DNA of 64,000 nt. Origin: an uncultured Flavobacteriaceae bacterium. Lineage in GTDB: Bacteria > Bacteroidota > Bacteroidia > Flavobacteriales > Flavobacteriaceae. Every line of letters starts with the position of its first letter. The first letter of the stretch is position 1. The notes beneath the pieces were generated by a model. It was not told where the DNA came from and searched no databases. It was given only the letters and a program-made list of their open reading frames with translations. This document shows positions 1 to 64,000 of this stretch, piece by piece. The stretch covers positions 124,001 to 188,000 of the forward strand of contig CANNAN010000010.1 in the NCBI GenBank assembly GCA_947502635.1. The letters run 5' to 3'. Position numbers and translations under genes: made by a program.

Positions 1-187
1 CACTGCTTGTAGCGGTCAATTCCTTTTCACCTGTCATCTCTGCTTTGGGAACTCCATTTAAAATCATATGTTTGGCAATAATATCACTTCCATATTGTTT
101 AATAGGATTTTCTTTTTCAAATTCACTATCATTAAAATCTATGAACTCCTTGTTGGTCTTTTTATGTGTAAATATGCGGTGTAACAT
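1..187 (-). CDS. hypothetical protein, N-terminal part only
   Basis: An open frame starts with ATG at 187 and runs off the left edge, giving 62 visible residues without a stop. It begins MLHRIFTHKKTNKEFIDFND and is polar and lysine-rich, with no signal peptide or membrane segment. I do not recognise the family. A tandem direct-repeat pair (231-272) lies about 44 bp upstream of the start, and three further pairs lie within 0.8 kb upstream, so its promoter may share a regulator with the receptor at 985-3648 and the synthase at 6086-8506. The frame is supported by its length and ordinary codon use for this AT-rich genome. Confidence 0.6.
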   Translation of the reverse strand, partial: MLHRIFTHKKTNKEFIDFNDSEFEKENPIKQYGSDIIAKHMILNGVPKAEMTGEKELTATSS

Positions 188-230
188 TATTTTTTAAAGA
201 TTGTAGGTGACTTTGTACAAAAGTCGAAAA

Positions 231-272
231 TAAAACTTATCTATAAAGGATAATAAATTGCCTGAAAGGGAT
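231..272 (+). promoter_or_regulatory. tandem direct repeat pair TR1
   Basis: Two adjacent copies of a roughly 20-bp unit lie head to tail: AAAACTTATCTATAAAGGAT at 232-251, then AATAAATTGCCTGAAAGGGA with a final T, ending at 272. The pitch of about 21 bp equals two helical turns. It lies 44 bp upstream of the minus-strand gene starting at 187. Five other pairs of the same family occur in the first 6 kb, all in the same orientation. This is the geometry of an AraC-family binding site; no binding is shown. Confidence 0.55.
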
Positions 273-420
273 TCTTTATTAAATATCTTGATATTTAGCT
301 AATTAAAAACTGGGTAGGTTCATTTTAAAAGTAATTTTTGGACAACCACGAATTAGTACTACCCAGCTTTAGGGGGTGATTATATGTAAATATAAATCGA
401 GTACAAATGTAGATGAAGGG

Positions 421-459
421 AATTAACTTTCAAGGAATAAAAATTGTCTGAGAGGGATT
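421..459 (+). promoter_or_regulatory. tandem direct repeat pair TR2 (degenerate)
   Basis: The second unit AAAAATTGTCTGAGAGGGAT (439-458) matches the family consensus AAAACTTGTCTGAAAAGGAT well. The first unit, at about 421-438, is weaker and shorter (it keeps TTAACTTTCAAGGAAT). It is a lower-scoring member of the same repeat family, in the noncoding stretch upstream of the gene starting at 187. Confidence 0.4.
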
Positions 460-596
460 AAGTCTTCTTGAAATCTAAAAAAAAACTGATATATACGTTG
501 TTTGCTCAATCAAGTTGGTATAGGTTTATTTAATTTGTGCTTGTATTTCGGTAAGCTAAGTAAAACAGAGTCGTTTTAAATTGTCTTTTTAGTTTT

Positions 597-671
597 AATA
601 TTAATTTCAGCTACGCTCAATCTCCAAAATCCCTATAAAATGGTGGTTGGGCGCAACTGAAATTTAATATC
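597..671. repeat. REP-like inverted repeat H1
   Basis: A long imperfect inverted repeat has arms at 597-622 and 645-671. The inner arms read CAGCTACGCTCAATC and GGTTGGGCGCAACTG. The outer arms are AATATTAATTT and AAATTTAATATC. Arm differences are mostly transitions that could still pair as G-U in RNA. Related hairpins occur at 811-890 and 3787-3858. The CTACGCTCAA core resembles the interspersed REP-type palindromes common in Flavobacteriaceae genomes. Confidence 0.65.
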
Positions 672-692
672 AGACTACGCGAATATCGATGA

Positions 693-733
693 TAAGATTT
701 AACTAAAAAGGATTAAAACTTATCTGAAAGGGA
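693..733 (+). promoter_or_regulatory. tandem direct repeat pair TR3
   Basis: Unit one is AAGATTTAACTAAAAAGGAT (693-712). Unit two is AAAACTTATCTGAAAGGGAT (714-733) after a single T. The pair follows hairpin H1 by about 20-30 bp, the same order as H2 with TR4 and H3 with TR5. So hairpin plus tandem pair looks like one duplicated composite element. Confidence 0.55.
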
Positions 734-810
734 TGTTTTATGATCTGTTAATGAGGGTGTTATTGTTTGAAAAAGGTTTTGTTTACAGTTGAACTCAACT
801 TAGCATAACA

Positions 811-890
811 TTTTTTGTTTCGGCTACGCTCAATCTGCAGAATCCAATTAGATGGTGATTGGGCGCAACCGAAGTCAAAAAGACAAAAAA
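811..890. repeat. REP-like inverted repeat H2
   Basis: The arms are TTCGGCTACGCTCAATC (819-835) and GATTGGGCGCAACCGAA (857-873). They are extended by TTTTTTGT (811-818) and ACAAAAAA (883-890). Fourteen of the 17 core positions are strictly complementary and the rest are transitions. It is the same family as H1 and H3, and it sits in the noncoding stretch 3' of the receptor gene. Confidence 0.65.
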
Positions 891-917
891 TTACTAACCG
901 AAACAAAGATCGAGGAT

Positions 918-958
918 CAGACTTAGTTTAAATGGATTAAAACTTGTCTGAAAAGGAT
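918..958 (+). promoter_or_regulatory. tandem direct repeat pair TR4
   Basis: Unit one is CAGACTTAGTTTAAATGGAT (918-937). Unit two is AAAACTTGTCTGAAAAGGAT (939-958), taken here as the family consensus. It lies about 28 bp beyond hairpin H2 and 27 bp from the 3' end of the receptor gene. It is therefore not a promoter of that gene, but could act on the gene at 1-187 or on antisense transcription. Confidence 0.55.
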
Positions 959-984
959 TTTACAGTATTCTATTTGATATGTTC

Positions 985-3648
985 TTAGAAATTATTAAAC
1001 TTCCAATTGAAACTTAGCATAAAGTATTGATTAAGAACTTTGCTTTGAGAATCTTGGATGTAGTTTTTTGTGGCAACACGCCTCACATTTGTGTTTTGAT
1101 TTAATAAATCGTAAACCTTTAAAGATAGAGTTCCATGGTCTTTAAGCATCGTATAGGCCAAGGTTGTGTCCCAAAACCAGGCACTTTTTTGAAATCCTTC
1201 AGCAACGTTTGGATTATAGTTAAAGCTAATATCATGCCGCCATTCTAGTTTTTTAGGAACAAATGTTGTTATTTTTAACCCCGCTGAATGATTAATAAAC
1301 TCCTGATCTTTAAAGTTGTCCAAGTCAAATGTAGTTTTGTTAAACGATAATCTGTAATTTGGTACAACCATCATAAGATTATCCCATGTAAATGTGATAC
1401 CAAGATGAGGTGTTAAGCCTGTGTTGTTTGAAACATATTGCACATCATTGTTGAAGTTAACAGTTCTATTAATATTGGAAGACAGCCCTATATTATATTT
1501 AAATGTTTTTAAGGAATCAATCTTTACCGTCTTATTATAACTACCACCTGCATTCAAACTATAACCTCCGTTTACATTAGCATAGCTTGTGTTTCTTACA
1601 AAATTAGCATCAATAGTTGTTTTAGTAACGACCTGATTGTTATCTAAATTAGCATATATATGACCAAAGAACCCACTACGTTTTTGAAAATTGAATGCAT
1701 TATATCCAAAATAAAAATGGTGCATATTTGTGGGTTTTAAATTAGGGTTGCCAGTGACCGTATTTAAAGGATTAGAGACGTCTTTAAAGGATTGTAATTG
1801 AGATAAATGAGGCGGAGTGTTATCTAAGCCATAACTAGCATAGATATATGATTTTGGGTTAAATTGATATTGAAAATTTGATCGCAATTCTACAGTTTCA
1901 AAATGACGAGTTAAATTTAAATAAGGTCTTAAAAAATCGCTGTTTTCTAAGGACCTAAATACATACCCTATTTCAGAATTAACAGACCATTTTTCTTTTT
2001 TATATGTTAGCCTTAAAGCTGGCGTGCTCCGTATGTTTATATATTCAAAATCTGTACTCAGTTCTTCATTAAATAAAGTGAAACCTTGTGTGTCTGTATC
2101 AAAAGCATAAGTGCTTTTTATATTTTCTTTTTTGTCATGTCTGTAACTAAACTTAAGATCTAAAAACAAGTTTTTTGTTATTAGTGGCCATCTAAAAGTC
2201 GTAGTAGTATAAAAGCCTTTTGATTTTTGGTTGCTATCTGTAAATAAGTCTCTATTGACTTCTTCTGGGGCATCCCCAAAAATACTAGTTTTAGAGTTTA
2301 AATAATTATCGGTTTCGGTGGTTTCGTACTTGTTTGACATATTGAATTTAAAATAGGAACCATTTTTACCAAATCGTTTCGTGACATCCAAATGGTTGTT
2401 AAAGTTTTTATTTGTTGTTTCAGCGAATGAAGATAAATTGGATTGATTTGTTATGATATTTTCTTCATTTCTAGAAATTTCACTTCCAACGGTTTCTATT
2501 TTGTTTTTAGAGGCATTTAATGATGGAGTGATATTGATTAAAAGTGTAGAATCAACGTTGATATTAAACCCTAAATGGGTGCCATGGTTTTTACCTTCAC
2601 TATACGATTTTGTATTGGAATTGCTAGTATATTTTGAATCTGGAAGTATATTGACTTGTTGTGTTATATGTTCATTTTCTGAACGTGTACCTGAAAAAAA
2701 ATAGTTGGCAGAAATGTCATGCCTTTTTCTCAATTTATCAACATAATTGGCTCCGTAATTTTGAGATATGGTGATGCCTTCTCCACTAGTAAGACCGCCT
2801 CGAAAACTAAATCCAGGCGAATTTATATTGTTCCCTCCAGCAAGAAGACTTATCCGTTGATCGTTATCAAAAAGATTAAGCATACCAGCAAATTCATAAC
2901 GTTTTTGAGTTCCTGTACCAGCTGCTATTTGCCCAAAAACACCATCGTTATTTTCCTCTTTTATAACAAGGTTGACTGTTTTTTTTTCTTTATCACCTTC
3001 ATCTCCAGCGAACGCTTCTGCTTTAGTTTTTGTATCTGTGATTTGAACGTTATCAATAATTTCTTTACTTAAATGCCTTGTTGTTATGGTAGGGTCATTA
3101 CTAAAAAATGGTTTTCCATTTACTAGAATATTATCTACAGCTTTTCCATTTATAGTTATTTGTCCTGTATCATCAACTTCTACTCCAGGTAATTGCTTTA
3201 ATAAATCTTCGACATTTGCATCTTTTTTAGTTTTAAAAGAAGTGGCATTAAACTTTAAAGTGTCTTTTTTTATAACAACAGGAGGGCTTACTTTTATAAG
3301 GACTTCCTCTAAAGCATTAAGGTCTGTCTTTAAATTAATAGTACTTAAATCAATGATTTTTGTGTTTAAATGAATAGTTTGATAGTAGGTTTTATATCCC
3401 ACATACGAAATGTAAAGGTTTAAGCGATTATCTGCCGTTTTACCTTCTAAAGAAAACTGGCCATTTTTATCTGAAATAGTATAAGTAACTAAAGTGCTAT
3501 CTTTAACATGTTCTAGATGTATAGTTGCTGCCTCCAAAGCAATTTTATCGTCTTCAGTTATTAACGTTCCAAAGATTTTAAAAGGTTTCGTTTGTGCGAA
3601 AGATACCGTTACGCAGAGTGATATATATACAAAAAAACAGTATTTCAC
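985..3648 (-). CDS. outer-membrane beta-barrel receptor (TonB-dependent-receptor-like)
   Basis: 887 residues. A signal peptide (about residues 1-19, ending SFAQ) is followed by a carboxypeptidase-regulatory-like beta-sandwich (about 22-110, with the DKNGQFSLEG signature), a TonB plug-like domain (about 120-215, with LLKQLPGVEVDDTGQITING), and a long beta-strand-rich part to the C-terminus (OMP_b-brl_3 type), ending in an aromatic residue. I expect an outer-membrane transporter or scaffold; the substrate cannot be read from sequence. There is no SusD partner and no TonB box that I can point to with confidence. Repeat pair TR5 and hairpin H3 lie in its 5' region and H2/TR4 just 3' of it, suggesting control shared with the AraC-type gene upstream. 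Confidence 0.85.
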   Translation of the reverse strand: MKYCFFVYISLCVTVSFAQTKPFKIFGTLITEDDKIALEAATIHLEHVKDSTLVTYTISDKNGQFSLEGKTADNRLNLYISYVGYKTYYQTIHLNTKIIDLSTINLKTDLNALEEVLIKVSPPVVIKKDTLKFNATSFKTKKDANVEDLLKQLPGVEVDDTGQITINGKAVDNILVNGKPFFSNDPTITTRHLSKEIIDNVQITDTKTKAEAFAGDEGDKEKKTVNLVIKEENNDGVFGQIAAGTGTQKRYEFAGMLNLFDNDQRISLLAGGNNINSPGFSFRGGLTSGEGITISQNYGANYVDKLRKRHDISANYFFSGTRSENEHITQQVNILPDSKYTSNSNTKSYSEGKNHGTHLGFNINVDSTLLINITPSLNASKNKIETVGSEISRNEENIITNQSNLSSFAETTNKNFNNHLDVTKRFGKNGSYFKFNMSNKYETTETDNYLNSKTSIFGDAPEEVNRDLFTDSNQKSKGFYTTTTFRWPLITKNLFLDLKFSYRHDKKENIKSTYAFDTDTQGFTLFNEELSTDFEYINIRSTPALRLTYKKEKWSVNSEIGYVFRSLENSDFLRPYLNLTRHFETVELRSNFQYQFNPKSYIYASYGLDNTPPHLSQLQSFKDVSNPLNTVTGNPNLKPTNMHHFYFGYNAFNFQKRSGFFGHIYANLDNNQVVTKTTIDANFVRNTSYANVNGGYSLNAGGSYNKTVKIDSLKTFKYNIGLSSNINRTVNFNNDVQYVSNNTGLTPHLGITFTWDNLMMVVPNYRLSFNKTTFDLDNFKDQEFINHSAGLKITTFVPKKLEWRHDISFNYNPNVAEGFQKSAWFWDTTLAYTMLKDHGTLSLKVYDLLNQNTNVRRVATKNYIQDSQSKVLNQYFMLSFNWKFNNF

Positions 3649-3786
3649 ATGTTTAAATTTTTAGTTACATGGGGATAATCAGTTTTAAAATATAGAATCT
3701 ATGTACACATGTCTTTTTGTTCAAAGACAACGGTATAGTTATCGTTGGGTACTATGAATTTATTATTAGGTCTTTGAGGTTTTGTT

Positions 3787-3858
3787 CTTTTCAAATCCAG
3801 CTACGCTCAATCTCTAAAATCCCAATAAAGACCATTGAGTGCAACCGAAGTTGAAAAG
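3787..3858. repeat. REP-like inverted repeat H3
   Basis: The inner arms are GCTACGCTCAAT (3800-3811) and ATTGAGTGCAACC (3834-3846). The outer arms are CTTTTCAA (3787-3794) and TTGAAAAG (3851-3858). It is the same family as H1 and H2 and lies between the receptor and the AraC-type gene, followed 41 bp later by TR5. Confidence 0.6.
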
Positions 3859-3899
3859 ACAACTAATTAACTAACAACTGAATAACAAATATCGAGGAT

Positions 3900-3940
3900 A
3901 AAACTTAACTCAAATGGATTAAAACTTGTCTGTAAAGGAT
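3900..3940 (+). promoter_or_regulatory. tandem direct repeat pair TR5
   Basis: Unit one is AAAACTTAACTCAAATGGAT (3900-3919). Unit two is AAAACTTGTCTGTAAAGGAT (3921-3940). It lies 252 bp upstream of the receptor start and 117 bp beyond the 3' end of the AraC-type regulator gene. With H3 it makes up most of the recognisable content of the 409-bp gap 3649-4057; nothing coding was seen there. Confidence 0.55.
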
Positions 3941-4057
3941 GTAATATTGAATATAATAGGACGTAAGTACTTAGATTTAGAGCTAAGAGTTTAGTATTTG
4001 GTGCTTGTTAATAGGTCTTTAGTCTCAGAATTTAATTACTAAACACTTAGGAGGGCT

Positions 4058-5065
4058 TTAATATGTGTCTTTAATATCTGGGTTTTCATTGGATTGTTTT
4101 CTTAAATCTCTTGGCGTATATCCATACTTTTCCTTGAAAGCTTTAGAGAAATGAGGAGCGCTTATAAACCCAGTGACATGTGCCACTTCTTTTATCGACG
4201 TATCTGTATGTTGAATTAAAACACTCGCTTTTCTCAATCGTTCATTTATTAAAAAGCGAAAGACGGTTTGGCCATATAATTGTTTGAACCCATACTTTAA
4301 TTTATATTCATTAGTTCCAAAAGAATGTGCTAACTCAATTAATGGAGCAAGGGGCTTATCTAAATTATTTATAATATGATCATGTACTTCTCGGATTTTC
4401 CTAATATCAATAAAACTTAAGTTTAGCGGTTTACTTTTATTACTGGCATGAGATGGCTTAGCCATTTTATCTTTTCCAGAAGTCACTAATTTTCGTAATT
4501 CATTTTCTCTTTCTGAACTATTTTTAATAATTTCTATAGATGTAATCACGATTCTTTCCGATGATTGATTAATTCGATCGACAAATTTGCTTACCAGACA
4601 ACTTGTTGTTAAAATTAACTGTTGTTTGGTTTTAAAAGATAGTGCAATAAACTCCTCATGAGTATCTAGATTAGCACTCATTAATTTTGATTTTAAACCA
4701 CTCCAGGCTAATTTTGAATCTTGGGTTAGGAATGTAGAAAAATCTTTGTCATGCAATTCATTATCATCAAAAAGTAGCATTTGTTTAATACGCGTATTAA
4801 AAGCTATAATAGTATCTTTTGTATCCAGTACAAAGAACATTTGAACCAGATGTTTGTATGTTTCATTTAGGTTTGCATAGCCTTGATGTAGAAAAGAAGA
4901 TTTAATTTCTTCAAAGGTCATATTAACTAGTGCGGTTAGTGCTTCAATGTCATCGTCCAAATCAGATCGTTCAATTTTGTACGCAAAGTTCCCACTGGCA
5001 AATTCCATAAGCATGGTATGAATTTGCTTTATTCTTTGTTTGTTTTTAGTCGCTTTATCACCCAT
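4058..5065 (-). CDS. AraC-family transcriptional regulator with HAMP/PAS-like N-terminus
   Basis: 335 residues. The C-terminal 105 residues form a paired helix-turn-helix of the AraC/XylS family: IREVHDHIINNLDKPL, the first HTH around LAHSFGTNEYKLKYGFK, then IKEVAHVTGFISAPHFSKAF and the closing KYGYTPRDLRK. The N-terminus has no cupin sugar-binding domain. Residues about 10-60 (LMEFASGNFAYKIERSDLDD) look like a HAMP segment, and residues about 65-180 look like a PAS sensor (VLDTKDTIIAFNTRIKQML). There is no transmembrane helix, so a cytoplasmic sensor-regulator is likely. AraC proteins bind direct repeats about 21 bp apart, which matches the TR pairs on both sides of this gene. That this protein binds them is inference. 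Confidence 0.85.
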   Translation of the reverse strand: MGDKATKNKQRIKQIHTMLMEFASGNFAYKIERSDLDDDIEALTALVNMTFEEIKSSFLHQGYANLNETYKHLVQMFFVLDTKDTIIAFNTRIKQMLLFDDNELHDKDFSTFLTQDSKLAWSGLKSKLMSANLDTHEEFIALSFKTKQQLILTTSCLVSKFVDRINQSSERIVITSIEIIKNSSERENELRKLVTSGKDKMAKPSHASNKSKPLNLSFIDIRKIREVHDHIINNLDKPLAPLIELAHSFGTNEYKLKYGFKQLYGQTVFRFLINERLRKASVLIQHTDTSIKEVAHVTGFISAPHFSKAFKEKYGYTPRDLRKQSNENPDIKDTY

Positions 5066-5186
5066 GTATACTCGTTTTAGGTTTATTTAATGTTCAAAAG
5101 GGGGTTATACTGATTTTAAACAGAGAAATAAAAGTTTATTTTATTTGAAAAGCAGAGCGAAGAATATGTCATAAGCTTATCACTAA

Positions 5187-5567
5187 TTATTTGGAAATAT
5201 GGTTATTTAGAAAATTTAAAGCTCCATATTCTTCAGTAAATATCTGAGTTGTAATTGCTGGATTACTGGTTTTAACATAAAAACCAGATATCGTATTCGT
5301 TAATGGATTGTTGACTAATAAAGCAACCGCTTTAATTAGGGTAGAACCTTCTATTGCTAAGTAGTTTCTAGCACTTTTACTTACGCTTTTAACACCTCTC
5401 ATATCACAAAGAATTAAAAACTCTTGACCTTTTTGTAATAAAAGCCTGTCTTCAACAACTCTCATGGCAACAGATTGATCTATAGAGATTCCATTTTTGT
5501 AAACAAAATAAAGAATATCTTTTTCAATCCAGAACTTAGCGTACTCGTTTTCTATATGATTTATCAA
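5187..5567 (-). CDS. small STAS/SpoIIAA-like protein (DUF7793 type)
   Basis: 126 residues, soluble, with no signal peptide. The pattern ENEYAKFWIEKDILYFVYK, then VVEDRLLLQKGQEFLILCDM, and later a segment with an aspartate before LNNHISK, resembles a Bacteroidota family of SpoIIAA-like single-domain proteins (DUF7793), in which a beta-sheet platform precedes a helix carrying KSARNYLA. Relatives are usually found beside regulators or sensor proteins. Here the gene is about 120 bp upstream of the AraC-type gene on the same strand, so the two may be co-transcribed. The function is unknown; a partner-switch or scaffold role for the regulator is only a guess. Confidence 0.6.
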   Translation of the reverse strand: MINHIENEYAKFWIEKDILYFVYKNGISIDQSVAMRVVEDRLLLQKGQEFLILCDMRGVKSVSKSARNYLAIEGSTLIKAVALLVNNPLTNTISGFYVKTSNPAITTQIFTEEYGALNFLNNHISK

Positions 5568-5911
5568 ATCATTATACGATTTAGGGGTTAAAAATTTTCA
5601 TCTTATTTAAATAAACATACATTAATTTATCTAAGAGAGAAAAATGTTTTTTTGTAAAAAAATGGCATACAAATCAAAACAAAAGAAACTAGATTAAAAC
5701 AAATATAAATACAATTATTTTAACTTAGTTGAGGAAAAACCGTACTTTTAACATTTTAGAGATAATTTTAACACTAATTGTATTTCGTCTTTTTATTTCC
5801 TACTAAAAAAGTGACTTTATTCATTTCATTTAACTTCAACTAATTGTATTTAAGTGTTTTAGTGGTTTTTGTGTTTATCTTATAACGCTGAAATATATTT
5901 TTTTATTCAAG

Positions 5912-5953
5912 TAAAACTTGTCTTAAAAGGATAAAAACTTACCTGTAAGGGAT
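5912..5953 (+). promoter_or_regulatory. tandem direct repeat pair TR6
   Basis: Unit one is AAAACTTGTCTTAAAAGGAT (5913-5932). Unit two is AAAAACTTACCTGTAAGGGA with a final T (5933-5953). It lies 133 bp upstream of the ATG of the synthase-acyltransferase gene at 6086 and in the same direction as that gene. It is the only recognisable element in the 518-bp gap 5568-6085, where no coding sequence was seen. Confidence 0.6.
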
Positions 5954-6085
5954 TTTTTATAATGTCCTTACATCGATACATGAAATTAGTCCGTAAATCT
6001 TTATAGTTTTACATAGTTCCATGATTTGGTTGTGGAGTATACTTACCTTTCTATAAGCATATTAATAGTCTAAATACACTTTAAA

Positions 6086-8506
6086 ATGGCAAAAATTAAA
6101 CACAATAATTTTCTGGATACTGTTAATGAAGTGTTTACAGATGCGAAAGAACAAGGCGTATTGCACTTATACGCAGAGGGAGATAATTTTACGGGAAGAA
6201 AAATAAGGGTGAAACAAAAAGATCTTTTTCATTTCGGAACAACTGGTTATTTAGGTTTAGAACAGGATAAGCGCTTAAAAGCAGCAGCGGTGGATGCTAT
6301 TTCTAGATATGGAACACAGTTTCCACTTTCTAAAAGTTATATTTCAAATCCGCTATATCGCGAACTAGAAGAGAAGGTTACTCAGTTGTATGATGCACCT
6401 ATTATTATTACTAAAAACAGTACCTTGGGACATCTAGGAGTTATCCCTAGTGCTGTTAATGATGGCGATGCTATTATTTTAGATCATCAGGTTCACTGGA
6501 GTGTACAAAGTGCAGCAAATGTGCTTAAAACCCGTAGTGTGCCTATTGAAATGATTAGACATAGCCACCTTGATATGTTGGAAGATAAAATCAAAAAACT
6601 ATCCTCTAAATATAAAAAGATCTGGTATATGGCCGATGGCGTTTATTCCATGTATGGCGATGTAGCTCCCATTGACGAGCTCATGCAGTTGTGTAATAAA
6701 TATCCGCAGTTACATTTGTATTTGGATGATGTTCATGGTATGAGTTGGGCAGGTAAACATGGTACAGGTTATGTGCTTAGTAAACTAAAGGAATTGCCCG
6801 ATAATATATTGTTGTTTGGAACCTTAAGCAAAACGTTTGGAGCCAGTGGTGCTGTGGCTGTATGCACGCATAAGAAAAGATACCATAAAATTAAAACTTT
6901 TGGAGGACCTTTAACTTTTTCAGCACAATTAGAGCCAGCTTCTGTTGCTGCAGCAATTGCATCTGCCAGTATTCACCTTTCTCCCGAGATTTATATGCTC
7001 CAAAATGAGCTGTTAGAGCGAATAACATTGTTTAACACATTATTAGCTGAAACAGATTTACCTTTGGTTGAACAAAATAACTCTCCAGTATTCTATATTG
7101 GCACAGGGATGCCAGTTACTGGATATAATTTTGTAAATAGATTGATGAAAGAAGGCTTTTTTGTGAATTTAGGAATTTTCCCCGCTGTGCCTGTTAAGAA
7201 TACAGGTGTGAGGATAACTATCTCTAGGCATAATCAAGCTGAAGAAATAAAAAGTCTGGTAGATGCTATGGTTTACCACTACCCGAAAGCTTTAGAGGAT
7301 ACACATACCACACCAGATAAAGTAAGGCACGCTTTTAAATTACCCGTTTTGAACGTAGTGCCCAAAAATAAAATTGTTGAGGGGTTTCGTATTGAATATG
7401 AAACGACTATTCAAAATATTGATAAAGATGAATGGAATAGACTTATGGGGAAGCAAGGTGTATTCGATTGGGATGGTCTACTTTTTCTTGAAAATGTCTT
7501 TACACAAAATGAGCTTTCTGAAAATAATTGGGATTTTCATTATATCCTTATCAAGGATGAGGCGAATACTCCGATAATAGCTACATTTTTTACATATGCC
7601 TTATGGAAAGAAGATATGCTTGCACCAATTTCTGTTTCCATTAAATTAGAGGAAATACGAAAAAAGGATCCTTATTATTTAACCTCTCATGTGTTGGGTA
7701 TGGGGTCTCCATTTACTGAAGGAGAACATCTCTATTTGGATAAATCGCATTCTCATTGGAAATTAGCAATGAAACAGATGTTAAATAAAATTGAAGATCT
7801 GGAACAGCAATTTAATTCAAATTGGGTGGTGTTGAGAGATTTTGAACACAATGATCAACTGAGCCAATTATTGCATCAACAGGGTTTTATTAAGACTGTG
7901 ATGCCCGATTCGTGTCAAGTACTTGATCTTTCTTGGGAAACTATGGATGATTATCCAGAATCATTGTCTACGCGTTCCAGAAAACACTTTAAAAAAGATA
8001 TTAAGCCTTATGAAGATCGTTTTAAAATAGTATTTAATGAAGCACCAAACCAAAAACAAGTAGATCAATTTTATGAGTTATACAGTAATGTAAATAAACA
8101 TAATCTTGCTTTGAACATGTTCCCTCTGCCAAAAAAACTATTTACCATGATGTCCCAACATTCTAATTGGGAGTTTTTAACACTTTATTTAAAAGAGACC
8201 TTTAATAAAGGAAAATCACATCTACCAGTGGGTGTTATGTTTTGTTACAAAAATTTGGGAGCAACATATACGCCAGCTTTTATTGGTATGGATTATGATT
8301 TTACCGATGAGCATCAGATTTATAGACAGTTATTATACCAAACAATAAAACGAGCTACAGCACATGGGTTTAAAAAGATAGATTTTGGTATGACAGCATC
8401 TTTTGAAAAGAAAAAAGTGGGAGCGACTATTATTCCTAAATCAGCTTATATACAAGCGAAGGATAATTTTTCTTTAGAGTTAATGGGGGTTATGGAAAGT
8501 AATTAG
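6086..8506 (+). CDS. alpha-oxoamine synthase fused to FemAB/GNAT-type N-acyltransferase
   Basis: 806 residues, about twice the usual length of an alpha-oxoamine synthase. Residues about 1-410 are a complete PLP fold-type I synthase of the SPT/KBL/AONS group: FGTTGYLGL near 50, DDVHGMSW with Asp214 and His217, and the Schiff-base lysine 249 in GTLSKTFGASG. Residues about 430-806 form an acyl-CoA N-acyltransferase (FemAB_like/GNAT) domain, with STRSRKHFKKDI near 630, then GATYTPAFIGMDYDF and KIDFGMTASFEKKKVGA near the end. Such a fusion would condense an amino acid with an acyl thioester and then N-acylate the product, as in ceramide or sulfonolipid synthesis. The bacterial ceramide synthase of Caulobacter is, as I recall, also of the GNAT superfamily. 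The actual substrates are not known. There is no membrane segment or signal peptide. Confidence 0.8.
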   Translation: MAKIKHNNFLDTVNEVFTDAKEQGVLHLYAEGDNFTGRKIRVKQKDLFHFGTTGYLGLEQDKRLKAAAVDAISRYGTQFPLSKSYISNPLYRELEEKVTQLYDAPIIITKNSTLGHLGVIPSAVNDGDAIILDHQVHWSVQSAANVLKTRSVPIEMIRHSHLDMLEDKIKKLSSKYKKIWYMADGVYSMYGDVAPIDELMQLCNKYPQLHLYLDDVHGMSWAGKHGTGYVLSKLKELPDNILLFGTLSKTFGASGAVAVCTHKKRYHKIKTFGGPLTFSAQLEPASVAAAIASASIHLSPEIYMLQNELLERITLFNTLLAETDLPLVEQNNSPVFYIGTGMPVTGYNFVNRLMKEGFFVNLGIFPAVPVKNTGVRITISRHNQAEEIKSLVDAMVYHYPKALEDTHTTPDKVRHAFKLPVLNVVPKNKIVEGFRIEYETTIQNIDKDEWNRLMGKQGVFDWDGLLFLENVFTQNELSENNWDFHYILIKDEANTPIIATFFTYALWKEDMLAPISVSIKLEEIRKKDPYYLTSHVLGMGSPFTEGEHLYLDKSHSHWKLAMKQMLNKIEDLEQQFNSNWVVLRDFEHNDQLSQLLHQQGFIKTVMPDSCQVLDLSWETMDDYPESLSTRSRKHFKKDIKPYEDRFKIVFNEAPNQKQVDQFYELYSNVNKHNLALNMFPLPKKLFTMMSQHSNWEFLTLYLKETFNKGKSHLPVGVMFCYKNLGATYTPAFIGMDYDFTDEHQIYRQLLYQTIKRATAHGFKKIDFGMTASFEKKKVGATIIPKSAYIQAKDNFSLELMGVMESN

Positions 8507-8569
8507 TTTGTCTATTTAATCCGTAAATAAAGGTCATATCTAAACTGTAAAAAACAGAATGTCAAGTCG

Positions 8570-8599
8570 AACCTTCAACTTTAAGTTGAAGGTTTTTTT
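8570..8599 (+). terminator. Rho-independent terminator after the synthase-acyltransferase gene
   Basis: The stem AACCTTCAAC pairs with GTTGAAGGTT across a short TTTAA loop, followed by a run of seven T (8593-8599). It lies about 65 bp past the stop codon at 8506. Confidence 0.85.
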
Positions 8600-8909
8600 A
8601 TGTCTTAACCTAAGTAAAGATTTTATTGGATTGGTTTTCCTCATTTGTTCTGTAAAATAGCTTTAGATACAATTTTATAAGAAATTGATACAACATTATA
8701 AGTGATAAGGTATAGTCTATAATACTTTCGCTTAAAATATGTTGGGCTTTATTTATAAGGTACTTGTCTGTGTTTAAATGGCAAAAGTGACAGAAAGGAA
8801 GAGGTATTTGGACAATATGGATACCATAGCTTGGAATGTTACAGATTATTTTTACTCTAAAGAATATTTACCAATATATAAATGAAACATAATAAAATCA
8901 ATAACAAAT
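8600..8909. other. gap before the glycosidase genes; possible 35-codon ORF
   Basis: No terminator, repeat or RNA gene was recognised. A short plus-strand frame at 8778-8885 starts ATG GCA AAA GTG and encodes 35 residues (MAKVTERKRYLDNMDTIAWN and on to a TGA), ending 24 bp before the next gene. It may be a leader peptide, a relic or chance. I give it little weight. Confidence 0.3.
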
Positions 8910-10229
8910 ATGAATAAAAAAATAGTCATTCTATCAAGTATATGTGCTTTTATATTCGCTTGCCAAACTTCAGGAAAAAAAGAAATAGCATTAGAAAGTA
9001 CTAAAGAAATAAAGAAAATGAATGTAGAAAATCTTCGTCCTTTATTGACTGGTATTACTTCTAAATATGATGAATTTAGACCTAAAGTTATTCAACCAGC
9101 AGAAGGATATTTAAAATACCCTTATCTTATTCCAGCAGGTTTTTATAAACAAATGTGGGATTGGGATGGTTTTTTTATGGGTAACCATTTTGTAAGTATA
9201 GGGAAACCAGAATATCTAAAGTATTGGGCGCTCAATTTGATAGAAGGAATTGATGAAGAAGGGTATGCTTCTGGTTGTGCAACAACAAAAGGGCCTCGAT
9301 TACTTTTTGGTAAATTCGCAATGAAACCGTTTTTATCTCAAGGGGTGCATTTTGCTTCAAAAGGACTGCAAGATTATAAATGGGTAGTACCTTATTACGA
9401 CGCTCTTAAAAAAGTACTTGAATATAGAGAAAAGACTCAGCAAGATGAAAAAACTGGTTTGTTTTTCTGGGAGAATGGTATGCAAAGTGGTGCAGATAAT
9501 AATGTAGCAATGAATTATTTTACAGATGATAAGCGATCATTTTTAGCACCAGACGCAAGCGCCTTTCAGTATAAAGAATACCTTGCCCAAGCACAAATAG
9601 CTCAGAATTTAGGAAAATTAGAAGAGGCAAGTCAATATAAAATAAAAGCAGATAATTTAAAAAAGGCGATTAATAAATACCTTTGGTCTGAAGAAGATAA
9701 TATTTACTATACAGTAGATAGAGAGACTGGCGATTTTTATAAAAGAGTTAGTTACTCTTCTTTTGTGCCATTGATGCATAATATTGCACCTCAGGAAAAG
9801 GGAAAATTAATGGTATCTGAGTATTTAATAAATCCAGATCATATGAAAGCTAAATATGGCTTCAGAACTTTATCATTACAAGATCCAGATTATAATAATA
9901 AGAATATCATTGTACCTTTTTCTAATTGGCAAGGTCCAGTTTGGCCTATCGCAAATTATATTTATTCTATTGGATTGAAAAATTATGGTTTTAATGAAGC
10001 TCTTTATTGGCAAGCAGAGACTTTAGGAACATTATTACTCAACGACATTGAAAAATATAATACGATGCATGAAAACTACCATGCAGATACAGGAGAACCA
10101 TTGGCTCCCAGCCATGACCATGTAGATAAAGATGGGAACATTGTTGGATTCATTAGTTGGAATCTTTGTATTCAAAACCTTTTAGAAGGCGTTGTTGACG
10201 ATAAATGGATGTTGCTAGAAATTGAATAA
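8910..10229 (+). CDS. lipoprotein glycosidase, GH63/trehalase-like (alpha/alpha)6 barrel
   Basis: 439 residues. The N-terminus MNKKIVILSSICAFIFAC is a lipoprotein signal with lipid-modified Cys18, so the enzyme is membrane-anchored, probably facing the periplasm or exported. The body matches the MGH1/GH63-like six-hairpin fold: QMWDWDGFFMG near 82-91, the SGADNN segment near 195 with a candidate catalytic aspartate, NWQGPVWPIANY near 345, and TMHENYHADTGE near the end with a candidate catalytic glutamate. It likely cleaves a gluco- or uronate-type oligosaccharide; specificity cannot be told. It lies in the same direction as a second secreted glycosidase-like gene 265 bp downstream and near lacI-kdgK-eda, suggesting one polysaccharide pathway. 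Confidence 0.8.
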   Translation: MNKKIVILSSICAFIFACQTSGKKEIALESTKEIKKMNVENLRPLLTGITSKYDEFRPKVIQPAEGYLKYPYLIPAGFYKQMWDWDGFFMGNHFVSIGKPEYLKYWALNLIEGIDEEGYASGCATTKGPRLLFGKFAMKPFLSQGVHFASKGLQDYKWVVPYYDALKKVLEYREKTQQDEKTGLFFWENGMQSGADNNVAMNYFTDDKRSFLAPDASAFQYKEYLAQAQIAQNLGKLEEASQYKIKADNLKKAINKYLWSEEDNIYYTVDRETGDFYKRVSYSSFVPLMHNIAPQEKGKLMVSEYLINPDHMKAKYGFRTLSLQDPDYNNKNIIVPFSNWQGPVWPIANYIYSIGLKNYGFNEALYWQAETLGTLLLNDIEKYNTMHENYHADTGEPLAPSHDHVDKDGNIVGFISWNLCIQNLLEGVVDDKWMLLEIE

Positions 10230-10371
10230 AATATGAGCTGTTTTATGTGGATTATATTCGTATTCTGAATCTATTAGATCGATATCTTTTGATTTAATAT
10301 ATTTGAAAGCAGTGAAAAATAGTAGTGAAGCATTTATGATTTTAATTTGCTAGATTAAACCACTCGAAATC

Positions 10372-10384
10372 GATAGTGACTATC
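10372..10384. promoter_or_regulatory. 13-bp palindrome upstream of secreted glycosidase
   Basis: GATAGTGACTATC is a perfect palindrome around a central G and extends imperfectly as ATCGATAGTGACTATCAAT. It lies 111 bp upstream of the gene at 10495. It differs from the LacI operators at 13.6-13.7 kb, so it would need another regulator. It may be chance. Confidence 0.25.
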
Positions 10385-10494
10385 AATAAATTTAAATATT
10401 TTGAAAAAGCTTGTGTTAAGTGCCGTTGAAATACTCAATATGGCATTGAACTTACTTTTTTAAACAACCTATTCATTAAAATTATATATGCGTT

Positions 10495-12537
10495 ATGAAT
10501 AAAAGAATAGTGACTTTATTATTGTTTTTACTTGTTCAATTTTCCTTATTTGCCCAAGATACTAGTAATGAACCTAGAAATCATTGGCGTATTTCTGGCG
10601 ATGCAGAGATTACTTTCAATATAGATAATCAAGATAATTTGCCTTATACCGATAATATTGAAATGGCGGGTAAACGTGTTGCAGGTATTATTGAATATAG
10701 TATAGATGATAAAGGAAAACTGTCTTTAAATAGAAAAATATTTTTTCCACAATTACATGAATTTAAAACATCAGAAGATACATGGTTTCATGATTATAGA
10801 GCTTATTTAGAAGGGGAGTATACCGACGCATTGCTGCCAAAGCTTTATATAAAAAATGAGCAATTTGTTCCAGGAATTATAAAAACGGTTTCCATAAATG
10901 GGATACTCAATTTTGTACACCATCCGTCTAAAAATGGATTACTATTATCCCGATCACTTTTCCCATCCATGGACGAACGGCTTTTTACAGAAATGTGGAC
11001 CATAAAAAATACTACAGATTCCGTTATGAAGATTCAAGCTGGTAATACATCTCTTGAATTTAATGATTATGGTTCTAAAGGAAAATATAGCAGGCGTATT
11101 CAGACCAATGCACCTGAAAGTATCGTGTTAAAGCCTGAAGAAGAAATGTCATTTTCGTTGACAATAGCTGCTAAGACTTCTGAGGAAAAGTACCCAGAAG
11201 AAGCAGTTAGTAAAACTTTATCAAAGCGAAAAGCATTTATAGACTTAATGGCAGGAGCATTACAACTTGATACACCAAATCCTGCATTAAATACCCTATT
11301 TGAATTTTCTAAAATAAGAGCATCAGAAAGTATTTTTGAGTCCGAATTAGGTTTAATTCATTCCCCTGGAGGTGGTCGTTACTATGTAGGTATATGGGCA
11401 AATGATCAAGCAGAATATATCAATCCGTTTTTTCCATATTTAGGCTATGCTATCGGTAATGAATCTGCAATGAATACATTTAGGGCATTTGCGAAAGAAA
11501 CTAATTCTGAATATAAAAAAATTAGATACGCGTTCGAAATTGAAGGTTTGGTAAAACCTTTCTTAAAGGACCGAGGAGATGCAGCAATGATTGCATACGG
11601 AGCAGCACATTATGCTATGGCACTTGGCGATACCCGTATTGCTAATGAGTTGTGGCCACTTATAGAATGGTGCCTGGAATATTGTAACAGACAACTTAAC
11701 GAGGAAGGTGTTGTCTTGTCTGAGACTGATGAAATGGAAGGAAGAATAGAAACTGGGAACGCAAATTTATCGACATCGTCATTATATTATGGTGCACTAA
11801 ATCATGCCAAAGACTTAGCAAAATCTCTTCATAAATCGAAAATATTACAAAATAAATATGGAGAACAAGCAAGTAAACTTCGCGTAGCCATAGAAAACTA
11901 TTTTGGAGCTACCGTAGAAGGTTTAGATACGTATAAATATTATAAAGAACACAAATATTTACGTCATTGGATTTGTCTTCCTTTAGTAGTTGGTCTTAAT
12001 AAAAGAAAAGACGCTACCGTTGAGGCGCTGTTTAATCGTCTTTGGACAAATAATGGTGTTCATGTCGAAAAAAATAGTGATGATGAAGCCATTACTAAGA
12101 TCTTTTGGGATCGTGGCACCTTATACGCCTTGCGTGGTACCTTTGCTTCTGGCGAGACAAAGAAATCTTTAGAAAAACTAGAGCAATTTTCAGAAAAAAG
12201 ATTGTTAGGAAATAGAGTACCTTATGTCGTTGAAGCATTCCCAGAAGGTAATATGGCACATTTATCTGCAGAAAGCGCTTTGTATTGTAGAGTTTTTACC
12301 GAAGGTGTTTTTGGTATCACGCCTAGAGGGCTTAATAGTTTTACTTGCACACCCAGACTACCTGAAAACTGGGACTATATGAATTTAAACAATATCAAGG
12401 CATTTGGAGAAGATTTCAGCATACAAGTAAATAGAGCAGGAAAACAAATAAAAGTAAAAGTGTTTAAAAGTAATGGTAAAGTAATACTCAACAAGAAAAT
12501 TACTAAAGGAAACTCAGTAAACGTAACATTTAGATAG
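10495..12537 (+). CDS. secreted six-hairpin glycosidase-like protein
   Basis: 680 residues with a cleavable signal peptide (residues 1-21, ending LFAQ). An N-terminal beta-sandwich (about 25-245) precedes an (alpha/alpha)6-type domain: IHSPGGGRYYVGIWANDQAE near 300, FLKDRGDAAMIAYGAAHYAM near 365, ETDEMEGRIETGNANLSTSS near 420. A C-terminal beta-domain carries GITPRGLNSFTCTPRLPENW. The layout fits GH78/GH95-type six-hairpin enzymes, and the acidic residues in NDQAEY and ETDEMEGR are candidate catalytic residues. I cannot assign a CAZy family. It ends only 23 bp from the convergent lacI gene, so both may be read against each other's 3' ends. The context suggests a role in feeding uronate-type sugars to kdgK-eda. 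Confidence 0.7.
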   Translation: MNKRIVTLLLFLLVQFSLFAQDTSNEPRNHWRISGDAEITFNIDNQDNLPYTDNIEMAGKRVAGIIEYSIDDKGKLSLNRKIFFPQLHEFKTSEDTWFHDYRAYLEGEYTDALLPKLYIKNEQFVPGIIKTVSINGILNFVHHPSKNGLLLSRSLFPSMDERLFTEMWTIKNTTDSVMKIQAGNTSLEFNDYGSKGKYSRRIQTNAPESIVLKPEEEMSFSLTIAAKTSEEKYPEEAVSKTLSKRKAFIDLMAGALQLDTPNPALNTLFEFSKIRASESIFESELGLIHSPGGGRYYVGIWANDQAEYINPFFPYLGYAIGNESAMNTFRAFAKETNSEYKKIRYAFEIEGLVKPFLKDRGDAAMIAYGAAHYAMALGDTRIANELWPLIEWCLEYCNRQLNEEGVVLSETDEMEGRIETGNANLSTSSLYYGALNHAKDLAKSLHKSKILQNKYGEQASKLRVAIENYFGATVEGLDTYKYYKEHKYLRHWICLPLVVGLNKRKDATVEALFNRLWTNNGVHVEKNSDDEAITKIFWDRGTLYALRGTFASGETKKSLEKLEQFSEKRLLGNRVPYVVEAFPEGNMAHLSAESALYCRVFTEGVFGITPRGLNSFTCTPRLPENWDYMNLNNIKAFGEDFSIQVNRAGKQIKVKVFKSNGKVILNKKITKGNSVNVTFR

Positions 12538-12560
12538 AAAAGGTCAAGATGGGTTCAGAA

Positions 12561-13592
12561 TTAAGAGTTTTTAATATTTGAAGAATCTCTAATAATTAAT
12601 TCGGCGTCCAATATTATTTTATTCAATTGTTGCTTAATAATCGTTTTTTTAGCGTGTTGTAAAAATGTTTTAGCTGCTTGTTTTCCGATTTCAATACTAT
12701 GTTGGTTGATACTTGTAATGGTAGGTGTTACCATGCCAGTAAAAGGTTCGTTGCCAAATCCAACTAAAGCAATATCTTCAGGAATTCTAATGCCTCGTTC
12801 ATTTAATACTTGTAGAGCTCCTAAAGCAGCATAATCACCAGCCACGTAAACAGCGTCAGGCTTATCTTTTAAAGCTAATAGTTGAATCATTTTCTCTCTC
12901 CCGTCTTCAGTAGTAAGACTGCTCTCAATTAACAGTTCGTCCTCTAAAGGAAGTTGGTGTTTTTTTAGGGCATCAATATAACCTCTAATTCTATTATTAA
13001 AAATCCGCGTATGCTTATAGCCTCCAATATGAGCAATTCGTTTGCAGCCTTCTTGTACTAAATGATCAACAATTAAATGACTACTATCATAATCATTAAT
13101 TCCAATATAATCGACGTTTAAATCGTTTTCTCCACGATCAAATAAAATTAAAGGAATTCCTTTAGATTTAATTTTTTCGTAATATTCTAAATTAATAGTT
13201 TCATTAGCCATAGAAGCTATAATACCATCTACTTGTGTGAATAATAGTGTATCAATATTACGGCACTCCTTTTTATAAGATTCGTTAGATTGGGTAATAA
13301 TAATATTATAACCCTCTTTATTTAATTCTTCCTCTATATTCTGAATCACAGAAGAAAAAAAGTTGCTATTCGTTCTAGGAACAATAACACCTACTAAATG
13401 ACTTTTTCCTTTACGTAAGGCACTGGCTAGATGGTTTGGTTGATAATTTAGGTTTTTAGCAACCTGCTTTACAGCTTTTTTAGTTTTTTCACTTATACGA
13501 GAGTCATCATGTAAAGCTTTAGAAACTGCGGCAGGAGAGATGTTTAAAACGTTCGCAATATCTTTTATGGTGGTTTTCTTTTTGATATTCAA
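12561..13592 (-). CDS. LacI-family transcriptional repressor
   Basis: 344 residues from a proposed TTG start at 13592. The helix-turn-helix TIKDIANVLNISPAAVSKAL and hinge YQPNHLASALRKGKSHLVGV are followed by a periplasmic-binding-like sugar domain. The open frame can be extended to an ATG at 13652, but that ATG lies inside the -33 box of a near-perfect promoter (TTTTG-N19-TATATTTG on the minus strand, 13654-13623), and the 30-bp operator lies downstream of it. Transcription should begin near 13610, so the start must be downstream; TTG 13592 gives NIKKKTTIKDIA, the normal LacI N-terminus. It is divergent from kdgK, with two operators between, and presumably represses kdgK-eda and itself until a pathway intermediate such as KDG binds. 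Confidence 0.9.
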   Translation of the reverse strand: MNIKKKTTIKDIANVLNISPAAVSKALHDDSRISEKTKKAVKQVAKNLNYQPNHLASALRKGKSHLVGVIVPRTNSNFFSSVIQNIEEELNKEGYNIIITQSNESYKKECRNIDTLLFTQVDGIIASMANETINLEYYEKIKSKGIPLILFDRGENDLNVDYIGINDYDSSHLIVDHLVQEGCKRIAHIGGYKHTRIFNNRIRGYIDALKKHQLPLEDELLIESSLTTEDGREKMIQLLALKDKPDAVYVAGDYAALGALQVLNERGIRIPEDIALVGFGNEPFTGMVTPTITSINQHSIEIGKQAAKTFLQHAKKTIIKQQLNKIILDAELIIRDSSNIKNS

Positions 13593-13600
13593 ATTTTTTA

Positions 13601-13630
13601 TATATTTGCTTAAACGTTTAAGCAAATATA
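13601..13630. promoter_or_regulatory. LacI operator O1, 30-bp perfect palindrome
   Basis: The left half TATATTTGCTTAAAC (13601-13615) is followed directly by its exact reverse complement (13616-13630). The TTTAAACGTTTAA-like centre is typical of LacI-family operators. The right half overlaps the -7 box of lacI, so binding should shut off lacI (autorepression). Confidence 0.9.
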
Positions 13631-13654
13631 CTGCGTTAGTTTTTATAATCAAAA
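13623..13654 (-). promoter_or_regulatory. lacI promoter of Bacteroidota type
   Basis: On the minus strand, TTTTG (13654-13650) is followed by 19 bp and then TATATTTG (13630-13623), an exact match to TTTG/TAnnTTTG. The -7 box lies inside operator O1. The expected start point is around 13610. Confidence 0.75.
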
Positions 13655-13694
13655 TCGCAATAATTTTATGGTTTTGATTATATTTTAGTATAAC

Positions 13695-13712
13695 TGCTTA
13701 AACGTTTAAGCA
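13695..13712. promoter_or_regulatory. LacI operator O2
   Basis: TGCTTAAACGTTTAAGCA is an 18-bp perfect palindrome identical to the core of O1. The two centres are 88 bp apart (about 8.4 helical turns), a spacing compatible with DNA looping. It lies 34 bp upstream of the kdgK start and should control kdgK. Confidence 0.85.
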
Positions 13713-13746
13713 ATAAACAAATTAAACTAAAATAATAATTTAAACA

Positions 13747-14793
13747 ATGGGTAAAGTAGTAACATTTGGAGAAATCATGTTAAGATTAGCTCCTCAAGGA
13801 TTTTTAAGATTTTCACAAGCAAATAATTTTGATGTTATTTATGGTGGAGGTGAATCAAACGTAGCAGTATCGTTAGCTAATTATGGTGTTTCAGTAGATT
13901 TTGTAACACGTATACCAAAAAATGATATTGGTGAGTGTGCTATGATGGAGATGCGTAAAAGAGGTGTTGGTGTCGATAAGATTGTTTATGGAGGAGATCG
14001 TTTAGGTATATACTTTTTAGAAACAGGAGCTGTTTCAAGAGGAAGTAAAGTCGTTTACGATAGAGCACATTCTGCTATGGCAGAAATTGAATCAGGAATG
14101 ATTGATTGGGATGCTGTTTTTGAAGGTGTAGAATGGTTTCATTGGACTGGTATTACTCCTGCAATTTCTCAGGGGTCTGCAGATGTTTGTCTGGAAGCTG
14201 TAAAAGCTGCAAGTGCAAAAGGAATTACTATTTCTACCGATTTAAATTACCGTGCAAAATTATGGAATTACTGTGATGATGCTCATAGAGAAGCGGTCAT
14301 GACAGAATTAACATCGTACTGTGATATCGTATTAGGAAACGAAGAAGATGCAGAAATGCACTTTGGTATCAAACCAGAAGGTATTTCAGTTCAAACGCAA
14401 GGGCATGATGTAAAAGCTGAAGCGTTCTTATCTGTTTGTCAACAAATGATGGAAAAATTTCCAAGAGCTAAGAAAGTAATTACAACATTAAGAGGTTCTA
14501 TTTCTGCATCTCACAATACATGGGCTGGTGTTTTATATGATGGTAAGAAAATGTACGAGACACGTCAATACCAAATTACAGATATCGTTGATAGAGTAGG
14601 TGGTGGTGATAGTTTTATGGGTGGTTTAATCTACGGATTGTTAAAGTACCCTGAAGATGACCAAAATGCTTTAGATTTTGCTGTAGCTGCATCTTGTTTA
14701 AAACACACTATAAAAGGTGATGCAAACTTAGCGACTGTTAGTGAAGTAGAAAAATTAATGGGTGGTGACGCTTCAGGTCGCGTAGCTAGATAA
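13747..14793 (+). CDS. kdgK: 2-dehydro-3-deoxygluconokinase (KDG kinase, PfkB family)
   Basis: 348 residues. The PfkB fold begins MGKVVTFGEIMLRLAP, with the sugar-binding GGGESNVAVSLANYG near 33-47. The PfkB signature 2 DRVGGGDSFMGG near 283 contains the catalytic base Asp288. It phosphorylates 2-keto-3-deoxygluconate to KDPG using ATP in the cytoplasm. The assignment to KDG rests on the family pattern plus the adjacent eda gene, since PfkB sugar specificity is hard to call alone. It is separated from eda by 82 bp containing a stem-loop. The operator O2 just upstream implies LacI-type repression. Confidence 0.9.
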   Translation: MGKVVTFGEIMLRLAPQGFLRFSQANNFDVIYGGGESNVAVSLANYGVSVDFVTRIPKNDIGECAMMEMRKRGVGVDKIVYGGDRLGIYFLETGAVSRGSKVVYDRAHSAMAEIESGMIDWDAVFEGVEWFHWTGITPAISQGSADVCLEAVKAASAKGITISTDLNYRAKLWNYCDDAHREAVMTELTSYCDIVLGNEEDAEMHFGIKPEGISVQTQGHDVKAEAFLSVCQQMMEKFPRAKKVITTLRGSISASHNTWAGVLYDGKKMYETRQYQITDIVDRVGGGDSFMGGLIYGLLKYPEDDQNALDFAVAASCLKHTIKGDANLATVSEVEKLMGGDASGRVAR

Positions 14794-14800
14794 ATTATTA

Positions 14801-14870
14801 AATGTTTAGATGTTTAATCGTTGATTTGTGTAATCGATTCAACAGTTAAACAAATAAACGCATAAACATT
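14801..14870. repeat. stem-loop between kdgK and eda
   Basis: AATGTTTA (14801-14808) and TGTTTAATCGTTGA (14811-14824) can pair with TCAACAGTTAAACA (14839-14852) and TAAACATT (14863-14870), giving a nested hairpin that fills the intercistronic gap. No T-run follows. It may stabilise or process the mRNA; there is no direct evidence. Confidence 0.45.
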
Positions 14871-14875
14871 AAAAG

Positions 14876-15544
14876 ATGGCACAATTTACAAGAATAGAAG
14901 TAGCAGAAGTTATGAAAAGCACAGGATTAGTTCCTTTGTTTTATAATAGCGATATAGAAGCAAGTAAAAAAGTATTAAAAGCTTGTTACGATGGTGGTGC
15001 TAGGTTACTTGAGTTTACAGCTCGAGGTGACTTTGCTCATGAGGTTTTTGGCGAATTAGTAAAATATGCGATTAAAGAGTTACCAGGTATGGTAATGGGT
15101 GTTGGTTCTGTAACCGATGCTGCTGCTGCCTCAAGGTATATGGCCTTAGGCGCTAACTTTATTGTAACACCAGTTTTAAGAGAAGATATAGCCATTGCTT
15201 GTAACAGAAGAAAGGTTTTATGGTCTCCTGGCTGTGGTACTTTAACAGAAATAACAAGAGCAGAAGAGTTAGGTTGTGAGATCGTTAAGTTATTTCCTGG
15301 AGATATTTACGGACCGCAATTTGTAAAAGGCATTAAAGGCCCGCAACCTTGGACAAACATTATGCCAACCGGCGGTGTATCTCCAACAAAAGAAAACTTG
15401 GAAGCTTGGTTTAATGCAGGTGTTACTTGTGTTGGAATGGGTTCTAAATTAATGGCTAAAGATGCTAACGGCCAGTTTGATTATGCTAAAATAGAAGAGA
15501 AAGTAAGGTTTTCTATTGAGTTAATTAAAGAGGTTAGAAGTTAA
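14876..15544 (+). CDS. eda: KDPG aldolase / 4-hydroxy-2-oxoglutarate aldolase
   Basis: 222 residues, the usual length. The class I aldolase features are visible: Glu46 in LLEFTARGD, the Schiff-base lysine 138 in EIVKLFPGD, and the phosphate-binding IMPTGGVSPTKEN near 165. It splits KDPG into pyruvate and glyceraldehyde 3-phosphate, completing the step begun by KdgK. It is in the kdgK operon and ends at a strong terminator (15583-15618). No uronate isomerase, dehydratase or KDG-forming reductase is present in this window, so KDG must come from elsewhere in the genome. Confidence 0.95.
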   Translation: MAQFTRIEVAEVMKSTGLVPLFYNSDIEASKKVLKACYDGGARLLEFTARGDFAHEVFGELVKYAIKELPGMVMGVGSVTDAAAASRYMALGANFIVTPVLREDIAIACNRRKVLWSPGCGTLTEITRAEELGCEIVKLFPGDIYGPQFVKGIKGPQPWTNIMPTGGVSPTKENLEAWFNAGVTCVGMGSKLMAKDANGQFDYAKIEEKVRFSIELIKEVRS

Positions 15545-15582
15545 TTTAAAGCATATTTAGTATTTATACATACTTTTAAAGG

Positions 15583-15618
15583 CCTTCCCTGAATTATAAG
15601 GGAAGGTTTTTCTTTTTT
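15583..15618 (+). terminator. Rho-independent terminator after eda
   Basis: CCTTCCCT (15583-15590) pairs with AGGGAAGG (15599-15606) across an 8-nt loop, followed by a T-rich tract broken once by C. Confidence 0.85.
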
Positions 15619-15636
15619 TTATGCGTGTAAATTTGT

Positions 15637-15644
15637 TACTTTTG
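15637..15644 (+). promoter_or_regulatory. -7 box upstream of the FKBP gene
   Basis: TACTTTTG matches TAnnTTTG, about 95 bp upstream of the FKBP start. No clear TTG is found 16-19 bp further upstream, only a T-run, so support is partial. Confidence 0.4.
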
Positions 15645-15740
15645 GCATCAATTGAAAAATAATTACTAAATAAAATGAAACGTTTATAATCGAAATCATA
15701 AACATTTCATACTAATAACTAAAAAATAAAAGTAAAAAAG

Positions 15741-16469
15741 ATGAAAGCAGTAAAAATTTTAAGCATAGCAATGATTGCGTTACTTATAGTTTCTTGTAAT
15801 AAGAATGGTGTTACAAATTTACCGTTAAAAACACAAATAGACTCAGTGAGTTATGCTATTGGATTAAGTAATGGATACCAAGTAAGAGCAGGTTTTGAAG
15901 AGGTTAATATAGACCTTTTTATTCAAGGGCTTAAAAATGGAGCTGACTCAACAAATATTTTAATAGAGCAAGATAAAATTAATGCTACTATTCAAACTTA
16001 TTTCCAGAAAAAGCAGCAAGAAGAGGCGAAGAAGAAACAAGAAGAAGCGCTTAAAAATGCTGAAGAAAAATATGGAAAAAACAAAGCTGAAGGTGAAAAG
16101 TTTTTAGCTGATAATATATCAAAAGAAGGTGTTGAAACAACAGAAAGTGGTTTACAATACATTGTTTTAAAAGAGGGGAGTGGTGATAAGCCAACAGCGG
16201 CTTCAACAGTAAAAGTGCACTATCATGGAACTAGAACAGATGGAGCTGTATTTGATAGTTCTGTTGATAAAGGGAAGCCAGCAACGTTTGGAGTTAGTCG
16301 AGTGATTGCTGGATGGACAGAAGGACTTCAACTTATGACTGTTGGTTCTAAATACAAATTCTTTATTCCACAAGATTTAGCATATGGAGCTTTTCCTCAA
16401 CCAGGAAGTGTTATCAAACCTTTTGATGTTTTAGTTTTTGAAGTAGAGCTATTAGAAATAGTTAAGTAA
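15741..16469 (+). CDS. FKBP-type peptidyl-prolyl isomerase, lipoprotein
   Basis: 242 residues. The N-terminus MKAVKILSIAMIALLIVSCN carries a lipobox with Cys19, so the protein is lipid-anchored. An N-terminal dimerisation region of the FKBP_N/Mip type (about 25-125, including the charged helix KKQQEEAKKKQEEALKNAEE) precedes the FKBP catalytic domain (about 145-242), with VKVHYHGTRTDGAVFDSS, the GWTEGLQLM segment and DLAYGAFPQPGSVIKPFD. It probably helps fold envelope proteins. It stands as its own transcription unit between terminators at 15583 and 16499. Confidence 0.92.
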   Translation: MKAVKILSIAMIALLIVSCNKNGVTNLPLKTQIDSVSYAIGLSNGYQVRAGFEEVNIDLFIQGLKNGADSTNILIEQDKINATIQTYFQKKQQEEAKKKQEEALKNAEEKYGKNKAEGEKFLADNISKEGVETTESGLQYIVLKEGSGDKPTAASTVKVHYHGTRTDGAVFDSSVDKGKPATFGVSRVIAGWTEGLQLMTVGSKYKFFIPQDLAYGAFPQPGSVIKPFDVLVFEVELLEIVK

Positions 16470-16498
16470 TTTTAATTATTTAACCTTTTTATTAAAAA

Positions 16499-16530
16499 AA
16501 CAGGAAGCATATTATGCTTCCTGTTTTTTT
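16499..16530 (+). terminator. Rho-independent terminator after the FKBP gene
   Basis: AACAGGAAGCAT (16499-16510) and ATGCTTCCTGTT (16514-16525) form a 12-bp perfect stem with a 3-nt loop, followed by T's to 16530. Confidence 0.9.
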
Positions 16531-16552
16531 GTTTTATAAGCATTCATACGTA

Positions 16553-16579
16553 TTGTAAAGTACAAACATCGTAACTTTG
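16553..16579 (+). promoter_or_regulatory. era promoter of Bacteroidota type
   Basis: TTG (16553-16555), 16 bp, then TAACTTTG (16572-16579), which matches TAnnTTTG. It lies about 87 bp upstream of era. The same TTG-N16 spacing is seen before der. Confidence 0.5.
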
Positions 16580-16665
16580 CATCGAATCCATCTTGACTTT
16601 TTATTTTAATCCTTTTTAGGAAATAGAAAAATTAAGATGCGTTCTTTAATAAAAAGAATTAATAT

Positions 16666-17547
16666 ATGAGCCACAAAGCAGGTTTTGTAAATATTATTGG
16701 TAATCCTAATGTAGGTAAGTCTACATTAATGAATGCCTTTGTGGGTGAGAAGTTATCTATTATAACATCAAAAGCACAGACCACGCGCCATAGAATTTTA
16801 GGAATTGTAAATGGAGACGATTTTCAAGTGTTATTTAGCGATACACCAGGAATTATAAAGCCAGCTTATGAGTTACAAGAATCCATGATGGGCTTTGTGA
16901 AATCTGCTTTTGAAGATGCCGATGTATTACTTTATATGGTTGAAATTGGTGAGCAAACATTAAAAGATGAAGCATTCTTTAAAAAAATTACAAGCTCAAA
17001 AATTCCTGTATTATTACTTCTAAATAAAATAGATACGTCGAATCAAGAACAATTAGAAACTCAAGTACCTTTTTGGGCAGAAAAAGTACCTAATGCCGAA
17101 ATTATTCCTATTTCAGCATTAGAAGGCTTTCAAGTCAAAGAAGTTTTTAATAGAATTATAGAATTGCTTCCAGAATCTCCACCATTTTATCCAAAAGATC
17201 AATTAACAGATAAACCCGAACGCTTTTTTATAAATGAAAGTATCAGGGAAAAAATTCTACTTCACTATAAAAAAGAAATTCCTTATGCTGTTGAAATTGA
17301 CACAGAAGAATTTTTTGAGGAAGAAAAGATTATTAGAATTCGTTCTGTTATTATGGTAGAACGCGAGACTCAAAAAGGTATTATTATTGGACATAAAGGA
17401 AGTGCTTTAAAGCGTGTGGGAGTTGAGGCTAGAAAAGATTTAGAGAAGTTCTTTGGTAAGCAAATTCATCTGGAACTTTATGTTAAAGTAAATAAAAATT
17501 GGAGAAGTAATCAAAATCAACTGAAACGTTTTGGTTACAATCAATAG
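16666..17547 (+). CDS. era: GTPase Era
   Basis: 293 residues, the usual length. The G-domain motifs are GNPNVGKST (G1, about residue 11), the Thr of QTTRHRILG (G2), DTPG (G3) and NKID (G4). The C-terminal KH domain carries GHKGSALKRVGVEARKDLEK. Era binds the 3' end of 16S rRNA and helps 30S subunit maturation at the membrane face. It lies close to a second GTPase gene, der, in the same direction, with a small membrane-protein gene on the opposite strand between. Confidence 0.97.
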   Translation: MSHKAGFVNIIGNPNVGKSTLMNAFVGEKLSIITSKAQTTRHRILGIVNGDDFQVLFSDTPGIIKPAYELQESMMGFVKSAFEDADVLLYMVEIGEQTLKDEAFFKKITSSKIPVLLLLNKIDTSNQEQLETQVPFWAEKVPNAEIIPISALEGFQVKEVFNRIIELLPESPPFYPKDQLTDKPERFFINESIREKILLHYKKEIPYAVEIDTEEFFEEEKIIRIRSVIMVERETQKGIIIGHKGSALKRVGVEARKDLEKFFGKQIHLELYVKVNKNWRSNQNQLKRFGYNQ

Positions 17548-17630
17548 TAAATGCTAATATTTTCTTCTTAATAGGGTAACCTTAATTTTAAATGCGAGTA
17601 TGATATTTGGGGCTTTAATAGTAACCAAAT

Positions 17631-17855
17631 ATGATATATTGTAGTCAGCTATTTTTAGTGTTTTGTATAACGTCATTTTTTAATTGTAAAAAAGAGGCTA
17701 ACAAAATTCTACACACAATTGCTAATACCACAATAAATTTTCAATATAGAATAACAATCGATAGAGGGAGCAACGAAACCTTTAGAGAGCGATTAGTAGT
17801 TTCTAACAAAGAACAGGGTATGTTAGTAGCTGCGAAAATATTCAATAATGTTTAG
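17631..17855 (+). CDS. possible small secreted or lipoprotein peptide
   Basis: A 74-residue frame begins MIYCSQLFLVFCITSFFNCK. A hydrophobic stretch precedes a cysteine followed by KKE, as in many Bacteroidota lipoproteins, but Asn at -1 of the cysteine is not typical. The rest is polar, with no known domain. It sits alone between era and a convergent gene and ends before a bidirectional hairpin at 17892. It could be a real small lipoprotein, a truncated gene, or chance. Confidence 0.35.
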   Translation: MIYCSQLFLVFCITSFFNCKKEANKILHTIANTTINFQYRITIDRGSNETFRERLVVSNKEQGMLVAAKIFNNV

Positions 17856-17891
17856 TTAGTTTAGTTTATTGAATTTTAGTTAGTTGTCCAG

Positions 17892-17917
17892 GCACTTTAA
17901 TCTTTAAGATTAAGGTG
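17892..17917. terminator. bidirectional terminator-like hairpin
   Basis: GCACTTTAATCTT pairs with AAGATTAAGGTGC (one mismatch), followed by TTTTA on the plus strand. It overlaps the last codons of the minus-strand gene ending at 17910, so it may end transcription from the left. Confidence 0.5.
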
Positions 17918-18416
17918 CTTTTACATTTTTAATAACACCATTCATAAAATCATTTAGTGCTCGCATTTCGGTTATACTAGACGCTTTTCCAATACTGCCC
18001 GCAAAGTATAAAGCAATCCAAATAACGACCATTAAAAGCATGATGCCTGCTTGTATTGCAAAGTCCTGTTTTAAAGACCAATTAGAATAAGCCCATATTC
18101 CAAAAGCTATAAATATACTTGCAACTATAAAATGAAAAAACATAAACATAGTCCAAACCGTTGGATTGGGACCAAATAATCCATGAAGTAAACTGGAATT
18201 ATCATCAATGGTATCAATTTCTAGATTTAGTTGCGGTGACCAAAAATGCTGTTTTTCTTTAGGGAACTTAATAAAGACATGATTGTCTAGCCGTGTTACA
18301 ATAAAATCAGATTGGCTGGCTTTTAAAGCTTCAAAATCTTTTAAAACAGATTGGTTATCTATATCAAGTTTAATCTTAAAACGCGGTCTTAAAACAATAT
18401 CGTTAGTAGTTGACAT
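17910..18416 (-). CDS. hypothetical two-helix membrane protein
   Basis: 168 residues. A soluble N-terminal half (about 1-80) with beta-strand character (FIVTRLDNHVFIKFPKEKQH) is followed by two predicted membrane helices (TMFMFFHFIVASIFIAFGIW and GIMLLMVVIWIALYFAGS) and a short cytoplasmic tail. No known domain was recognised. It is found here between era and der on the opposite strand. The start at 18416 is the only ATG fitting the full N-terminal domain. Confidence 0.75.
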   Translation of the reverse strand: MSTTNDIVLRPRFKIKLDIDNQSVLKDFEALKASQSDFIVTRLDNHVFIKFPKEKQHFWSPQLNLEIDTIDDNSSLLHGLFGPNPTVWTMFMFFHFIVASIFIAFGIWAYSNWSLKQDFAIQAGIMLLMVVIWIALYFAGSIGKASSITEMRALNDFMNGVIKNVKAP

Positions 18417-18496
18417 ATTATTATGTGTTTTGAGTACAGTAAATTACTATTTTTTTCTATTATAGATAAATAGTTTAATCTTTATAAAAAATAACC

Positions 18497-18523
18497 TTGA
18501 GTAGACTATATTTCCTATTTTTG
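18497..18523 (+). promoter_or_regulatory. der promoter of Bacteroidota type
   Basis: TTG (18497-18499), 16 bp, then TATTTTTG (18516-18523) matches TAnnTTTG, 67 bp upstream of der. Confidence 0.5.
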
Positions 18524-18589
18524 CAAAATATTTCCAATGAGGAGTATAAATAAATCAGCTTGAGGCTGTTGTATACCATTTTATAGATT

Positions 18590-19894
18590 ATGAGCAATAT
18601 AGTAGCTATAGTAGGAAGACCAAATGTAGGGAAATCAACTTTTTTCAATCGTTTAATACAACGAAGAGAAGCCATCGTTGATGCTGTAAGTGGCGTTACA
18701 AGAGACCGTCATTACGGTAAAAGTGATTGGAATGGAAAAGAGTTTTCCTTAATAGATACTGGTGGCTATGTGTTAGGTAGCGATGATGTTTTTGAAGCCG
18801 AAATTGATAAACAGGTTGAATTAGCTATTGATGAAGCAGATGCTATTATTTTTATGGTAGATGTTGAAAATGGTGTCACAGGTATGGATGAAGATGTTGC
18901 CAACTTGCTTCGAAAAGTAAGCAAACCTGTATTTTTGGTCGTTAATAAAGTTGATAATGCAAAACGCTCTAAAGATGCTGTTGAGTTTTATTCGTTAGGT
19001 TTAGGAGAATATTATAACATTGCAAGTATCAATGGAAGTGGTACAGGAGAATTATTGGATGATTTAGTTGAAGCATTGCCAGAAAAGGAAGAAGTAGAAG
19101 AAGAAGAGTTACCGCGCTTTGCTGTAGTTGGTCGCCCTAATGCAGGAAAATCATCATTCATCAATGCTTTAATAGGAGAAGAACGATATATAGTAACCGA
19201 TATAGCAGGTACCACAAGAGATTCTATTGATACTAAATATAATCGTTTTGGTTTTGAGTTTAATTTAGTTGATACAGCAGGAATACGTAGAAAAGCTAAG
19301 GTAAAAGAAGATTTAGAGTTTTATTCTGTCATGCGTAGTGTTCGAGCTATTGAGCATAGTGATGTGTGCCTTTTAGTTTTAGATGCCAATCGAGGTTTCG
19401 ATGGTCAGGTTCAAAATATATTTTGGCTGGCAGAACGTAATAGAAAAGGTATTGTTATTTTGGTTAACAAATGGGATTTAGTAGAGAAAGACCATAAATC
19501 AATGAAAGAATACGAAAAGGCTATTAGACAACAAATAGAACCTTTTACAGATGTTCCTGTAATATTTATTTCAGCTTTATCCAAGCAGCGTATTTTTAAA
19601 GCGATAGAAACGGCTGTTGAGATTTATAAAAACCGTTCTAAAAAAATAAAAACGAGTAAGCTTAATGATGTCTTACTTCCTATTATAGAAAATTATCCAC
19701 CACCAGCTTACAAGGCAAAATTTGTAAAGATTAAATACATTATGCAGTTGCCTACACCGCAACCACAGTTTGCTTTTTTCTGCAATTTACCGCAATATGT
19801 AAAAGATCCATATAAACGTTTCTTAGAAAATAAACTTCGTGAACACTTTGATTTTAAGGGTGTTCCTATTAGTGTTTATATGCGTAAGAAGTAG
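18590..19894 (+). CDS. der: ribosome biogenesis GTPase Der (EngA)
   Basis: 434 residues, with the two tandem G domains that define the family: GRPNVGKST with DTGG and NKVD in the first (residues about 8-165), GRPNAGKSS with DTAG and NKWD in the second (about 177-345). A C-terminal KH-like domain follows ([20 protein letters not shown]). An acidic linker ([11 protein letters not shown]) joins the G domains. Der acts in 50S subunit maturation. Confidence 0.97.
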
Positions 19895-20136
19895 TTTTAG
19901 TTATCATTATATAAACGTTCCACACAGTTTTTCTTATTAAATTAGGTTGTTTTTTTGACATTAAGAACTGTTGAGGTGGACAGATATTTTATAACATTAA
20001 ACAAATTGTTCAAATATTAAGTTTTTCATATTTAATTAGTATTAAGCTTGTTTTTTTTTATGTAATTAGTGTTTTTAATTCGAATTAAGTTTTAATGAAA
20101 TTAAAACAAGATAAGTTAAATGCTGATTGTATTACC

Positions 20137-22350
20137 ATGAAAAAAAGCCTTATTGCCTGCCTTTTAGGACTAGTATGTACTAATTTATTTGCCCAAAGAA
20201 TTATTGAAAACCCTTCTTTTGAAGTCACGAAAAGTGGGATAAGGCATGTTTCTAAAATTGAAATAGACAAAGACGAAACTAGAATTCATATTCATGACAA
20301 ATTTATGCCTAATTGGTGGGATATGTTTAAAACGGATGTGTTTATTCAGTACAATAATGAGGAAGATAAAGTTTATTTAAAGTCTATAGTAGGGCATGAT
20401 TTAGGGAAGAAAATTTTCATGCCAAAATCTGGAGAAAAAACAATTGTTCTAGTGTTTCCTCCGATAAACAATAATGTTAAAAAAATAGATTTTAACAATC
20501 AAATTTTTGGAATCTCATTAGTTGAAAATGATAAAAAGTTAAACAAAACTAAAGAAGTCCCTAAAAGTGTATCTAAATGGATAGATAATGAGTTAGTCAG
20601 AGTTACTACACTGCCAATTAAAGATTTTAATACTTCCCAGTTTTTTAACAAGTCTGCAGCAAGACTAATAGGTTATATAAAAGGTTATGATTCCCGTTTA
20701 GGCTTTGAAACAGGTATCATGTATATGGGGAGCGATATAACCGGAGAGGATTATCCAATTGTTGTTCAAATTTATCCTGATGGTCGTTTTGAGGCAGAAC
20801 TTCCTCTTACAAACCCAATGTATACCTATGTGCGTTTTGATAAAATAATTGTTGAGCTATATTTAGAACCAGAGCAAACTTTAGCCATGATTTTAGATTG
20901 GGAAGAGTTTTTGCTTGCAGATAGATTTAGAAACAAACGCCATAAGTTTAAAAACACAATATTTAAAGGACTCTTGGCTAAAATAAATGAAGATTTGTTG
21001 GGATTTGATTTAAAAGCATTCAATTATAAATCTTTTAAAAAGAAACTAAAAAAACAATCTCCAGATACATTTAAAAAAGGAGAAACACTTTCTTATCAAG
21101 AAAATCTAGATGATTTATTATTATACTTGAAAAATAATACCGTGACAGACAAAGCAAAAGTTTTATTGAAGAATAAAGTCTATTTAGAACATGCAACGCA
21201 TATGTTTGATTTTGTAAGTAGGCGAACCTATGAAGCTAAGCAAGATACTATTAATGAAGTTTTAAAAATACCAGTAAAAAATGAGTATTATGACTTTTTA
21301 AAAGATATGTCTTTAAATGATCAAAGCCTTCTGGCACTTGATGAATTCTCAACTTTCGTTAATCGTTTTGAATTTTGTAAGCCTTTATCGATTTACCCTA
21401 AAAGAAGTAAAATAAGTATTAACCCAGAAAAAACTTTGTTAGAATATTTTGAGGAAGCGGAGATAGCCATAACAAAAAAGGATAAAGAGTTAATGGCGCT
21501 TCAAAAAAATAAAAGTTATAAATCGTATAAAGAATATCAAGAACAACTTAAACTATTTAGTGAAGCATATAGAGATGGATTAAAAGCTTATAATAAAAAA
21601 TACATCCAACCGCTTGTTAATGCTCAATCCAAACCACAAAAAAAATCAATGGAAAAATGGCGATTAAGAGATTCTGTGATAAATAATGTTTTTAATTTGA
21701 AAAGGAATTTAGTTTATGACATGACAAAAATAAGATCGCTTAAATTTGATATAGAAAGATGTAATAGTGATGATGCACATGAATATTGGAACATCTTAAA
21801 AAAAGAAATAGTACATCCATTTTTAAAAGAAGAAGGGGAAAGATTGGTAAACAAAAAGTTTCCGATAGTACCTTTAAGCGAGAATGGCTTAGATAGCAAC
21901 GCAAGTACTGTAGGCAATATTCAAGTTAAAACCACTAAATTACCAGAAGGAAAAGCAACAGATATCTTTAGAAGAATTATTGATCCATTTAAGGGTAAAA
22001 TACTATTTGTGGATTTTTGGGCTACTTCGTGCGGTCCCTGTGTTGGTAGTATAAAAAGAATGAAAGACACCAGAAAGAAATACGAAGGCAATAAAGATTT
22101 TGATTTTATTTTTATTACAGACGAGCGGGGATCCCCTAAAAGTAAATATGACAAATTTGTAGAAGAGCAAGAGCTTAAAAATATATATAGACTATCATTA
22201 GATGACTATAATTATTTACGTCAATTGTTCAAGTTTAATGGGATTCCAAGATATGTTGTGATTGATAAAAATGGTGATGTGATTGATGATCATTTTTCCA
22301 TGTATAATTTCGATCACTTGTTGGATGGTATTCTTGAAAAGTATAAATAG
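20137..22350 (+). CDS. secreted protein with C-terminal TlpA-like thioredoxin domain
   Basis: 737 residues from a start at 20137; the frame is open 42 bp further upstream, but a clean signal peptide (MKKSLIACLLGLVCTNLFAQ) starts here. Residues about 20-570 form a large region of unknown fold, partly beta-rich, then long charged helices (YKEYQEQLKLFSEAYRDGLK). The last 150 residues are a TlpA/ResA-type thioredoxin fold with LFVDFWATSCGPCVGSIKRM, its CxxC motif CGPC, and a late cis-proline in GIPRYVVIDKNGDV. It probably reduces or exchanges disulfides on envelope proteins. It stands alone and ends at a terminator at 22376. Confidence 0.8.
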   Translation: MKKSLIACLLGLVCTNLFAQRIIENPSFEVTKSGIRHVSKIEIDKDETRIHIHDKFMPNWWDMFKTDVFIQYNNEEDKVYLKSIVGHDLGKKIFMPKSGEKTIVLVFPPINNNVKKIDFNNQIFGISLVENDKKLNKTKEVPKSVSKWIDNELVRVTTLPIKDFNTSQFFNKSAARLIGYIKGYDSRLGFETGIMYMGSDITGEDYPIVVQIYPDGRFEAELPLTNPMYTYVRFDKIIVELYLEPEQTLAMILDWEEFLLADRFRNKRHKFKNTIFKGLLAKINEDLLGFDLKAFNYKSFKKKLKKQSPDTFKKGETLSYQENLDDLLLYLKNNTVTDKAKVLLKNKVYLEHATHMFDFVSRRTYEAKQDTINEVLKIPVKNEYYDFLKDMSLNDQSLLALDEFSTFVNRFEFCKPLSIYPKRSKISINPEKTLLEYFEEAEIAITKKDKELMALQKNKSYKSYKEYQEQLKLFSEAYRDGLKAYNKKYIQPLVNAQSKPQKKSMEKWRLRDSVINNVFNLKRNLVYDMTKIRSLKFDIERCNSDDAHEYWNILKKEIVHPFLKEEGERLVNKKFPIVPLSENGLDSNASTVGNIQVKTTKLPEGKATDIFRRIIDPFKGKILFVDFWATSCGPCVGSIKRMKDTRKKYEGNKDFDFIFITDERGSPKSKYDKFVEEQELKNIYRLSLDDYNYLRQLFKFNGIPRYVVIDKNGDVIDDHFSMYNFDHLLDGILEKYK

Positions 22351-22375
22351 AATCAGATAACTTGATGGAGTATAC

Positions 22376-22406
22376 AAGTCTCAATATTAAGGTTGAGACT
22401 TTTTTA
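22376..22406 (+). terminator. Rho-independent terminator
   Basis: AAGTCTCAA (22376-22384) pairs with TTGAGACTT (22393-22401), followed by T's. It closes the thioredoxin-domain gene and lies just before the convergent TPM gene. Confidence 0.8.
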
Positions 22407-22421
22407 TTGACATAAGTGAGC

Positions 22422-23270
22422 CTACCACCCACCAGAAGCACCACCACCTCCAAAACCGCCACCACCAAAGCCACCGCCAAAGCCGCCACCGCCACCAAAA
22501 CTTCCACCTCCTGAGCTTCCGCCCCAACCGCTAGAAGAGCCTTTACTGTAATTACCACGTCCCATGTTACTAAGTATGATAGCTTCTAAAATACTGGTAC
22601 CACTAGACCTGTTGCCTCTATTACTGCCTCCGCCGCCACGTCTATTCTTAGATATAGAGATGAGAATGATGATAAATATAAAAATGAATATAATTACAAA
22701 TCCAACTGGGAATCCATTATTTGATGATTTTCGAGTTCCTTTATATTCACCATTTAAAACTTCAAAGATGGCATCAGTTCCTCTGTTTAAGCCGCCATGG
22801 TAATCATTTTGCTTAAAATAAGGGATAATATCTTGTTCTATAATACGCTTGGATAGTGCGTCTGTTAAAAGATGTTCTATGCCATACCCCGTATTTATGG
22901 CTATTCTTCTATCGTTTTTAGCAAGTAAAACTAAAATACCATTGTCTTCTTTCTTTTGACCAATACCCCATTTTTGACCCCATCTTGCACCTAAAAAGTT
23001 AATGTTTTCACCTTTAGTAGAATTAATAATGGCTACTACAATTTGAGTAGAAGTGGTGTCAGAGTATTTAATAAGTTTTTGTTCTAAAGCATTTTTTTGA
23101 GATGCAGAAAGTAAATTAACATAATCGTAAACACTTGTTTGTGATTTAGGTTTTTCGGGAATCTCAAATTGAGCATGAGAACTAACAAAAGAAAAAAGTG
23201 TTATTACTAAAGCAATGATAAGTCTTTTTGCTTTGAGAAATGATTGAATACTAAATAACGAATATTGCAT
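22422..23270 (-). CDS. TPM-domain protein (YgcG type) with glycine-rich tail
   Basis: 282 residues. An N-terminal signal or anchor (about 15-34, LIIALVITLFSFVSSHAQ) is followed by a TPM domain (about 45-170, VYDYVNLLSASQKNALEQKL, then TGYGIEHLLTDALSKRIIEQ), a membrane helix (about 183-202, GFVIIFIFIFIIILISISK), and a tail of Gly, Ser and Phe repeats ending SGGW. TPM proteins are linked to LemA-containing membrane complexes and, in some species, to photosystem repair; the role here is unknown. It is the last gene of a three-gene set lemA-TPM-TPM on the minus strand. The tail's opposite strand gives long false frames. Confidence 0.88.
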   Translation of the reverse strand: MQYSLFSIQSFLKAKRLIIALVITLFSFVSSHAQFEIPEKPKSQTSVYDYVNLLSASQKNALEQKLIKYSDTTSTQIVVAIINSTKGENINFLGARWGQKWGIGQKKEDNGILVLLAKNDRRIAINTGYGIEHLLTDALSKRIIEQDIIPYFKQNDYHGGLNRGTDAIFEVLNGEYKGTRKSSNNGFPVGFVIIFIFIFIIILISISKNRRGGGGSNRGNRSSGTSILEAIILSNMGRGNYSKGSSSGWGGSSGGGSFGGGGGFGGGFGGGGFGGGGASGGW

Positions 23271-23279
23271 ACTTAAAAC

Positions 23280-23717
23280 TTAGCCTTTAGAAATTTCATT
23301 TGACAATTCGTTAGTATCCAAATCTGAATAAGGAAAATAGTGTTTTAGTTGTTCACCAGATTTTAAAATCCCATCAATCAATCCCTGTTTAAAACGACCT
23401 AATTTAAAATGAGACTGTATAACATCTTTAGTGCTGTCCCAAAAATCATTAGCAACCACTTTGTTGATCCCTACATCTCCATAAATAACAAAAGATTTAT
23501 CTTCAACAGCTACATAAATTAATACCCCATTTTGAAGCTTGGTGTTATCCATTTTTAGAGTATGAAAAAGCTCTAAAGCGCGGTTTGTGGCATCACCATT
23601 TGATGTTTTTTCAATATGAACTCTTATTTCTCCAGAAGTGCTTAATTCGGCTAATCTTATGGCTTCAACAATTTCTTGTTCTTCTTCAGTAGAAAGAAAA
23701 TCTTCAATTTTTGACAT
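23280..23717 (-). CDS. TPM-domain protein, short form
   Basis: 145 residues with no signal peptide. It carries TPM-domain features: LSTSGEIRVHIEKTSNGD, VLIYVAVEDKSFVIYGDVGI, then the segment with GLIDGILKSGEQLKHYFPY. Its start at 23717 shares one base with the end of the lemA gene, so translation is likely coupled. It belongs to a lemA-TPM-TPM set. Confidence 0.88.
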   Translation of the reverse strand: MSKIEDFLSTEEEQEIVEAIRLAELSTSGEIRVHIEKTSNGDATNRALELFHTLKMDNTKLQNGVLIYVAVEDKSFVIYGDVGINKVVANDFWDSTKDVIQSHFKLGRFKQGLIDGILKSGEQLKHYFPYSDLDTNELSNEISKG

Positions 23718-24304
23718 TAAAATTCAACTTTAGGAGCATTTTTACTGTCAGCATCAGCTTTAAATAAAGGCATTCCTTTAAAGCCAGCTATACTTGCAAT
23801 AAATTTTGTGGGGATTTTTTGGATGATGATATTATATTCTCCAGCTATTTCATTAAACCTATTCCGTTCAACATTAATTCTGTTTTCCGTACCTTCTAAT
23901 TGTGATTGTAGTTCTGAAAAACTTTTATCTGCTTTCAAATCTGGATAACGTTCAACCGTCACTAATAATTTAGATAGCGCACCACTTAAACCTTGTTGTG
24001 CTTGTTGAAACTGTGCTATTTTTTCTGGAGTTAAATCATCAACATTAATGGTGGTTTTGGTTGCTTCAGATCGAGCTTTTATAACCCCTTCTAAGGTTTC
24101 CTTTTCATGGGCGGCATAACCTTTTACGGTAGCCACTATATTCGGTATTAAATCTGCTCTTCGCTGATATGAGCTTTCAACATTAGCCCATTGAACTTTT
24201 GCTAAGCCTTCTTTTTCAATAAGCATATTATTAACTCCTATTCCCCATTTAACTAATAGTAGAATAAATGCAATTATAATTATTAACGGTAGCCATTTCT
24301 TCAT
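23717..24304 (-). CDS. lemA: LemA family protein
   Basis: 195 residues, the usual size. A single N-terminal membrane helix (WLPLIIIIAFILLLVKWGI) is followed by a long four-helix bundle with the family motif WANVESSYQRRADLIPNIV and later FNEIAGEYNIIIQKIP. LemA is a membrane-anchored coiled helical protein of unclear function. It is first in a minus-strand operon with two TPM proteins. The start has an AT-rich upstream region, with no clear Shine-Dalgarno sequence, as is normal in this phylum. Confidence 0.93.
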   Translation of the reverse strand: MKKWLPLIIIIAFILLLVKWGIGVNNMLIEKEGLAKVQWANVESSYQRRADLIPNIVATVKGYAAHEKETLEGVIKARSEATKTTINVDDLTPEKIAQFQQAQQGLSGALSKLLVTVERYPDLKADKSFSELQSQLEGTENRINVERNRFNEIAGEYNIIIQKIPTKFIASIAGFKGMPLFKADADSKNAPKVEF

Positions 24305-24408
24305 AATAATATTATTTTAAAGGTGTTGTTTCAATAGTTATTAGTAAGATACATAATTTTTAAAAACGTTACATTATTAAACACATTTTATGCCCTAGCG
24401 TTTTATGG

Positions 24409-24738
24409 TTAAAGATGTTGTTTTATTTTAATGAGTTGATTTTTAACGTCTTCAAGTTTGCTAATAATTTCAAAATTAGAAAGTGTATCCTTTTTGCCTT
24501 CTTTTAAGTGAATTTTGGCTCCTTCGAGAGTAAAACCGCGTTCTTTAACAAGGTGATAAATAAGCTTAAGGTTTTTTATGTCTTCAGGAGTAAATTTTCG
24601 ATTTCCTTTAGCGTTCTTTTTAGGTTTTAGTGCATCAAATTCTTTTTCCCAAAAACGAATTAAAGAGGTGTTAACATGAAATGCTTTGGCTACTTCACCA
24701 ATCCCGTAATATCGTTTTTCAGGTAAATCTATATGCAT
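24409..24738 (-). CDS. MerR-family transcriptional regulator
   Basis: 109 residues. The winged HTH of the MerR family is visible: YYGIGEVAKAFHVNTSLIRF, then WEKEFDALKPKK, GNRKFTPEDIKNLKLIYHLV, and a short C-terminal coil. There is no metal-binding cysteine set. The start codon overlaps the stop of the M23 peptidase gene by one base, so the two are translated together. Its target is unknown; a role in cell-envelope or cell-shape genes is inferred only from the neighbour. Confidence 0.88.
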   Translation of the reverse strand: MHIDLPEKRYYGIGEVAKAFHVNTSLIRFWEKEFDALKPKKNAKGNRKFTPEDIKNLKLIYHLVKERGFTLEGAKIHLKEGKKDTLSNFEIISKLEDVKNQLIKIKQHL

Positions 24739-25709
24739 TAATCCAGAGATTGATTTTCTAAAGAAGCATGCTCCAATAGCTTGTTAAACTCTTCAGCTGT
24801 TAAACTTCCATAGTAGAAGTTTATAGGGTTAATGCGTTCGCCATCTTTAAAAATTTCATAGTGTAAGTGAGGTGCTTCGGAGCGTCCTGTACTACCAACA
24901 AAACCAATAATGTCGCCGCGTTTAACTTTTTGATTTTTTCTCACATTATATTTATACATATGTGCATATAAACTAATATATCCAAAACCATGATCAATTC
25001 TTATATGTTTACCGTATCCGCTAGAGCCTGAATCTGCACGAACAACTTTTCCATCGCCACTGGCATAAATAGGTGTGCCTCTTGGAGCTGTGAAATCCAT
25101 GCCCCAGTGCATTTTTCGGGCTTTTGTAAAAGGGTCTGATCGCATGCCATAACCAGAAGCCATTCTGGTTAAATCTTCATTGCTTACAGGTTGAATTGCA
25201 GGAATGGCAGCCAAAATCTTTTCTTTTTCTTCTGCTAATACAGCAATTTCATCAAGTGATTTGGACTGTACTACAATTTGCTTTTGTAATATGTCTATAC
25301 GTTTATTACTTTCTATTATTAATTTAGAATTATCGAAACCTTCCAAATCTTTATATCTATTTATCCCGCCAAATCCAGCTTTACGTTGCGCTTCAGGTAT
25401 GGGGTTCGCTTCAAAATAAACACGATAAATATTATTGTCTCTGTCTTCAATGTTTTCTAAAACAGTTTCAGCTTCAGTCATTTTTTTGTTAAGTAATTCA
25501 AACTGAAGTTGCATATTGTGTAACTCTCTTTTTATAGCTTTTTCTTTCGGAGATTCAACATATTGACTCGCTATAAAAACAAAGATAAAAGCAAAAAAAG
25601 CACAGCCTAAAATAAAGAAAGAGGCATACTTGAAAGTCGTCCTTTTTTTTCGCTCTATTTTTCGATAAGAAAGCGATTCAGAATCGTAATAATATTTTAC
25701 CTTACTCAT
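24738..25709 (-). CDS. M23-family peptidoglycan endopeptidase, membrane-anchored
   Basis: 323 residues. A single N-terminal membrane helix (about 28-50, FFILGCAFFAFIFVFIASQY) is followed by a coiled coil (about 55-110 and 130-170) and a C-terminal LytM/M23 domain. Zinc ligands are visible in HWGMDFTAPRGT (His and Asp) and in HLHYEIFKDG near the end. The full set of ligands suggests an active enzyme that cuts peptide bridges in the cell wall. It is first in an operon with the MerR gene, divergent from alaS. Confidence 0.93.
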   Translation of the reverse strand: MSKVKYYYDSESLSYRKIERKKRTTFKYASFFILGCAFFAFIFVFIASQYVESPKEKAIKRELHNMQLQFELLNKKMTEAETVLENIEDRDNNIYRVYFEANPIPEAQRKAGFGGINRYKDLEGFDNSKLIIESNKRIDILQKQIVVQSKSLDEIAVLAEEKEKILAAIPAIQPVSNEDLTRMASGYGMRSDPFTKARKMHWGMDFTAPRGTPIYASGDGKVVRADSGSSGYGKHIRIDHGFGYISLYAHMYKYNVRKNQKVKRGDIIGFVGSTGRSEAPHLHYEIFKDGERINPINFYYGSLTAEEFNKLLEHASLENQSLD

Positions 25710-25932
25710 TTCTTAAATTATACTATTTTTGCAACTAAATTGGGTAATACAATTGCTGCATTTAATATGTAAACGGACAAACCTACAAAAAAATTATTAT
25801 AATCTATTTACGATTATATTTCATAGTATGTTTATGGTATCCTAAATTTAAAATAAAATTAGATAGTAAATATAAAGATTGTTTTTTATTAAAAATAATT
25901 TAAATAGAAACAAGATTTTTTAAAAAGAATAC

Positions 25933-28551
25933 ATGAAATCACAAGATATACGATCAAAGTTTTTAAGTTTTTTTGAAGAAAAAAAACATAGTATAGTTCC
26001 ATCTGCTCCTATGGTTTTAAAAGATGATCCGACCTTAATGTTTGTGAATTCTGGGATGGCACCTTTTAAGGAGTATTTTTTAGGTAATGCACAACCAAAG
26101 AATAATCGTATTTCCGATTCTCAAAAATGTTTACGTGTTTCAGGGAAGCATAACGATTTAGAGGAAGTAGGGTATGATACTTACCACCATACACTTTTTG
26201 AAATGCTTGGTAATTGGAGTTTTGGTGATTATTTTAAAAAAGAAGCTATTGCGTGGGCTTGGGAGCTGCTAGTGGAAGTTTATGGTATAGATAAAGATAT
26301 TTTATATGTTACTGTTTTTGAAGGGAGTGACGATGCGGATAATCTTTCAATGGATACTGAGGCTTATGATTTCTGGAAGCAATACATTTCTGAAGATCGT
26401 ATTTTAAAAGGGGATAAAAAGGATAACTTCTGGGAAATGGGAGAGCAGGGACCGTGTGGCCCTTGTAGTGAGATCCATGTCGATATTCGGTCTGCAGAAG
26501 AAAAAGCAAAAGTTTCTGGGAAAGATTTAGTAAATCAAGACCATCCGGAAGTTGTGGAAATTTGGAATTTGGTTTTCATGCAATACAATCGGAAAGCAAA
26601 TGGTAGTTTAGAGAATCTTCCCGATAAACATATTGACACAGGTATGGGCTTTGAACGCTTGTGTATGGTGTTACAAGGTGTTCAATCTAATTACGATACA
26701 GATGTTTTTACCCCAATAATTAGAGAAATAGAAACGATTACTAAAAAGAAATACGGTAAACTTGACGATGTCGATATAGCCATTCGTGTTATATCAGACC
26801 ATGTTAGAGCGGTAGCATTCTCTATAGCAGATGGACAGTTACCTAGTAATACGGGGGCAGGTTATGTAATTCGTAGAATTTTGCGACGTGCTGTACGTTA
26901 CGGTTTTACATTTCTGGGAAAAAAAGAAGCATTCATTTATAGATTAGTTGATGTTCTAAGTAAGAAAATGGGAGCCGCTTTTCCCGAATTGAAAGCTCAA
27001 AAGCAACTTATTGAAAACGTTATAAAAGAAGAAGAACAATCCTTTTTAAGAACATTAGATCAGGGATTGGTTTTATTAAATAGAATTGTTGAAGAAACAA
27101 AAGGCGATACTGTGTCAGGCGAAAAAGCTTTTGAATTATATGATACTTATGGTTTTCCTATAGATTTAACGGCCCTTATTTTAAGTGAAAAAGGATTAAA
27201 ACTAGACGAAAAAGGTTTTGATGATGAACTGCAAAAACAAAAAAATCGTTCGCGTGCGGCTAGTGAAATGTCAACAGACGATTGGACAGTCTTATTTGAT
27301 GATGCCGAAGAAGAATTTATAGGGTATGACACTCTTGAAGCTCATGTTAAATTAACCCGATACCGAAAAGTTGTTTCTAAAAAAGATGGTGAAATGTATC
27401 AGTTGGTATTTAATATCACACCATTCTACCCTGAAGGAGGTGGTCAGGTAGGCGATAAAGGGTACTTGGAAGATACTCATGGTGACGTTATTTATATTCT
27501 AGATACAAAAAAAGAAAACAATGTAATTATTCATTTTGCTAAAAATTTACCGAAGCATATTGAAGAAACATTTAAAGCGGTTGTAGATTCAAAACAACGT
27601 TACAGAACGGAATGTAACCATACTGCAACACACCTATTGCATCAGGCTTTAAGAGAAGTTCTAGGCACACATGTAGAGCAAAAAGGAAGTGCGGTACACT
27701 CAAAGTATTTGCGTTTCGATTTTTCACATTTTTCTAAACTGACTCTTGAAGAGTTACGTGATGTAGAGAATTTTGTAAATGCCAGAATAGAAGGAAAATT
27801 ACCTTTAATAGAGAAACGTAATATTCCTAAAGAAGAAGCGATAGCAGATGGAGCTATGAGTTTGTTTGGTGAGAAGTATGGCGATACGGTTCGTGCTATT
27901 CGTTTTGGCCAGTCTGTTGAGCTTTGCGGAGGCACACATGTAAAAAATACAGCCGATATCTGGCATTTTAAAATCGTATCTGAAGGCGCTGTAGCTGCTG
28001 GAATTCGTCGTATAGAAGCGATTACCAATGATGCTGTTAAAGATTTCTATTTTGAAAATAATCGTGCTTATTTTGAAATGAAAGATTTACTAAACAATGC
28101 GAAAGAGCCTGTAAAAGCATTACAGAGTTTACAAGAAGATAATGTGAATCTTAAAAAACAAATAGAATCACTATTAAAAGATAAAGCTAAAAATATAAAA
28201 AGTGAACTTAAAAGTGAGTTACAGGAAATTAATGGGATTCAATTTTTATCAAAAAAAATAGATTTAGATGCAGGAGGTATAAAAGATGTTGCGTTTGAGT
28301 TGGGGAGTCAGTTTGATAATTTATTCCTGCTATTTGGAGCTGAACAAAAGGGTAAAGCTTTATTATCTTGTTATATTTCAAAAGAATTAGTAGCAAGTAA
28401 AGGATTAAATGCGGGACAAGTTGTTAGAGAACTTGGAAAATATATTCAAGGCGGCGGCGGCGGACAACCATTTTTTGCAACAGCAGGCGGTAAGAATCCA
28501 TCAGGGATTGATGAAGCTTTAGAGAGGGCGAAGGATTACTTGAAGTCGTAA
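25933..28551 (+). CDS. alaS: alanyl-tRNA synthetase
   Basis: 872 residues, the usual length. The class II catalytic core begins [20 protein letters not shown] and includes [15 protein letters not shown]. The editing domain has the metal-binding [11 protein letters not shown] and CGGTH segments. A coiled-coil C-terminal domain ends with the glycine-rich [15 protein letters not shown]. It attaches alanine to tRNA-Ala in the cytoplasm. It is divergent from the M23 peptidase, with a 223-bp spacer between. Confidence 0.98.
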
Positions 28552-28611
28552 TTGTATTTTTATTATTATGTGATTTCTCCTATTGTAGAAATGACGCGGG
28601 CTTATAAAAAA

Positions 28612-28660
28612 TAGACTTACTTGTCATGTCGAAATGAGGTACGATTGAGACATCTCATAG
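28612..28660. repeat. degenerate REP-like element
   Basis: The stretch GTCATGTCGAAATGAGG followed by TACGATTGAGACATCTC contains an inverted ATGTC/GACAT pair and resembles the interspersed palindromes of this group. It lies in the 145-bp gap between alaS and the GSCFA gene. Confidence 0.35.
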
Positions 28661-28696
28661 CTAATTAATAAAGACACTTTTATATAAGTTTATAAA

Positions 28697-29662
28697 ATGA
28701 AACTTCAAACAAAAATACCATTAGAAAAGCAGTCTGAAAATCTAATAGACTATCATTCTAATATGCTATTAATTGGCTCCTGTTTTGTAGAAAATATAGG
28801 AAAGAAGTTCGATTATTTTAAATTTCAGAATACTCAAAATCCATTAGGTATTTTATTTCACCCTAAGGCCATTGAAAATTTGGTGTCTCATGCAATAAAT
28901 GAAAAGGTATATTCAGAAGACGATATTTTTTTTCATAATGAGCAATGGCATTGCTTTAATGCACATTCAAAATTAAGTAATACCTCTAAAAAAGCATTGT
29001 TAAATAGTTTAAACAACGGTGTCAAATTAACGAATCAACACATTCAGAAATCAACACATATAGTTATTACATTAGGAACTGCTTGGGTATACCGCTCTAT
29101 TAATACCGACGAAATTGTAGCGAATTGTCATAAGATGCCTCAAAAACAATTTAAAAAACAATTGCTTTCGGTTGATGAAATTTTCAAATCAATAGAAACA
29201 CTGGTTGACTTAATTAGGAGTGTGAACTCTAAAGCATCAATCATTTTTACGGTATCTCCTGTGCGACATATAAAAGATGGTTTTATAGAAAATACACAAA
29301 GTAAAGCAAATTTAATAACTGGAATACACAAGTTCCTAAATCAAAAATTATCCATTGTAAATCATCAATCATTTTATTTCCCTTCTTATGAAATTATGAT
29401 GGACGAACTCCGCGATTATCGTTTTTATGCAGAGGATATGATTCATCCAAACAAACTCGCTGTTAATTATATCTGGCAGGGGTTTCAAGAGGTCTGGGTG
29501 TCTTTAACGGCAGAAAAAACAATGGAGACAGTTGATGTTATTCAAAAAGGATTACAACACAAACCTTTCAACCCGAACTCTGAAGCACATCAAAAATTTC
29601 TTCAAAATCTAGAAGCTAAAAAAACTCAAATTAAAACTCAATTTTCACATATTCTATTTTAA
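28697..29662 (+). CDS. GSCFA-domain protein
   Basis: 321 residues. The naming motif appears as LLIGSCFVENIGKKFDYFKF near residue 28, followed by NPLGILFHPKAI and later ITLGTAWVYR and TVSPVRHIKDGF, with AEDMIHPNKLAVNYIWQGFQ near 255. The fold is SGNH-hydrolase-like (GSC with Ser near 31, and a late DMIHP with Asp/His), so an esterase or acyltransferase activity is possible. The protein has no signal peptide. It is conserved in this phylum and often lies near alaS, as here. Confidence 0.9.
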   Translation: MKLQTKIPLEKQSENLIDYHSNMLLIGSCFVENIGKKFDYFKFQNTQNPLGILFHPKAIENLVSHAINEKVYSEDDIFFHNEQWHCFNAHSKLSNTSKKALLNSLNNGVKLTNQHIQKSTHIVITLGTAWVYRSINTDEIVANCHKMPQKQFKKQLLSVDEIFKSIETLVDLIRSVNSKASIIFTVSPVRHIKDGFIENTQSKANLITGIHKFLNQKLSIVNHQSFYFPSYEIMMDELRDYRFYAEDMIHPNKLAVNYIWQGFQEVWVSLTAEKTMETVDVIQKGLQHKPFNPNSEAHQKFLQNLEAKKTQIKTQFSHILF

Positions 29663-30226
29663 ACGCATATAATTTCTTGTAGATATTTTATTCATGGATG
29701 ACTGTTTTATGTAAGATCATTTTTAAATGAAAGAAGGGATTTTGGTAAAAGGTTGCATGAGTTCATAATTTTAAGAAGCAAACTATGTCGTTAAGATTTG
29801 TTGATTAGGAATTGTAAAAAATATTATTACGGTTCATCTTTTTTAATAACGTTTTATCGAAAAATTACGAATACTAAAACTAATAATTGTAGATTTAAAA
29901 TGCTATTAATCAGTTCATATCAAAAACATCAATTGTAAAATCAGTAAAATGATTTGCGTTTGGTGTTTTTTTTGCGAGGTCTCTTATCTTAAATGCTGGT
30001 CTCTAAAATTTCAGATGTATTTAATAAAGAATGGCATTATTATTTAATATAACTTTAGCTTAACTTTCATTTAATATCATTTAGAGAGAAGTTCGTTAGT
30101 TTTGTCTTGTTAATTTAGATTACTTAATTACATTGGTTTGGACTTCTTATGTCGAAGGAAACTAATGTTTTTTTGTTTTATAAAAGAAGTGTAAGAGATA
30201 CTATAGAATTATTTTTAAATTAGTGC
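29663..30226. other. 564-bp gap with no recognised element
   Basis: The stretch is AT-rich with stops in all frames. No terminator hairpin, repeat, RNA gene or relic was recognised. The promoter of the DUF4230 gene presumably lies in its right half. Confidence 0.5.
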
Positions 30227-30841
30227 ATGCGAAAAATTCTATTTGGTGTTATAATTACTTTAATAATTCTGTTCTCCTTTAAATACTGCGGAGAAAAGCA
30301 GAAAGACAAAATAGTGCTTCAGGAAAGTTCCGAACTCATTCAGGAACAAATAAAAAATGTTGGAAAGTTAGTTGTTACCGAAGGGCATTTTAGCGAGGTC
30401 TTTAATTATAAAAACTCTAAAGATATTTTTGGAGATTATTTTACTTCAGAGAAAAAAGCGTTGATTGTAGTTAATGCAGAGGTGACTATAGCTTACGATT
30501 TAAGCAAGATTGAATTTGAAGTAGATGATGTCAATAAAACACTAACTATTTTAAGTATTCCAAAGGAAGAAATAAAAATCAGTCCAGATTTGGAGTATTA
30601 CGATATACAATCAGACTTTTTCAATCCTTTTGAAGCTAAAGATTATAACGAAATAAAGAAGATAGTGAAGGTATCGTTAGATAAGAAATTAGAAGCTTCC
30701 GATTTAAAGACAAATGCTAAAAACAGACTTGTAAGTGAACTCTCAAAATTTTACATCCTAACAAATTCTTTAGGATGGACTTTAAAATATAATGAAAACC
30801 CAGTATCTACAATAGATGCTTTTCAAGGCTTAAAATTATAG
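30227..30841 (+). CDS. DUF4230 protein
   Basis: 204 residues. A hydrophobic N-terminal segment (ILFGVIITLIILFSFKYC) acts as a signal or anchor. The body follows the DUF4230 pattern: LVVTEGHFSEVFNYKNSKD, KKALIVVNAEVTIAYDLSKI, LTILSIPKEEIKISPDLEYY, and the C-terminal helix KNRLVSELSKFYILTNSLGW. The function is unknown. It ends 8 bp before the PLP dehydratase gene, so the two are probably co-transcribed. Confidence 0.85.
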   Translation: MRKILFGVIITLIILFSFKYCGEKQKDKIVLQESSELIQEQIKNVGKLVVTEGHFSEVFNYKNSKDIFGDYFTSEKKALIVVNAEVTIAYDLSKIEFEVDDVNKTLTILSIPKEEIKISPDLEYYDIQSDFFNPFEAKDYNEIKKIVKVSLDKKLEASDLKTNAKNRLVSELSKFYILTNSLGWTLKYNENPVSTIDAFQGLKL

Positions 30842-30849
30842 TTGCCACC

Positions 30850-31785
30850 ATGGATAAATTTACTTTACAAAAAGTTCATAGCCTTATAAAACCTTATATA
30901 CATAGAACTCCTGTTTTAACATCACAATTATTAAATGGAATATGTGAAGCTGAAATTTTTTTTAAATGTGAAAACTTTCAAAAAATGGGCGCATTTAAGA
31001 TGCGAGGTGCTACACACGCTATTTTAAGTTTAACAGAAGAACAAAAAAGTAAGGGTGTTGTCACGCATTCTTCAGGAAATTTTGCTCAGGCATTGTCATT
31101 AGCAGCTAAAAACCTGGATGTAAAAGCCTATATCGTTATGCCTGAAAATGCACCAGAAGTTAAAAAAGATGCAGTAAGAACTTATGGAGGTTTTATTGTT
31201 GAATGTGATTCTAATGTAAATGCTAGAGAACAAGAGGCCGCACGGATTCAAAAAGAAAAAGGGGCGACTTTTATACACCCCTCAAATGATGATAATGTTA
31301 TTTATGGGCAAGCAACCGCAGCCATAGAATTGTTAGAAGATTATAATAATTTAGATTATATATTTACACCTGTTGGGGGAGGTGGTTTGCTGGCAGGTAC
31401 TATTTTAGCAGCCAATCATTTTACTAACACCTGTAAGGTTATTGCTGGTGAGCCTATGGAAGTTGATGATGCCTATAGGTCATTGATTTCTGGAAAGATT
31501 GAAAAAAATGAAACGACTAATACCGTAGCAGATGGATTGCGAACTTACTTAGGAGATAGAAATTTTCCAATTATAAAGGCACATGTTGAAGAAATAATAC
31601 GTGTTGAGGAAAACGAAATTATTGAAGCTATGAAACTTATTTGGGAACGCATGAAAATTGTAGTAGAACCATCTAGTGCTGTTGCCTTTGCCGCTGTTTT
31701 AAAAGATAAAAAAAGAATAAAGAATAAAAAAATAGGAGTTATCATATCGGGGGGGAATGTCGATATATCTAAGCTTCCTTTTTAA
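30850..31785 (+). CDS. threonine/serine dehydratase or serine racemase (PLP fold II)
   Basis: 311 residues with only the catalytic domain and no ACT regulatory domain. The Schiff-base lysine is Lys50 in NFQKMGAFKMRGATHAI. The substrate loop SSGNFAQALSLAA and the phosphate-binding PVGGGGLLAGT near 175 are present. The size and the lack of an ACT domain fit a catabolic threonine dehydratase or serine racemase; I cannot separate these. It follows the DUF4230 gene closely and precedes an enoyl-CoA hydratase by 22 bp. Confidence 0.88.
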   Translation: MDKFTLQKVHSLIKPYIHRTPVLTSQLLNGICEAEIFFKCENFQKMGAFKMRGATHAILSLTEEQKSKGVVTHSSGNFAQALSLAAKNLDVKAYIVMPENAPEVKKDAVRTYGGFIVECDSNVNAREQEAARIQKEKGATFIHPSNDDNVIYGQATAAIELLEDYNNLDYIFTPVGGGGLLAGTILAANHFTNTCKVIAGEPMEVDDAYRSLISGKIEKNETTNTVADGLRTYLGDRNFPIIKAHVEEIIRVEENEIIEAMKLIWERMKIVVEPSSAVAFAAVLKDKKRIKNKKIGVIISGGNVDISKLPF

Positions 31786-31807
31786 TTAAATATTGTAATT
31801 TGCAAAC

Positions 31808-32560
31808 ATGATAGAATCATACGTTAAGTTAACCATTAGTAGTGAAATAGGATATGTTGAATTCTTTCACCCTAACCGAAATTCTATGCCTAGCGATGTG
31901 TTGTCGCAGTTGGCAGAAACCATTCAGGAAGCTGGAAATAATCATGCTATTAAAGTTATTGTTTTAAAAAGTGGTGGCGATAGAACCTTTTGTGCAGGTG
32001 CTAGTTTTAATGAATTAATCGCTATTGAAGATGTTAAAACAGGAAAGGCTTTTTTCTCGGGTTTTGCAAATGTTGTTAATGCCATGCGTAAATGTCCGAA
32101 GCTTATCATTGGTCGTATTCAAGGGAAATCTGTTGGAGGGGGCTTAGGTTTGGCAGCAGCAACCGATTATTGTATGGCGACTAAATATGCCTCCATAAAA
32201 TTAAGTGAGTTAAGTATTGGTATAGGGCCTTTTGTCATAGAACCAGTCGTTACTAGAAAAATAGGATTACCAGCTATGTCTCAAATGACGATAGATGCTG
32301 AAACTTTTTTTTCTGCGGAATTTGCTAAAGAAAAAGGACTGTATGCCGATGTTTTTGAAACAGCCGAAGAATTGGATGAAGCTATAGAAAGTTTAGCCAC
32401 CAAATTAGCATCGTATAACCCTGAAGCTTTGACAGAAATGAAAACTGTTTTTTGGAAAGGCACAGACCATTGGGACACGTTATTAACAGATCGAGCAGCA
32501 ATAAGTGGGAAACTGGTACTGAGTGCATTCACCAAGAAGACTTTAAAGCGATTTCGGTAA
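31808..32560 (+). CDS. enoyl-CoA hydratase/isomerase family protein
   Basis: 250 residues, a complete crotonase fold: IGYVEFFHPNRNSMPSD, the oxyanion-hole part FCAGASFNEL near 64, GKSVGGGLGLAAATDY near 106, and SIGIGPFVIEPV near 138, where a Glu is kept as a possible catalytic residue. The substrate is unclear; methylglutaconyl-CoA hydratase-like enzymes of leucine breakdown are close relatives in this phylum. It is the last gene of the DUF4230-dehydratase-hydratase set, and faces the convergent phenylalanine hydroxylase gene 7 bp away. Confidence 0.9.
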   Translation: MIESYVKLTISSEIGYVEFFHPNRNSMPSDVLSQLAETIQEAGNNHAIKVIVLKSGGDRTFCAGASFNELIAIEDVKTGKAFFSGFANVVNAMRKCPKLIIGRIQGKSVGGGLGLAAATDYCMATKYASIKLSELSIGIGPFVIEPVVTRKIGLPAMSQMTIDAETFFSAEFAKEKGLYADVFETAEELDEAIESLATKLASYNPEALTEMKTVFWKGTDHWDTLLTDRAAISGKLVLSAFTKKTLKRFR

Positions 32561-32567
32561 TTCTGTG

Positions 32568-34325
32568 TTAAACACGTGCAGTTTGCCTAACAATCTCCAG
32601 CCCATCATCAATTAAATGGCCAACTTCTGGTCTGTTTTGTTTTATGGTTTCCAGATGATTTAAAATACTTTTACAAAGGTTAGATTCGTTAGCCTTAGCT
32701 GCTAATTCATAGAGCTCTACAGATAATAACCAATCGTTAGGATGTTTTTCAATCAATTGCTCTAGTACTTTTGTTCTGGAAATCGTTTTATTTTTATGGT
32801 CTCTGTAATCTCGAACTTGTTGGTAAAGAGTTTCTAATTGTATGCGTTTGTCAGATTTTTTTACTTGAATCGTTTTGGTAGATGGGACATGGGTTATTAA
32901 ATCAAAACTATTAAGATCGGCAATCCCAGAGAAAGCAGAAACAATTTCTTTGCCTACAGCCATATCATAAATACCCCATTCTGGTTGAAACAATATCTTG
33001 TCATTATGCGTAACCGTACAATTTTTAAAACTAATCAGTATTATTTTTCCTTGAAGGTTACGCTTGCCAGTAATAATTTCACCAGAAACTTTTATACCGT
33101 CTTCAAACTCTAAAATGATACTTTGTTCTTCATAAATAGCATAAGCACTTAAGTCGCGTGGACTCATGTCTTCAATGGCCAAATTGATGCCTTTAAGTCT
33201 TCCAATAGGAGATCCAAAACCTTTGTGATGCGTATTCGTGCCATGTCCAACCAGTTCTTTCTCTCTGTAGGCTAAAGCAGTCGCTCCTGTCGTTTGAATG
33301 TAAATAGGATGACCGTTGCTTTCAAGAACATTGGTAAACATACCAGAAATTTGTAATCCTGTACTCAGTTCTACAGTTCCTAAAGCTTTAGAATCAATTA
33401 ATTTGTTAACTCCAGAAAGTCCGCCTTTACGTAATGCCATAGTATTGGCAAATTCTTCTAAAATAAGACTTAGGTGTGAGAAATCTGGTGTAACAAAAAG
33501 CTGAGGTTGTGGTTTGGTAATATCGAAATCTTTATAAGTGGCGCTAATATCATAGGGTTGCTTTTTAACTTGGTCAGTCATACACCAGGCACTCTCACCA
33601 ATAGAAGAAAGTAAACCAGCACCATATATTTTTGGGTTTTCCAAAGTTCCGATTAAACCATACTCAACCGTCCACCAATGTAGGTTTCTAATAAGAGCCA
33701 TTTCACTTGGAGCTCCCATGTTTTTTTGTAAGTCCTCTACTTTTTTTTCCGCAGCAGCGATATCACTTTTATTAGAATTTGGTGCTTCTTTTATAATAGA
33801 TAAATGCCTCACAGCTTCGTATAATTCGTAATCTTTAGCAGATGAAATAGCTTTACAACCAATCTCCCCAAAGCGTCTTAAATATTCAGCATATTCAGGA
33901 TTTGCAATAATAGGAGCGTGCCCAGCACCTTCATGTATAATATCGGGAGCTGGGGTGTATTCTATGTGTTCTAATTGCCTAATGTCACTGGCAATAACTA
34001 GTACATTGTATGCTTGAAATTCCATAAATGCATTTGGGGGAATAAACCCATCAACAGCAACAGCAGCCCACCCAATATCCTTTAAAATCCTATTCATTCC
34101 ATACATATTAGGAATGCTATCAATGGAAATACCTGTTTGTTTTAAACCTTCCAAGTAAGATTTATGAGCAACAGTGCTTAAAAAGTCAACATTTTTACGC
34201 ATGACATAACGCCAAACAGCTTGATCTATAGCAGAATATTCGGAGTAATTTTGAGGTTTTATAAACTGCATTAAATGCTTGGGTAAGCGATTTAATATGT
34301 CATTAGATTCAATAGTATTAGACAT
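32568..34325 (-). CDS. phenylalanine 4-hydroxylase with C-terminal extension
   Basis: 585 residues from the ATG at 34325; the frame extends 48 bp further but adds no conserved sequence. The iron-binding facial triad of aromatic amino acid hydroxylases is visible in PDIIHEGAGHAPI (two His), with the acidic ligand in HWWTVEYGLIG. This core occupies residues about 60-330. The remaining 250 residues hold a beta-rich part (ILEFEDGIKVSGEIITGKRN) and a helical C-terminus of unknown role; single-domain bacterial enzymes end before this. It likely converts phenylalanine to tyrosine with a pterin cofactor. There is no N-terminal ACT domain. Confidence 0.9.
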   Translation of the reverse strand: MSNTIESNDILNRLPKHLMQFIKPQNYSEYSAIDQAVWRYVMRKNVDFLSTVAHKSYLEGLKQTGISIDSIPNMYGMNRILKDIGWAAVAVDGFIPPNAFMEFQAYNVLVIASDIRQLEHIEYTPAPDIIHEGAGHAPIIANPEYAEYLRRFGEIGCKAISSAKDYELYEAVRHLSIIKEAPNSNKSDIAAAEKKVEDLQKNMGAPSEMALIRNLHWWTVEYGLIGTLENPKIYGAGLLSSIGESAWCMTDQVKKQPYDISATYKDFDITKPQPQLFVTPDFSHLSLILEEFANTMALRKGGLSGVNKLIDSKALGTVELSTGLQISGMFTNVLESNGHPIYIQTTGATALAYREKELVGHGTNTHHKGFGSPIGRLKGINLAIEDMSPRDLSAYAIYEEQSIILEFEDGIKVSGEIITGKRNLQGKIILISFKNCTVTHNDKILFQPEWGIYDMAVGKEIVSAFSGIADLNSFDLITHVPSTKTIQVKKSDKRIQLETLYQQVRDYRDHKNKTISRTKVLEQLIEKHPNDWLLSVELYELAAKANESNLCKSILNHLETIKQNRPEVGHLIDDGLEIVRQTARV

Positions 34326-34456
34326 AATTAACTTAGAATAAGGTTTTATTGAGTAAAAATACGAAATATTCAAATAATTACTGTTTTTTTTGTGTTTTTA
34401 ATAATGTTGGTTACGCAGCTTATTTTAGTATTTTTATACTTTTTAAATCTTAAATT

Positions 34457-35560
34457 ATGTACACAAGACGTATATTTCCTATAGCAGGAGTTCTAAAATG
34501 GACTCGAAGACATATTTTCTTATTTATATTTCTAGCTTTAATCCCTGTTTTTTTATTTGATGTGCTAGGCTTAAAATGGTTGCATGTGCCGTGGTTACCT
34601 CTTGGTGTGTTAGGTACTGCTGTAGCATTTATTGTGAGTTTTAAGAATAATGCTTCTTATGATAGGCTTTGGGAAGCCCGAAAAATATGGGGTGGTATCG
34701 TTAATGCATCACGCTCTTGGACAATCATGGTGAAAGATTTTATAGATAATACTCATGCAAAAGAAGCAAGGACGGATCTTGAATTGAAAACTATAAAACG
34801 TGAGTTGGTACATAGGCATGTCGCCTGGTTAACAGCATTACGTTATCAATTAAGGGAAGATAAACCATGGGAAATGCATTTGAAGTCTAAACGGTCCAAT
34901 CAAGAATTTAGAGCTTCGAACTATCGGGTTTGTGAAGATGTGGAAGATATGGAGGGTTCTATAAGGCCTTATCTTTCAGAAGCAGAATACAAAGAGGTTT
35001 TTGCAAAAGGAAATCAAGCTTCTCAACTGTTAGGAATTCAATCTCGGCGTTTAAAAGAACTAATGAGCCAAGGTCTGATTGAAGATTTTAGACATATGGA
35101 AATGACCAATATGCTTGTTGAGTTTTATTCGCTTCAAGGTAAAAGTGAACGTATTAAAAACTTTCCATATCCAAGGCAATTTGCTACGCTTAATTATTTA
35201 TTCGTTTGGATTTTTATTTTATTAATACCTTATGGAATCATGGAAGAATTTGAGACTTTTGGTGAGAAAATTTTAGTGCAGTTAGGTAAACATGAAGTAC
35301 GTTCATCTTTAATGCATGTAGCACAAGAAGCCATAGCAAAACATTTTGTTTGGTTTTCTGTACCATTTAGTGCGTTAATTTCATGGGTATTCCATACCAT
35401 GGAAGCTATTGGTGAAAATACAGAGAATCCTTTTGAAGGCGGTCCAAACGATGTGCCTATTACAGATTTAAGTAGAGGTATAGAAATAGATATCAGGCAA
35501 CTTATTGATGATACCGATATTCCAGAGGCTTATATTTGGCCAAATGATATTGTTATGTAA
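34457..35560 (+). CDS. bestrophin-family anion channel
   Basis: 367 residues. Transmembrane segments near 20-45 (HIFLFIFLALIPVFLFDVLG), 47-65, 245-265 (FVWIFILLIPYGIMEEFE) and 300-325. The family signature AFIVSFKNNASYDRLWEARK and later DVPITDLSRGIEIDIRQLI near the C-terminus fit bacterial bestrophin/RFP-TM (UPF0187) proteins, which form pentameric chloride channels in the inner membrane. It is divergent from phenylalanine hydroxylase. Confidence 0.93.
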   Translation: MYTRRIFPIAGVLKWTRRHIFLFIFLALIPVFLFDVLGLKWLHVPWLPLGVLGTAVAFIVSFKNNASYDRLWEARKIWGGIVNASRSWTIMVKDFIDNTHAKEARTDLELKTIKRELVHRHVAWLTALRYQLREDKPWEMHLKSKRSNQEFRASNYRVCEDVEDMEGSIRPYLSEAEYKEVFAKGNQASQLLGIQSRRLKELMSQGLIEDFRHMEMTNMLVEFYSLQGKSERIKNFPYPRQFATLNYLFVWIFILLIPYGIMEEFETFGEKILVQLGKHEVRSSLMHVAQEAIAKHFVWFSVPFSALISWVFHTMEAIGENTENPFEGGPNDVPITDLSRGIEIDIRQLIDDTDIPEAYIWPNDIVM

Positions 35561-35600
35561 TAAAAAAGGGCAGTCTAAAAAGTATTAGAAACTATAGGCT

Positions 35601-35680
35601 ATCTCATCGAGCGCAGTCGAGATGTCTTAAAAATCAAGACATTTAAAATTTCTCGATTGCACTCGAGACATCCATGTATT
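35601..35680. repeat. REP-like inverted repeat pair
   Basis: CTCATCGAGCGCAGTCGAGA (from 35602) and TCTCGATTGCACTCGAGACA (from 35651) are each imperfect palindromes and are also complementary to each other, with AAGACATTT between. It lies between the convergent bestrophin and DUF4136 genes and may serve as their shared terminator region. Members of this family are common in flavobacterial genomes. Confidence 0.6.
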
Positions 35681-35705
35681 TTTTAGAGAATCACTTTTTT
35701 ACTTT

Positions 35706-36272
35706 TTATTGTTGAGCTCCTGGAGGATATTTTGTCATGATTTCTGTGACAAACTCTTTAATACGCGCTTCTTTTTTCTCCATATTTCTACTTAAGTAGC
35801 CCGTTCCCATACCTTGCCAAACAAGTTCTTTTTTATTGGAGTCGATAAGATCTATATATAAAACACCTTGAGTGCTAGTAGATACGCTTGGTTGATTCCA
35901 ACCCCAGCCCCAACCAGGACCCATACCCCAGCCAGGTCCCCATCCTGCCCAGCCCCATCCACCATAACCCCAAGAGTTATTGTAAACATCTACACGTTGC
36001 TGAGATTTTGTAAAAAGACTCACTAATAAATCGGGTTTTTCAGATTTTGTCAAGCCTTTAGCCAGTAATTCTGCTTCAATAGCACGAAGGATTCTTCGCT
36101 TATCCAGATCGCTAATTTCTGCTTTATCTATACCTGTTTTAAAAAATGCAAAGGTTTTGTATTCTCCAAAATTGGCATTCTTATCATAATCTGCAGCAAC
36201 ACGCACAGAAGTACATGAGCTAACCACTACAAGCAACGCTATAAGTGATAGGGTTTTTAATAGTTTTTTCAT
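35706..36272 (-). CDS. DUF4136 lipoprotein
   Basis: 188 residues. The lipoprotein signal is MKKLLKTLSLIALLVVVSSC, with the lipobox VSSC. The DUF4136 body shows ADYDKNANFGEYKTFAFF near 28, RRILRAIEAELLAKGLTKS, LLVSLFTKSQQRVDVYNN, a Gly/Trp-rich loop (GWGGWGWAGWGPGWGM-like region), and YIDLIDSNKKELVWQGMGTG near the end. The function is unknown; these proteins sit in the envelope. Confidence 0.93.
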   Translation of the reverse strand: MKKLLKTLSLIALLVVVSSCTSVRVAADYDKNANFGEYKTFAFFKTGIDKAEISDLDKRRILRAIEAELLAKGLTKSEKPDLLVSLFTKSQQRVDVYNNSWGYGGWGWAGWGPGWGMGPGWGWGWNQPSVSTSTQGVLYIDLIDSNKKELVWQGMGTGYLSRNMEKKEARIKEFVTEIMTKYPPGAQQ

Positions 36273-36415
36273 AGCCTTTTATTTTAGTTCAACATTACAT
36301 GATTAGCCTTAAAATCATTGATTTTAGATGCTTTTCAATTTAATAATAGTATCAATAATCATACCAAGCCTTTGATAAATAGGTTTGTAACGACGTTTGT
36401 TAATGTGCTTTGGGA

Positions 36416-36565
36416 CTATTTATTTCTATCGTATCCGTAAGGACAATGCCTGCATCCGCTTTCACAACAATAGCCTCTTCTTAAATGGTATTGTTCTGTA
36501 AAACAGCGATAACCTTCTGGTGTTAAGTAGTAATCACCTTCTTCAATGGGGATTATTTTTTTCAT
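36416..36565 (-). CDS. DUF5522 small cysteine-rich protein
   Basis: A 49-residue protein with ATG at 36565 and TAG at 36416. It starts MKKIIPIEEGDYYLTPEGYR and ends with a cysteine cluster CCESGCRHCPYGYDRNK, with a further Cys near 21. This matches the DUF5522 family of Bacteroidota. The cysteines are spaced as CC-x3-C-x2-C, like a metal or Fe-S site. No function is known. It occupies most of what would otherwise be a 342-bp gap. Confidence 0.88.
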   Translation of the reverse strand: MKKIIPIEEGDYYLTPEGYRCFTEQYHLRRGYCCESGCRHCPYGYDRNK

Positions 36566-36614
36566 CTAAAACAAAGGTACTATAATTTGGATTGATTTTT
36601 GAATGTAATAAAAT

Positions 36615-36953
36615 ATGATCTTAATTTCAAAATATTTAGTTCCCAGAGGATATACAGGCTTAACGGTTTTTCCTTTTGTGTTTTTGAAATCGAAATGTTT
36701 AAAAAATAATGTGGTTTTAATGAATCATGAAAAAATTCATTTAAGACAGCAATTAGAAATGTTGGTAGTACCTTTTTATTTAATGTATGCTATTGAATTT
36801 TTAGTAAGGCTATTTCAATATAAAACATGGGATTTGGCTTATCGGAATATTTCTTTTGAGCGCGAGGCTTATGCTAATGAGTTTCATTCAGACTATTTAA
36901 GGCGGCGTCCGTTTTGGGCATTTTTAAAGTATCTTTTTGTTGATGGTCGTTAA
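36615..36953 (+). CDS. small HExxH-containing protein
   Basis: 112 residues. VVLMNHEKIHLRQQLEMLVV contains HExxH (HEKIH), the zinc motif of gluzincin/BlaR-type peptidases. A later Glu in SFEREAYANEFH could be the third ligand, as in M56-like or DUF-type short metallopeptidases. One hydrophobic helix (LEMLVVPFYLMYAIEFLVRL) spans the middle. It has a Bacteroidota-like size and is divergent from the DUF5522 gene by about 50 bp. Peptidase activity is inferred from the motif only. Confidence 0.7.
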   Translation: MILISKYLVPRGYTGLTVFPFVFLKSKCLKNNVVLMNHEKIHLRQQLEMLVVPFYLMYAIEFLVRLFQYKTWDLAYRNISFEREAYANEFHSDYLRRRPFWAFLKYLFVDGR

Positions 36954-37008
36954 GTTTTGAATAAACTAAAAGTTATAATGTTTCATACTTTATCCAAAAA
37001 AAGATAAA

Positions 37009-37042
37009 AAAAACTGTCCTAAAATGTTTTAAGACAGTTTTT
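37009..37042. terminator. bidirectional Rho-independent terminator
   Basis: AAAACTGTCCTAAAA and TTTTAAGACAGTTTT form a long stem with a 2-nt TG loop. T's on the plus strand and A's on the 5' side make it usable in both directions. It lies between the convergent HExxH gene and the heme lipoprotein gene. Confidence 0.8.
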
Positions 37043-37067
37043 ATCTTTTATATAAGATTTTATTACA

Positions 37068-38522
37068 TTAATTTAATGTTCTAAGAAATTCTGATGTTTT
37101 TTTATGCTGTTCGTCTTTCATCAAATCAATCTCTTCTTTACTTTTTCCTTCACTTGATTGAATATAAGCATCAAATATATGGCTTAAGTATATTGGAGAC
37201 GTATTGCCTGCAAAACTTATTGGATTGTGACAAGTAAAACAATTTTGGAGATTTGTTACATTAATATCCGAAATATTCTCTTGAGAAGTTTGTGTAAATG
37301 TTTCCATAGTAACGTTTGCACAATTTAAAGACCCTCGGGCACTAGACCCTGGTATCGCTGCACCTATAGAGCCTCCTAAGCTTACAATTTTTTTAGCTTG
37401 TTGAATTGGTGTTAAACTGTCTGTGTCTATCCATATAGAGCCATTATAAAAATAGTTTTTCCAAACATCTTTAAGATTTTTTGCAACACTTGCGTTTATT
37501 TCTTTAATATGATTAAAGTTTTCAGGTTCTTTTTGGCTTGTATCCATATAACCAGCTGCGGTTACAGGGACGCCGTATTGAAATAAATCGTAAGCTTTAC
37601 TTGCTAATACAGGTTTGTCATCTTTAATAAATGTAATACCATCTAAACCAGTTGTACTGCCTTTGGCAAATAATAACTTTTCACTCGCTGAACTTGCAGA
37701 GTTTGCTTTCCAATCATAATTTGGTGCCATATCATTATGTTCGAAGGTAGCCCAGATAAATTCTGGATGGTTTTCTACAACACCTACAACATGCATTCCT
37801 AATAAAGCAACTTTCGTATTTGTATATGTTTTACCATCTTTATTAATTACAGCTGCTGTCGTTGTATAATAATTTTTTAATATATTGTCTGGTATCGCTT
37901 TAGCGTCTACCCAAGAAACTTTTAATTCTAAAGATCCAACAGGGAAAGTCTGCAAATTGTCTGCTGGTAATTTTCCTGATGCTAAAGCTGCTTTAAAAGT
38001 CTCAGCAGATTTTTGCATAATTAAGCTCGTGTGTATAGAATAGTGTACTGTAATTGCTTTATCTGTCGCGCTATTATATGCTGGATTTGTTTTTAACACA
38101 CCATGTTCAAAGCCTGCCTGTATCGTATCTGTTAATACAACATGAGCGCCTGCTTGTTGCGTAACAGGTTCCATAGCATCTGTAACTTGTATAATTTCTT
38201 TTTGGTTAAGAAATAATGGTAAGTTTTCTTCTGGTTTTGTAACCCATAGAAACTTTTGCCATGACCATTGATGAAAAATACAGTTTGTTGTTGAACTGAC
38301 ATCAAATGGACTCCCTTTTCCTTCTGCTGGAGGAGGTGTTTGGCTATGAGGAAACCAACTTGCTTCCGATAAACATAAAGTATCTCCCTTTTTTTCATTG
38401 TAAGTTGTTGAGACTTCTGTTTCAACAGTTTTTGCTTTTTTTTCATTTTTGCAAGACAAAAAGCATATCGCTAAAATAGTAGCTAATAATGTAGCGTTTA
38501 ATGCAATAATTGGTTTTTTCAT
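37068..38522 (-). CDS. lipoprotein with one c-type heme motif
   Basis: 484 residues. The lipoprotein signal ends LLATILAICFLSCK, with the lipobox LSC. There is a single CxxCH heme site, NCFTCHNPISF, near residue 433, plus FHQWSWQKFLWVTKPEENLP near 90 and VVGVVENHPEFIWATFEHND near 250. No family was recognised beyond a probable periplasmic or outer-membrane cytochrome-like protein. A methionine axial ligand cannot be placed with certainty; downstream Met residues are in DLMKDEQHK. It stands alone between terminator and gap. Confidence 0.75.
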   Translation of the reverse strand: MKKPIIALNATLLATILAICFLSCKNEKKAKTVETEVSTTYNEKKGDTLCLSEASWFPHSQTPPPAEGKGSPFDVSSTTNCIFHQWSWQKFLWVTKPEENLPLFLNQKEIIQVTDAMEPVTQQAGAHVVLTDTIQAGFEHGVLKTNPAYNSATDKAITVHYSIHTSLIMQKSAETFKAALASGKLPADNLQTFPVGSLELKVSWVDAKAIPDNILKNYYTTTAAVINKDGKTYTNTKVALLGMHVVGVVENHPEFIWATFEHNDMAPNYDWKANSASSASEKLLFAKGSTTGLDGITFIKDDKPVLASKAYDLFQYGVPVTAAGYMDTSQKEPENFNHIKEINASVAKNLKDVWKNYFYNGSIWIDTDSLTPIQQAKKIVSLGGSIGAAIPGSSARGSLNCANVTMETFTQTSQENISDINVTNLQNCFTCHNPISFAGNTSPIYLSHIFDAYIQSSEGKSKEEIDLMKDEQHKKTSEFLRTLN

Positions 38523-38719
38523 TTTTGGAATCGTTTTTATTTAGGTTATTTTAGTAAATACTAATTTAATAAAATATCACGAACGTAGGTTGTTTTTTAC
38601 ATTAATATTGTTTTTTCTTTCGTTTAATTAATTGAGATCTAGATATAAAGACATTTTTTTGACCGATATGCATTTAAAATAGTATTCGTTTTGGTGATTT
38701 TTAAAGTATCTTCGTGCTA

Positions 38720-39631
38720 ATGAATTTTAAGCTTGAACACAGTATTAATCAACAGGTTTCTTTAGGAAAAGAAAAGGATGTAGAGCTGTTTATAAAGCGT
38801 GAAGATAGAATTCATCCGTTTATTTCTGGAAATAAGTATAGAAAGCTAAAATACAATTTACTTGAAGCAAAAACCTTAGGATATAAAACCTTGCTTACTT
38901 TTGGAGGGGCCTTTTCTAATCATATAGCAGCAGTCGCTTCCGCAGGAAATTTATTGGGTTTTAAAACGATTGGTGTTATTAGAGGGGAGGAGTTGGAAGA
39001 TAAAATTGTTGAAAATGATACCTTAAGTTTTGCGAAACAAAATGGTATGCAATTTAAATTTGTTTCTAGAGAAGATTATAGAAATAAAGCATCCCATGTC
39101 TTTTTATCTAAATTAAAAGAAACATTTAATGATTTTTATCTCATTCCTGAAGGTGGTACAAATACTTTAGCGATTAAGGGCTGTGAAGAAATATTAACCG
39201 AAACAGATAAGGCTTTTGATTATATATGCTGTGCTGTCGGAACAGGAGGCACCATCTCTGGACTCATAAATTGTTCAAAACTTAGTCAACAAGTTTTAGG
39301 TTTTCCTGCCTTAAAAGGTGATTTTTTACAGCAAGATATTAGTAAATTTGTAACCAATACCAATTGGGATTTAATGACCGATTACCATTTTGGAGGGTAC
39401 GCAAAAATAAATGAGGAACTGGTGACGTTTATTAATCAGTTTAAAAAGTTAAATGCTATTCCATTGGATCCCGTATATACTGGTAAAATGATGTTTGGAA
39501 TTTTTGATTTAATTAGTAAAGATTATTTTAAAAAAGGTTCAAAAATTTTGGCAATTCATACTGGGGGTTTACAAGGTATTAAAGGAATGAATTTAGTGTT
39601 AAAAAATAAAAATTTATCAATAATTGAATAG
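38720..39631 (+). CDS. ACC deaminase / D-cysteine desulfhydrase-like PLP enzyme
   Basis: 303 residues from the ATG at 38720; a GTG two codons upstream is less likely. The PLP lysine lies in HPFISGNKYRKLKYNLLEA near residue 41, with TFGGAFSNHIAAVASAGNLL, EGGTNTLAIKGCEE and the glycine-rich GTGGTISGLI near 175 following. This is the ACC deaminase/DcyD group of fold type II. Typical substrates are 1-aminocyclopropane-1-carboxylate or D-cysteine. The last 8 bases overlap the start of the glucosaminidase gene. Confidence 0.9.
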   Translation: MNFKLEHSINQQVSLGKEKDVELFIKREDRIHPFISGNKYRKLKYNLLEAKTLGYKTLLTFGGAFSNHIAAVASAGNLLGFKTIGVIRGEELEDKIVENDTLSFAKQNGMQFKFVSREDYRNKASHVFLSKLKETFNDFYLIPEGGTNTLAIKGCEEILTETDKAFDYICCAVGTGGTISGLINCSKLSQQVLGFPALKGDFLQQDISKFVTNTNWDLMTDYHFGGYAKINEELVTFINQFKKLNAIPLDPVYTGKMMFGIFDLISKDYFKKGSKILAIHTGGLQGIKGMNLVLKNKNLSIIE

Positions 39632-40427
39632 GAAAATAAGTAGAATAGCGTTAGTAATATTTTTAGGATGTTTTCTTTTTAGTTGTCGTTCTAAGAAAAC
39701 AATAGTTACCAAAAAACCTAATAAGCCTACGGTGGTAATAGGTGATGATCGTAAAGAAGAAATCAAAAAACCTTCAGGAACTTCGACTAAAACCTATGCG
39801 AGTGCTACGGAGAAATACATTGATGTTTATAAAGATATAGCTCAGCAAGAAATGGATTTATACGGCATCCCAGCAAGTATCACTTTAGCTCAAGGGATTC
39901 TCGAGTCTGGTTCTGGTAAAGGACGTCTTTCTGTAAAGGCCAATAATCATTTTGGTATTAAATGTCACGGTTGGAAAGGGGGCAAAATTTATCATGATGA
40001 TGACAGAGCACAAGAATGTTTCAGAAAATATAAAGATGCCAAGTACTCATTTAGAGATCATTCCCTTTTCTTAAAAGATAGAAAACGCTATGCAAAGCTT
40101 TTTAAATTAAAAAAAGGAGATTATAAAGGTTGGGCCAGAGAGTTAAGGCTGGCAGGATATGCTACCGATAAAAAATACCCTCAAAAATTAATTAGTATTA
40201 TTGAGCGCTATGAATTGTATAAGTTAGATAAAGAAGTAAAGGGCAATTCGAAGGTAGAATTTGAGATGCCAACAGCCGAAGAGCAAATTAAACACACAGT
40301 TTTAAAAGGAGATACGTTGTATTCTATTTCAAGAAGGTATGGTATCACAGTAGAAGAACTTCAAAAATTAAATGGATTAAACGATACGGCCTTAAATATT
40401 GGGCAAGTATTAGTTGTAAAACCATAA
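39624..40427 (+). CDS. glucosaminidase-LysM lipoprotein
   Basis: 267 residues starting with TTG at 39624 inside the end of the upstream gene. That start is needed because the lipoprotein signal ([14 protein letters not shown]) begins right there and no ATG precedes its cysteine. Residues about 58-200 are a glucosaminidase (mannosyl-glycoprotein endo-beta-GlcNAcase) domain with [20 protein letters not shown] and [11 protein letters not shown]. The last 45 residues are a LysM peptidoglycan-binding motif ([20 protein letters not shown]). It likely trims peptidoglycan at the envelope and is translationally coupled to the PLP enzyme gene. Confidence 0.9.
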
Positions 40428-40446
40428 GAAATCAATTATAAATATT

Positions 40447-41733
40447 ATGAACTATAAAAGAAGTAGCTCACTGTTTGCAGAAGCAGAAAAGGTTATTCCT
40501 GGAGGTGTTAATTCACCAGTAAGAGCATTTAAAGCCGTAGGAGGCACGCCTATTTTTGTAAAAGAAGCAAAGGGAGCTTATTTGTATGATGAAGATAATA
40601 ATCGGTTAGTCGATTATATTAATTCTTGGGGACCAATGATTTTAGGGCATGCCTACGAACCAGTTGTTAACGCTGTAGTAGAAAAAGCAAAAAAAGGAAC
40701 ATCGTTTGGGATGCCAACAGAGATTGAAACTAAAATTGCAGAGTTAGCGGTCTCAATGGTGCCTAATATTGATAAAATACGATTTGTAAATTCAGGTACC
40801 GAAGCATGTATGAGTGCGGTGCGTTTAGCACGTGGTTTTACTGGGAAAGACAAAATTATAAAATTTGCGGGTTGCTATCACGGACATAGTGATTCGTTTT
40901 TAATACAAGCAGGTAGTGGCGCTATTACTTTTGGAACACCTAACAGCCCAGGAGTCACAGAAGGAACTGCTAAAGATACTTTATTGGCTCGTTATAATGA
41001 TATAGAAAACGTAGCGCAATTAGTTGAAGCAAATAAAGGAGAAATTGCTTGTGTTATTATAGAACCAGTTGCTGGAAATATGGGGTGCATTCCTCCTAAA
41101 GAAGGCTTTTTAAAAGCGCTGAGGGTTTTGTGTGATACTCATAATATTTTGCTGATTTTTGATGAGGTGATGACGGGGTTTCGTTTAGCAAAAGGAGGCG
41201 CCCAAGAGTTGTTTGGTGTAGACGCAGATATTATTTGCTTCGGAAAAGTTATTGGAGGCGGCTTACCTGTTGGAGCATTTGCTGCTAGAAATGAAATTAT
41301 GAATCATTTAGCGCCATTAGGTCCAGTGTATCAAGCAGGTACTTTAAGTGGAAATCCATTAGCTATGGCTGCAGGTTTAGCGATGTTAAATGAATTGAAT
41401 AACGATGTTGAAGTTTTTAACCGTTTAGCTGAAAAAACAGAGTACTTACATAAAGGCATTGTTAAAGTCTTAAATGATAACAATATAGTTCATACCATAA
41501 ACAGGATTGGTTCTATGATTTCGGTTCATTTTGATGGTTCTGAAGTTGTAGATTTTGAAACATCTGCAAAAGGAAATAACGATAGGTTTAAAAAGTTCTT
41601 TCATGGTATGTTAAATGAAGGTGTTTATATAGCTCCAAGTGCTTTTGAAACATGGTTTATTACAGATGCTTTAACGTATGAAGATTTAGATTTTACTATT
41701 GCTGCTGTAAATACGGTTGCAAAAACATTGTAA
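40447..41733 (+). CDS. hemL: glutamate-1-semialdehyde 2,1-aminomutase
   Basis: 428 residues, the usual length. The class III aminotransferase fold carries [20 protein letters not shown] at the N-terminus, [19 protein letters not shown] near 113, [14 protein letters not shown] near 235, and the PLP lysine 267 in [15 protein letters not shown]. It makes 5-aminolevulinate in the C5 pathway to heme. It is 19 bp after the glucosaminidase gene, so it may be co-transcribed with it, and ends at a strong terminator at 41738. Confidence 0.97.
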
Positions 41734-41737
41734 AAAT

Positions 41738-41776
41738 AAAGAAGGCTGTCTAAAATATTTTAGATAGCCTTCTTTC
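41738..41776. terminator. bidirectional terminator after hemL
   Basis: AAAGAAGGCTGTCTAAAA and TTTTAGATAGCCTTCTTT form a long stem around a short TA-rich loop, with one mismatch. It sits between convergent hemL and the small secreted gene at 41803. Confidence 0.85.
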
Positions 41777-41802
41777 AATCAAAATCAATCAACAAATAAA
41801 AT

Positions 41803-42252
41803 TTATTTTTTTCTACTCATACCTTTCTTTTTGTCTTTTCTCTTAGCAGCCATTTTTAATTGTGCCTTTTCCCATTTAGCATACTGCTCTGGGTCTAATA
41901 TCTTTTTCATTTTAGCTTTCATGGCAATTTTGTGATCCAATCGTGCATTTTCCATTTTAAGACGTTCTTCTTTAGTAGGTCTTTGAGCGGCAGCAGCTGC
42001 TCTTCTAGCCTTACGCTCTTCCATCTTCTTTTTACGTAGAGTAGTATTTTCAAGATTTATTTTTTGAACCTCAATTTGTTGTGATTCATTTAAATCTAAA
42101 AATAAAGTCATTTTTTTTGTTTTCAAAGTGGCCATTTCTTCAGCAGAAAGGTTATCCATTTTTTGAGCGCTTTCTGGTCGGTCTCTTCTTTCTTTTTGGG
42201 CTATAGCCTGAATAGATATCAATGCTATAGCAATTACTATTAGTTTTCTCAT
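41803..42252 (-). CDS. small exported helical protein, Spy/LTXXQ-like
   Basis: 149 residues from ATG 42252; the frame can be extended to 42330, but a clean signal peptide (MRKLIVIAIALISIQAIAQ) starts at 42252. The mature part is highly charged and helical: MDNLSAEEMATLKTKKMTLF, LDLNESQQIEVQKINLENTT, then KERLKMENARLDHKIAMKAK. This resembles the LTxxQ-type periplasmic proteins of the Spy/CpxP group and a Bacteroidota-specific relative. A chaperone or metal-stress role is possible but not shown. The C-terminus is Lys/Arg-rich. Confidence 0.75.
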   Translation of the reverse strand: MRKLIVIAIALISIQAIAQKERRDRPESAQKMDNLSAEEMATLKTKKMTLFLDLNESQQIEVQKINLENTTLRKKKMEERKARRAAAAAQRPTKEERLKMENARLDHKIAMKAKMKKILDPEQYAKWEKAQLKMAAKRKDKKKGMSRKK

Positions 42253-42414
42253 TTTAATGCCTTTTAAGTTATTTGAAAGTAGGACTTTGGTTTTTTTAAA
42301 AGGTTTAAATAGCTTTTTTATTTTAACCAAATATTAACAATATCAAGTGCTTATTGTTATCCTTATGAAAGCTGGAGCGACTAATATGGGGAATGAATGA
42401 TTATATAAACCTTT

Positions 42415-43635
42415 TTATTTAGATAAAGGGATTTTTAAAGAGACGCCTGTTTGGAAATCTGGAGCATTGTTAACTAAAAAGTCTTCCTTGAAATATAAAG
42501 ATAGTTTGAAATTAGAGTGTCCATAGGTGTATACAAATGACCAATTAGATTGGGCCTTATATAATGTTGTAATACCGTGTTGCCAACCCCCTTTTATTTC
42601 TTGCCAATTGCCTGAAAGCGTATAGTAATCGGCTTCTTTTATTTTATTATAACGAGTTTGAATCTGGTAGTTTAAGCTAAAAGCATTATAGTTGCCTTTT
42701 CTTGTGTGTCTGGCTATTTCAATACTACTATCAAAAGTCATTAAGAATGGATTATTACCCAAATCAATAACCTCTTTAAAATCTATAAGGTTTTTGTGTA
42801 AAACATTTATCCCGACTGCTGCATTGAGCTCGTAGTTGTTTTTTAGTTCGATTTTCTTAATAATGTTTGCAGAAAGGCCTATGTCTATTGAAGGGTTGAA
42901 TTTAGAGGTGTTAATGCCTAGATGGCTTCCAAAATTCAGAAATATGTTGTTGGTTTTATTTATTGAGAGTGTTGGGTAATAAAAGTGATTTAATTCGATG
43001 CCTCCTATAAAAAAATCATTTGCATTTAACTCAAGTGTATTTCCATTTCTATCAAAATACTTAAAATTTACTTGATTTAAGCCATAAAAACGTCTTCCAA
43101 AAGGGTCTTCTCCTCCATGTATGTTGCTGTGAAACCATTCAATAGTCTCATCTCCGGTGAACAATGAAAACGGGTGTTTTCCTTTGGTTATTAAATAAGA
43201 TCGGAGTGTGATCTTTAATTCATGTTTTTTATTTAGTGGAATATTTATACTTCCTCTAAACTCTTTTATAACGGCATCAATAATAATGTTTGAATAGTCA
43301 GCTGGAGTTGTTTCTTGATCTATAAAATTAAATGGACGATTATGCCAGATTATATTACTTAATTCCTCTCTTACTAGTGGGTCTTTTGGATAATAGGCTT
43401 CAACAAAAGGATGAAAGTTATTTCCACTGATGGAACTTATGGTGAGTATGGGCTTTTTTGGAGGCTTAAGTTTGAAATTCTGATTAATTCTAGAACTAAA
43501 AATACCAAAATGATGTGTGGTTAAAAGACTTGGATTATCAATACCGTTTTTTGTCGATAAACTATCTTTCTGTTGAGCAATAACAAAAAGATTGCAGATA
43601 GAAAAAACAATAAAAAGCTTTTTTTTTAGCATCAA
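42415..43635 (-). CDS. putative outer-membrane protein (beta-strand-rich)
   Basis: 406 residues with a signal peptide (about 1-20, ending LFVIAQ). The rest alternates hydrophobic and polar residues as in beta-barrels (YGLNQVNFKYFDRNGNTLEL, YPTLSINKTNNIFLNFGSHL, FSLNYQIQTRYNKI) and ends with LKIPLSK. No named family was recognised. It lies 32 bp after the gene at 43668-45188 on the same strand, so the two may be co-transcribed. Confidence 0.65.
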   Translation of the reverse strand: MMLKKKLFIVFSICNLFVIAQQKDSLSTKNGIDNPSLLTTHHFGIFSSRINQNFKLKPPKKPILTISSISGNNFHPFVEAYYPKDPLVREELSNIIWHNRPFNFIDQETTPADYSNIIIDAVIKEFRGSINIPLNKKHELKITLRSYLITKGKHPFSLFTGDETIEWFHSNIHGGEDPFGRRFYGLNQVNFKYFDRNGNTLELNANDFFIGGIELNHFYYPTLSINKTNNIFLNFGSHLGINTSKFNPSIDIGLSANIIKKIELKNNYELNAAVGINVLHKNLIDFKEVIDLGNNPFLMTFDSSIEIARHTRKGNYNAFSLNYQIQTRYNKIKEADYYTLSGNWQEIKGGWQHGITTLYKAQSNWSFVYTYGHSNFKLSLYFKEDFLVNNAPDFQTGVSLKIPLSK

Positions 43636-43667
43636 ATAAAAATAGTTAAAGTATAAATAATGAAGTA

Positions 43668-45188
43668 TTATTTATTTGTTAATTTTTTCTGTGACTGTCT
43701 TATTAAATTTAAAGTGGTTGAATATAGGTCTTGATTATTCATCTTACCTTTCAGCCAGCTGTAAAAACTTATTACAAAAAGGTCTTCTGTGTGTATGTCA
43801 ATCCAATCGAAAGATTGTGATACAGTCTTTTTAAATTCATTTGAAGTTACTAGCTCTGGCGTTTTATAATAAGATTCTACAAAGCCTAAATAAGTAATAA
43901 CGAGCTGTTGATCAATATTTTTCAAATAGTTGTAATAATTTCTTTTAAAACTAAGCAACCGAGACTCAACCAAATCAATGTTTTTAAGTTCAATATGAAG
44001 TAAAATTTCTATTAAATTCTTTTTTATGACCCATTCTTTTCCTGCTTTTTCAGTATACCATTGGTCTGTATGATAAAATTTAGAAAATAACGTATGTGTT
44101 TTTTTAAAATTGCCTTTTTGAAAATAAAACATGATAAGGCTTAAATGAATATCTAGTATTGATTCTATGTCTGGATGTTTATTGTTTATTAGAGGAGCTA
44201 GTATTTCTATAGCTGTTTTTTGTTTGTTCGAATAATTGTAGTTGAGTGCGAGAAGTAAATTATATTTTAATTTATAAGTGTTGTAATATTTTTTTTGCTT
44301 TAAAAGCATGTGTTCATGCATAAGCTCCAAATAGTGAAAAGACTCATTAAATTTCTTATTTCTAAATAGTGTGTTAGCTATTAAATATATAATTTGAATA
44401 TGGTAGAAAAGTTGTTTTTCTTTGTTTTTGTGAGTGATTATTGTATTATAGGTATTAATTAAAAAGGGTTCTATTTGTAAATAACCTTTTGATACAAAAG
44501 CCGAAATCCTAACAATAGTTGCAAATTGGTATAAGGACTTAAAAGACATAGATTCATTAATGCTAATATGATGTTCTTGCAAGGTTTGATTCAGTACGGT
44601 TTGAAAGTCGACAACATCACCTTTATAAGTAATACTATTTAAGGTGTGTTTCATTTTTGCATAGACAATATTGAGCTGATCTTTTAATTGAAGGTTTTTT
44701 TGATTTGTCTCAAATTTCGAGACTAGCTCGTCAATTGAAATAGATGGGGTAGTATAGGCATACTGAATTTTAGTATGATAGATCTCATTTAGCAATGCAA
44801 ATAGATAATGTTCTAAAGCTAATATTTCGGCTTTGTCCAAAATTTTGTAGGCTACTTTATATTGTTTATGTTGCAGGAATGATCTTGAAGCTAGTATGTA
44901 TTTGATGATTTGCATATCTATTGAATTTTCTTCCTGTATGCTATTGTTTGCAATGAAATCAACGATGGATTGGTATAAGCGTTTTCTTAAAGCGTGGTAA
45001 GCATCTTTTTTTAGACTTCCGTAAAGTTTGAGGCAGATCTCGTTAGAATTCAACGTATCATTTAATAGATAATTAAATAACTGCACATTTTTTGCATCGT
45101 TGCGTTTGTTCTTTTTTTCTAAATATGTTATAAATCGATGCTGATCTTCAGAAGAAAAAGTAGAAATTATGTCATTCAAATTAGTCAT
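43668..45188 (-). CDS. TPR-like helical-repeat protein
   Basis: 506 residues, all alpha-helical, with no signal peptide or membrane segment. Helical repeats are seen in YKVAYKILDKAEILALEHYL and in FNESFHYLELMHEHMLLKQK, consistent with a TPR-like solenoid. The N-terminus (FSSEDQHRFITYLEKKNKRN) is a pattern met in Bacteroidota proteins of unknown function. Role unknown; protein-binding is the usual use of the fold. It is divergent from the YiaAB-type gene, with the 12-mer ATCGTCAGTTTT present twice in the shared upstream region (45192 and 45258). Confidence 0.7.
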   Translation of the reverse strand: MTNLNDIISTFSSEDQHRFITYLEKKNKRNDAKNVQLFNYLLNDTLNSNEICLKLYGSLKKDAYHALRKRLYQSIVDFIANNSIQEENSIDMQIIKYILASRSFLQHKQYKVAYKILDKAEILALEHYLFALLNEIYHTKIQYAYTTPSISIDELVSKFETNQKNLQLKDQLNIVYAKMKHTLNSITYKGDVVDFQTVLNQTLQEHHISINESMSFKSLYQFATIVRISAFVSKGYLQIEPFLINTYNTIITHKNKEKQLFYHIQIIYLIANTLFRNKKFNESFHYLELMHEHMLLKQKKYYNTYKLKYNLLLALNYNYSNKQKTAIEILAPLINNKHPDIESILDIHLSLIMFYFQKGNFKKTHTLFSKFYHTDQWYTEKAGKEWVIKKNLIEILLHIELKNIDLVESRLLSFKRNYYNYLKNIDQQLVITYLGFVESYYKTPELVTSNEFKKTVSQSFDWIDIHTEDLFVISFYSWLKGKMNNQDLYSTTLNLIRQSQKKLTNK

Positions 45189-45344
45189 TAAATCGTCAGT
45201 TTTTAAGAATTAAACTTATTTAAATATAGTTATTTAAAATGATTTTAATATAATTATATCGTCAGTTTTGTTAAAATATTGTATTCCATATACTTCGTAA
45301 GTGTTGCTATTTTGTTCTGTATTCAAATCATTAAAACAATAATT

Positions 45345-45833
45345 ATGAATTATCAAACATCGGTTTCGGTTGAAGAAAAATCAAAAGAAATGAAAGCTAA
45401 AAAAGAAAAAAAGGTTTACGATCAAAAACCAACATCAGCTTTTATTGGGGCGTCTTGGGCTGCATTATTTATAGGGGTCATATCATATTGTATTGGGTTA
45501 TGGAATGCAGAAATGTTATTAAATGAGAAAGGGTATTACTTTACAATCCTTCTTTTTGGTTTGTTCTCAGTAATATCCGTTCAAAAATCAGTACGAGATA
45601 AATTAGAGAATATTCCTGTTACCGATATTTATTATAGTATTAGTTGGTTTACAACGGTTACTTCTATTGTACTATTGGTTATTGGACTATGGAATGCTGA
45701 TTTACTTTTAAGTGAAAAAGGATTTTATGGGATGTCGTTTCTATTAAGTTTATTTTCTGCTATTGCAGTGCAGAAGAATACCAGAGATGTGCAGTTTATT
45801 AATAGAAGTGCTGAAGATGAAAAACAATTGTAA
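45345..45833 (+). CDS. inner membrane protein with two YiaAB two-helix domains
   Basis: 162 residues from ATG 45345; an upstream start at 45279 would add a hydrophobic segment not seen in relatives. Two repeats of the YiaAB two-helix domain: [20 protein letters not shown] with [20 protein letters not shown], and [20 protein letters not shown] with [20 protein letters not shown]. Each ends in SVQKSVRD or AVQKNTRD. It should have four membrane helices in the inner membrane. The function is unknown. Confidence 0.85.
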
Positions 45834-45844
45834 AATGTATGTTC

Positions 45845-46127
45845 ATATAACAAATTAAAAACCTTTTCTTTTTTCTTGTGCATATGAATTTGTGTTAAAC
45901 GATAATGCGCCCATACTTTAGGAACTCCATCTTCCGCAGAATAATATCTATATAAGTTTGTGGGTAATGTTCTCCTTTTTGTAATTCGATATTATACCCT
46001 GCAGCTACTTTGTTTATTTGATAGTACATGGCATTCTGTTGGAGTTTTTATGGGCAGTGTTTATAGTTTCAATTGCTTTTTCTGGTGCTTCTTCGTTTTC
46101 ATATAAAGTGGTTAATTTATTATAACA
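45845..46127 (-). pseudogene. decayed TPR-repeat protein gene with two frameshifts
   Basis: On the minus strand the coding-like text runs through three frames without an intact frame. From 46127 it reads CYNKLTTLYENEEAPEKAIE and TINTAHKNSN in one frame. It then continues as QNAMYYQINKVAAGYNIELQ and KGEHYPQTYI in a second frame, and as RYYSAEDGVPKVWAHYRLTQ and IHMHKK in a third. Together they form one continuous TPR-like sequence, so single-base indels near 46048 and 45948 have broken the gene. The 3' end fades into the YiaAB gene's end. It fills most of the 380-bp gap 45834-46212. Confidence 0.7.
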
Positions 46128-46212
46128 GGTTGAGGAACTAGAGGCGAATTTATTTGGTTATTTTGAAGTTCGTTTGGTATTGTCGTATCTTAGTGTACTA
46201 ATGTTTCTTAAT

Positions 46213-47091
46213 ATGCCTTATTGGTTGTACATCGCTATCATTGTTTTAATTGTTTATGTGGCAATAAGTATCGCTTTGTATTATCTACAAGATTATATGT
46301 TGTTTAAACCTGAAAAACTTCCTAAAGATTTTCAGTTTAATTATGAAAATCAAGAATTCAAAGAGTATAATTTAGAAACAAGAGATGGTGCTATTATTAA
46401 TGGCATTCGATTTTTTCCAAAAGAAGAAAGTAAAGGCGTTGTATTGTATCTAAAAGGAAACTCTAAAAGTATTAAGGGTTGGGGGAAATTTGCTGTTGAT
46501 TTTACGAGACATGGCTATAATGTTTTAATGGTTGACTACCGCGGTTTTGGTAAAAGTACTGGGAGACGCTCACAGAAAGCTATTAAAAGAGACTTGCAAG
46601 AGGTTTATAATAAGATAAAAGAACTCACAACTGAAGATAGAATTATACTATATGGGCGATCTTTAGGTTCTGGATTTGCTGCCAAATTAGCCTCAATGAA
46701 CCATCCCAAAATGCTTATTCTTGATGCGCCTTACTATAGTTTAACTAAGGTAACAGCTCGCTATGCGCCTTTTATGCCTTTATCTGTTTTGCTAAGATAC
46801 CCGTTGCCTACTTATAAATGGTTAAAGTATGTGCAATGTCCAATACATATTATACATGGTACAAACGATAAACTTATTCCGTATAAGACAAGTGTTAAAT
46901 TATCTCTGGTAAACCCCAAGCTTACTAAATTGCATTCGGTAATTGGTGGCGGACATAAAAACTTAAATAATTTTGAATCGTATCATAAAATGATTCATGA
47001 AATTTTAAATACAAACCCGCATGAAATAGATTTATCAACCACAAGTATCCATGTTAAGCATACATCAAAGAAAAGTAAAACAAAGGCTTAG
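46213..47091 (+). CDS. membrane-anchored alpha/beta hydrolase (first of a tandem pair)
   Basis: 292 residues from ATG 46213; TTG 46174 and ATG 46201 are upstream alternatives. A signal anchor (YWLYIAIIVLIVYVAISIAL) is followed by an alpha/beta hydrolase of the ABHD13/17 (BEM46-like) group, with the nucleophile Ser in ILYGRSLGSGFAAKLA, the acid in HGTNDKLIPYKT and the His in IGGGHKNLNNFESY. The oxyanion-region HGN of relatives is KGN here (VVLYLKGNSKSIKGW), an unusual change. Its 3' end overlaps the next hydrolase gene by 41 bp, and the two are clearly paralogues. Confidence 0.85.
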   Translation: MPYWLYIAIIVLIVYVAISIALYYLQDYMLFKPEKLPKDFQFNYENQEFKEYNLETRDGAIINGIRFFPKEESKGVVLYLKGNSKSIKGWGKFAVDFTRHGYNVLMVDYRGFGKSTGRRSQKAIKRDLQEVYNKIKELTTEDRIILYGRSLGSGFAAKLASMNHPKMLILDAPYYSLTKVTARYAPFMPLSVLLRYPLPTYKWLKYVQCPIHIIHGTNDKLIPYKTSVKLSLVNPKLTKLHSVIGGGHKNLNNFESYHKMIHEILNTNPHEIDLSTTSIHVKHTSKKSKTKA

Positions 47092-47875
47092 AAAAGTAAG
47101 TGTTGTTTTAATAAGCCTCTATATTATGATTGGTACATTACTGTATTTTTTGCAAGAAAAAATGTTATTTCACCCTACGGTTTTGTCACAAGATTTTAAG
47201 TTTGAATTTTCTCATCCTTTTGAAGAATTGTATTTTAATACAGATAATAATGCTGTTATAAACGCGCTTCATTTTAAAGCAGAAAATCCGAAAGGCGTTA
47301 TATTATATTTTCATGGAAATGCTGGTGATCTGTCTAGGTGGGGGATTATTACTGAGTTTTTTGTAAAAAAGCAATATGATGTTTTGGTGATGGATTATAG
47401 AACCTTTGGTAAAAGTACAGGTAAATTATCTGAAGCAGCTTTATATAATGATTCGGAATATTGTTATAATTATTTAAAAGAATACTATTCGGAAAATGAT
47501 ATAACAATTTATGGAAGATCTCTGGGGACAGGAATAGCAACTTATATCGCTTCTAAAAATAAGCCGAAACAATTAATCTTAGAAACACCATATCATAGTA
47601 TAACAGATGTGGCAAAATCTAAATTTCCCATTTTTCCTGTAAAATATATTGTAAAATACAAACTGCCAAGCTATCAGTTTATAACTCAAGTAGAGTGTCC
47701 AATATTTATATTTCATGGAACTAACGATGAGGTTATTCCTTATAAGTCTGCACAAAACCTATTTAATATAGCTCCAATGTCTCAAACGACTTTTACAACA
47801 ATAGAAGGCGGTCATCATGGTGATTTAGTAAGTTTTGAAACATACCATGAACAAATAAAAAATATATTAAAATAA
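47051..47875 (+). CDS. membrane-anchored alpha/beta hydrolase (second of a tandem pair)
   Basis: 274 residues from ATG 47051; the next ATG, at 47126, would still leave part of the hydrophobic anchor. The anchor VVLISLYIMIGTLLYFLQEK is followed by the same ABHD13/17-like fold as its upstream neighbour: canonical VILYFHGNAGDLSRWG, nucleophile in ITIYGRSLGTGIATYIA, acid in HGTNDEVIPYKS, and His in IEGGHHGDLVSFETY. Here the HGN motif is intact. The likely activity is an esterase or lipase on membrane-associated lipids or acylated proteins. It converges with the 824-residue protein gene 17 bp away. Confidence 0.87.
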   Translation: MLSIHQRKVKQRLRKVSVVLISLYIMIGTLLYFLQEKMLFHPTVLSQDFKFEFSHPFEELYFNTDNNAVINALHFKAENPKGVILYFHGNAGDLSRWGIITEFFVKKQYDVLVMDYRTFGKSTGKLSEAALYNDSEYCYNYLKEYYSENDITIYGRSLGTGIATYIASKNKPKQLILETPYHSITDVAKSKFPIFPVKYIVKYKLPSYQFITQVECPIFIFHGTNDEVIPYKSAQNLFNIAPMSQTTFTTIEGGHHGDLVSFETYHEQIKNILK

Positions 47876-47892
47876 ATTTACCAAGTAATGAT

Positions 47893-50367
47893 TTACTCTA
47901 CTTCAAAAGTAGATAGATGATGTATTGGGATGCCAGTATTTGTAATACCTTCAATTTTAATAGCATATTTGCTGCTTCTATCACTTGTAAAGAATGATAT
48001 TTCTGCTTTGGTATTGTCTTTATTAATTATAATTTTAGGTTCCCAATGTAATGTTGTTCTAACATCTTGTTTTGTTACTTCTTCAATATTATCTATATGT
48101 TTTGGAGCATAAAATTCACGGGCTGTATAAAAACCAATGGCTGTAAAATCTATAATTCCTGGTTTACGTTTTAAATTTATGTTTCTGGAGTAATTTCCAG
48201 TTCTGGAATATAAAGCAATGACACCATTCCCACTATTGGAAAAAAAAGAAGCATCAATACCTTTTAAAACATCAACAAAATCTATATCGTTACCAGACAT
48301 AAAAGAAATTTCTTCAAATTCAACAGGGATACCATCTAAAAGAATCTTTGGGGTACCCTGATTTCTTATTGAAATGGAGCTGTTGTTTGCAGAGACCCCT
48401 GGAAGCATATTAAGTAAATCTAAAACAGATAGATGTCTTTGATTTTCATAATCGTTCATATCAATTCTATGACTTGCGGAACCGTAAATAGTTCTTTCGT
48501 TTAGTTCTTTTTTTCTTTCATCATCGGCAGTTTTTTTCTTGGCAGTTATAACAATTTCATCAAGTAATGTTCTTGCCTTAGAAAATTCAGTATTAATATC
48601 AGAAATACGTTTCGCTTGCTTAATAAAGTTAGTTATTTGAGTATGACTATCACTTGTAGTGGGGTTTAAAATGGTGTTTCTAACTATTTTTGGGCTGTCA
48701 TTAAAGTTTTCATCCAAAAATATAGATACAAATCTGTTTTTTCTTTCTTCATCAGATTTAAAATCTTTAACGCGTGCTTCGATAAGGGTCGGTAAGGAGT
48801 CTTTAAAAACAAAGGGCCCATATTTAAATGCTCCATTGGGCTCCGTTCGTTTTTTTTCTTGATAAGGTAACTTGCTCATAAAAGTAAGCCTTGAGGCAGC
48901 AGATAATCTTTGTTTATCTCCTTTTAAAGCGGCGGTGTAACCAGAAATATAGACTCCCTTTTCGGGTTTAAAATGATTTTTTATTTTCGTATTGTCATAT
49001 AAAACAGTATTCCATGTAAAACGCCTCCAGCCATGTGTTAACATGGTTAAATCTAATAAATAGCGTCTTTTTTTGTCATTTTCTTTTTCGAAAAAATACC
49101 CAGGATTTTTAATATGCCCTCTTAAATCTGAGTTTAATAAAAGGTACGTTTTAATGTTTTCATTTTTATTATTATGACTAATGGCATCAATGTCTGTTAT
49201 TGACATCGATAAGTTTCCTAAAGCAGTGGCGCCAGCGTTATCTTTTAAATCTATTTGGATTGAGATTTTCTCTCTGGTTTTTGGTGTTTCATTGTCTACT
49301 TTAAGATTAACCGCAATAGTGTTGTTTGGGTTTTCAATATAAACAAGCCGTTCGCATACAGGCTTCCCATTATTGTCAAACAACGTAAAATTTGCTATGC
49401 CATTAAATAACGAAGAGGTGCTTGATTTAATTAGGTAAGAGTTTATGGTTTCTGTTTCTAGTTTTTCATAAATAACGCGTCCTCTTTGATGTGCTACTAA
49501 AAAGGTGTTTTTTAGTCCTATAGGGAGATTAGAGGATGCCTTTATAGTAAGCTGATGTCCTTGGTTTTCTATGTTTAAACTATAACCATTAGCTAATGCT
49601 TTGGGTAGTGGGTATTTAAATTCTTTATCATTAATAATGACACTTGCATAATAGTTTAGGTCTGCTTTAGGTTGCAAAGAAAAAACACTTAAGCCGAATT
49701 TATAAGTTTTAAATAAGCAAATCGTGTCATTGTTAGAGTCTTTAATAGTGCCTTCTAAGGTAATATTTCTACCCAGCTTATCTTTTACTTTAACAGCAAC
49801 TTTAGAGGTTATATTGTTAACCAAATAGCCACTTTCTGGATAAAAATTAATATCAGGACGTTCCATTAGAACTTCTTCCTTTATGTGTTCTTTACTTAGA
49901 TTCTTAACAATATTGCTTAAGCTATCTTTTTTACTTATGTTCCAAACAGGAATCTGTTTTTGAAAGAAATAATCAGGATGATTATTTCGCATATAATTAG
50001 TATATGCTCTAAGCATATAGTTTCCAGACTGCCATTCTTTTTCTATTTTAAAATCGCCAGCAACACTTACATCGTTAGTATAAAGTTGTTTCTTTGAAAG
50101 AATACTGTCTCTTTCGTTAATTAATTCTACATAAATAATGCGACTCTTCTCAGATCTTTTATGATTAACTCCATTTATTAAATAAGCTGTGTACCAGATG
50201 TCTTCACCTGTAGTATAATATGGTTTGTCTGTTTGGACATAAACTTTTTCGGGATAATTTGTAACATAAGCTTCGAGTTTATTTAGAACTAATTCTCTGA
50301 AATTATCAACCAATACAAAAGATAGAAGCGTAACAACGGTAATATATGTGATAAGTTTTTTAATCAT
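47893..50367 (-). CDS. MG2-domain protein with C-terminal TonB-plug-like domain
   Basis: 824 residues. An N-terminal membrane segment (about 1-22) is followed by an alpha-2-macroglobulin MG2-type beta-domain (VYVQTDKPYYTTGEDIWYTA near 42), further beta-rich repeats, and a TonB-receptor-plug-like domain near 640-745 (NDYENQRHLSVLDLLNMLPG, then NSSISIRNQGTPKILLDGIP, FVDVLKGIDASFF and NGVIALYSRTG). After the plug only about 80 residues remain, so there is no beta-barrel. It is exported and its role is unknown. Relatives in this phylum are annotated only by the plug. Confidence 0.82.
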   Translation of the reverse strand: MIKKLITYITVVTLLSFVLVDNFRELVLNKLEAYVTNYPEKVYVQTDKPYYTTGEDIWYTAYLINGVNHKRSEKSRIIYVELINERDSILSKKQLYTNDVSVAGDFKIEKEWQSGNYMLRAYTNYMRNNHPDYFFQKQIPVWNISKKDSLSNIVKNLSKEHIKEEVLMERPDINFYPESGYLVNNITSKVAVKVKDKLGRNITLEGTIKDSNNDTICLFKTYKFGLSVFSLQPKADLNYYASVIINDKEFKYPLPKALANGYSLNIENQGHQLTIKASSNLPIGLKNTFLVAHQRGRVIYEKLETETINSYLIKSSTSSLFNGIANFTLFDNNGKPVCERLVYIENPNNTIAVNLKVDNETPKTREKISIQIDLKDNAGATALGNLSMSITDIDAISHNNKNENIKTYLLLNSDLRGHIKNPGYFFEKENDKKRRYLLDLTMLTHGWRRFTWNTVLYDNTKIKNHFKPEKGVYISGYTAALKGDKQRLSAASRLTFMSKLPYQEKKRTEPNGAFKYGPFVFKDSLPTLIEARVKDFKSDEERKNRFVSIFLDENFNDSPKIVRNTILNPTTSDSHTQITNFIKQAKRISDINTEFSKARTLLDEIVITAKKKTADDERKKELNERTIYGSASHRIDMNDYENQRHLSVLDLLNMLPGVSANNSSISIRNQGTPKILLDGIPVEFEEISFMSGNDIDFVDVLKGIDASFFSNSGNGVIALYSRTGNYSRNINLKRKPGIIDFTAIGFYTAREFYAPKHIDNIEEVTKQDVRTTLHWEPKIIINKDNTKAEISFFTSDRSSKYAIKIEGITNTGIPIHHLSTFEVE

Positions 50368-50812
50368 ATTTATAATAATTACACCTGCTTTCTAAACGAT
50401 AATTATAGTTGCAAAATGAATAATATGACAATAAAGATAATATATTAAAATATTACATTGAAAGTCATTTATTTTACTCAATTGAATATTTAAAGATTAA
50501 TAGCGTCTTAAAAAATTAACATCTCTCCCTTAGTTTCTTAAATAAAACATAAAAGAATAATTCACAATGTTAAAAGTTTCTAAACCCATGTAACTAATTC
50601 CATAAAAACGCGTCAATTTTGTAGTATCAATTTGGTAATTATGATAAAGTTAGTCTTTTTTAGTTAGTGTAAGATTCAATAACTATTTCTAATGAAAATC
50701 ATAGTATGGTCTTTTGCGAAATTGAAGAAGCCGCAGGCTTATTTTTGATAGAAAAAACTCTTCCAGCAATGGGATGCGTTAAAACATATAAGTTTAGTTA
50801 AGTTAGTTAGTA
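50368..50812. other. intergenic stretch upstream of the lysS terminator
   Basis: It is AT-rich. A 31-codon frame at 50706-50801 (MVFCEIEEAAGLFLIEKTLP at its start) is the only coding-like item, and I do not trust it. No repeat or RNA gene was recognised. Confidence 0.4.
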
Positions 50813-50850
50813 AAAAAAAGCCAGTAATGTAAAAATTACTGGCTTTTTTT
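50813..50850. terminator. bidirectional terminator at the lysS 3' end
   Basis: AAAAAAAGCCAGTAAT (50814-50829) pairs with ATTACTGGCTTTTTTT (50835-50850). It lies just 3' of the minus-strand lysS stop at 50873 and gives poly-U on that strand. Confidence 0.88.
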
Positions 50851-50872
50851 ATGCTTAATTTAGATTTGTTTG

Positions 50873-52564
50873 TTAAGTCATTTCAACAAACAAACCATCA
50901 TCGGTTTTTTCAACTTTAGCTAAACTGTTTTTAGTTAGCTCTTTAATAGTTTTATCCCACTTTTTATTCGATAAACCAGACTGTTGTTTAAGGTCGTTAA
51001 GTGCTAAGCGCTCTGCTTTTTTTAGTAAATCAAAAAGAACTTTACCTTCTTCACTAATAGCTGGTGCTTTTTTCTCGGGTCTCATTTGCGGGAAGAATAA
51101 AACTTCTTGTATGGATTGGTTATTGGTTAAAAACATAATCAATCGATCCATACCAATACCCATTCCAGAAGTTGGAGGCATACCATACTCTAATGCACGT
51201 AAAAAATCATGATCAATAAATTCGGTAGCTTCATCATCTCCTTTGGCGGCCAATTTAAGTTGGTGTTCAAAACGTTCACGTTGGTCAATAGGATCATTAA
51301 GTTCAGAATAGGCATTGGCAATTTCTTTACCACAAACCATAAGCTCAAAACGCTCTGTTAATTCAGGGTTCTCTCTATGTTCTTTACATAATGGACTCAT
51401 TTCCTTCGGGTAGTCTGTTATATAGGTTGGCTGTATATAGTTACCTTCACATTTTTCACCAAAAATTTCATCAATAAGCTTCCCTTTTCCCATGGTATCA
51501 TCTACTTCAATACCCATGTCTTTAGCAGCTTGCCTAATGGCGTCTTCCGTTTTTCCAGTAATATCAAACCCTGTAAAGTGTTTAATAGAATCTGCCATGG
51601 TAACACGCGCATATGGTGCTTTGAAATCTATTTCGTGGTCACCAAAAGTAGCTTTCGTAGTTCCGTTTACTGCTATAGCACAATGCTCTAATAAACGCTC
51701 ACAGAAATCCATCATCCAATTATAATCTTTATAAGCTACATAAATTTCCATAGCCGTAAATTCAGGATTATGTGTTCTGTCCATGCCCTCGTTTCTAAAG
51801 TTTTTAGAAAACTCGTACACCCCATCAAAACCACCAACAATCAATCGCTTTAAATATAACTCATTAGCAATTCGCATATATAATGGAATATCTAAGGCGT
51901 TATGGTGTGTTATAAAAGGACGTGCTGCGGCACCACCAGGTATTGGTTGTAATACAGGTGTTTCAACTTCAAAATAGCCAGAGTCATTAAAAAACTGACG
52001 CATGGCATTAAATAATTTGGTGCGTTTTACAAAAACATCTTTTACTTGCGGGTTTACTACCAAGTCGGCATAACGTTGTCTGTAACGTTGTTCAGGATCT
52101 GTGAACGCATCATACACAACACCATCTTTTTCCTTTGGCAGAGGTAATGGCTTTAAAGCTTTACTTAACAAGGTAAAGTCTTTAACTTTAACTGTTTTTT
52201 CACCTACTTGCGTTGTGAATAATTCACCTTCAATACCAACAAAATCTCCAAAATCTATTAGTTTTTTAAAAACCTCGTTATATTTTTCTTTGTCTTCTCC
52301 TAGGCAAATTTCATCACGATTAAAATATACTTGTATTTTACCTTCAGCATCTTGTAATTGTGCAAAACTAGCTTTTCCTTGCACTTTTATCATCATTAAT
52401 CTGCCAGCAATAACAACCTGTTTACCTACTTCAAACTGGTCTTTAACCTGTTTTGAGGTATGGTTTACTGGATATAAATCTGCGGGGTATGGATTAATAC
52501 CTAATGCACGTAGTTTTGTTAGTTTTTCTCTTCTTACAAGCTCTTGCTCTGATAATTGCGACAT
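50873..52564 (-). CDS. lysS: lysyl-tRNA synthetase, class II
   Basis: 563 residues. An OB-fold anticodon-binding domain (about 55-160, VVIAGRLMMIKVQGKASFAQ) is followed by the class II core: RYADLVVNPQVKDVF (motif 1 region), RNEGMDRTHNPEFTAMEIYV (motif 2), and SGMGIGMDRLIMFLTNNQSI (motif 3). It attaches lysine to tRNA-Lys. The C-terminus has an extra tail of about 60 residues after motif 3 (KAPAISEEGKVLFDLLKKAE), longer than in E. coli LysS and common in this phylum. Confidence 0.97.
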   Translation of the reverse strand: MSQLSEQELVRREKLTKLRALGINPYPADLYPVNHTSKQVKDQFEVGKQVVIAGRLMMIKVQGKASFAQLQDAEGKIQVYFNRDEICLGEDKEKYNEVFKKLIDFGDFVGIEGELFTTQVGEKTVKVKDFTLLSKALKPLPLPKEKDGVVYDAFTDPEQRYRQRYADLVVNPQVKDVFVKRTKLFNAMRQFFNDSGYFEVETPVLQPIPGGAAARPFITHHNALDIPLYMRIANELYLKRLIVGGFDGVYEFSKNFRNEGMDRTHNPEFTAMEIYVAYKDYNWMMDFCERLLEHCAIAVNGTTKATFGDHEIDFKAPYARVTMADSIKHFTGFDITGKTEDAIRQAAKDMGIEVDDTMGKGKLIDEIFGEKCEGNYIQPTYITDYPKEMSPLCKEHRENPELTERFELMVCGKEIANAYSELNDPIDQRERFEHQLKLAAKGDDEATEFIDHDFLRALEYGMPPTSGMGIGMDRLIMFLTNNQSIQEVLFFPQMRPEKKAPAISEEGKVLFDLLKKAERLALNDLKQQSGLSNKKWDKTIKELTKNSLAKVEKTDDGLFVEMT

Positions 52565-52610
52565 ATTCTAAATACTGTATGAATTTTAAAGGCACAAAGA
52601 TAATCATTTG

Positions 52611-52645
52611 ATTTACGATTTACGATTATTGATTTACGATTTTTA
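52611..52645. repeat. short direct repeats of GATTTACGATT
   Basis: The stretch from 52611 carries GATTTACGATTTACGATTAT followed by TGATTTACGATTTTTAG. The 11-mer GATTTACGATT occurs twice in about 30 bp, with a further partial, overlapping copy. It is probably a local slippage product upstream of lysS and the Pmp3-type gene. Confidence 0.4.
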
Positions 52646-52815
52646 GAGGTTCTAACTATAGAAAGGGTATTTGTTAAAATCTTTTCATGAGGTATTTGCG
52701 GAATAGGTTTTATTTATAATGTTTAACATAAATTGTAACAAAATAGGAATTATGACGTCAAATAATTAATCATCAATCTGTGCTGATTTGTTTCAGCATT
52801 AAAATAAATCAAAGT

Positions 52816-52974
52816 ATGAGTTTCTGGAGAGTTTTACTGTCTATTATTTGTCCACCCTTAGCCGTTATCGACAAAGGTTGTGGATCCATTTTTATTGTCT
52901 TTTTATTATGGCTTTGTGGTTGGGTACCAGGCGTTATTGCTGCACTTGTTATTATTAATAACCCTAATAGATAA
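52816..52974 (+). CDS. YqaE/Pmp3 family small membrane protein
   Basis: 52 residues from ATG 52816; the frame can be extended to 52780, but MSFWRVLLSIICPPLAVIDK is the family start. It continues GCGSIFIVFLLWLCGWVPGV and ends IINNPNR. Two membrane helices flank a short loop, as in Pmp3/UPF0057 proteins tied to membrane potential and stress. It lies 21-45 bp before the next lipoprotein gene on the same strand. Confidence 0.92.
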   Translation: MSFWRVLLSIICPPLAVIDKGCGSIFIVFLLWLCGWVPGVIAALVIINNPNR

Positions 52975-53019
52975 AAGCGTATATTTGTTTGTTAAATGAA
53001 AAACCCAAAATTTAATCAC

Positions 53020-53781
53020 ATGAACAGATTTTATACCCTTATCGTATTTGTTATTTCTATTAGTCTTACTAGTTGTCAATTTTCTGAAAATATTTATATA
53101 AATGATGATGGTTCTGGTAAAATGGAATTTTCTTTTGATGGAAGCCAACTTATGCAAATGGGTGGAGATAAAATAAGTGAAACTCAAGAAGAAGCTATAG
53201 ATTCTACTTTTAGTTTCAAAGAATTATTCGATGCTAAGCGCGATAGTATTTCTCAATTATCGGAAGAAGATCAATTAAAATTAAAGAATTTAGAGCCATT
53301 TAGTATGCATATGGTTATGAACCCAAAAACTTCAGAAATGAAGTTTGATATGTTTACAGATTTTAAAGAAGTAAACGAACTTCAGGATATGTTTAAAGCT
53401 ATGAATAGTTTTGGAGACTTGGAGAAAGGGAAAAAAAGTGCACAAACACCAAATAGTCCAGCTAACCCGTTTTCTGCTCTAGGACAACAAGGGGCTACAG
53501 AGTTGGATTATAATTATGATGGAAAAACATTTAAACGTGTTGCCAAAATAATCGATAAAGAAGCTTATAAAAAAGTAACAGATAGTTTGGGAGAGATGGC
53601 AGTTATGTTTGGTTCGTCTTTGTATAAGTTAAATTATCATTTTCCTAAACCAATCAAATCTGTATCAAACGAAAAAGCTATGTTTAGTAGTGATAGAAAA
53701 AGTTTTACTGTAGAGTTTGGTTTTATGGAATACATATCGAACCCTGAAGCTTTAAATTTAGAGGTCGTATTAGAGGATTAG
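53020..53781 (+). CDS. hypothetical lipoprotein
   Basis: 253 residues from ATG 53020; an ATG at 52996 would add eight polar residues before the signal. The lipobox is in VISISLTSCQ. The mature part starts FSENIYINDDGSGKMEFSFD and is beta-rich in its first part, then charged and helical (IDSTFSFKELFDAKRDSISQ). Family unknown; a few relatives occur in Flavobacteriaceae next to lipB, as here. It ends 4 bp before the lipB TTG start, so the two are likely translated together. Confidence 0.75.
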   Translation: MNRFYTLIVFVISISLTSCQFSENIYINDDGSGKMEFSFDGSQLMQMGGDKISETQEEAIDSTFSFKELFDAKRDSISQLSEEDQLKLKNLEPFSMHMVMNPKTSEMKFDMFTDFKEVNELQDMFKAMNSFGDLEKGKKSAQTPNSPANPFSALGQQGATELDYNYDGKTFKRVAKIIDKEAYKKVTDSLGEMAVMFGSSLYKLNYHFPKPIKSVSNEKAMFSSDRKSFTVEFGFMEYISNPEALNLEVVLED

Positions 53782-53785
53782 AGTT

Positions 53786-54484
53786 TTGAATAAGCAAATT
53801 GCACTACAAGATTTAGGTTTTAAAGATTATAAGCAAACTTGGGATTATCAGGAAGCGTTGTTTAAAGCTATTGTAGATACCAAAATTAAAAACAGGCGAG
53901 AAGACGCAGGTTTACAAACTAAGAACCACTTTTTGTTTGTAGAACATCCACATGTATATACTTTGGGTAAAAGCGGTGATTTGTCTAATCTACTTTTAAA
54001 CAAAGAGCAGCTCACCGAAAAAGGAGCAACTTTTTATAAAATTAACCGTGGCGGAGATATCACTTACCACGGTCCAGGACAAGTTGTAGGGTATCCTATT
54101 TTAGATTTGGAAAACTTTTTTACAGACATACATAAATACCTTCGTTTTTTAGAGGAAATGATTATTCTAACCCTTGCAGAATATGGTTTAAAAGCAGAGC
54201 GCAGTAAAGGAGAGACTGGTGTTTGGCTAGATGTAGACACGCCATTTGCTCGTAAAATTTGTGCTATGGGTGTTCGGGCAAGCCGTTGGGTAACCATGCA
54301 TGGTTTTGCACTCAATGTGAATGCCGATTTAGGGTATTTTGATAATATTGTTCCCTGTGGTATTCGTGGTAAAGCGGTGACGTCTTTAAATGTAGAGCTA
54401 GGTAAAAAAGAAGTGTCAATGGAGGCGGTTAAAGAAAAACTTCTAAAACATTTTAGCAATCTTTTTGAAGCGGAGTTTTTATAA
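53786..54484 (+). CDS. lipB: octanoyl-[acyl-carrier protein]:protein N-octanoyltransferase
   Basis: 232 residues with a TTG start at 53786, the only start that gives the conserved N-terminus (KQIALQDLGFKDYKQTWDYQ). LipB motifs: FVEHPHVYTLGKSGDLSNLL near 51, INRGGDITYHGPGQVVGYPI near 86, the lysine in RKICAMGVRASRW and the acyl-enzyme cysteine in NIVPCGIRGKAVTSL near 192. It moves octanoyl groups from ACP to lipoyl domains. It is coupled to the upstream lipoprotein gene. Confidence 0.95.
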   Translation: MNKQIALQDLGFKDYKQTWDYQEALFKAIVDTKIKNRREDAGLQTKNHFLFVEHPHVYTLGKSGDLSNLLLNKEQLTEKGATFYKINRGGDITYHGPGQVVGYPILDLENFFTDIHKYLRFLEEMIILTLAEYGLKAERSKGETGVWLDVDTPFARKICAMGVRASRWVTMHGFALNVNADLGYFDNIVPCGIRGKAVTSLNVELGKKEVSMEAVKEKLLKHFSNLFEAEFL

Positions 54485-54527
54485 TTTCGCCTAACGTACG
54501 GAATAAAGCCGTATTTAGGTCTTTTAT

Positions 54528-54660
54528 CTATTGTATAGGTAGCAAGTCTCTTCTCGGGCTACCTTGATTAAAGAGATCGCACATTCTTCGTTTTTGACCT
54601 ATGGTAAACATATGCATAGATTGATCATTAAGATAACCTCGTATACTATAGATGTGTGAT
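54528..54660 (-). pseudogene. relic of an M43-type zinc metalloprotease C-terminus
   Basis: An open minus-strand stretch ending in TAG at 54528 reads YSIRGYLNDQSMHMFTIGQK and RRMCDLFNQGSPRRDLLPIQ. The pattern MxMFTxGQxxRM with a following Gly-x-R-x-x-LL is the C-terminal end of pregnancy-associated plasma protein A/cytophagalysin (M43) peptidases. The HExxH part and the rest are gone. Only about 40 codons remain in a 254-bp gap between lipB and the DinB-like gene. I infer a deleted gene. Confidence 0.55.
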
Positions 54661-54738
54661 AAATTTTTTTATTTTGAGTGTTTTATAATATTGTGCTTTG
54701 AAGTATTATATTGTGAGTAGCGGTGTCTTTTAACCTTT

Positions 54739-55209
54739 TTATGACTCCATTATCATTTTTTTTATCAAAGAAATTTGACCTAAATGATAGTAACAGTGTT
54801 CAATCATTCCTTCAATGTTTCTTTGATAGCTTCCATATTTTTTATCTACAAATGTGTCTTTTAATTTTTCTTCTGGCATGAGTTCGATATGATTTGCAAA
54901 CCTTTCTGCATTGCGCCACATATTATTTAATAGCTGATTCCAATCTTCTTCCGATTTAACCTGAGGAAAGTCAAAACTATGTTTATCTCGAATTTCAAGT
55001 AAACCACCTTCAAAAACGTTTAAAATTCCTTCTATATAATAATTAATATGACAGGTTAGGATGGCAATAGTATTTAGAGATCCAATTTTATTCGTTGCCT
55101 GTTTCCAGGTTATGTTTGATAATAAATCTTTGTAATTCGTATTTGCAACCCATTTACCATTTAAAAGAACTTCTTTAAAACGTATTGCAATTAGTTTCGA
55201 GTTTTCCAT
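54739..55209 (-). CDS. DinB-like four-helix protein
   Basis: 156 residues. A four-helix bundle of the DinB/YfiT group is suggested by SLNTIAILTCHINYYIEGIL near 45, NQLLNNMWRNAERFANHIEL near 92, and the C-terminal IEGMIEHCYYHLGQISLIKK. Metal-binding His residues would be in LTCHINYY and in EHCYYHLGQ. The family is often metal-dependent (thiol transferase-like); the role here is unknown. It is 71 bp downstream of the nucleoid-associated protein gene on the same strand. Confidence 0.85.
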   Translation of the reverse strand: MENSKLIAIRFKEVLLNGKWVANTNYKDLLSNITWKQATNKIGSLNTIAILTCHINYYIEGILNVFEGGLLEIRDKHSFDFPQVKSEEDWNQLLNNMWRNAERFANHIELMPEEKLKDTFVDKKYGSYQRNIEGMIEHCYYHLGQISLIKKMIMES

Positions 55210-55279
55210 TTAGTTGGATGAATTTAATTTTCATAGGAGTCGTTATACGAAGTTAGCCAGTTTTTAGTAAAAAGTCAAT

Positions 55280-56329
55280 TTAATCCTCCGCATTAAAAAA
55301 TACTTTATAATAATGCATTTTTTTCTCGTCATCATAACCACGTTCTAAATATTCTGCAGAAGCATCTGGCGCATCGATATCTAGTTTTATCTGTATGTTA
55401 GTATCTAATTTAATATCGGTTTTAATTTTTTTCTTTTCTTTAGTAACCACGCGTTCTGCAACATCAAATTGGTTTCTAATAACTAGGTTTTGCTCACCTT
55501 CATATTCCTTTTTATAATCTTCAAACTGCCTTATCTGTTTTTCGCCTTCAAAAATATCTTCTTTAAAGCGTTCTACATTTACAATCTCATTTTCTTTAAA
55601 GAAATCAATAGTTTTAGCTAAAAAAGTATTCTGTTCTTGTGCACCATAACTCGTTTTTAAAACCTCAGTAGAGAACTCTTTACAAAGCTCAATATATTGT
55701 TGGGTATGGTTATTGGCATCATCAGCATATTTAATATTTAAAAACTGGTTGATCCAGTACTGGGCATCATAACTATTATTATCGACACTTAGTATAATAT
55801 TACCTTCGGTGTCACTTTGGTTCAGAATTAAACAACCTTTATCTACTTTTTTAGAACTAATTCCTTTTTGTACCAATACATCATAACTTTTATTCTCTAA
55901 ATAGGTTTGAAAGAAATTAACTTTACTTTCTATTTTAAAAATACCAATGGCATTGGTAGTCATATCTTGATATTCAATACCTTCAAACATCACTATTAAA
56001 ACATCTCCTGTTTTTATATTAGCCGAAGTAGATTGCTCAAATAAATGAGTAACAATATGCTTTGAAATATCTATAAAAGCATCCTCATCATTAAATAGTT
56101 GCGTGCAATAGCTATTAATCTCGTTTAAGGAAATATTGGCATGGTGGTTAAATCGATAGCTTTGTACTACGCTACCAAAAGGGCGTAGTAAAAAAGGGAG
56201 CATTAAATCGTAACTGGCTTCATCAAAATCCACTGTGTTATCAGAAAAAGCATTTTTAGTATCGTTAAATTTATTTCCTACTTTATGAATAATGAAATTT
56301 GAAATTGAGGCATTTTTTCTTGAAATCAT
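55280..56329 (-). CDS. nucleoid-associated protein, NdpA/YejK family
   Basis: 349 residues. It begins MISRKNASISNFIIHKVGNK and follows the NA37 (YejK/NdpA) pattern through FEGIEYQDMTTNAIGIFKIE, GCLILNQSDTEGNIILSVDN, and the long charged coil before RYDEKKMHYYKVFF-like ending (GYDDEKKMHYYKVFF). NdpA proteins sit on the chromosome; their function is poorly known. There is no signal peptide. It stands first in a short minus-strand pair with the DinB-like gene. Confidence 0.85.
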   Translation of the reverse strand: MISRKNASISNFIIHKVGNKFNDTKNAFSDNTVDFDEASYDLMLPFLLRPFGSVVQSYRFNHHANISLNEINSYCTQLFNDEDAFIDISKHIVTHLFEQSTSANIKTGDVLIVMFEGIEYQDMTTNAIGIFKIESKVNFFQTYLENKSYDVLVQKGISSKKVDKGCLILNQSDTEGNIILSVDNNSYDAQYWINQFLNIKYADDANNHTQQYIELCKEFSTEVLKTSYGAQEQNTFLAKTIDFFKENEIVNVERFKEDIFEGEKQIRQFEDYKKEYEGEQNLVIRNQFDVAERVVTKEKKKIKTDIKLDTNIQIKLDIDAPDASAEYLERGYDDEKKMHYYKVFFNAED

Positions 56330-56439
56330 GTATTGTTTATTAAGTATGCAATACTATTAAAATAATTATAATTATACCATGTATCATTTAAAATTACTAT
56401 AAAATAAAATGATGTTTTTGTTTTGTACAAAAATAGGGT

Positions 56440-56480
56440 TAAGTGCAAAAAAGAACGCCAAAGCTAATGCTTTGACGTTC
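56440..56480 (-). terminator. terminator reading leftwards
   Basis: GAACGTCAAAGC pairs with GCTTTGGCGTTC (one mismatch) around ATTA, then T's follow on the minus strand. It lies about 250 bp past the stop of the propeller lipoprotein gene. A short frame (GDKNFINRHTLLDKFKNITI and nine further residues) ends in TGA inside its stem at 56478. The rest of the 407-bp gap 56330-56736 shows nothing. Confidence 0.7.
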
Positions 56481-56736
56481 AAGACTCAGGGACTTCAGAT
56501 TTGGTTATCGTTATATTTTTAAATTTATCTAATAGAGTATGTCTATTGATAAAGTTTTTATCACCAATACATTCTTATTTTAAGAAAAAGCATAAAATAT
56601 TATGAAATTTTTATTGTAAATAATTGATTAATAGCAGCCTTAAAGATAAAAATTAGTTTTTCATATACAAAGAAATTGGTAGATTTATATGTATATATCT
56701 ACTTATAAGTGAATGTGTTAGGAATTTAGCTACAGA

Positions 56737-59169
56737 TTAATTTATTTGATATAAAATGATAGAATTGTTTTCTCCTTTACTAACAAATTCAAGATTTCTA
56801 TCTTTATCAATATTGTCTAGTGTTATAGGCGAGTTTCCATATACTGGAAAATTGGGAAGTAGCCTTGTTTGACTATCGTAAAGGTAAATTTTATGAGCTT
56901 GCATATCTGTAATTGCTACATAAATTTTATCGTTAATATAGAATAAATGTGGCGTTGTATAATCACCATAATCAATTTCTGAAGTTTTGTTTTTAATAGA
57001 TAGTTTATTTTCATCTAACACCACAAGCGTTTTGCTTGAAGTTTCTAAATAATGTTTTTTCGATAAGTTTAGATTTTTAATAGAAGCATTTCCTCTATTA
57101 TCGATGGAAATTAAATTTCCATCAGATGTTGTGGTGGTAAAATTGTTATTATATAAGAAGATGGGTTGGTTAGAGTAGGAGCTAGATTTTTTTGGTGTGA
57201 TTCTGGTTTTCCCCGTTCTGTCTAAGATGTAAAGTTTATTTTGTGTTTTAAATGTGATATAATCTTTACTACCAATTCTAAAATGCTTTGGTTGACATAT
57301 TATAGTATTATTTGCAGATTTAAAAGTGAAACCGTTTACAGTTTGTGCTTTAACATCGTACATCAAAATATTTTTACCTTGTGTAATTAATAATCTGTAA
57401 TTTTTGTTTTTATCATAATCAAAAACAGCAAGAGGTTGGGTGATTTCGGAGTTGAATTGAGCTGGGAAAGGTCCAACATCATTACCATTTCTGTCAATAA
57501 CATAAACGTTGTTCGAAGTAGCAAAAGCTAGTTGTAATCTGCCATTTTTGTAAATGTCAATTTGTTCAATAGTACCTAATATAGCGCCTTGTATTTGCTT
57601 TTTCCAAAGAATTTTTCCCTTGTTAGAAATTAAATATAAGTTGTTGTTTATGTCTTGAACAACAATTTCTTTTTCTTTGGTAATGTGGTTTTTTACAAAA
57701 TGAGGATTGGTTAATAAATCGGTATCTAATTTAATATTTAGTTCTTCAGAAACAGAATTTAACAGTGTTTTGGATTTACTTTTGTTTATAATACCATTAA
57801 CATGCGCGAAATTAGTCTCATAAATAAATTGTAATGCAGATGTATTGTAACTATCCAGTTTATAGTTTGAGTTTCCTTTAAGGTTTTTGTTTAAAATAGT
57901 TTTTAAAGAAGTAGGGGTTACAACATGCATTAATGATGACGCATCGCTTAAATGGTTTTTTATATCTTGAAAATAGATTTTCTCATTTAATGTTGTTTTA
58001 TTTTGGTAATTGGCTATAATGTTTTGAAGCATATCAATATTAGCAGCAAATACAAAAAAATCATCTAGAATACAGTAAGTCTTAGCATTATTAAATGATA
58101 TTAGAGGGGCGAATGTTTTAGAAAATAATTGCGGACGGCTAAAACTAAAAATATTAATACCTCTATAAGCACCCAAACTATTTTGTTCGCTTAAAAGAGC
58201 ATCTTTGGTAGCAATAATATCCGTAGAGTTTAGTGCAATCGCATGGTTTTTATCTTGATAGATAATCCCGACTTCAATAATGTCATTAAAAAGTATCGTA
58301 GAACTTGCTATAGAATCTTTATTATTAAACTTAGCTAAATTGGTTTCGAATGTTTTATAATCATTAAAAGTAAAACTCATGTAGCCATCACTATTAGAAG
58401 GTGTGATATTATGAGTTTGATTTTCTTGAGGAATGGTATTTTTAAAAATGTTAATTAAGCTTTTCGATGAATCTATGGCTTTTGTGATACCATTAAAAAG
58501 AATTTTATCTTGATTAATACTAATATCTGTACCTATATAATTAGTGAATGTTTTGGAAGAAATAGAATCTTCGATAAAAAATGATTCCAAAAATATATTA
58601 TCAGGCGTTAGAATAGCCGAGAATGCTTTGTCATTGCTGGTTATTTTATATGTTCTTTCTAATTCTGGATCTTTTGCGTTATTATTAAAAATAGCATCAA
58701 CGACACTTTTTGAAGAAGAAGCAAAAAAGATGCTATCTATAGTGGTGCTATAAAATGTGTCCTTATTTAATGTAGATTTTATGATTTTTTTATTTTTATA
58801 TGAAAGGGTTTCTTCTACGTAGTTTGGTAAAGAATCAGTTATAAACAATTGCTGATGGTATTTTGTTATGATGGAATATTGTAAACTATCTTTCGAATCT
58901 TTCGAAAAGCAAATTAAGATCTCATTGATAGGTTTTAAATAAGATAAGTTACCTAATGTGCTTTCTAAGTTTTTATAGGAATCAGTTTTAGATATTTTTT
59001 GTAAAAAGTCACTATTATTAATACTACTTTTTAAGCTCTCAAGATTTGAGGTTTTTAAAATTACAGATGTGTTTTTTGGTACAAAATCGATAAGTTCTGA
59101 GCGACTTGTCTTGGTGTTTGAGCAGTTAAAAACTAATATAAGAAGAAGGGAAAAACAAAAGGCTCTCAT
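56737..59169 (-). CDS. large lipoprotein with PQQ-like beta-propeller C-terminus
   Basis: 810 residues. The lipobox lies in FSLLLILVFNCSN. Residues about 20-470 form a mixed fold resembling DUF3352-type proteins (LIDFVPKNTSVILKTSNLES near 27, SSKSVVDAIFNN near 150). From about 490 a beta-propeller follows, with repeats such as NLYLISNKGKILWKKQIQGA, NNVYVIDRNGNDVGPFPAQF, and YITFKTQNKLYILDRTGKTR. It is anchored in the envelope. The function is unknown. It lies 127 bp from rnhB on the same strand, and their pairing is common in this family. Confidence 0.8.
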   Translation of the reverse strand: MRAFCFSLLLILVFNCSNTKTSRSELIDFVPKNTSVILKTSNLESLKSSINNSDFLQKISKTDSYKNLESTLGNLSYLKPINEILICFSKDSKDSLQYSIITKYHQQLFITDSLPNYVEETLSYKNKKIIKSTLNKDTFYSTTIDSIFFASSSKSVVDAIFNNNAKDPELERTYKITSNDKAFSAILTPDNIFLESFFIEDSISSKTFTNYIGTDISINQDKILFNGITKAIDSSKSLINIFKNTIPQENQTHNITPSNSDGYMSFTFNDYKTFETNLAKFNNKDSIASSTILFNDIIEVGIIYQDKNHAIALNSTDIIATKDALLSEQNSLGAYRGINIFSFSRPQLFSKTFAPLISFNNAKTYCILDDFFVFAANIDMLQNIIANYQNKTTLNEKIYFQDIKNHLSDASSLMHVVTPTSLKTILNKNLKGNSNYKLDSYNTSALQFIYETNFAHVNGIINKSKSKTLLNSVSEELNIKLDTDLLTNPHFVKNHITKEKEIVVQDINNNLYLISNKGKILWKKQIQGAILGTIEQIDIYKNGRLQLAFATSNNVYVIDRNGNDVGPFPAQFNSEITQPLAVFDYDKNKNYRLLITQGKNILMYDVKAQTVNGFTFKSANNTIICQPKHFRIGSKDYITFKTQNKLYILDRTGKTRITPKKSSSYSNQPIFLYNNNFTTTTSDGNLISIDNRGNASIKNLNLSKKHYLETSSKTLVVLDENKLSIKNKTSEIDYGDYTTPHLFYINDKIYVAITDMQAHKIYLYDSQTRLLPNFPVYGNSPITLDNIDKDRNLEFVSKGENNSIILYQIN

Positions 59170-59296
59170 AAAATAAATTAATTTTTACAAACCTACATAT
59201 TTTTCATAGAAATAATCTTGACTTTTTGTAGCAAATCATAAAAAGTCAAAAAGTGTTCATTATATAGCGCATATAAAAACAAAGAGAGTATGCTTG

Positions 59297-59896
59297 CTAA
59301 ATATCTAATTTTAATTGTTCGGGAAGAAGTCTAAACGATTTTCTGTGATACTCTGTGATGCCATATTTTTTTATAGCAGCTCTATGTTCTTTAGTAGGAT
59401 ATCCCTTGTTTTGTTTCCAATTATACATGGGATATTCTTCATGAATAGTATTCATATAAATGTCGCGATGTGTTTTTGCTAAAATGGAAGCGGCGGCAAT
59501 ACTTAAATACTTTCCATCACCTTTAACGATAGTTTCAAAAGGGATGTCGTTATATGGCTTAAATTTATTGCCATCAACTATTATAAATTGTGGCTTTTCA
59601 ACTAATAAGTCTATAGATTTATGCATTGCCAAAATGGAGGCATTCAAAATATTAATGCGATCAATCTCTTCTTGAAATATATGGGCTACACCAAAAGTTA
59701 AAGCTTCTGCCTCAATAATTGGTTTTAAAAGATCTCTTTTCTTTTCACTAAGTTGCTTCGAATCGTTTAGTATTGAATTTTTAAATTTCTTAGGTAAGAT
59801 AACTGCAGCAGCTGTAACTGGACCCGCTAAACAGCCACGTCCAGCCTCATCTGTACCGCATTCTAAAGAATAGTTGGAATGATTTATTAATAGCAT
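59297..59896 (-). CDS. rnhB: ribonuclease HII
   Basis: 199 residues, the usual length. The DEDD active site begins with [20 protein letters not shown] (Asp16 and Glu17), followed by [40 protein letters not shown] (Asp), and [20 protein letters not shown] (Asp of the last site). The C-terminal [19 protein letters not shown] is standard. It removes ribonucleotides from DNA-RNA hybrids. Confidence 0.97.
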
Positions 59897-59909
59897 TTCA
59901 ATAAGAATA

Positions 59910-59939
59910 TTGTCAAATTTATAATTTTGCCGACTAATT
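59910..59939 (+). promoter_or_regulatory. promoter of Bacteroidota type with no gene downstream
   Basis: TTG (59910-59912), 19 bp, then TAATTTTG (59932-59939) matches TAnnTTTG. It points rightwards into a 490-bp gene-free stretch that contains a terminator at 60216. A transcript of about 270-300 nt would result. Confidence 0.4.
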
Positions 59940-59946
59940 ATTATGC

Positions 59947-60250
59947 ATGCTTAGTAAATTTATTCATTTTAATGTAAATCTGATAGCTAGTATTATTAAA
60001 ATATTCAATTTATGGCTTTAATTCTAAAAATAATTCAATTTATCCTTAGCTATTTTTAGAATTTGACAATTTCAAAAAGCGAATTAATGGCAATTAGATG
60101 CTTTTTTTGTGAGTTTTTTTGTTTTTTCAATATAATATTAAGATGTTTGCAACCGACTAACTCAAAATAAATATTTTAAGTTCATCTTTAAACAGATAAC
60201 TAACTATATTTAAAGGAAAGCCAGCAGTTATTGCTGGCTTTCTTTATTTT
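59947..60250 (+). ncRNA. candidate noncoding transcript
   Basis: The stretch between the promoter-like site at 59910-59939 and the terminator at 60216-60250 has no frame of useful length. It is AU-rich, with an inner stretch of repeated T-runs near 60100-60135. I recognise no known RNA family. Support is only the promoter-terminator pair. Confidence 0.25.
60216..60247 (+). terminator. orphan Rho-independent terminator
   Basis: GAAAGCCAGCA (60216-60226) pairs perfectly with TGCTGGCTTTC (60232-60242) across GTTAT, then TTTATTTT. No plus-strand gene lies upstream within 5 kb, so it probably ends a noncoding transcript. The minus-strand side also has A-rich sequence, so a bidirectional role is possible. 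Confidence 0.75.
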
Positions 60251-60428
60251 AAATATTTTTTACTAAATTGTTTAAAGTTGGGTATTAAAATCTTCAGCTA
60301 AAATAGCTTAGTTATATTAATTAGATTTGTAAATATTTTTTACCCATTTTAGTGAATGAAAAGGAGAAGGTTTTGTTAACAAATATGTGGGCTAGACTAA
60401 TCTAAGATGTGTCCATTTATTATAATTA

Positions 60429-61043
60429 ATGAGTATTATAAAAAAAACAATACAAGAAGAATCTGAAAGAGTTTGGATTAAATTTGTAAATGGAGATAAA
60501 GGCGCCTTTACAACTATTTATAATTCAAATGCAGATTCGCTGTTTTCATATGGTATGAAATTAAATTCAAACAAGAATTTCGTAAAAGATTGTATTCAGG
60601 ATGTTTTTTTAGATATATACGAACATAGAAAACAAATTGCAACACCTAGAAATATTAAGTTCTATTTATTCAAAGCACTTAAACGTAATATGTTTAGAGA
60701 GTTGAAGAAAGAGCGAAAGAAAAGTAGTTTGCCAGAACAAGAAAATCTTCCATTTTTTACAGAATACAATATAGAAACTAAAACGATCAATAAAGAAGTT
60801 GAAAAATATCAAAAAAACCTTGTTGCGAGAATAATTAAAGAATTAACACCCAAGCAGCAGGAAATTCTATATTTAAGATTCACGAAAGGCTTTAATTATA
60901 ACGAGATTTCAGAAATCATAGATATTAATCATAATTCTGTACGCAAACAGGTTTATAGAGCTATAAAAAAAATGCGAAAAGATCTAATTCTAAATAATAT
61001 TACAAATTCAGGTGTGTATTCTCTATTAGTGATGTTTAATTGA
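60429..61043 (+). CDS. ECF-type RNA polymerase sigma factor
   Basis: 204 residues. The region 2 segment FTTIYNSNADSLFSYGMKLN and DCIQDVFLDIYEHRKQIATP is followed by region 4 around LTPKQQEILYLRFTKGFNYN and EISEIIDINHNSVRKQVYRA. This is the FecI-like group that works with the adjacent FecR protein and a SusC-type receptor. The signal arrives through the STN domain of the receptor at 62644, then FecR, then this factor. GTGTCCA lies at 60409, 14 bp before the ATG, and again upstream of fecR. Confidence 0.92.
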   Translation: MSIIKKTIQEESERVWIKFVNGDKGAFTTIYNSNADSLFSYGMKLNSNKNFVKDCIQDVFLDIYEHRKQIATPRNIKFYLFKALKRNMFRELKKERKKSSLPEQENLPFFTEYNIETKTINKEVEKYQKNLVARIIKELTPKQQEILYLRFTKGFNYNEISEIIDINHNSVRKQVYRAIKKMRKDLILNNITNSGVYSLLVMFN

Positions 61044-61344
61044 TTTAAGAAGCACTCTAGATTTAAAATGGCATTCGTAATCTTTCTCAATAACCTGTAT
61101 TAAAACGAAGTCGAAAAGTTCATGGATAATTTCGATAGGTATTTAATACATTCATTATTATAAATTACCAACATAAAAAACCTTCAGATTTAATAGATAG
61201 CTAGTATTTATCCAAGTTTTCCGTTAATTGAAAACCCTTATGGCTACTACTCTGTTAAGTGATTGTTAAATTTTATTTAAAAAATCTCTAAAAAAGTGTC
61301 CACAAAAACGAGATTCGATACCCTATAAAAAATAAAAGTAAGAT
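61044..61344. promoter_or_regulatory. 301-bp gap between sigma factor and fecR genes
   Basis: It contains the heptamer GTGTCCA at 61296-61302, also present before the sigma gene at 60409-60415. This may be a shared promoter part. No terminator was seen, so some read-through is possible. No coding frame was recognised. Confidence 0.3.
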
Positions 61345-62553
61345 ATGCAGCTTTATTCTAAATATATTGAAAATGATTCTTTTCTAAGTTGGATTTATAA
61401 CCCTACAACAGAAACGACTAAATTCTGGGAGGATTATGTACTTAAAAACCCTGAAGAAAAAGAGTTAATTGAAACCTTAAAAGAAATTTTAAGAGGATTA
61501 AAGCCTGAAGATCTTAAGCTTTCAGAAAAAGAAAAGGAAGAAATATTTAATAAACTGTTAAATAAAATTGATAGTAAAAAGAAGTCAAACAAATTATTCT
61601 ATTTGATTAAAAGCACATACAAGTATGCAGCAATATTAATTTTGGTATTAATAGTTGCTAATGTATTTGTTAATAATAACTCTAAAAAGACTGATGCTAT
61701 TTTTTTTAATGATATAAGTGAAACACCAATTGACTCTTTTGGGAAGACAAATACACAATTAATTTTTGGATCGGGAGAACCCTTATTAATAGATGAAAAA
61801 AAGTCTCTGATTGAATATACTAAACAGGGTTTTGTTGTTTTAAATGAAAAAGATACAATAAGTACAGACATAAAAAAAGAGGGAAAAATATTACTTTTTA
61901 ATAAATTAATTGTACCTTTTGGGAAGCGAAGTAAAATAATATTATCAGACGGTTCCGTGGTACATCTTAATGCTGGCACAAAGTTTATATTTCCTAAAAG
62001 ATTCACCTCTAATGAGAGAACGGTTTTTCTTTCTGGAGAAGCATTTTTTGAAGTTACATCAAATAAAGAAAAGCCATTTATTGTAAAAACTATTGATGAT
62101 AAAGTTTCAGTAGAAGTACTAGGTACAAAATTTAATGTATCTGCTTACCCAATAGACTCAGATATTTTAACGGTTTTAACAGAAGGAAAAGTCGTCGTCA
62201 CAGAGAATAATATATTCAAAACACAAAGGGCTATTTTGAAACCAGGACAATTGGCTTCTTGGAATAAAAATACAGAAAAAGTTAATATTAAAGAAGTTAA
62301 CACAGATAACTATACATTATGGACTTCAGGGCTTTTACACTTTGAAAGTGAGTCAATAATCAACATTGTTAGAAAAATAGAACGTTTCTATAATGTGGAA
62401 ATCATATTTGAGAACATATCTGATGTAAAAAAAATAAATGTAAGTGGAAAACTAGATTTAAATGATAAAATAGAGCAAACACTTGAAAATTTAACAACTA
62501 CAACAGAATTTAAATTCGAAATAATAAACGATAAAAAATATGTATTGAAGTAA
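61345..62553 (+). CDS. FecR-family anti-sigma factor
   Basis: 402 residues. An N-terminal cytoplasmic part (about 1-85) binds the sigma factor. A membrane helix (about 92-110, YAAILILVLIVANVFVNN) leads to the periplasmic FecR domain (about 190-290: KLIVPFGKRSKIILSDGSVV, LNAGTKFIFPKRF, FLSGEAFFEVTSNKEKPFIV, VEVLGTKFNVSAYPIDSDIL). The C-terminal DUF4974-type part (LLHFESESIINIVRKIERFY) follows. It holds the ECF factor until the SusC receptor signals. Confidence 0.93.
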   Translation: MQLYSKYIENDSFLSWIYNPTTETTKFWEDYVLKNPEEKELIETLKEILRGLKPEDLKLSEKEKEEIFNKLLNKIDSKKKSNKLFYLIKSTYKYAAILILVLIVANVFVNNNSKKTDAIFFNDISETPIDSFGKTNTQLIFGSGEPLLIDEKKSLIEYTKQGFVVLNEKDTISTDIKKEGKILLFNKLIVPFGKRSKIILSDGSVVHLNAGTKFIFPKRFTSNERTVFLSGEAFFEVTSNKEKPFIVKTIDDKVSVEVLGTKFNVSAYPIDSDILTVLTEGKVVVTENNIFKTQRAILKPGQLASWNKNTEKVNIKEVNTDNYTLWTSGLLHFESESIINIVRKIERFYNVEIIFENISDVKKINVSGKLDLNDKIEQTLENLTTTTEFKFEIINDKKYVLK

Positions 62554-62559
62554 AAAAAA

Positions 62560-62585
62560 TCAGAGAATGCGCTAACATTCTCTGA
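62560..62585 (-). terminator. hairpin between fecR and susC, terminator-like on the minus strand
   Basis: TCAGAGAATG (62560-62569) and CATTCTCTGA (62576-62585) form a perfect 10-bp stem with a 6-nt loop. The A-run precedes it on the plus strand, so poly-U follows only on the minus strand. On the plus strand it may act as an mRNA processing or stability element between fecR and susC. Confidence 0.5.
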
Positions 62586-62643
62586 CTAAAATAAACTGCT
62601 ATAAGAGAGCAGCTAATGTTTAATTAAAAACTAATTCAAATTT

Positions 62644-64000
62644 ATGAAAAATAACCAAATTTTCTATGATTCCCTTCTGGATTTTAGAAACAAAACTCTA
62701 TTTGTAATGAAGAGTCTTACAGTCTTTTTAGTCCTGTTTTCATTGTATTCTTTTACTAACTCATACTCTCAAAGTAAAAAACTAAAAATTGAAATTAAGG
62801 AAGCCACATTAATGAGTATGATTGAGTCCATTGAAAATCAGAGCGAGTTTGTGTTTATTTACAATGATGAGGTATTGCCCGAATTGAAAAAAATTCTAGG
62901 TAATATTCAGATTAAAAACAAATCCATTTATAAAATTTTAGATAGGGTTATCAATAAAGAAAAACTTATCTACTCAATAAATGAGCGCCAAGTCATTTTA
63001 AATAAAAAAGAGCACATTCTCAAGTCTAATATACAGCAGCGAATCTCAGGAACAGTTACAGATGCAATAGATGGTTTACCATTGCCAGGGGTTAATATAA
63101 TTGTTGAAGGGACTTCAAGAGGAGCTCAGACAGACTTTAACGGGATTTATTCCATCAATGCAAGTGCAGGAGAGATTCTTAAGGTTAGTTTCATTGGCAT
63201 GCAAACACAATTCATAACAATTGGTGGTAATAGTACAATCGATATCATTATGGAGCAAGATTTAGAAGATCTGGATGCGGTAGTAATAACTGGTTACCAA
63301 AACGTAAAAAGAGAATTATTTACAGGAGCATCACAAACCATTAAAGCCAAAGACATTAAACTTGATGGTGTGGCAGATATTTCTAGAGCTTTAGAAGGTA
63401 GGGCAGCAGGAGTAAGCGTTCAAAATGTAACAGGTACTTTTGGTGCATCACCTAGAATTACTATTCGGGGGTCATCTTCTATTCTAGGAGATACAAAGCC
63501 TATTTGGATTATTGATGGTGTTATACAAGAAGAAATTGTAAATCTTTCTGTTTCAGACCTGGTATCTGGAGATCCAAATACATTATTAAGTTCGGCAGTT
63601 GCTGGTTTGAACGCTTCAGATATTGAGAGTTTTGAGATTCTTAAAGATGCATCTGCGACAGCACTTTATGGAGCTAGGGCACTAAATGGTGTTGTTGTTA
63701 TTACAACAAAATCTGGTAAAAGAGATCAAAAACCTGCATTTAATTACTCAGCAGAATTCGCAGTTAGAGATATTCCAAGATACGGTAACTATGATCAATT
63801 AAATTCTCAGGAAACAGTTTCAATATATAGAGAAATGGAATCTAAAGGGTTTTTAGATCTACCAACGTCATTTCAAGGAAGGTTTGGAGGTATCTATAAT
63901 ATTATGTATAGAGCGATAAATAATTTTGACGAGAATACGGAGCAGTTTCAACTCGAAAACACACCAGAAGCCAGAGCTCGATTTTTACAACAATATGAGT
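62644..64000 (+). CDS. SusC/RagA-family TonB-linked receptor with STN domain (5' part)
   Basis: 452 residues are visible with ATG at 62644; the frame is open at the right edge. A signal peptide (about 22-43, MKSLTVFLVLFSLYSFTNS) is followed by a secretin/TonB N-terminal STN domain (about 48-120, KLKIEIKEATLMSMIESIEN) and a carboxypeptidase-regulatory-like domain (about 134-215, ISGTVTDAIDGLPLPGVNII). Then comes the plug (about 218-360, TIRGSSSILGDTKPIWIIDG and EILKDASATALYGARALNGV). The STN domain signals to FecR. A SusD partner and glycan enzymes are expected beyond the window. Confidence 0.95.
   Translation, partial: MKNNQIFYDSLLDFRNKTLFVMKSLTVFLVLFSLYSFTNSYSQSKKLKIEIKEATLMSMIESIENQSEFVFIYNDEVLPELKKILGNIQIKNKSIYKILDRVINKEKLIYSINERQVILNKKEHILKSNIQQRISGTVTDAIDGLPLPGVNIIVEGTSRGAQTDFNGIYSINASAGEILKVSFIGMQTQFITIGGNSTIDIIMEQDLEDLDAVVITGYQNVKRELFTGASQTIKAKDIKLDGVADISRALEGRAAGVSVQNVTGTFGASPRITIRGSSSILGDTKPIWIIDGVIQEEIVNLSVSDLVSGDPNTLLSSAVAGLNASDIESFEILKDASATALYGARALNGVVVITTKSGKRDQKPAFNYSAEFAVRDIPRYGNYDQLNSQETVSIYREMESKGFLDLPTSFQGRFGGIYNIMYRAINNFDENTEQFQLENTPEARARFLQQYE

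Follow-up and report, generated by a model that had tools for sequence, protein, structure and literature searches.

In the alpha-hydroxyketone signalling of Vibrio and Legionella, which is carried out by CqsA/CqsS and LqsA/LqsS, respectively, the gene for the synthase stands beside that for its own sensor, and CqsS has transmembrane (TM) segments. The residues that matter in the alpha-oxoamine synthase (AOS) family are a lysine and a set of His, Asp, His and Arg. RteC is known from conjugative elements of the CTnDOT type. In the ceramide route of Spt, YghO (aca) and Epi, according to PMC9386255, YghO is an E. coli acyl-CoA N-acyltransferase and the counterpart of the ceramide N-acyltransferase, and N-acylation was proposed to precede reduction in Caulobacter, so that no reductase would be required between the AOS and the N-acyl steps.

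The gene described here lies in the window (the whole stretch of 64,000 nucleotides that was analysed) of an uncultured Flavobacteriaceae bacterium. It resembles the synthase genes of the CqsA/CqsS and LqsA/LqsS systems as an AOS-type gene beside putative sensor genes of its own. Unlike CqsA, its product has an extra transferase half, and the locus further differs from CqsA/CqsS in having DUF7793 as a partner and, in the window, an AraC output.

Fusion gene and protein

The gene and its two halves were located as follows.

6086..8506, + strand: AOS/FemABX-GNAT fusion of 806 aa (ATG-start open reading frame, Pfam, alignment, dN/dS)
6086..7297, + strand: alpha-oxoamine synthase half, residues 1-404 (PLP Lys249, His137, Asp214, His217, Arg376)
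7298..8503, + strand: FemABX-like tandem GNAT half, predicted, residues 405-806 (structure model, Foldseek, Acetyltransf_6)

The sequence-only reading had described one 806-residue protein joining an AOS with PLP Lys249 to a transferase of the GNAT/FemAB type, and the open reading frame, the Pfam matches and the conserved residues agree with that description. Aminotran_1_2 was matched over residues 47-393 (E 1.3e-24) and Acetyltransf_6 over residues 630-773 (E 1.4e-8), and Lys249, His137, Asp214, His217 and Arg376 were identical in at least 102 of the 103 distinct full-length fusion sequences aligned, the one of the window included. These catalytic positions are conserved in E. coli Spt as well as in two enzymes of this genome, the glycine C-acetyltransferase and the SulA orthologue. 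When the fusion was compared with three relatives of the same length, dN/dS was 0.054, 0.068 and 0.057, respectively (0.018-0.037 for the N-half and 0.095-0.101 for the C-half), and purifying selection acts on the fusion. Since the best 80 of 179 relatives from a contig scan share 57-91% identity and dN/dS is low, an assembly accident is excluded and the fusion is confirmed as genuine and conserved.

The N-half matched 11 NCBIfam models, those of the SPT, KBL, BioF, ALAS and CqsA types included, and was below the curated cut-off of all of them, with bit scores of 146.6 for SPT (cut-off 500), 137.1 for KBL (460), 158.6 for BioF (426.45), 96.2 for ALAS (338.55) and 63.6 for the CqsA-type model NF005526 (428). 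Its best match was the subfamily PRK07505, with 270.6 bits against a cut-off of 342. By these scores, the N-half fits none of the named equivalogs. Its top match among solved structures was 8xha (E 7.3e-34), a 401-residue chain that, unlike the fusion, has no second half and that is named Alb29 of Streptomyces albogriseolus in PMC11906848.

The C-half had no significant sequence match in the PDB (best E 0.62). Structure prediction, which had been proposed together with the sequence-only reading, was carried out on the C-half with 44 sequences (mean pLDDT 89.7), and a tandem GNAT fold like that of FemABX is predicted. When the model was submitted to Foldseek, FemX and FemA ranked first (E 4.3e-12 to 3.5e-11, TM ~0.5, rmsd 6-7; for FemX 1ne9, E 4.3e-12, TM 0.50/0.58, rmsd 7.0), followed by Sbb17 (3.3e-10), with N-myristoyltransferase lower (2.8e-8). 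In spite of the likeness in predicted fold, the C-half differs from FemX, FemA and Sbb17 by an identity of ~10% and by its fusion to an AOS.

FemX, FemA and Sbb17 are users of aminoacyl-tRNA, and the product of the fusion could accordingly be looked for among secreted antimicrobials or peptidyl-ketone metabolites, the C-half drawing on aminoacyl-tRNA in the manner of FemX and Sbb17 and the sensor acting as a production switch. The best fold matches of the C-half and the match of the N-half to Alb29 (as named in PMC11906848) point in this direction, but the lower-ranked N-myristoyltransferase is an acyl-CoA user, so that on the earlier reading's own point of check, an acyl-CoA site in the C-half, the fold matches include both kinds of enzyme, and no exporter, immunity or tailoring gene was recognised in the scanned conserved neighbour clusters. 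We regard a product of this kind as very unlikely.

Distribution

A search across Bacteroidota, also proposed earlier, revealed that the fusion is not rare, with matches in 34 of 299 evenly drawn genomes of Flavobacteriaceae, and that it is present in other families of the class. The best 80 of 179 relatives from the contig scan comprised 79 of Flavobacteriaceae and one of Flammeovirgaceae. In an evenly drawn sample of the phylum, 8 of 296 genomes matched at E 1e-60 or better; in G037 the match spans just the N-half, and in G057 the copy is disrupted. The stand-alone AOS of G037 then served as the query for the class, where 52 of 295 genomes, including three Flavobacteriaceae, had matches. Among 30 loci of this class search were 13 fusions with the full C-half, 16 stand-alone AOS of 424-446 aa and one (L198) in which no AOS open reading frame was called. 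In a tree of 39 N-halves and 3 outgroups, one change separates the fused from the stand-alone forms (support 82). Among 72,556 plasmid records, a single one matched, with a Mesorhizobium AOS that aligned to 48% of the query. In the literature, neither this fusion nor an AOS beside rteC was named in any title or abstract opening found, subscription papers being largely outside the search.

Neighbourhood in the window and direct repeats

The following genes lie to the left of the fusion.

985..3648, - strand: OMP_b-brl_3 outer-membrane protein, putative regulon member (neighbour clusters, repeats)
4058..5065, - strand: PAS-AraC regulator, divergent from the fusion (Pfam; AraC part above and PAS part below the cut-off)
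5187..5567, - strand: DUF7793, predicted SpoIIAA/STAS-like fold, divergent from the fusion (Pfam PF25056, E 2e-44; model; 2q3l)

DUF7793 is predicted to be SpoIIAA/STAS-like from a model with a pLDDT of 91.4 and a structure match to 2q3l (E 1.6e-5). Among the best 80 of 179 loci, DUF7793 was in reach in 79 and the PAS-AraC gene in 75. At the window locus (L123), genes for SusC/SusD, a TlpA-type protein, DUF6520 and MauE are located upstream. The divergent sensor genes, the direct repeats and the mobile context of the relatives were missing from the earlier reading.

Direct repeats were located at the following positions.

235..959, + strand: repeat pairs 235/256, 421/442 and 697/718 and a single site at 942-959, left of the outer-membrane protein gene (repeat profile)
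3903..3941, + strand: second repeat pair (3903-3920 and 3924-3941), before the outer-membrane protein gene (repeat profile)
5916..5933, + strand: direct repeat 1 of a putative operator (repeat profile)
5937..5954, + strand: direct repeat 2, 21 bp after repeat 1 and ~130 bp before the start of the fusion (repeat profile, self-match)

Between DUF7793 and the fusion, the consensus AnTTGTCTnnAAnGGATT occurs twice, at the 21-bp spacing of AraC half-sites. For the analysis of the repeats, 80 homologous regions were used, namely 79 loci (from the best 80 of 179) and the window. With a profile trained on those same 80 regions, a pair spaced by 19-24 bp was found in 59 of them, whereas 20 shuffles gave 0.05 on average and 1 at most. 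When the profile was trained on the other 69 regions, the 21-bp pair was found in all 11 regions of the window clade, and a profile from these 11 regions found it in 16 of the 69 others; the reversed and reverse-complemented controls of this split training gave 0. By a comparison free of any profile, and with ties counted, the best self-match was at a shift of 21 in 67 of the 80 regions and in 13 of the 23 that had no profile pair.

A scan of 1.63 Mb gave 120 repeat pairs, 59 of them between DUF7793 and the fusion and 21 between the MauE and PAS-AraC genes, the remaining ones being mostly beside the outer-membrane protein gene or its neighbour c30; rteC, susC, susD and the labelled Tra genes flank none of the 120. 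The repeats are oriented along transcription at the fusion and against transcription at the MauE and c30 genes, and at the fusion they may accordingly serve either of the two divergent promoters. Outside Flavobacteriaceae, 21 bp was the best shift in 0 of 9 testable divergent fused loci, and the repeats therefore go with the AraC form.

Relation to ceramide and sulfonolipid enzymes

The source genome was searched for further AOS-like proteins, and four more weak matches (L124-L127) were obtained. L127 is a SulA orthologue (E 2.8e-217 to cysteate-C-fatty acyltransferase), L126 is a glycine C-acetyltransferase (above its model cut-off), L125 is a fusion of an FAD enzyme and an AOS, and L124 is a stand-alone relative of the C-half (BLASTP E 3e-10) with no Pfam match. 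The fusion is like SulA, the cysteate fatty acyltransferase, in its AOS family and catalytic residues; unlike SulA, it is accompanied in the window genome by a separate SulA orthologue, and for this reason the fusion is probably not the sulfonolipid enzyme of this organism. Compared with Spt, YghO and Epi, it shares an AOS step and an N-acyl step, possibly before reduction (PMC9386255), but the two steps are fused, and no similarity of the C-half to YghO was detected (hhalign probability 0.3%, in a weak test with a single YghO sequence). No reductase, acyl carrier protein or acyl ligase was recognised among the neighbours of the fusion, which were in part library-scanned, and this agrees with the absence of a reductase beside the gene noted earlier.

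The product had been proposed to be an N-acylated amino-ketone lipid or a diffusible signal. That proposal still fits, but its close tie to ceramides and sulfonolipids is weakened by the separate SulA and the lack of detected similarity to YghO, together with the NCBIfam scores below the cut-offs, and the same three results weaken membership of the fusion in a ceramide or sulfonolipid pathway.

It may nevertheless be considered that the product is an N-acylated keto-sphingoid lipid of the membrane or outer membrane, resembling a ceramide or sulfonolipid, and that it is made in response to envelope, redox or surface conditions perceived by the PAS sensor. The combination of AOS and N-acyltransferase is the order proposed for Caulobacter (PMC9386255), and the envelope is suggested by the MauE and outer-membrane protein genes, which have these repeats in front of them, but SulA is separate in the genome, no gene for a reductase, an acyl carrier protein or an acyl ligase was recognised among the partly scanned neighbours, and the C-half is without detectable similarity to YghO. 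An inducible lipid is, on balance, doubtful.

Sensor genes outside Flavobacteriaceae

For the comparison with other families, longer stretches were taken for 46 of the 58 match rows of the class search (25 fused and 21 stand-alone, L121 included), and 12 rows, three of Flavobacteriaceae among them, were left out. The 25 fused loci outside Flavobacteriaceae represent 22 genomes and 14 family codes. DUF7793 was found at most 2 genes away in 24 of them, a histidine kinase at most 3 genes away in 22 and a response regulator at most 4 genes away in 19; the window itself has a PAS-AraC protein and no kinase there. Kinases made up 25 of the 136 genes within 3 of the synthase vs 5 of the 165 further off (Fisher p 9e-6), and DUF7793 made up 33 of 136 vs 3 of 165 (Fisher p 7e-10), both p values being too small because the loci are related. 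In L213, the kinase gene shares 4 bases with that for DUF7793 and the regulator gene starts 12 bases later; a domain check of this locus gave PAS, HisKA_3, HATPase_c, Response_reg and GerE.

The N-terminal 200 residues of 74 PAS-AraC proteins were used as a profile of the sensor region. This profile matched kinases of other families with a best E of 7.2e-31, and a kinase at most 6 genes away was matched (E at most 1e-10, at least 150 positions) in 14 of the 25 fused loci; in five further ones the match to the kinase was weak or partial. By this similarity, the kinases of the 14 loci have their sensor part in common with the PAS-AraC protein of the window, and the output part is exchanged. At the same mark, the sensor region was found in 0 of the 21 stand-alone loci, and this distribution (14 of 25 fused, 0 of 21 stand-alone) is an observation that counts against signalling.

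Near the stand-alone AOS, DUF7793 was found in 0 of 21 loci, and a kinase was found by profile at most 3 genes away in 9 of 21 and not in the other 12, of which L219 and L221 have a kinase found by BLAST cluster. By a crude scan for hydrophobic segments, 8 of the 10 profile-found kinases at the stand-alone loci have 4-5 such segments and 2 have 2-3, and 23 of the 25 kinases near the fused genes have no TM segment. The kinases of the stand-alone loci count in favour of signalling; the latter kinases are unlike CqsS in this respect, which speaks against a CqsS likeness. Around L128 and L129, the diverged fusions of Flavobacteriaceae, DUF7793, kinase and response regulator genes are all absent, and in ten class-level fused loci compared with the locus clusters of Flavobacteriaceae, no rteC or Tra cluster was matched. 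The 12 stand-alone loci without a profile-found kinase, the loci L128 and L129 and, among the results on the repeats, the orientation at MauE and c30, the 16 of 69 regions and the 0 of 9 loci likewise count against signalling. As a further point against it, a sensor beside the enzyme would be equally expected for an inducible lipid gene.

rteC and conjugative elements

In 55 of the 80 loci (best 80 of 179 relatives), the fusion is directly followed by rteC in the same orientation; one member of this next-gene cluster matched Pfam RteC with E 2.7e-61. The gap between the fusion and rteC has a median of 30 nt and is at most 50 nt in 41 of the 55, and because the gaps are short, co-transcription of the two genes is likely. 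In the same 80 loci, SusC or SusD was found at most 10 kb away in 62, Tra genes in 32 and any element gene in 57, these counts being lower bounds because many loci end early. On the 4.1 Mb contig of G103, an element of ~97.7 kb is bounded by a 17-bp repeat, whose copy on one side forms the 3' end of a tRNA-Asp gene; comparison of the two ends gave one more exact repeat, of 20 bp. Next to the tRNA-Asp end lies a gene like those of tyrosine recombinases (below the cut-off), and the element has a MobB relaxase and TraG above the cut-offs and matches to TraK, TraM and MobC below them. In the position before rteC and, for the one element read, in the presence of TraG and MobB, these relatives are like CTnDOT-type elements, from which the window differs in that no RteC match was found in its genome; the window copy is chromosomal and without rteC.

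By contrast, 51 genomes in a sample of 149 from the family had an RteC match. By hand count, these 149 genomes gave 70 near-full-length RteC genes, 13 of them directly after the fusion. When 30 RteC loci were read, the gene before rteC, as judged from the sequence without a library scan, was the fusion in 6 and another gene in the rest, apart from 2 in which the contig ended. Adjacency to rteC as a proof of a functional link is weakened, because the gene before rteC varies.

The fusion could thus also be pure fitness cargo of conjugative elements, unlinked to their transfer, with the place before rteC as an insertion slot. The varied genes in this place, the fusion being one in 6 of 30, and the lack of repeat pairs flanking rteC are in favour of cargo, and the short gaps to rteC are against it. 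Cargo, which is compatible with the signalling reading given below, is evenly balanced between right and wrong in our judgement.

A derivation of the window copy from an element was also considered, and the trees give no fixed direction. The window clade falls among rteC-bearing copies in the first tree, and its position as the sister of all other ingroup rows was not rejected by the AU test (p 0.57; that tree was slightly better). With a nearer outgroup, the window clade was the sister to the rteC-bearing L023 (SH-aLRT 96), and the basal position was formally unrejected (p 0.085).

Discussion

The synthase, DUF7793 and the sensor stay together while the output of the sensor and the genome context change, and the locus is therefore read as a signalling cassette. 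Under this reading, to which we give an even chance, the fusion would be an N-acyl-aminoketone synthase under a dedicated sensor, in a cassette similar to CqsA/CqsS but with an N-capped product. The chemistry, the owner of the operator and the role as a signal are what we infer here, as set out below.

From its family and residues, the N-half would carry out a decarboxylative condensation of an amino acid with an acyl thioester, yielding an alpha-aminoketone, and the C-half, as its predicted fold suggests, would then add an acyl or aminoacyl group to the reactive amine. Expression is probably set by the dedicated sensor, which in the window would be the PAS-AraC protein together with the SpoIIAA/STAS-like DUF7793, and PAS-AraC probably acts at the 21-bp-spaced repeats that precede the fusion and at further genes of the module. 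The output of the sensor differs, being a histidine kinase and a response regulator elsewhere and AraC in the window, and the context is either the chromosome or a conjugative element.

We know of no autoinducer of the N-acylated aminoketone kind in Bacteroidota. A wider form of the signalling reading is that Bacteroidota have a quorum-type signal that had so far escaped notice, an N-acylated alpha-aminoketone made by the one fused enzyme and perceived by a dedicated PAS sensor with DUF7793, and that conjugative elements of Flavobacteriaceae have adopted it, its synthesis and rteC-driven excision rising together; this wider form is unlikely.

With DUF7793 and a sensor retained beside it in 14 family codes outside Flavobacteriaceae, while the output of the sensor and the genome context vary, the synthase is a concrete and directly testable candidate for signalling, and its position before rteC offers a way to ask if the elements heed a chemical signal before they move. 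Even if the locus is only an inducible lipid gene, the fusion may give a one-gene route to a new N-acyl aminoketone.

Other genes of the window and its genome

The following features were recorded in the window, in G000 (the genome carrying it) and at one further locus.

Window 10495-12537, (+) strand: 680-aa protein, adjoining a trehalase/MGH1-like glycosidase gene
L123:184-13089, preceding the window in G000: SusC-SusD-TlpA-type genes, DUF6520, two MauE, a second SusC and another DUF6520
L125:4434-7124, G000 contig C13, (-) strand: 896-aa FAD_binding_3/AOS fusion
L121:7652-10574: stand-alone AOS and adjoining membrane histidine kinase (479 aa)

No match to the 680-aa protein was obtained by Pfam scan. 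The gene order at L123 was similar to that in RteC-element relatives. The L125 protein is a second unusual fusion of G000, in which the monooxygenase/halogenase-like FAD_binding_3 domain forms the N-half and AOS the C-half. The pairing of separate synthase and kinase genes at L121 resembles cqsA-cqsS.

The position adjoining rteC

The gene immediately 5' of rteC differed in identity among the elements at the RteC loci L134-L163, and this position looks like a cargo slot. At L122 (G057:C1), rteC adjoins a disrupted fusion copy, split into two open frames. Among the best 80 of 179 relatives, three fusion copies with rteC (L032, L033 and L036) were found in a single Aequorivita antarctica genome, which suggests several elements per host.
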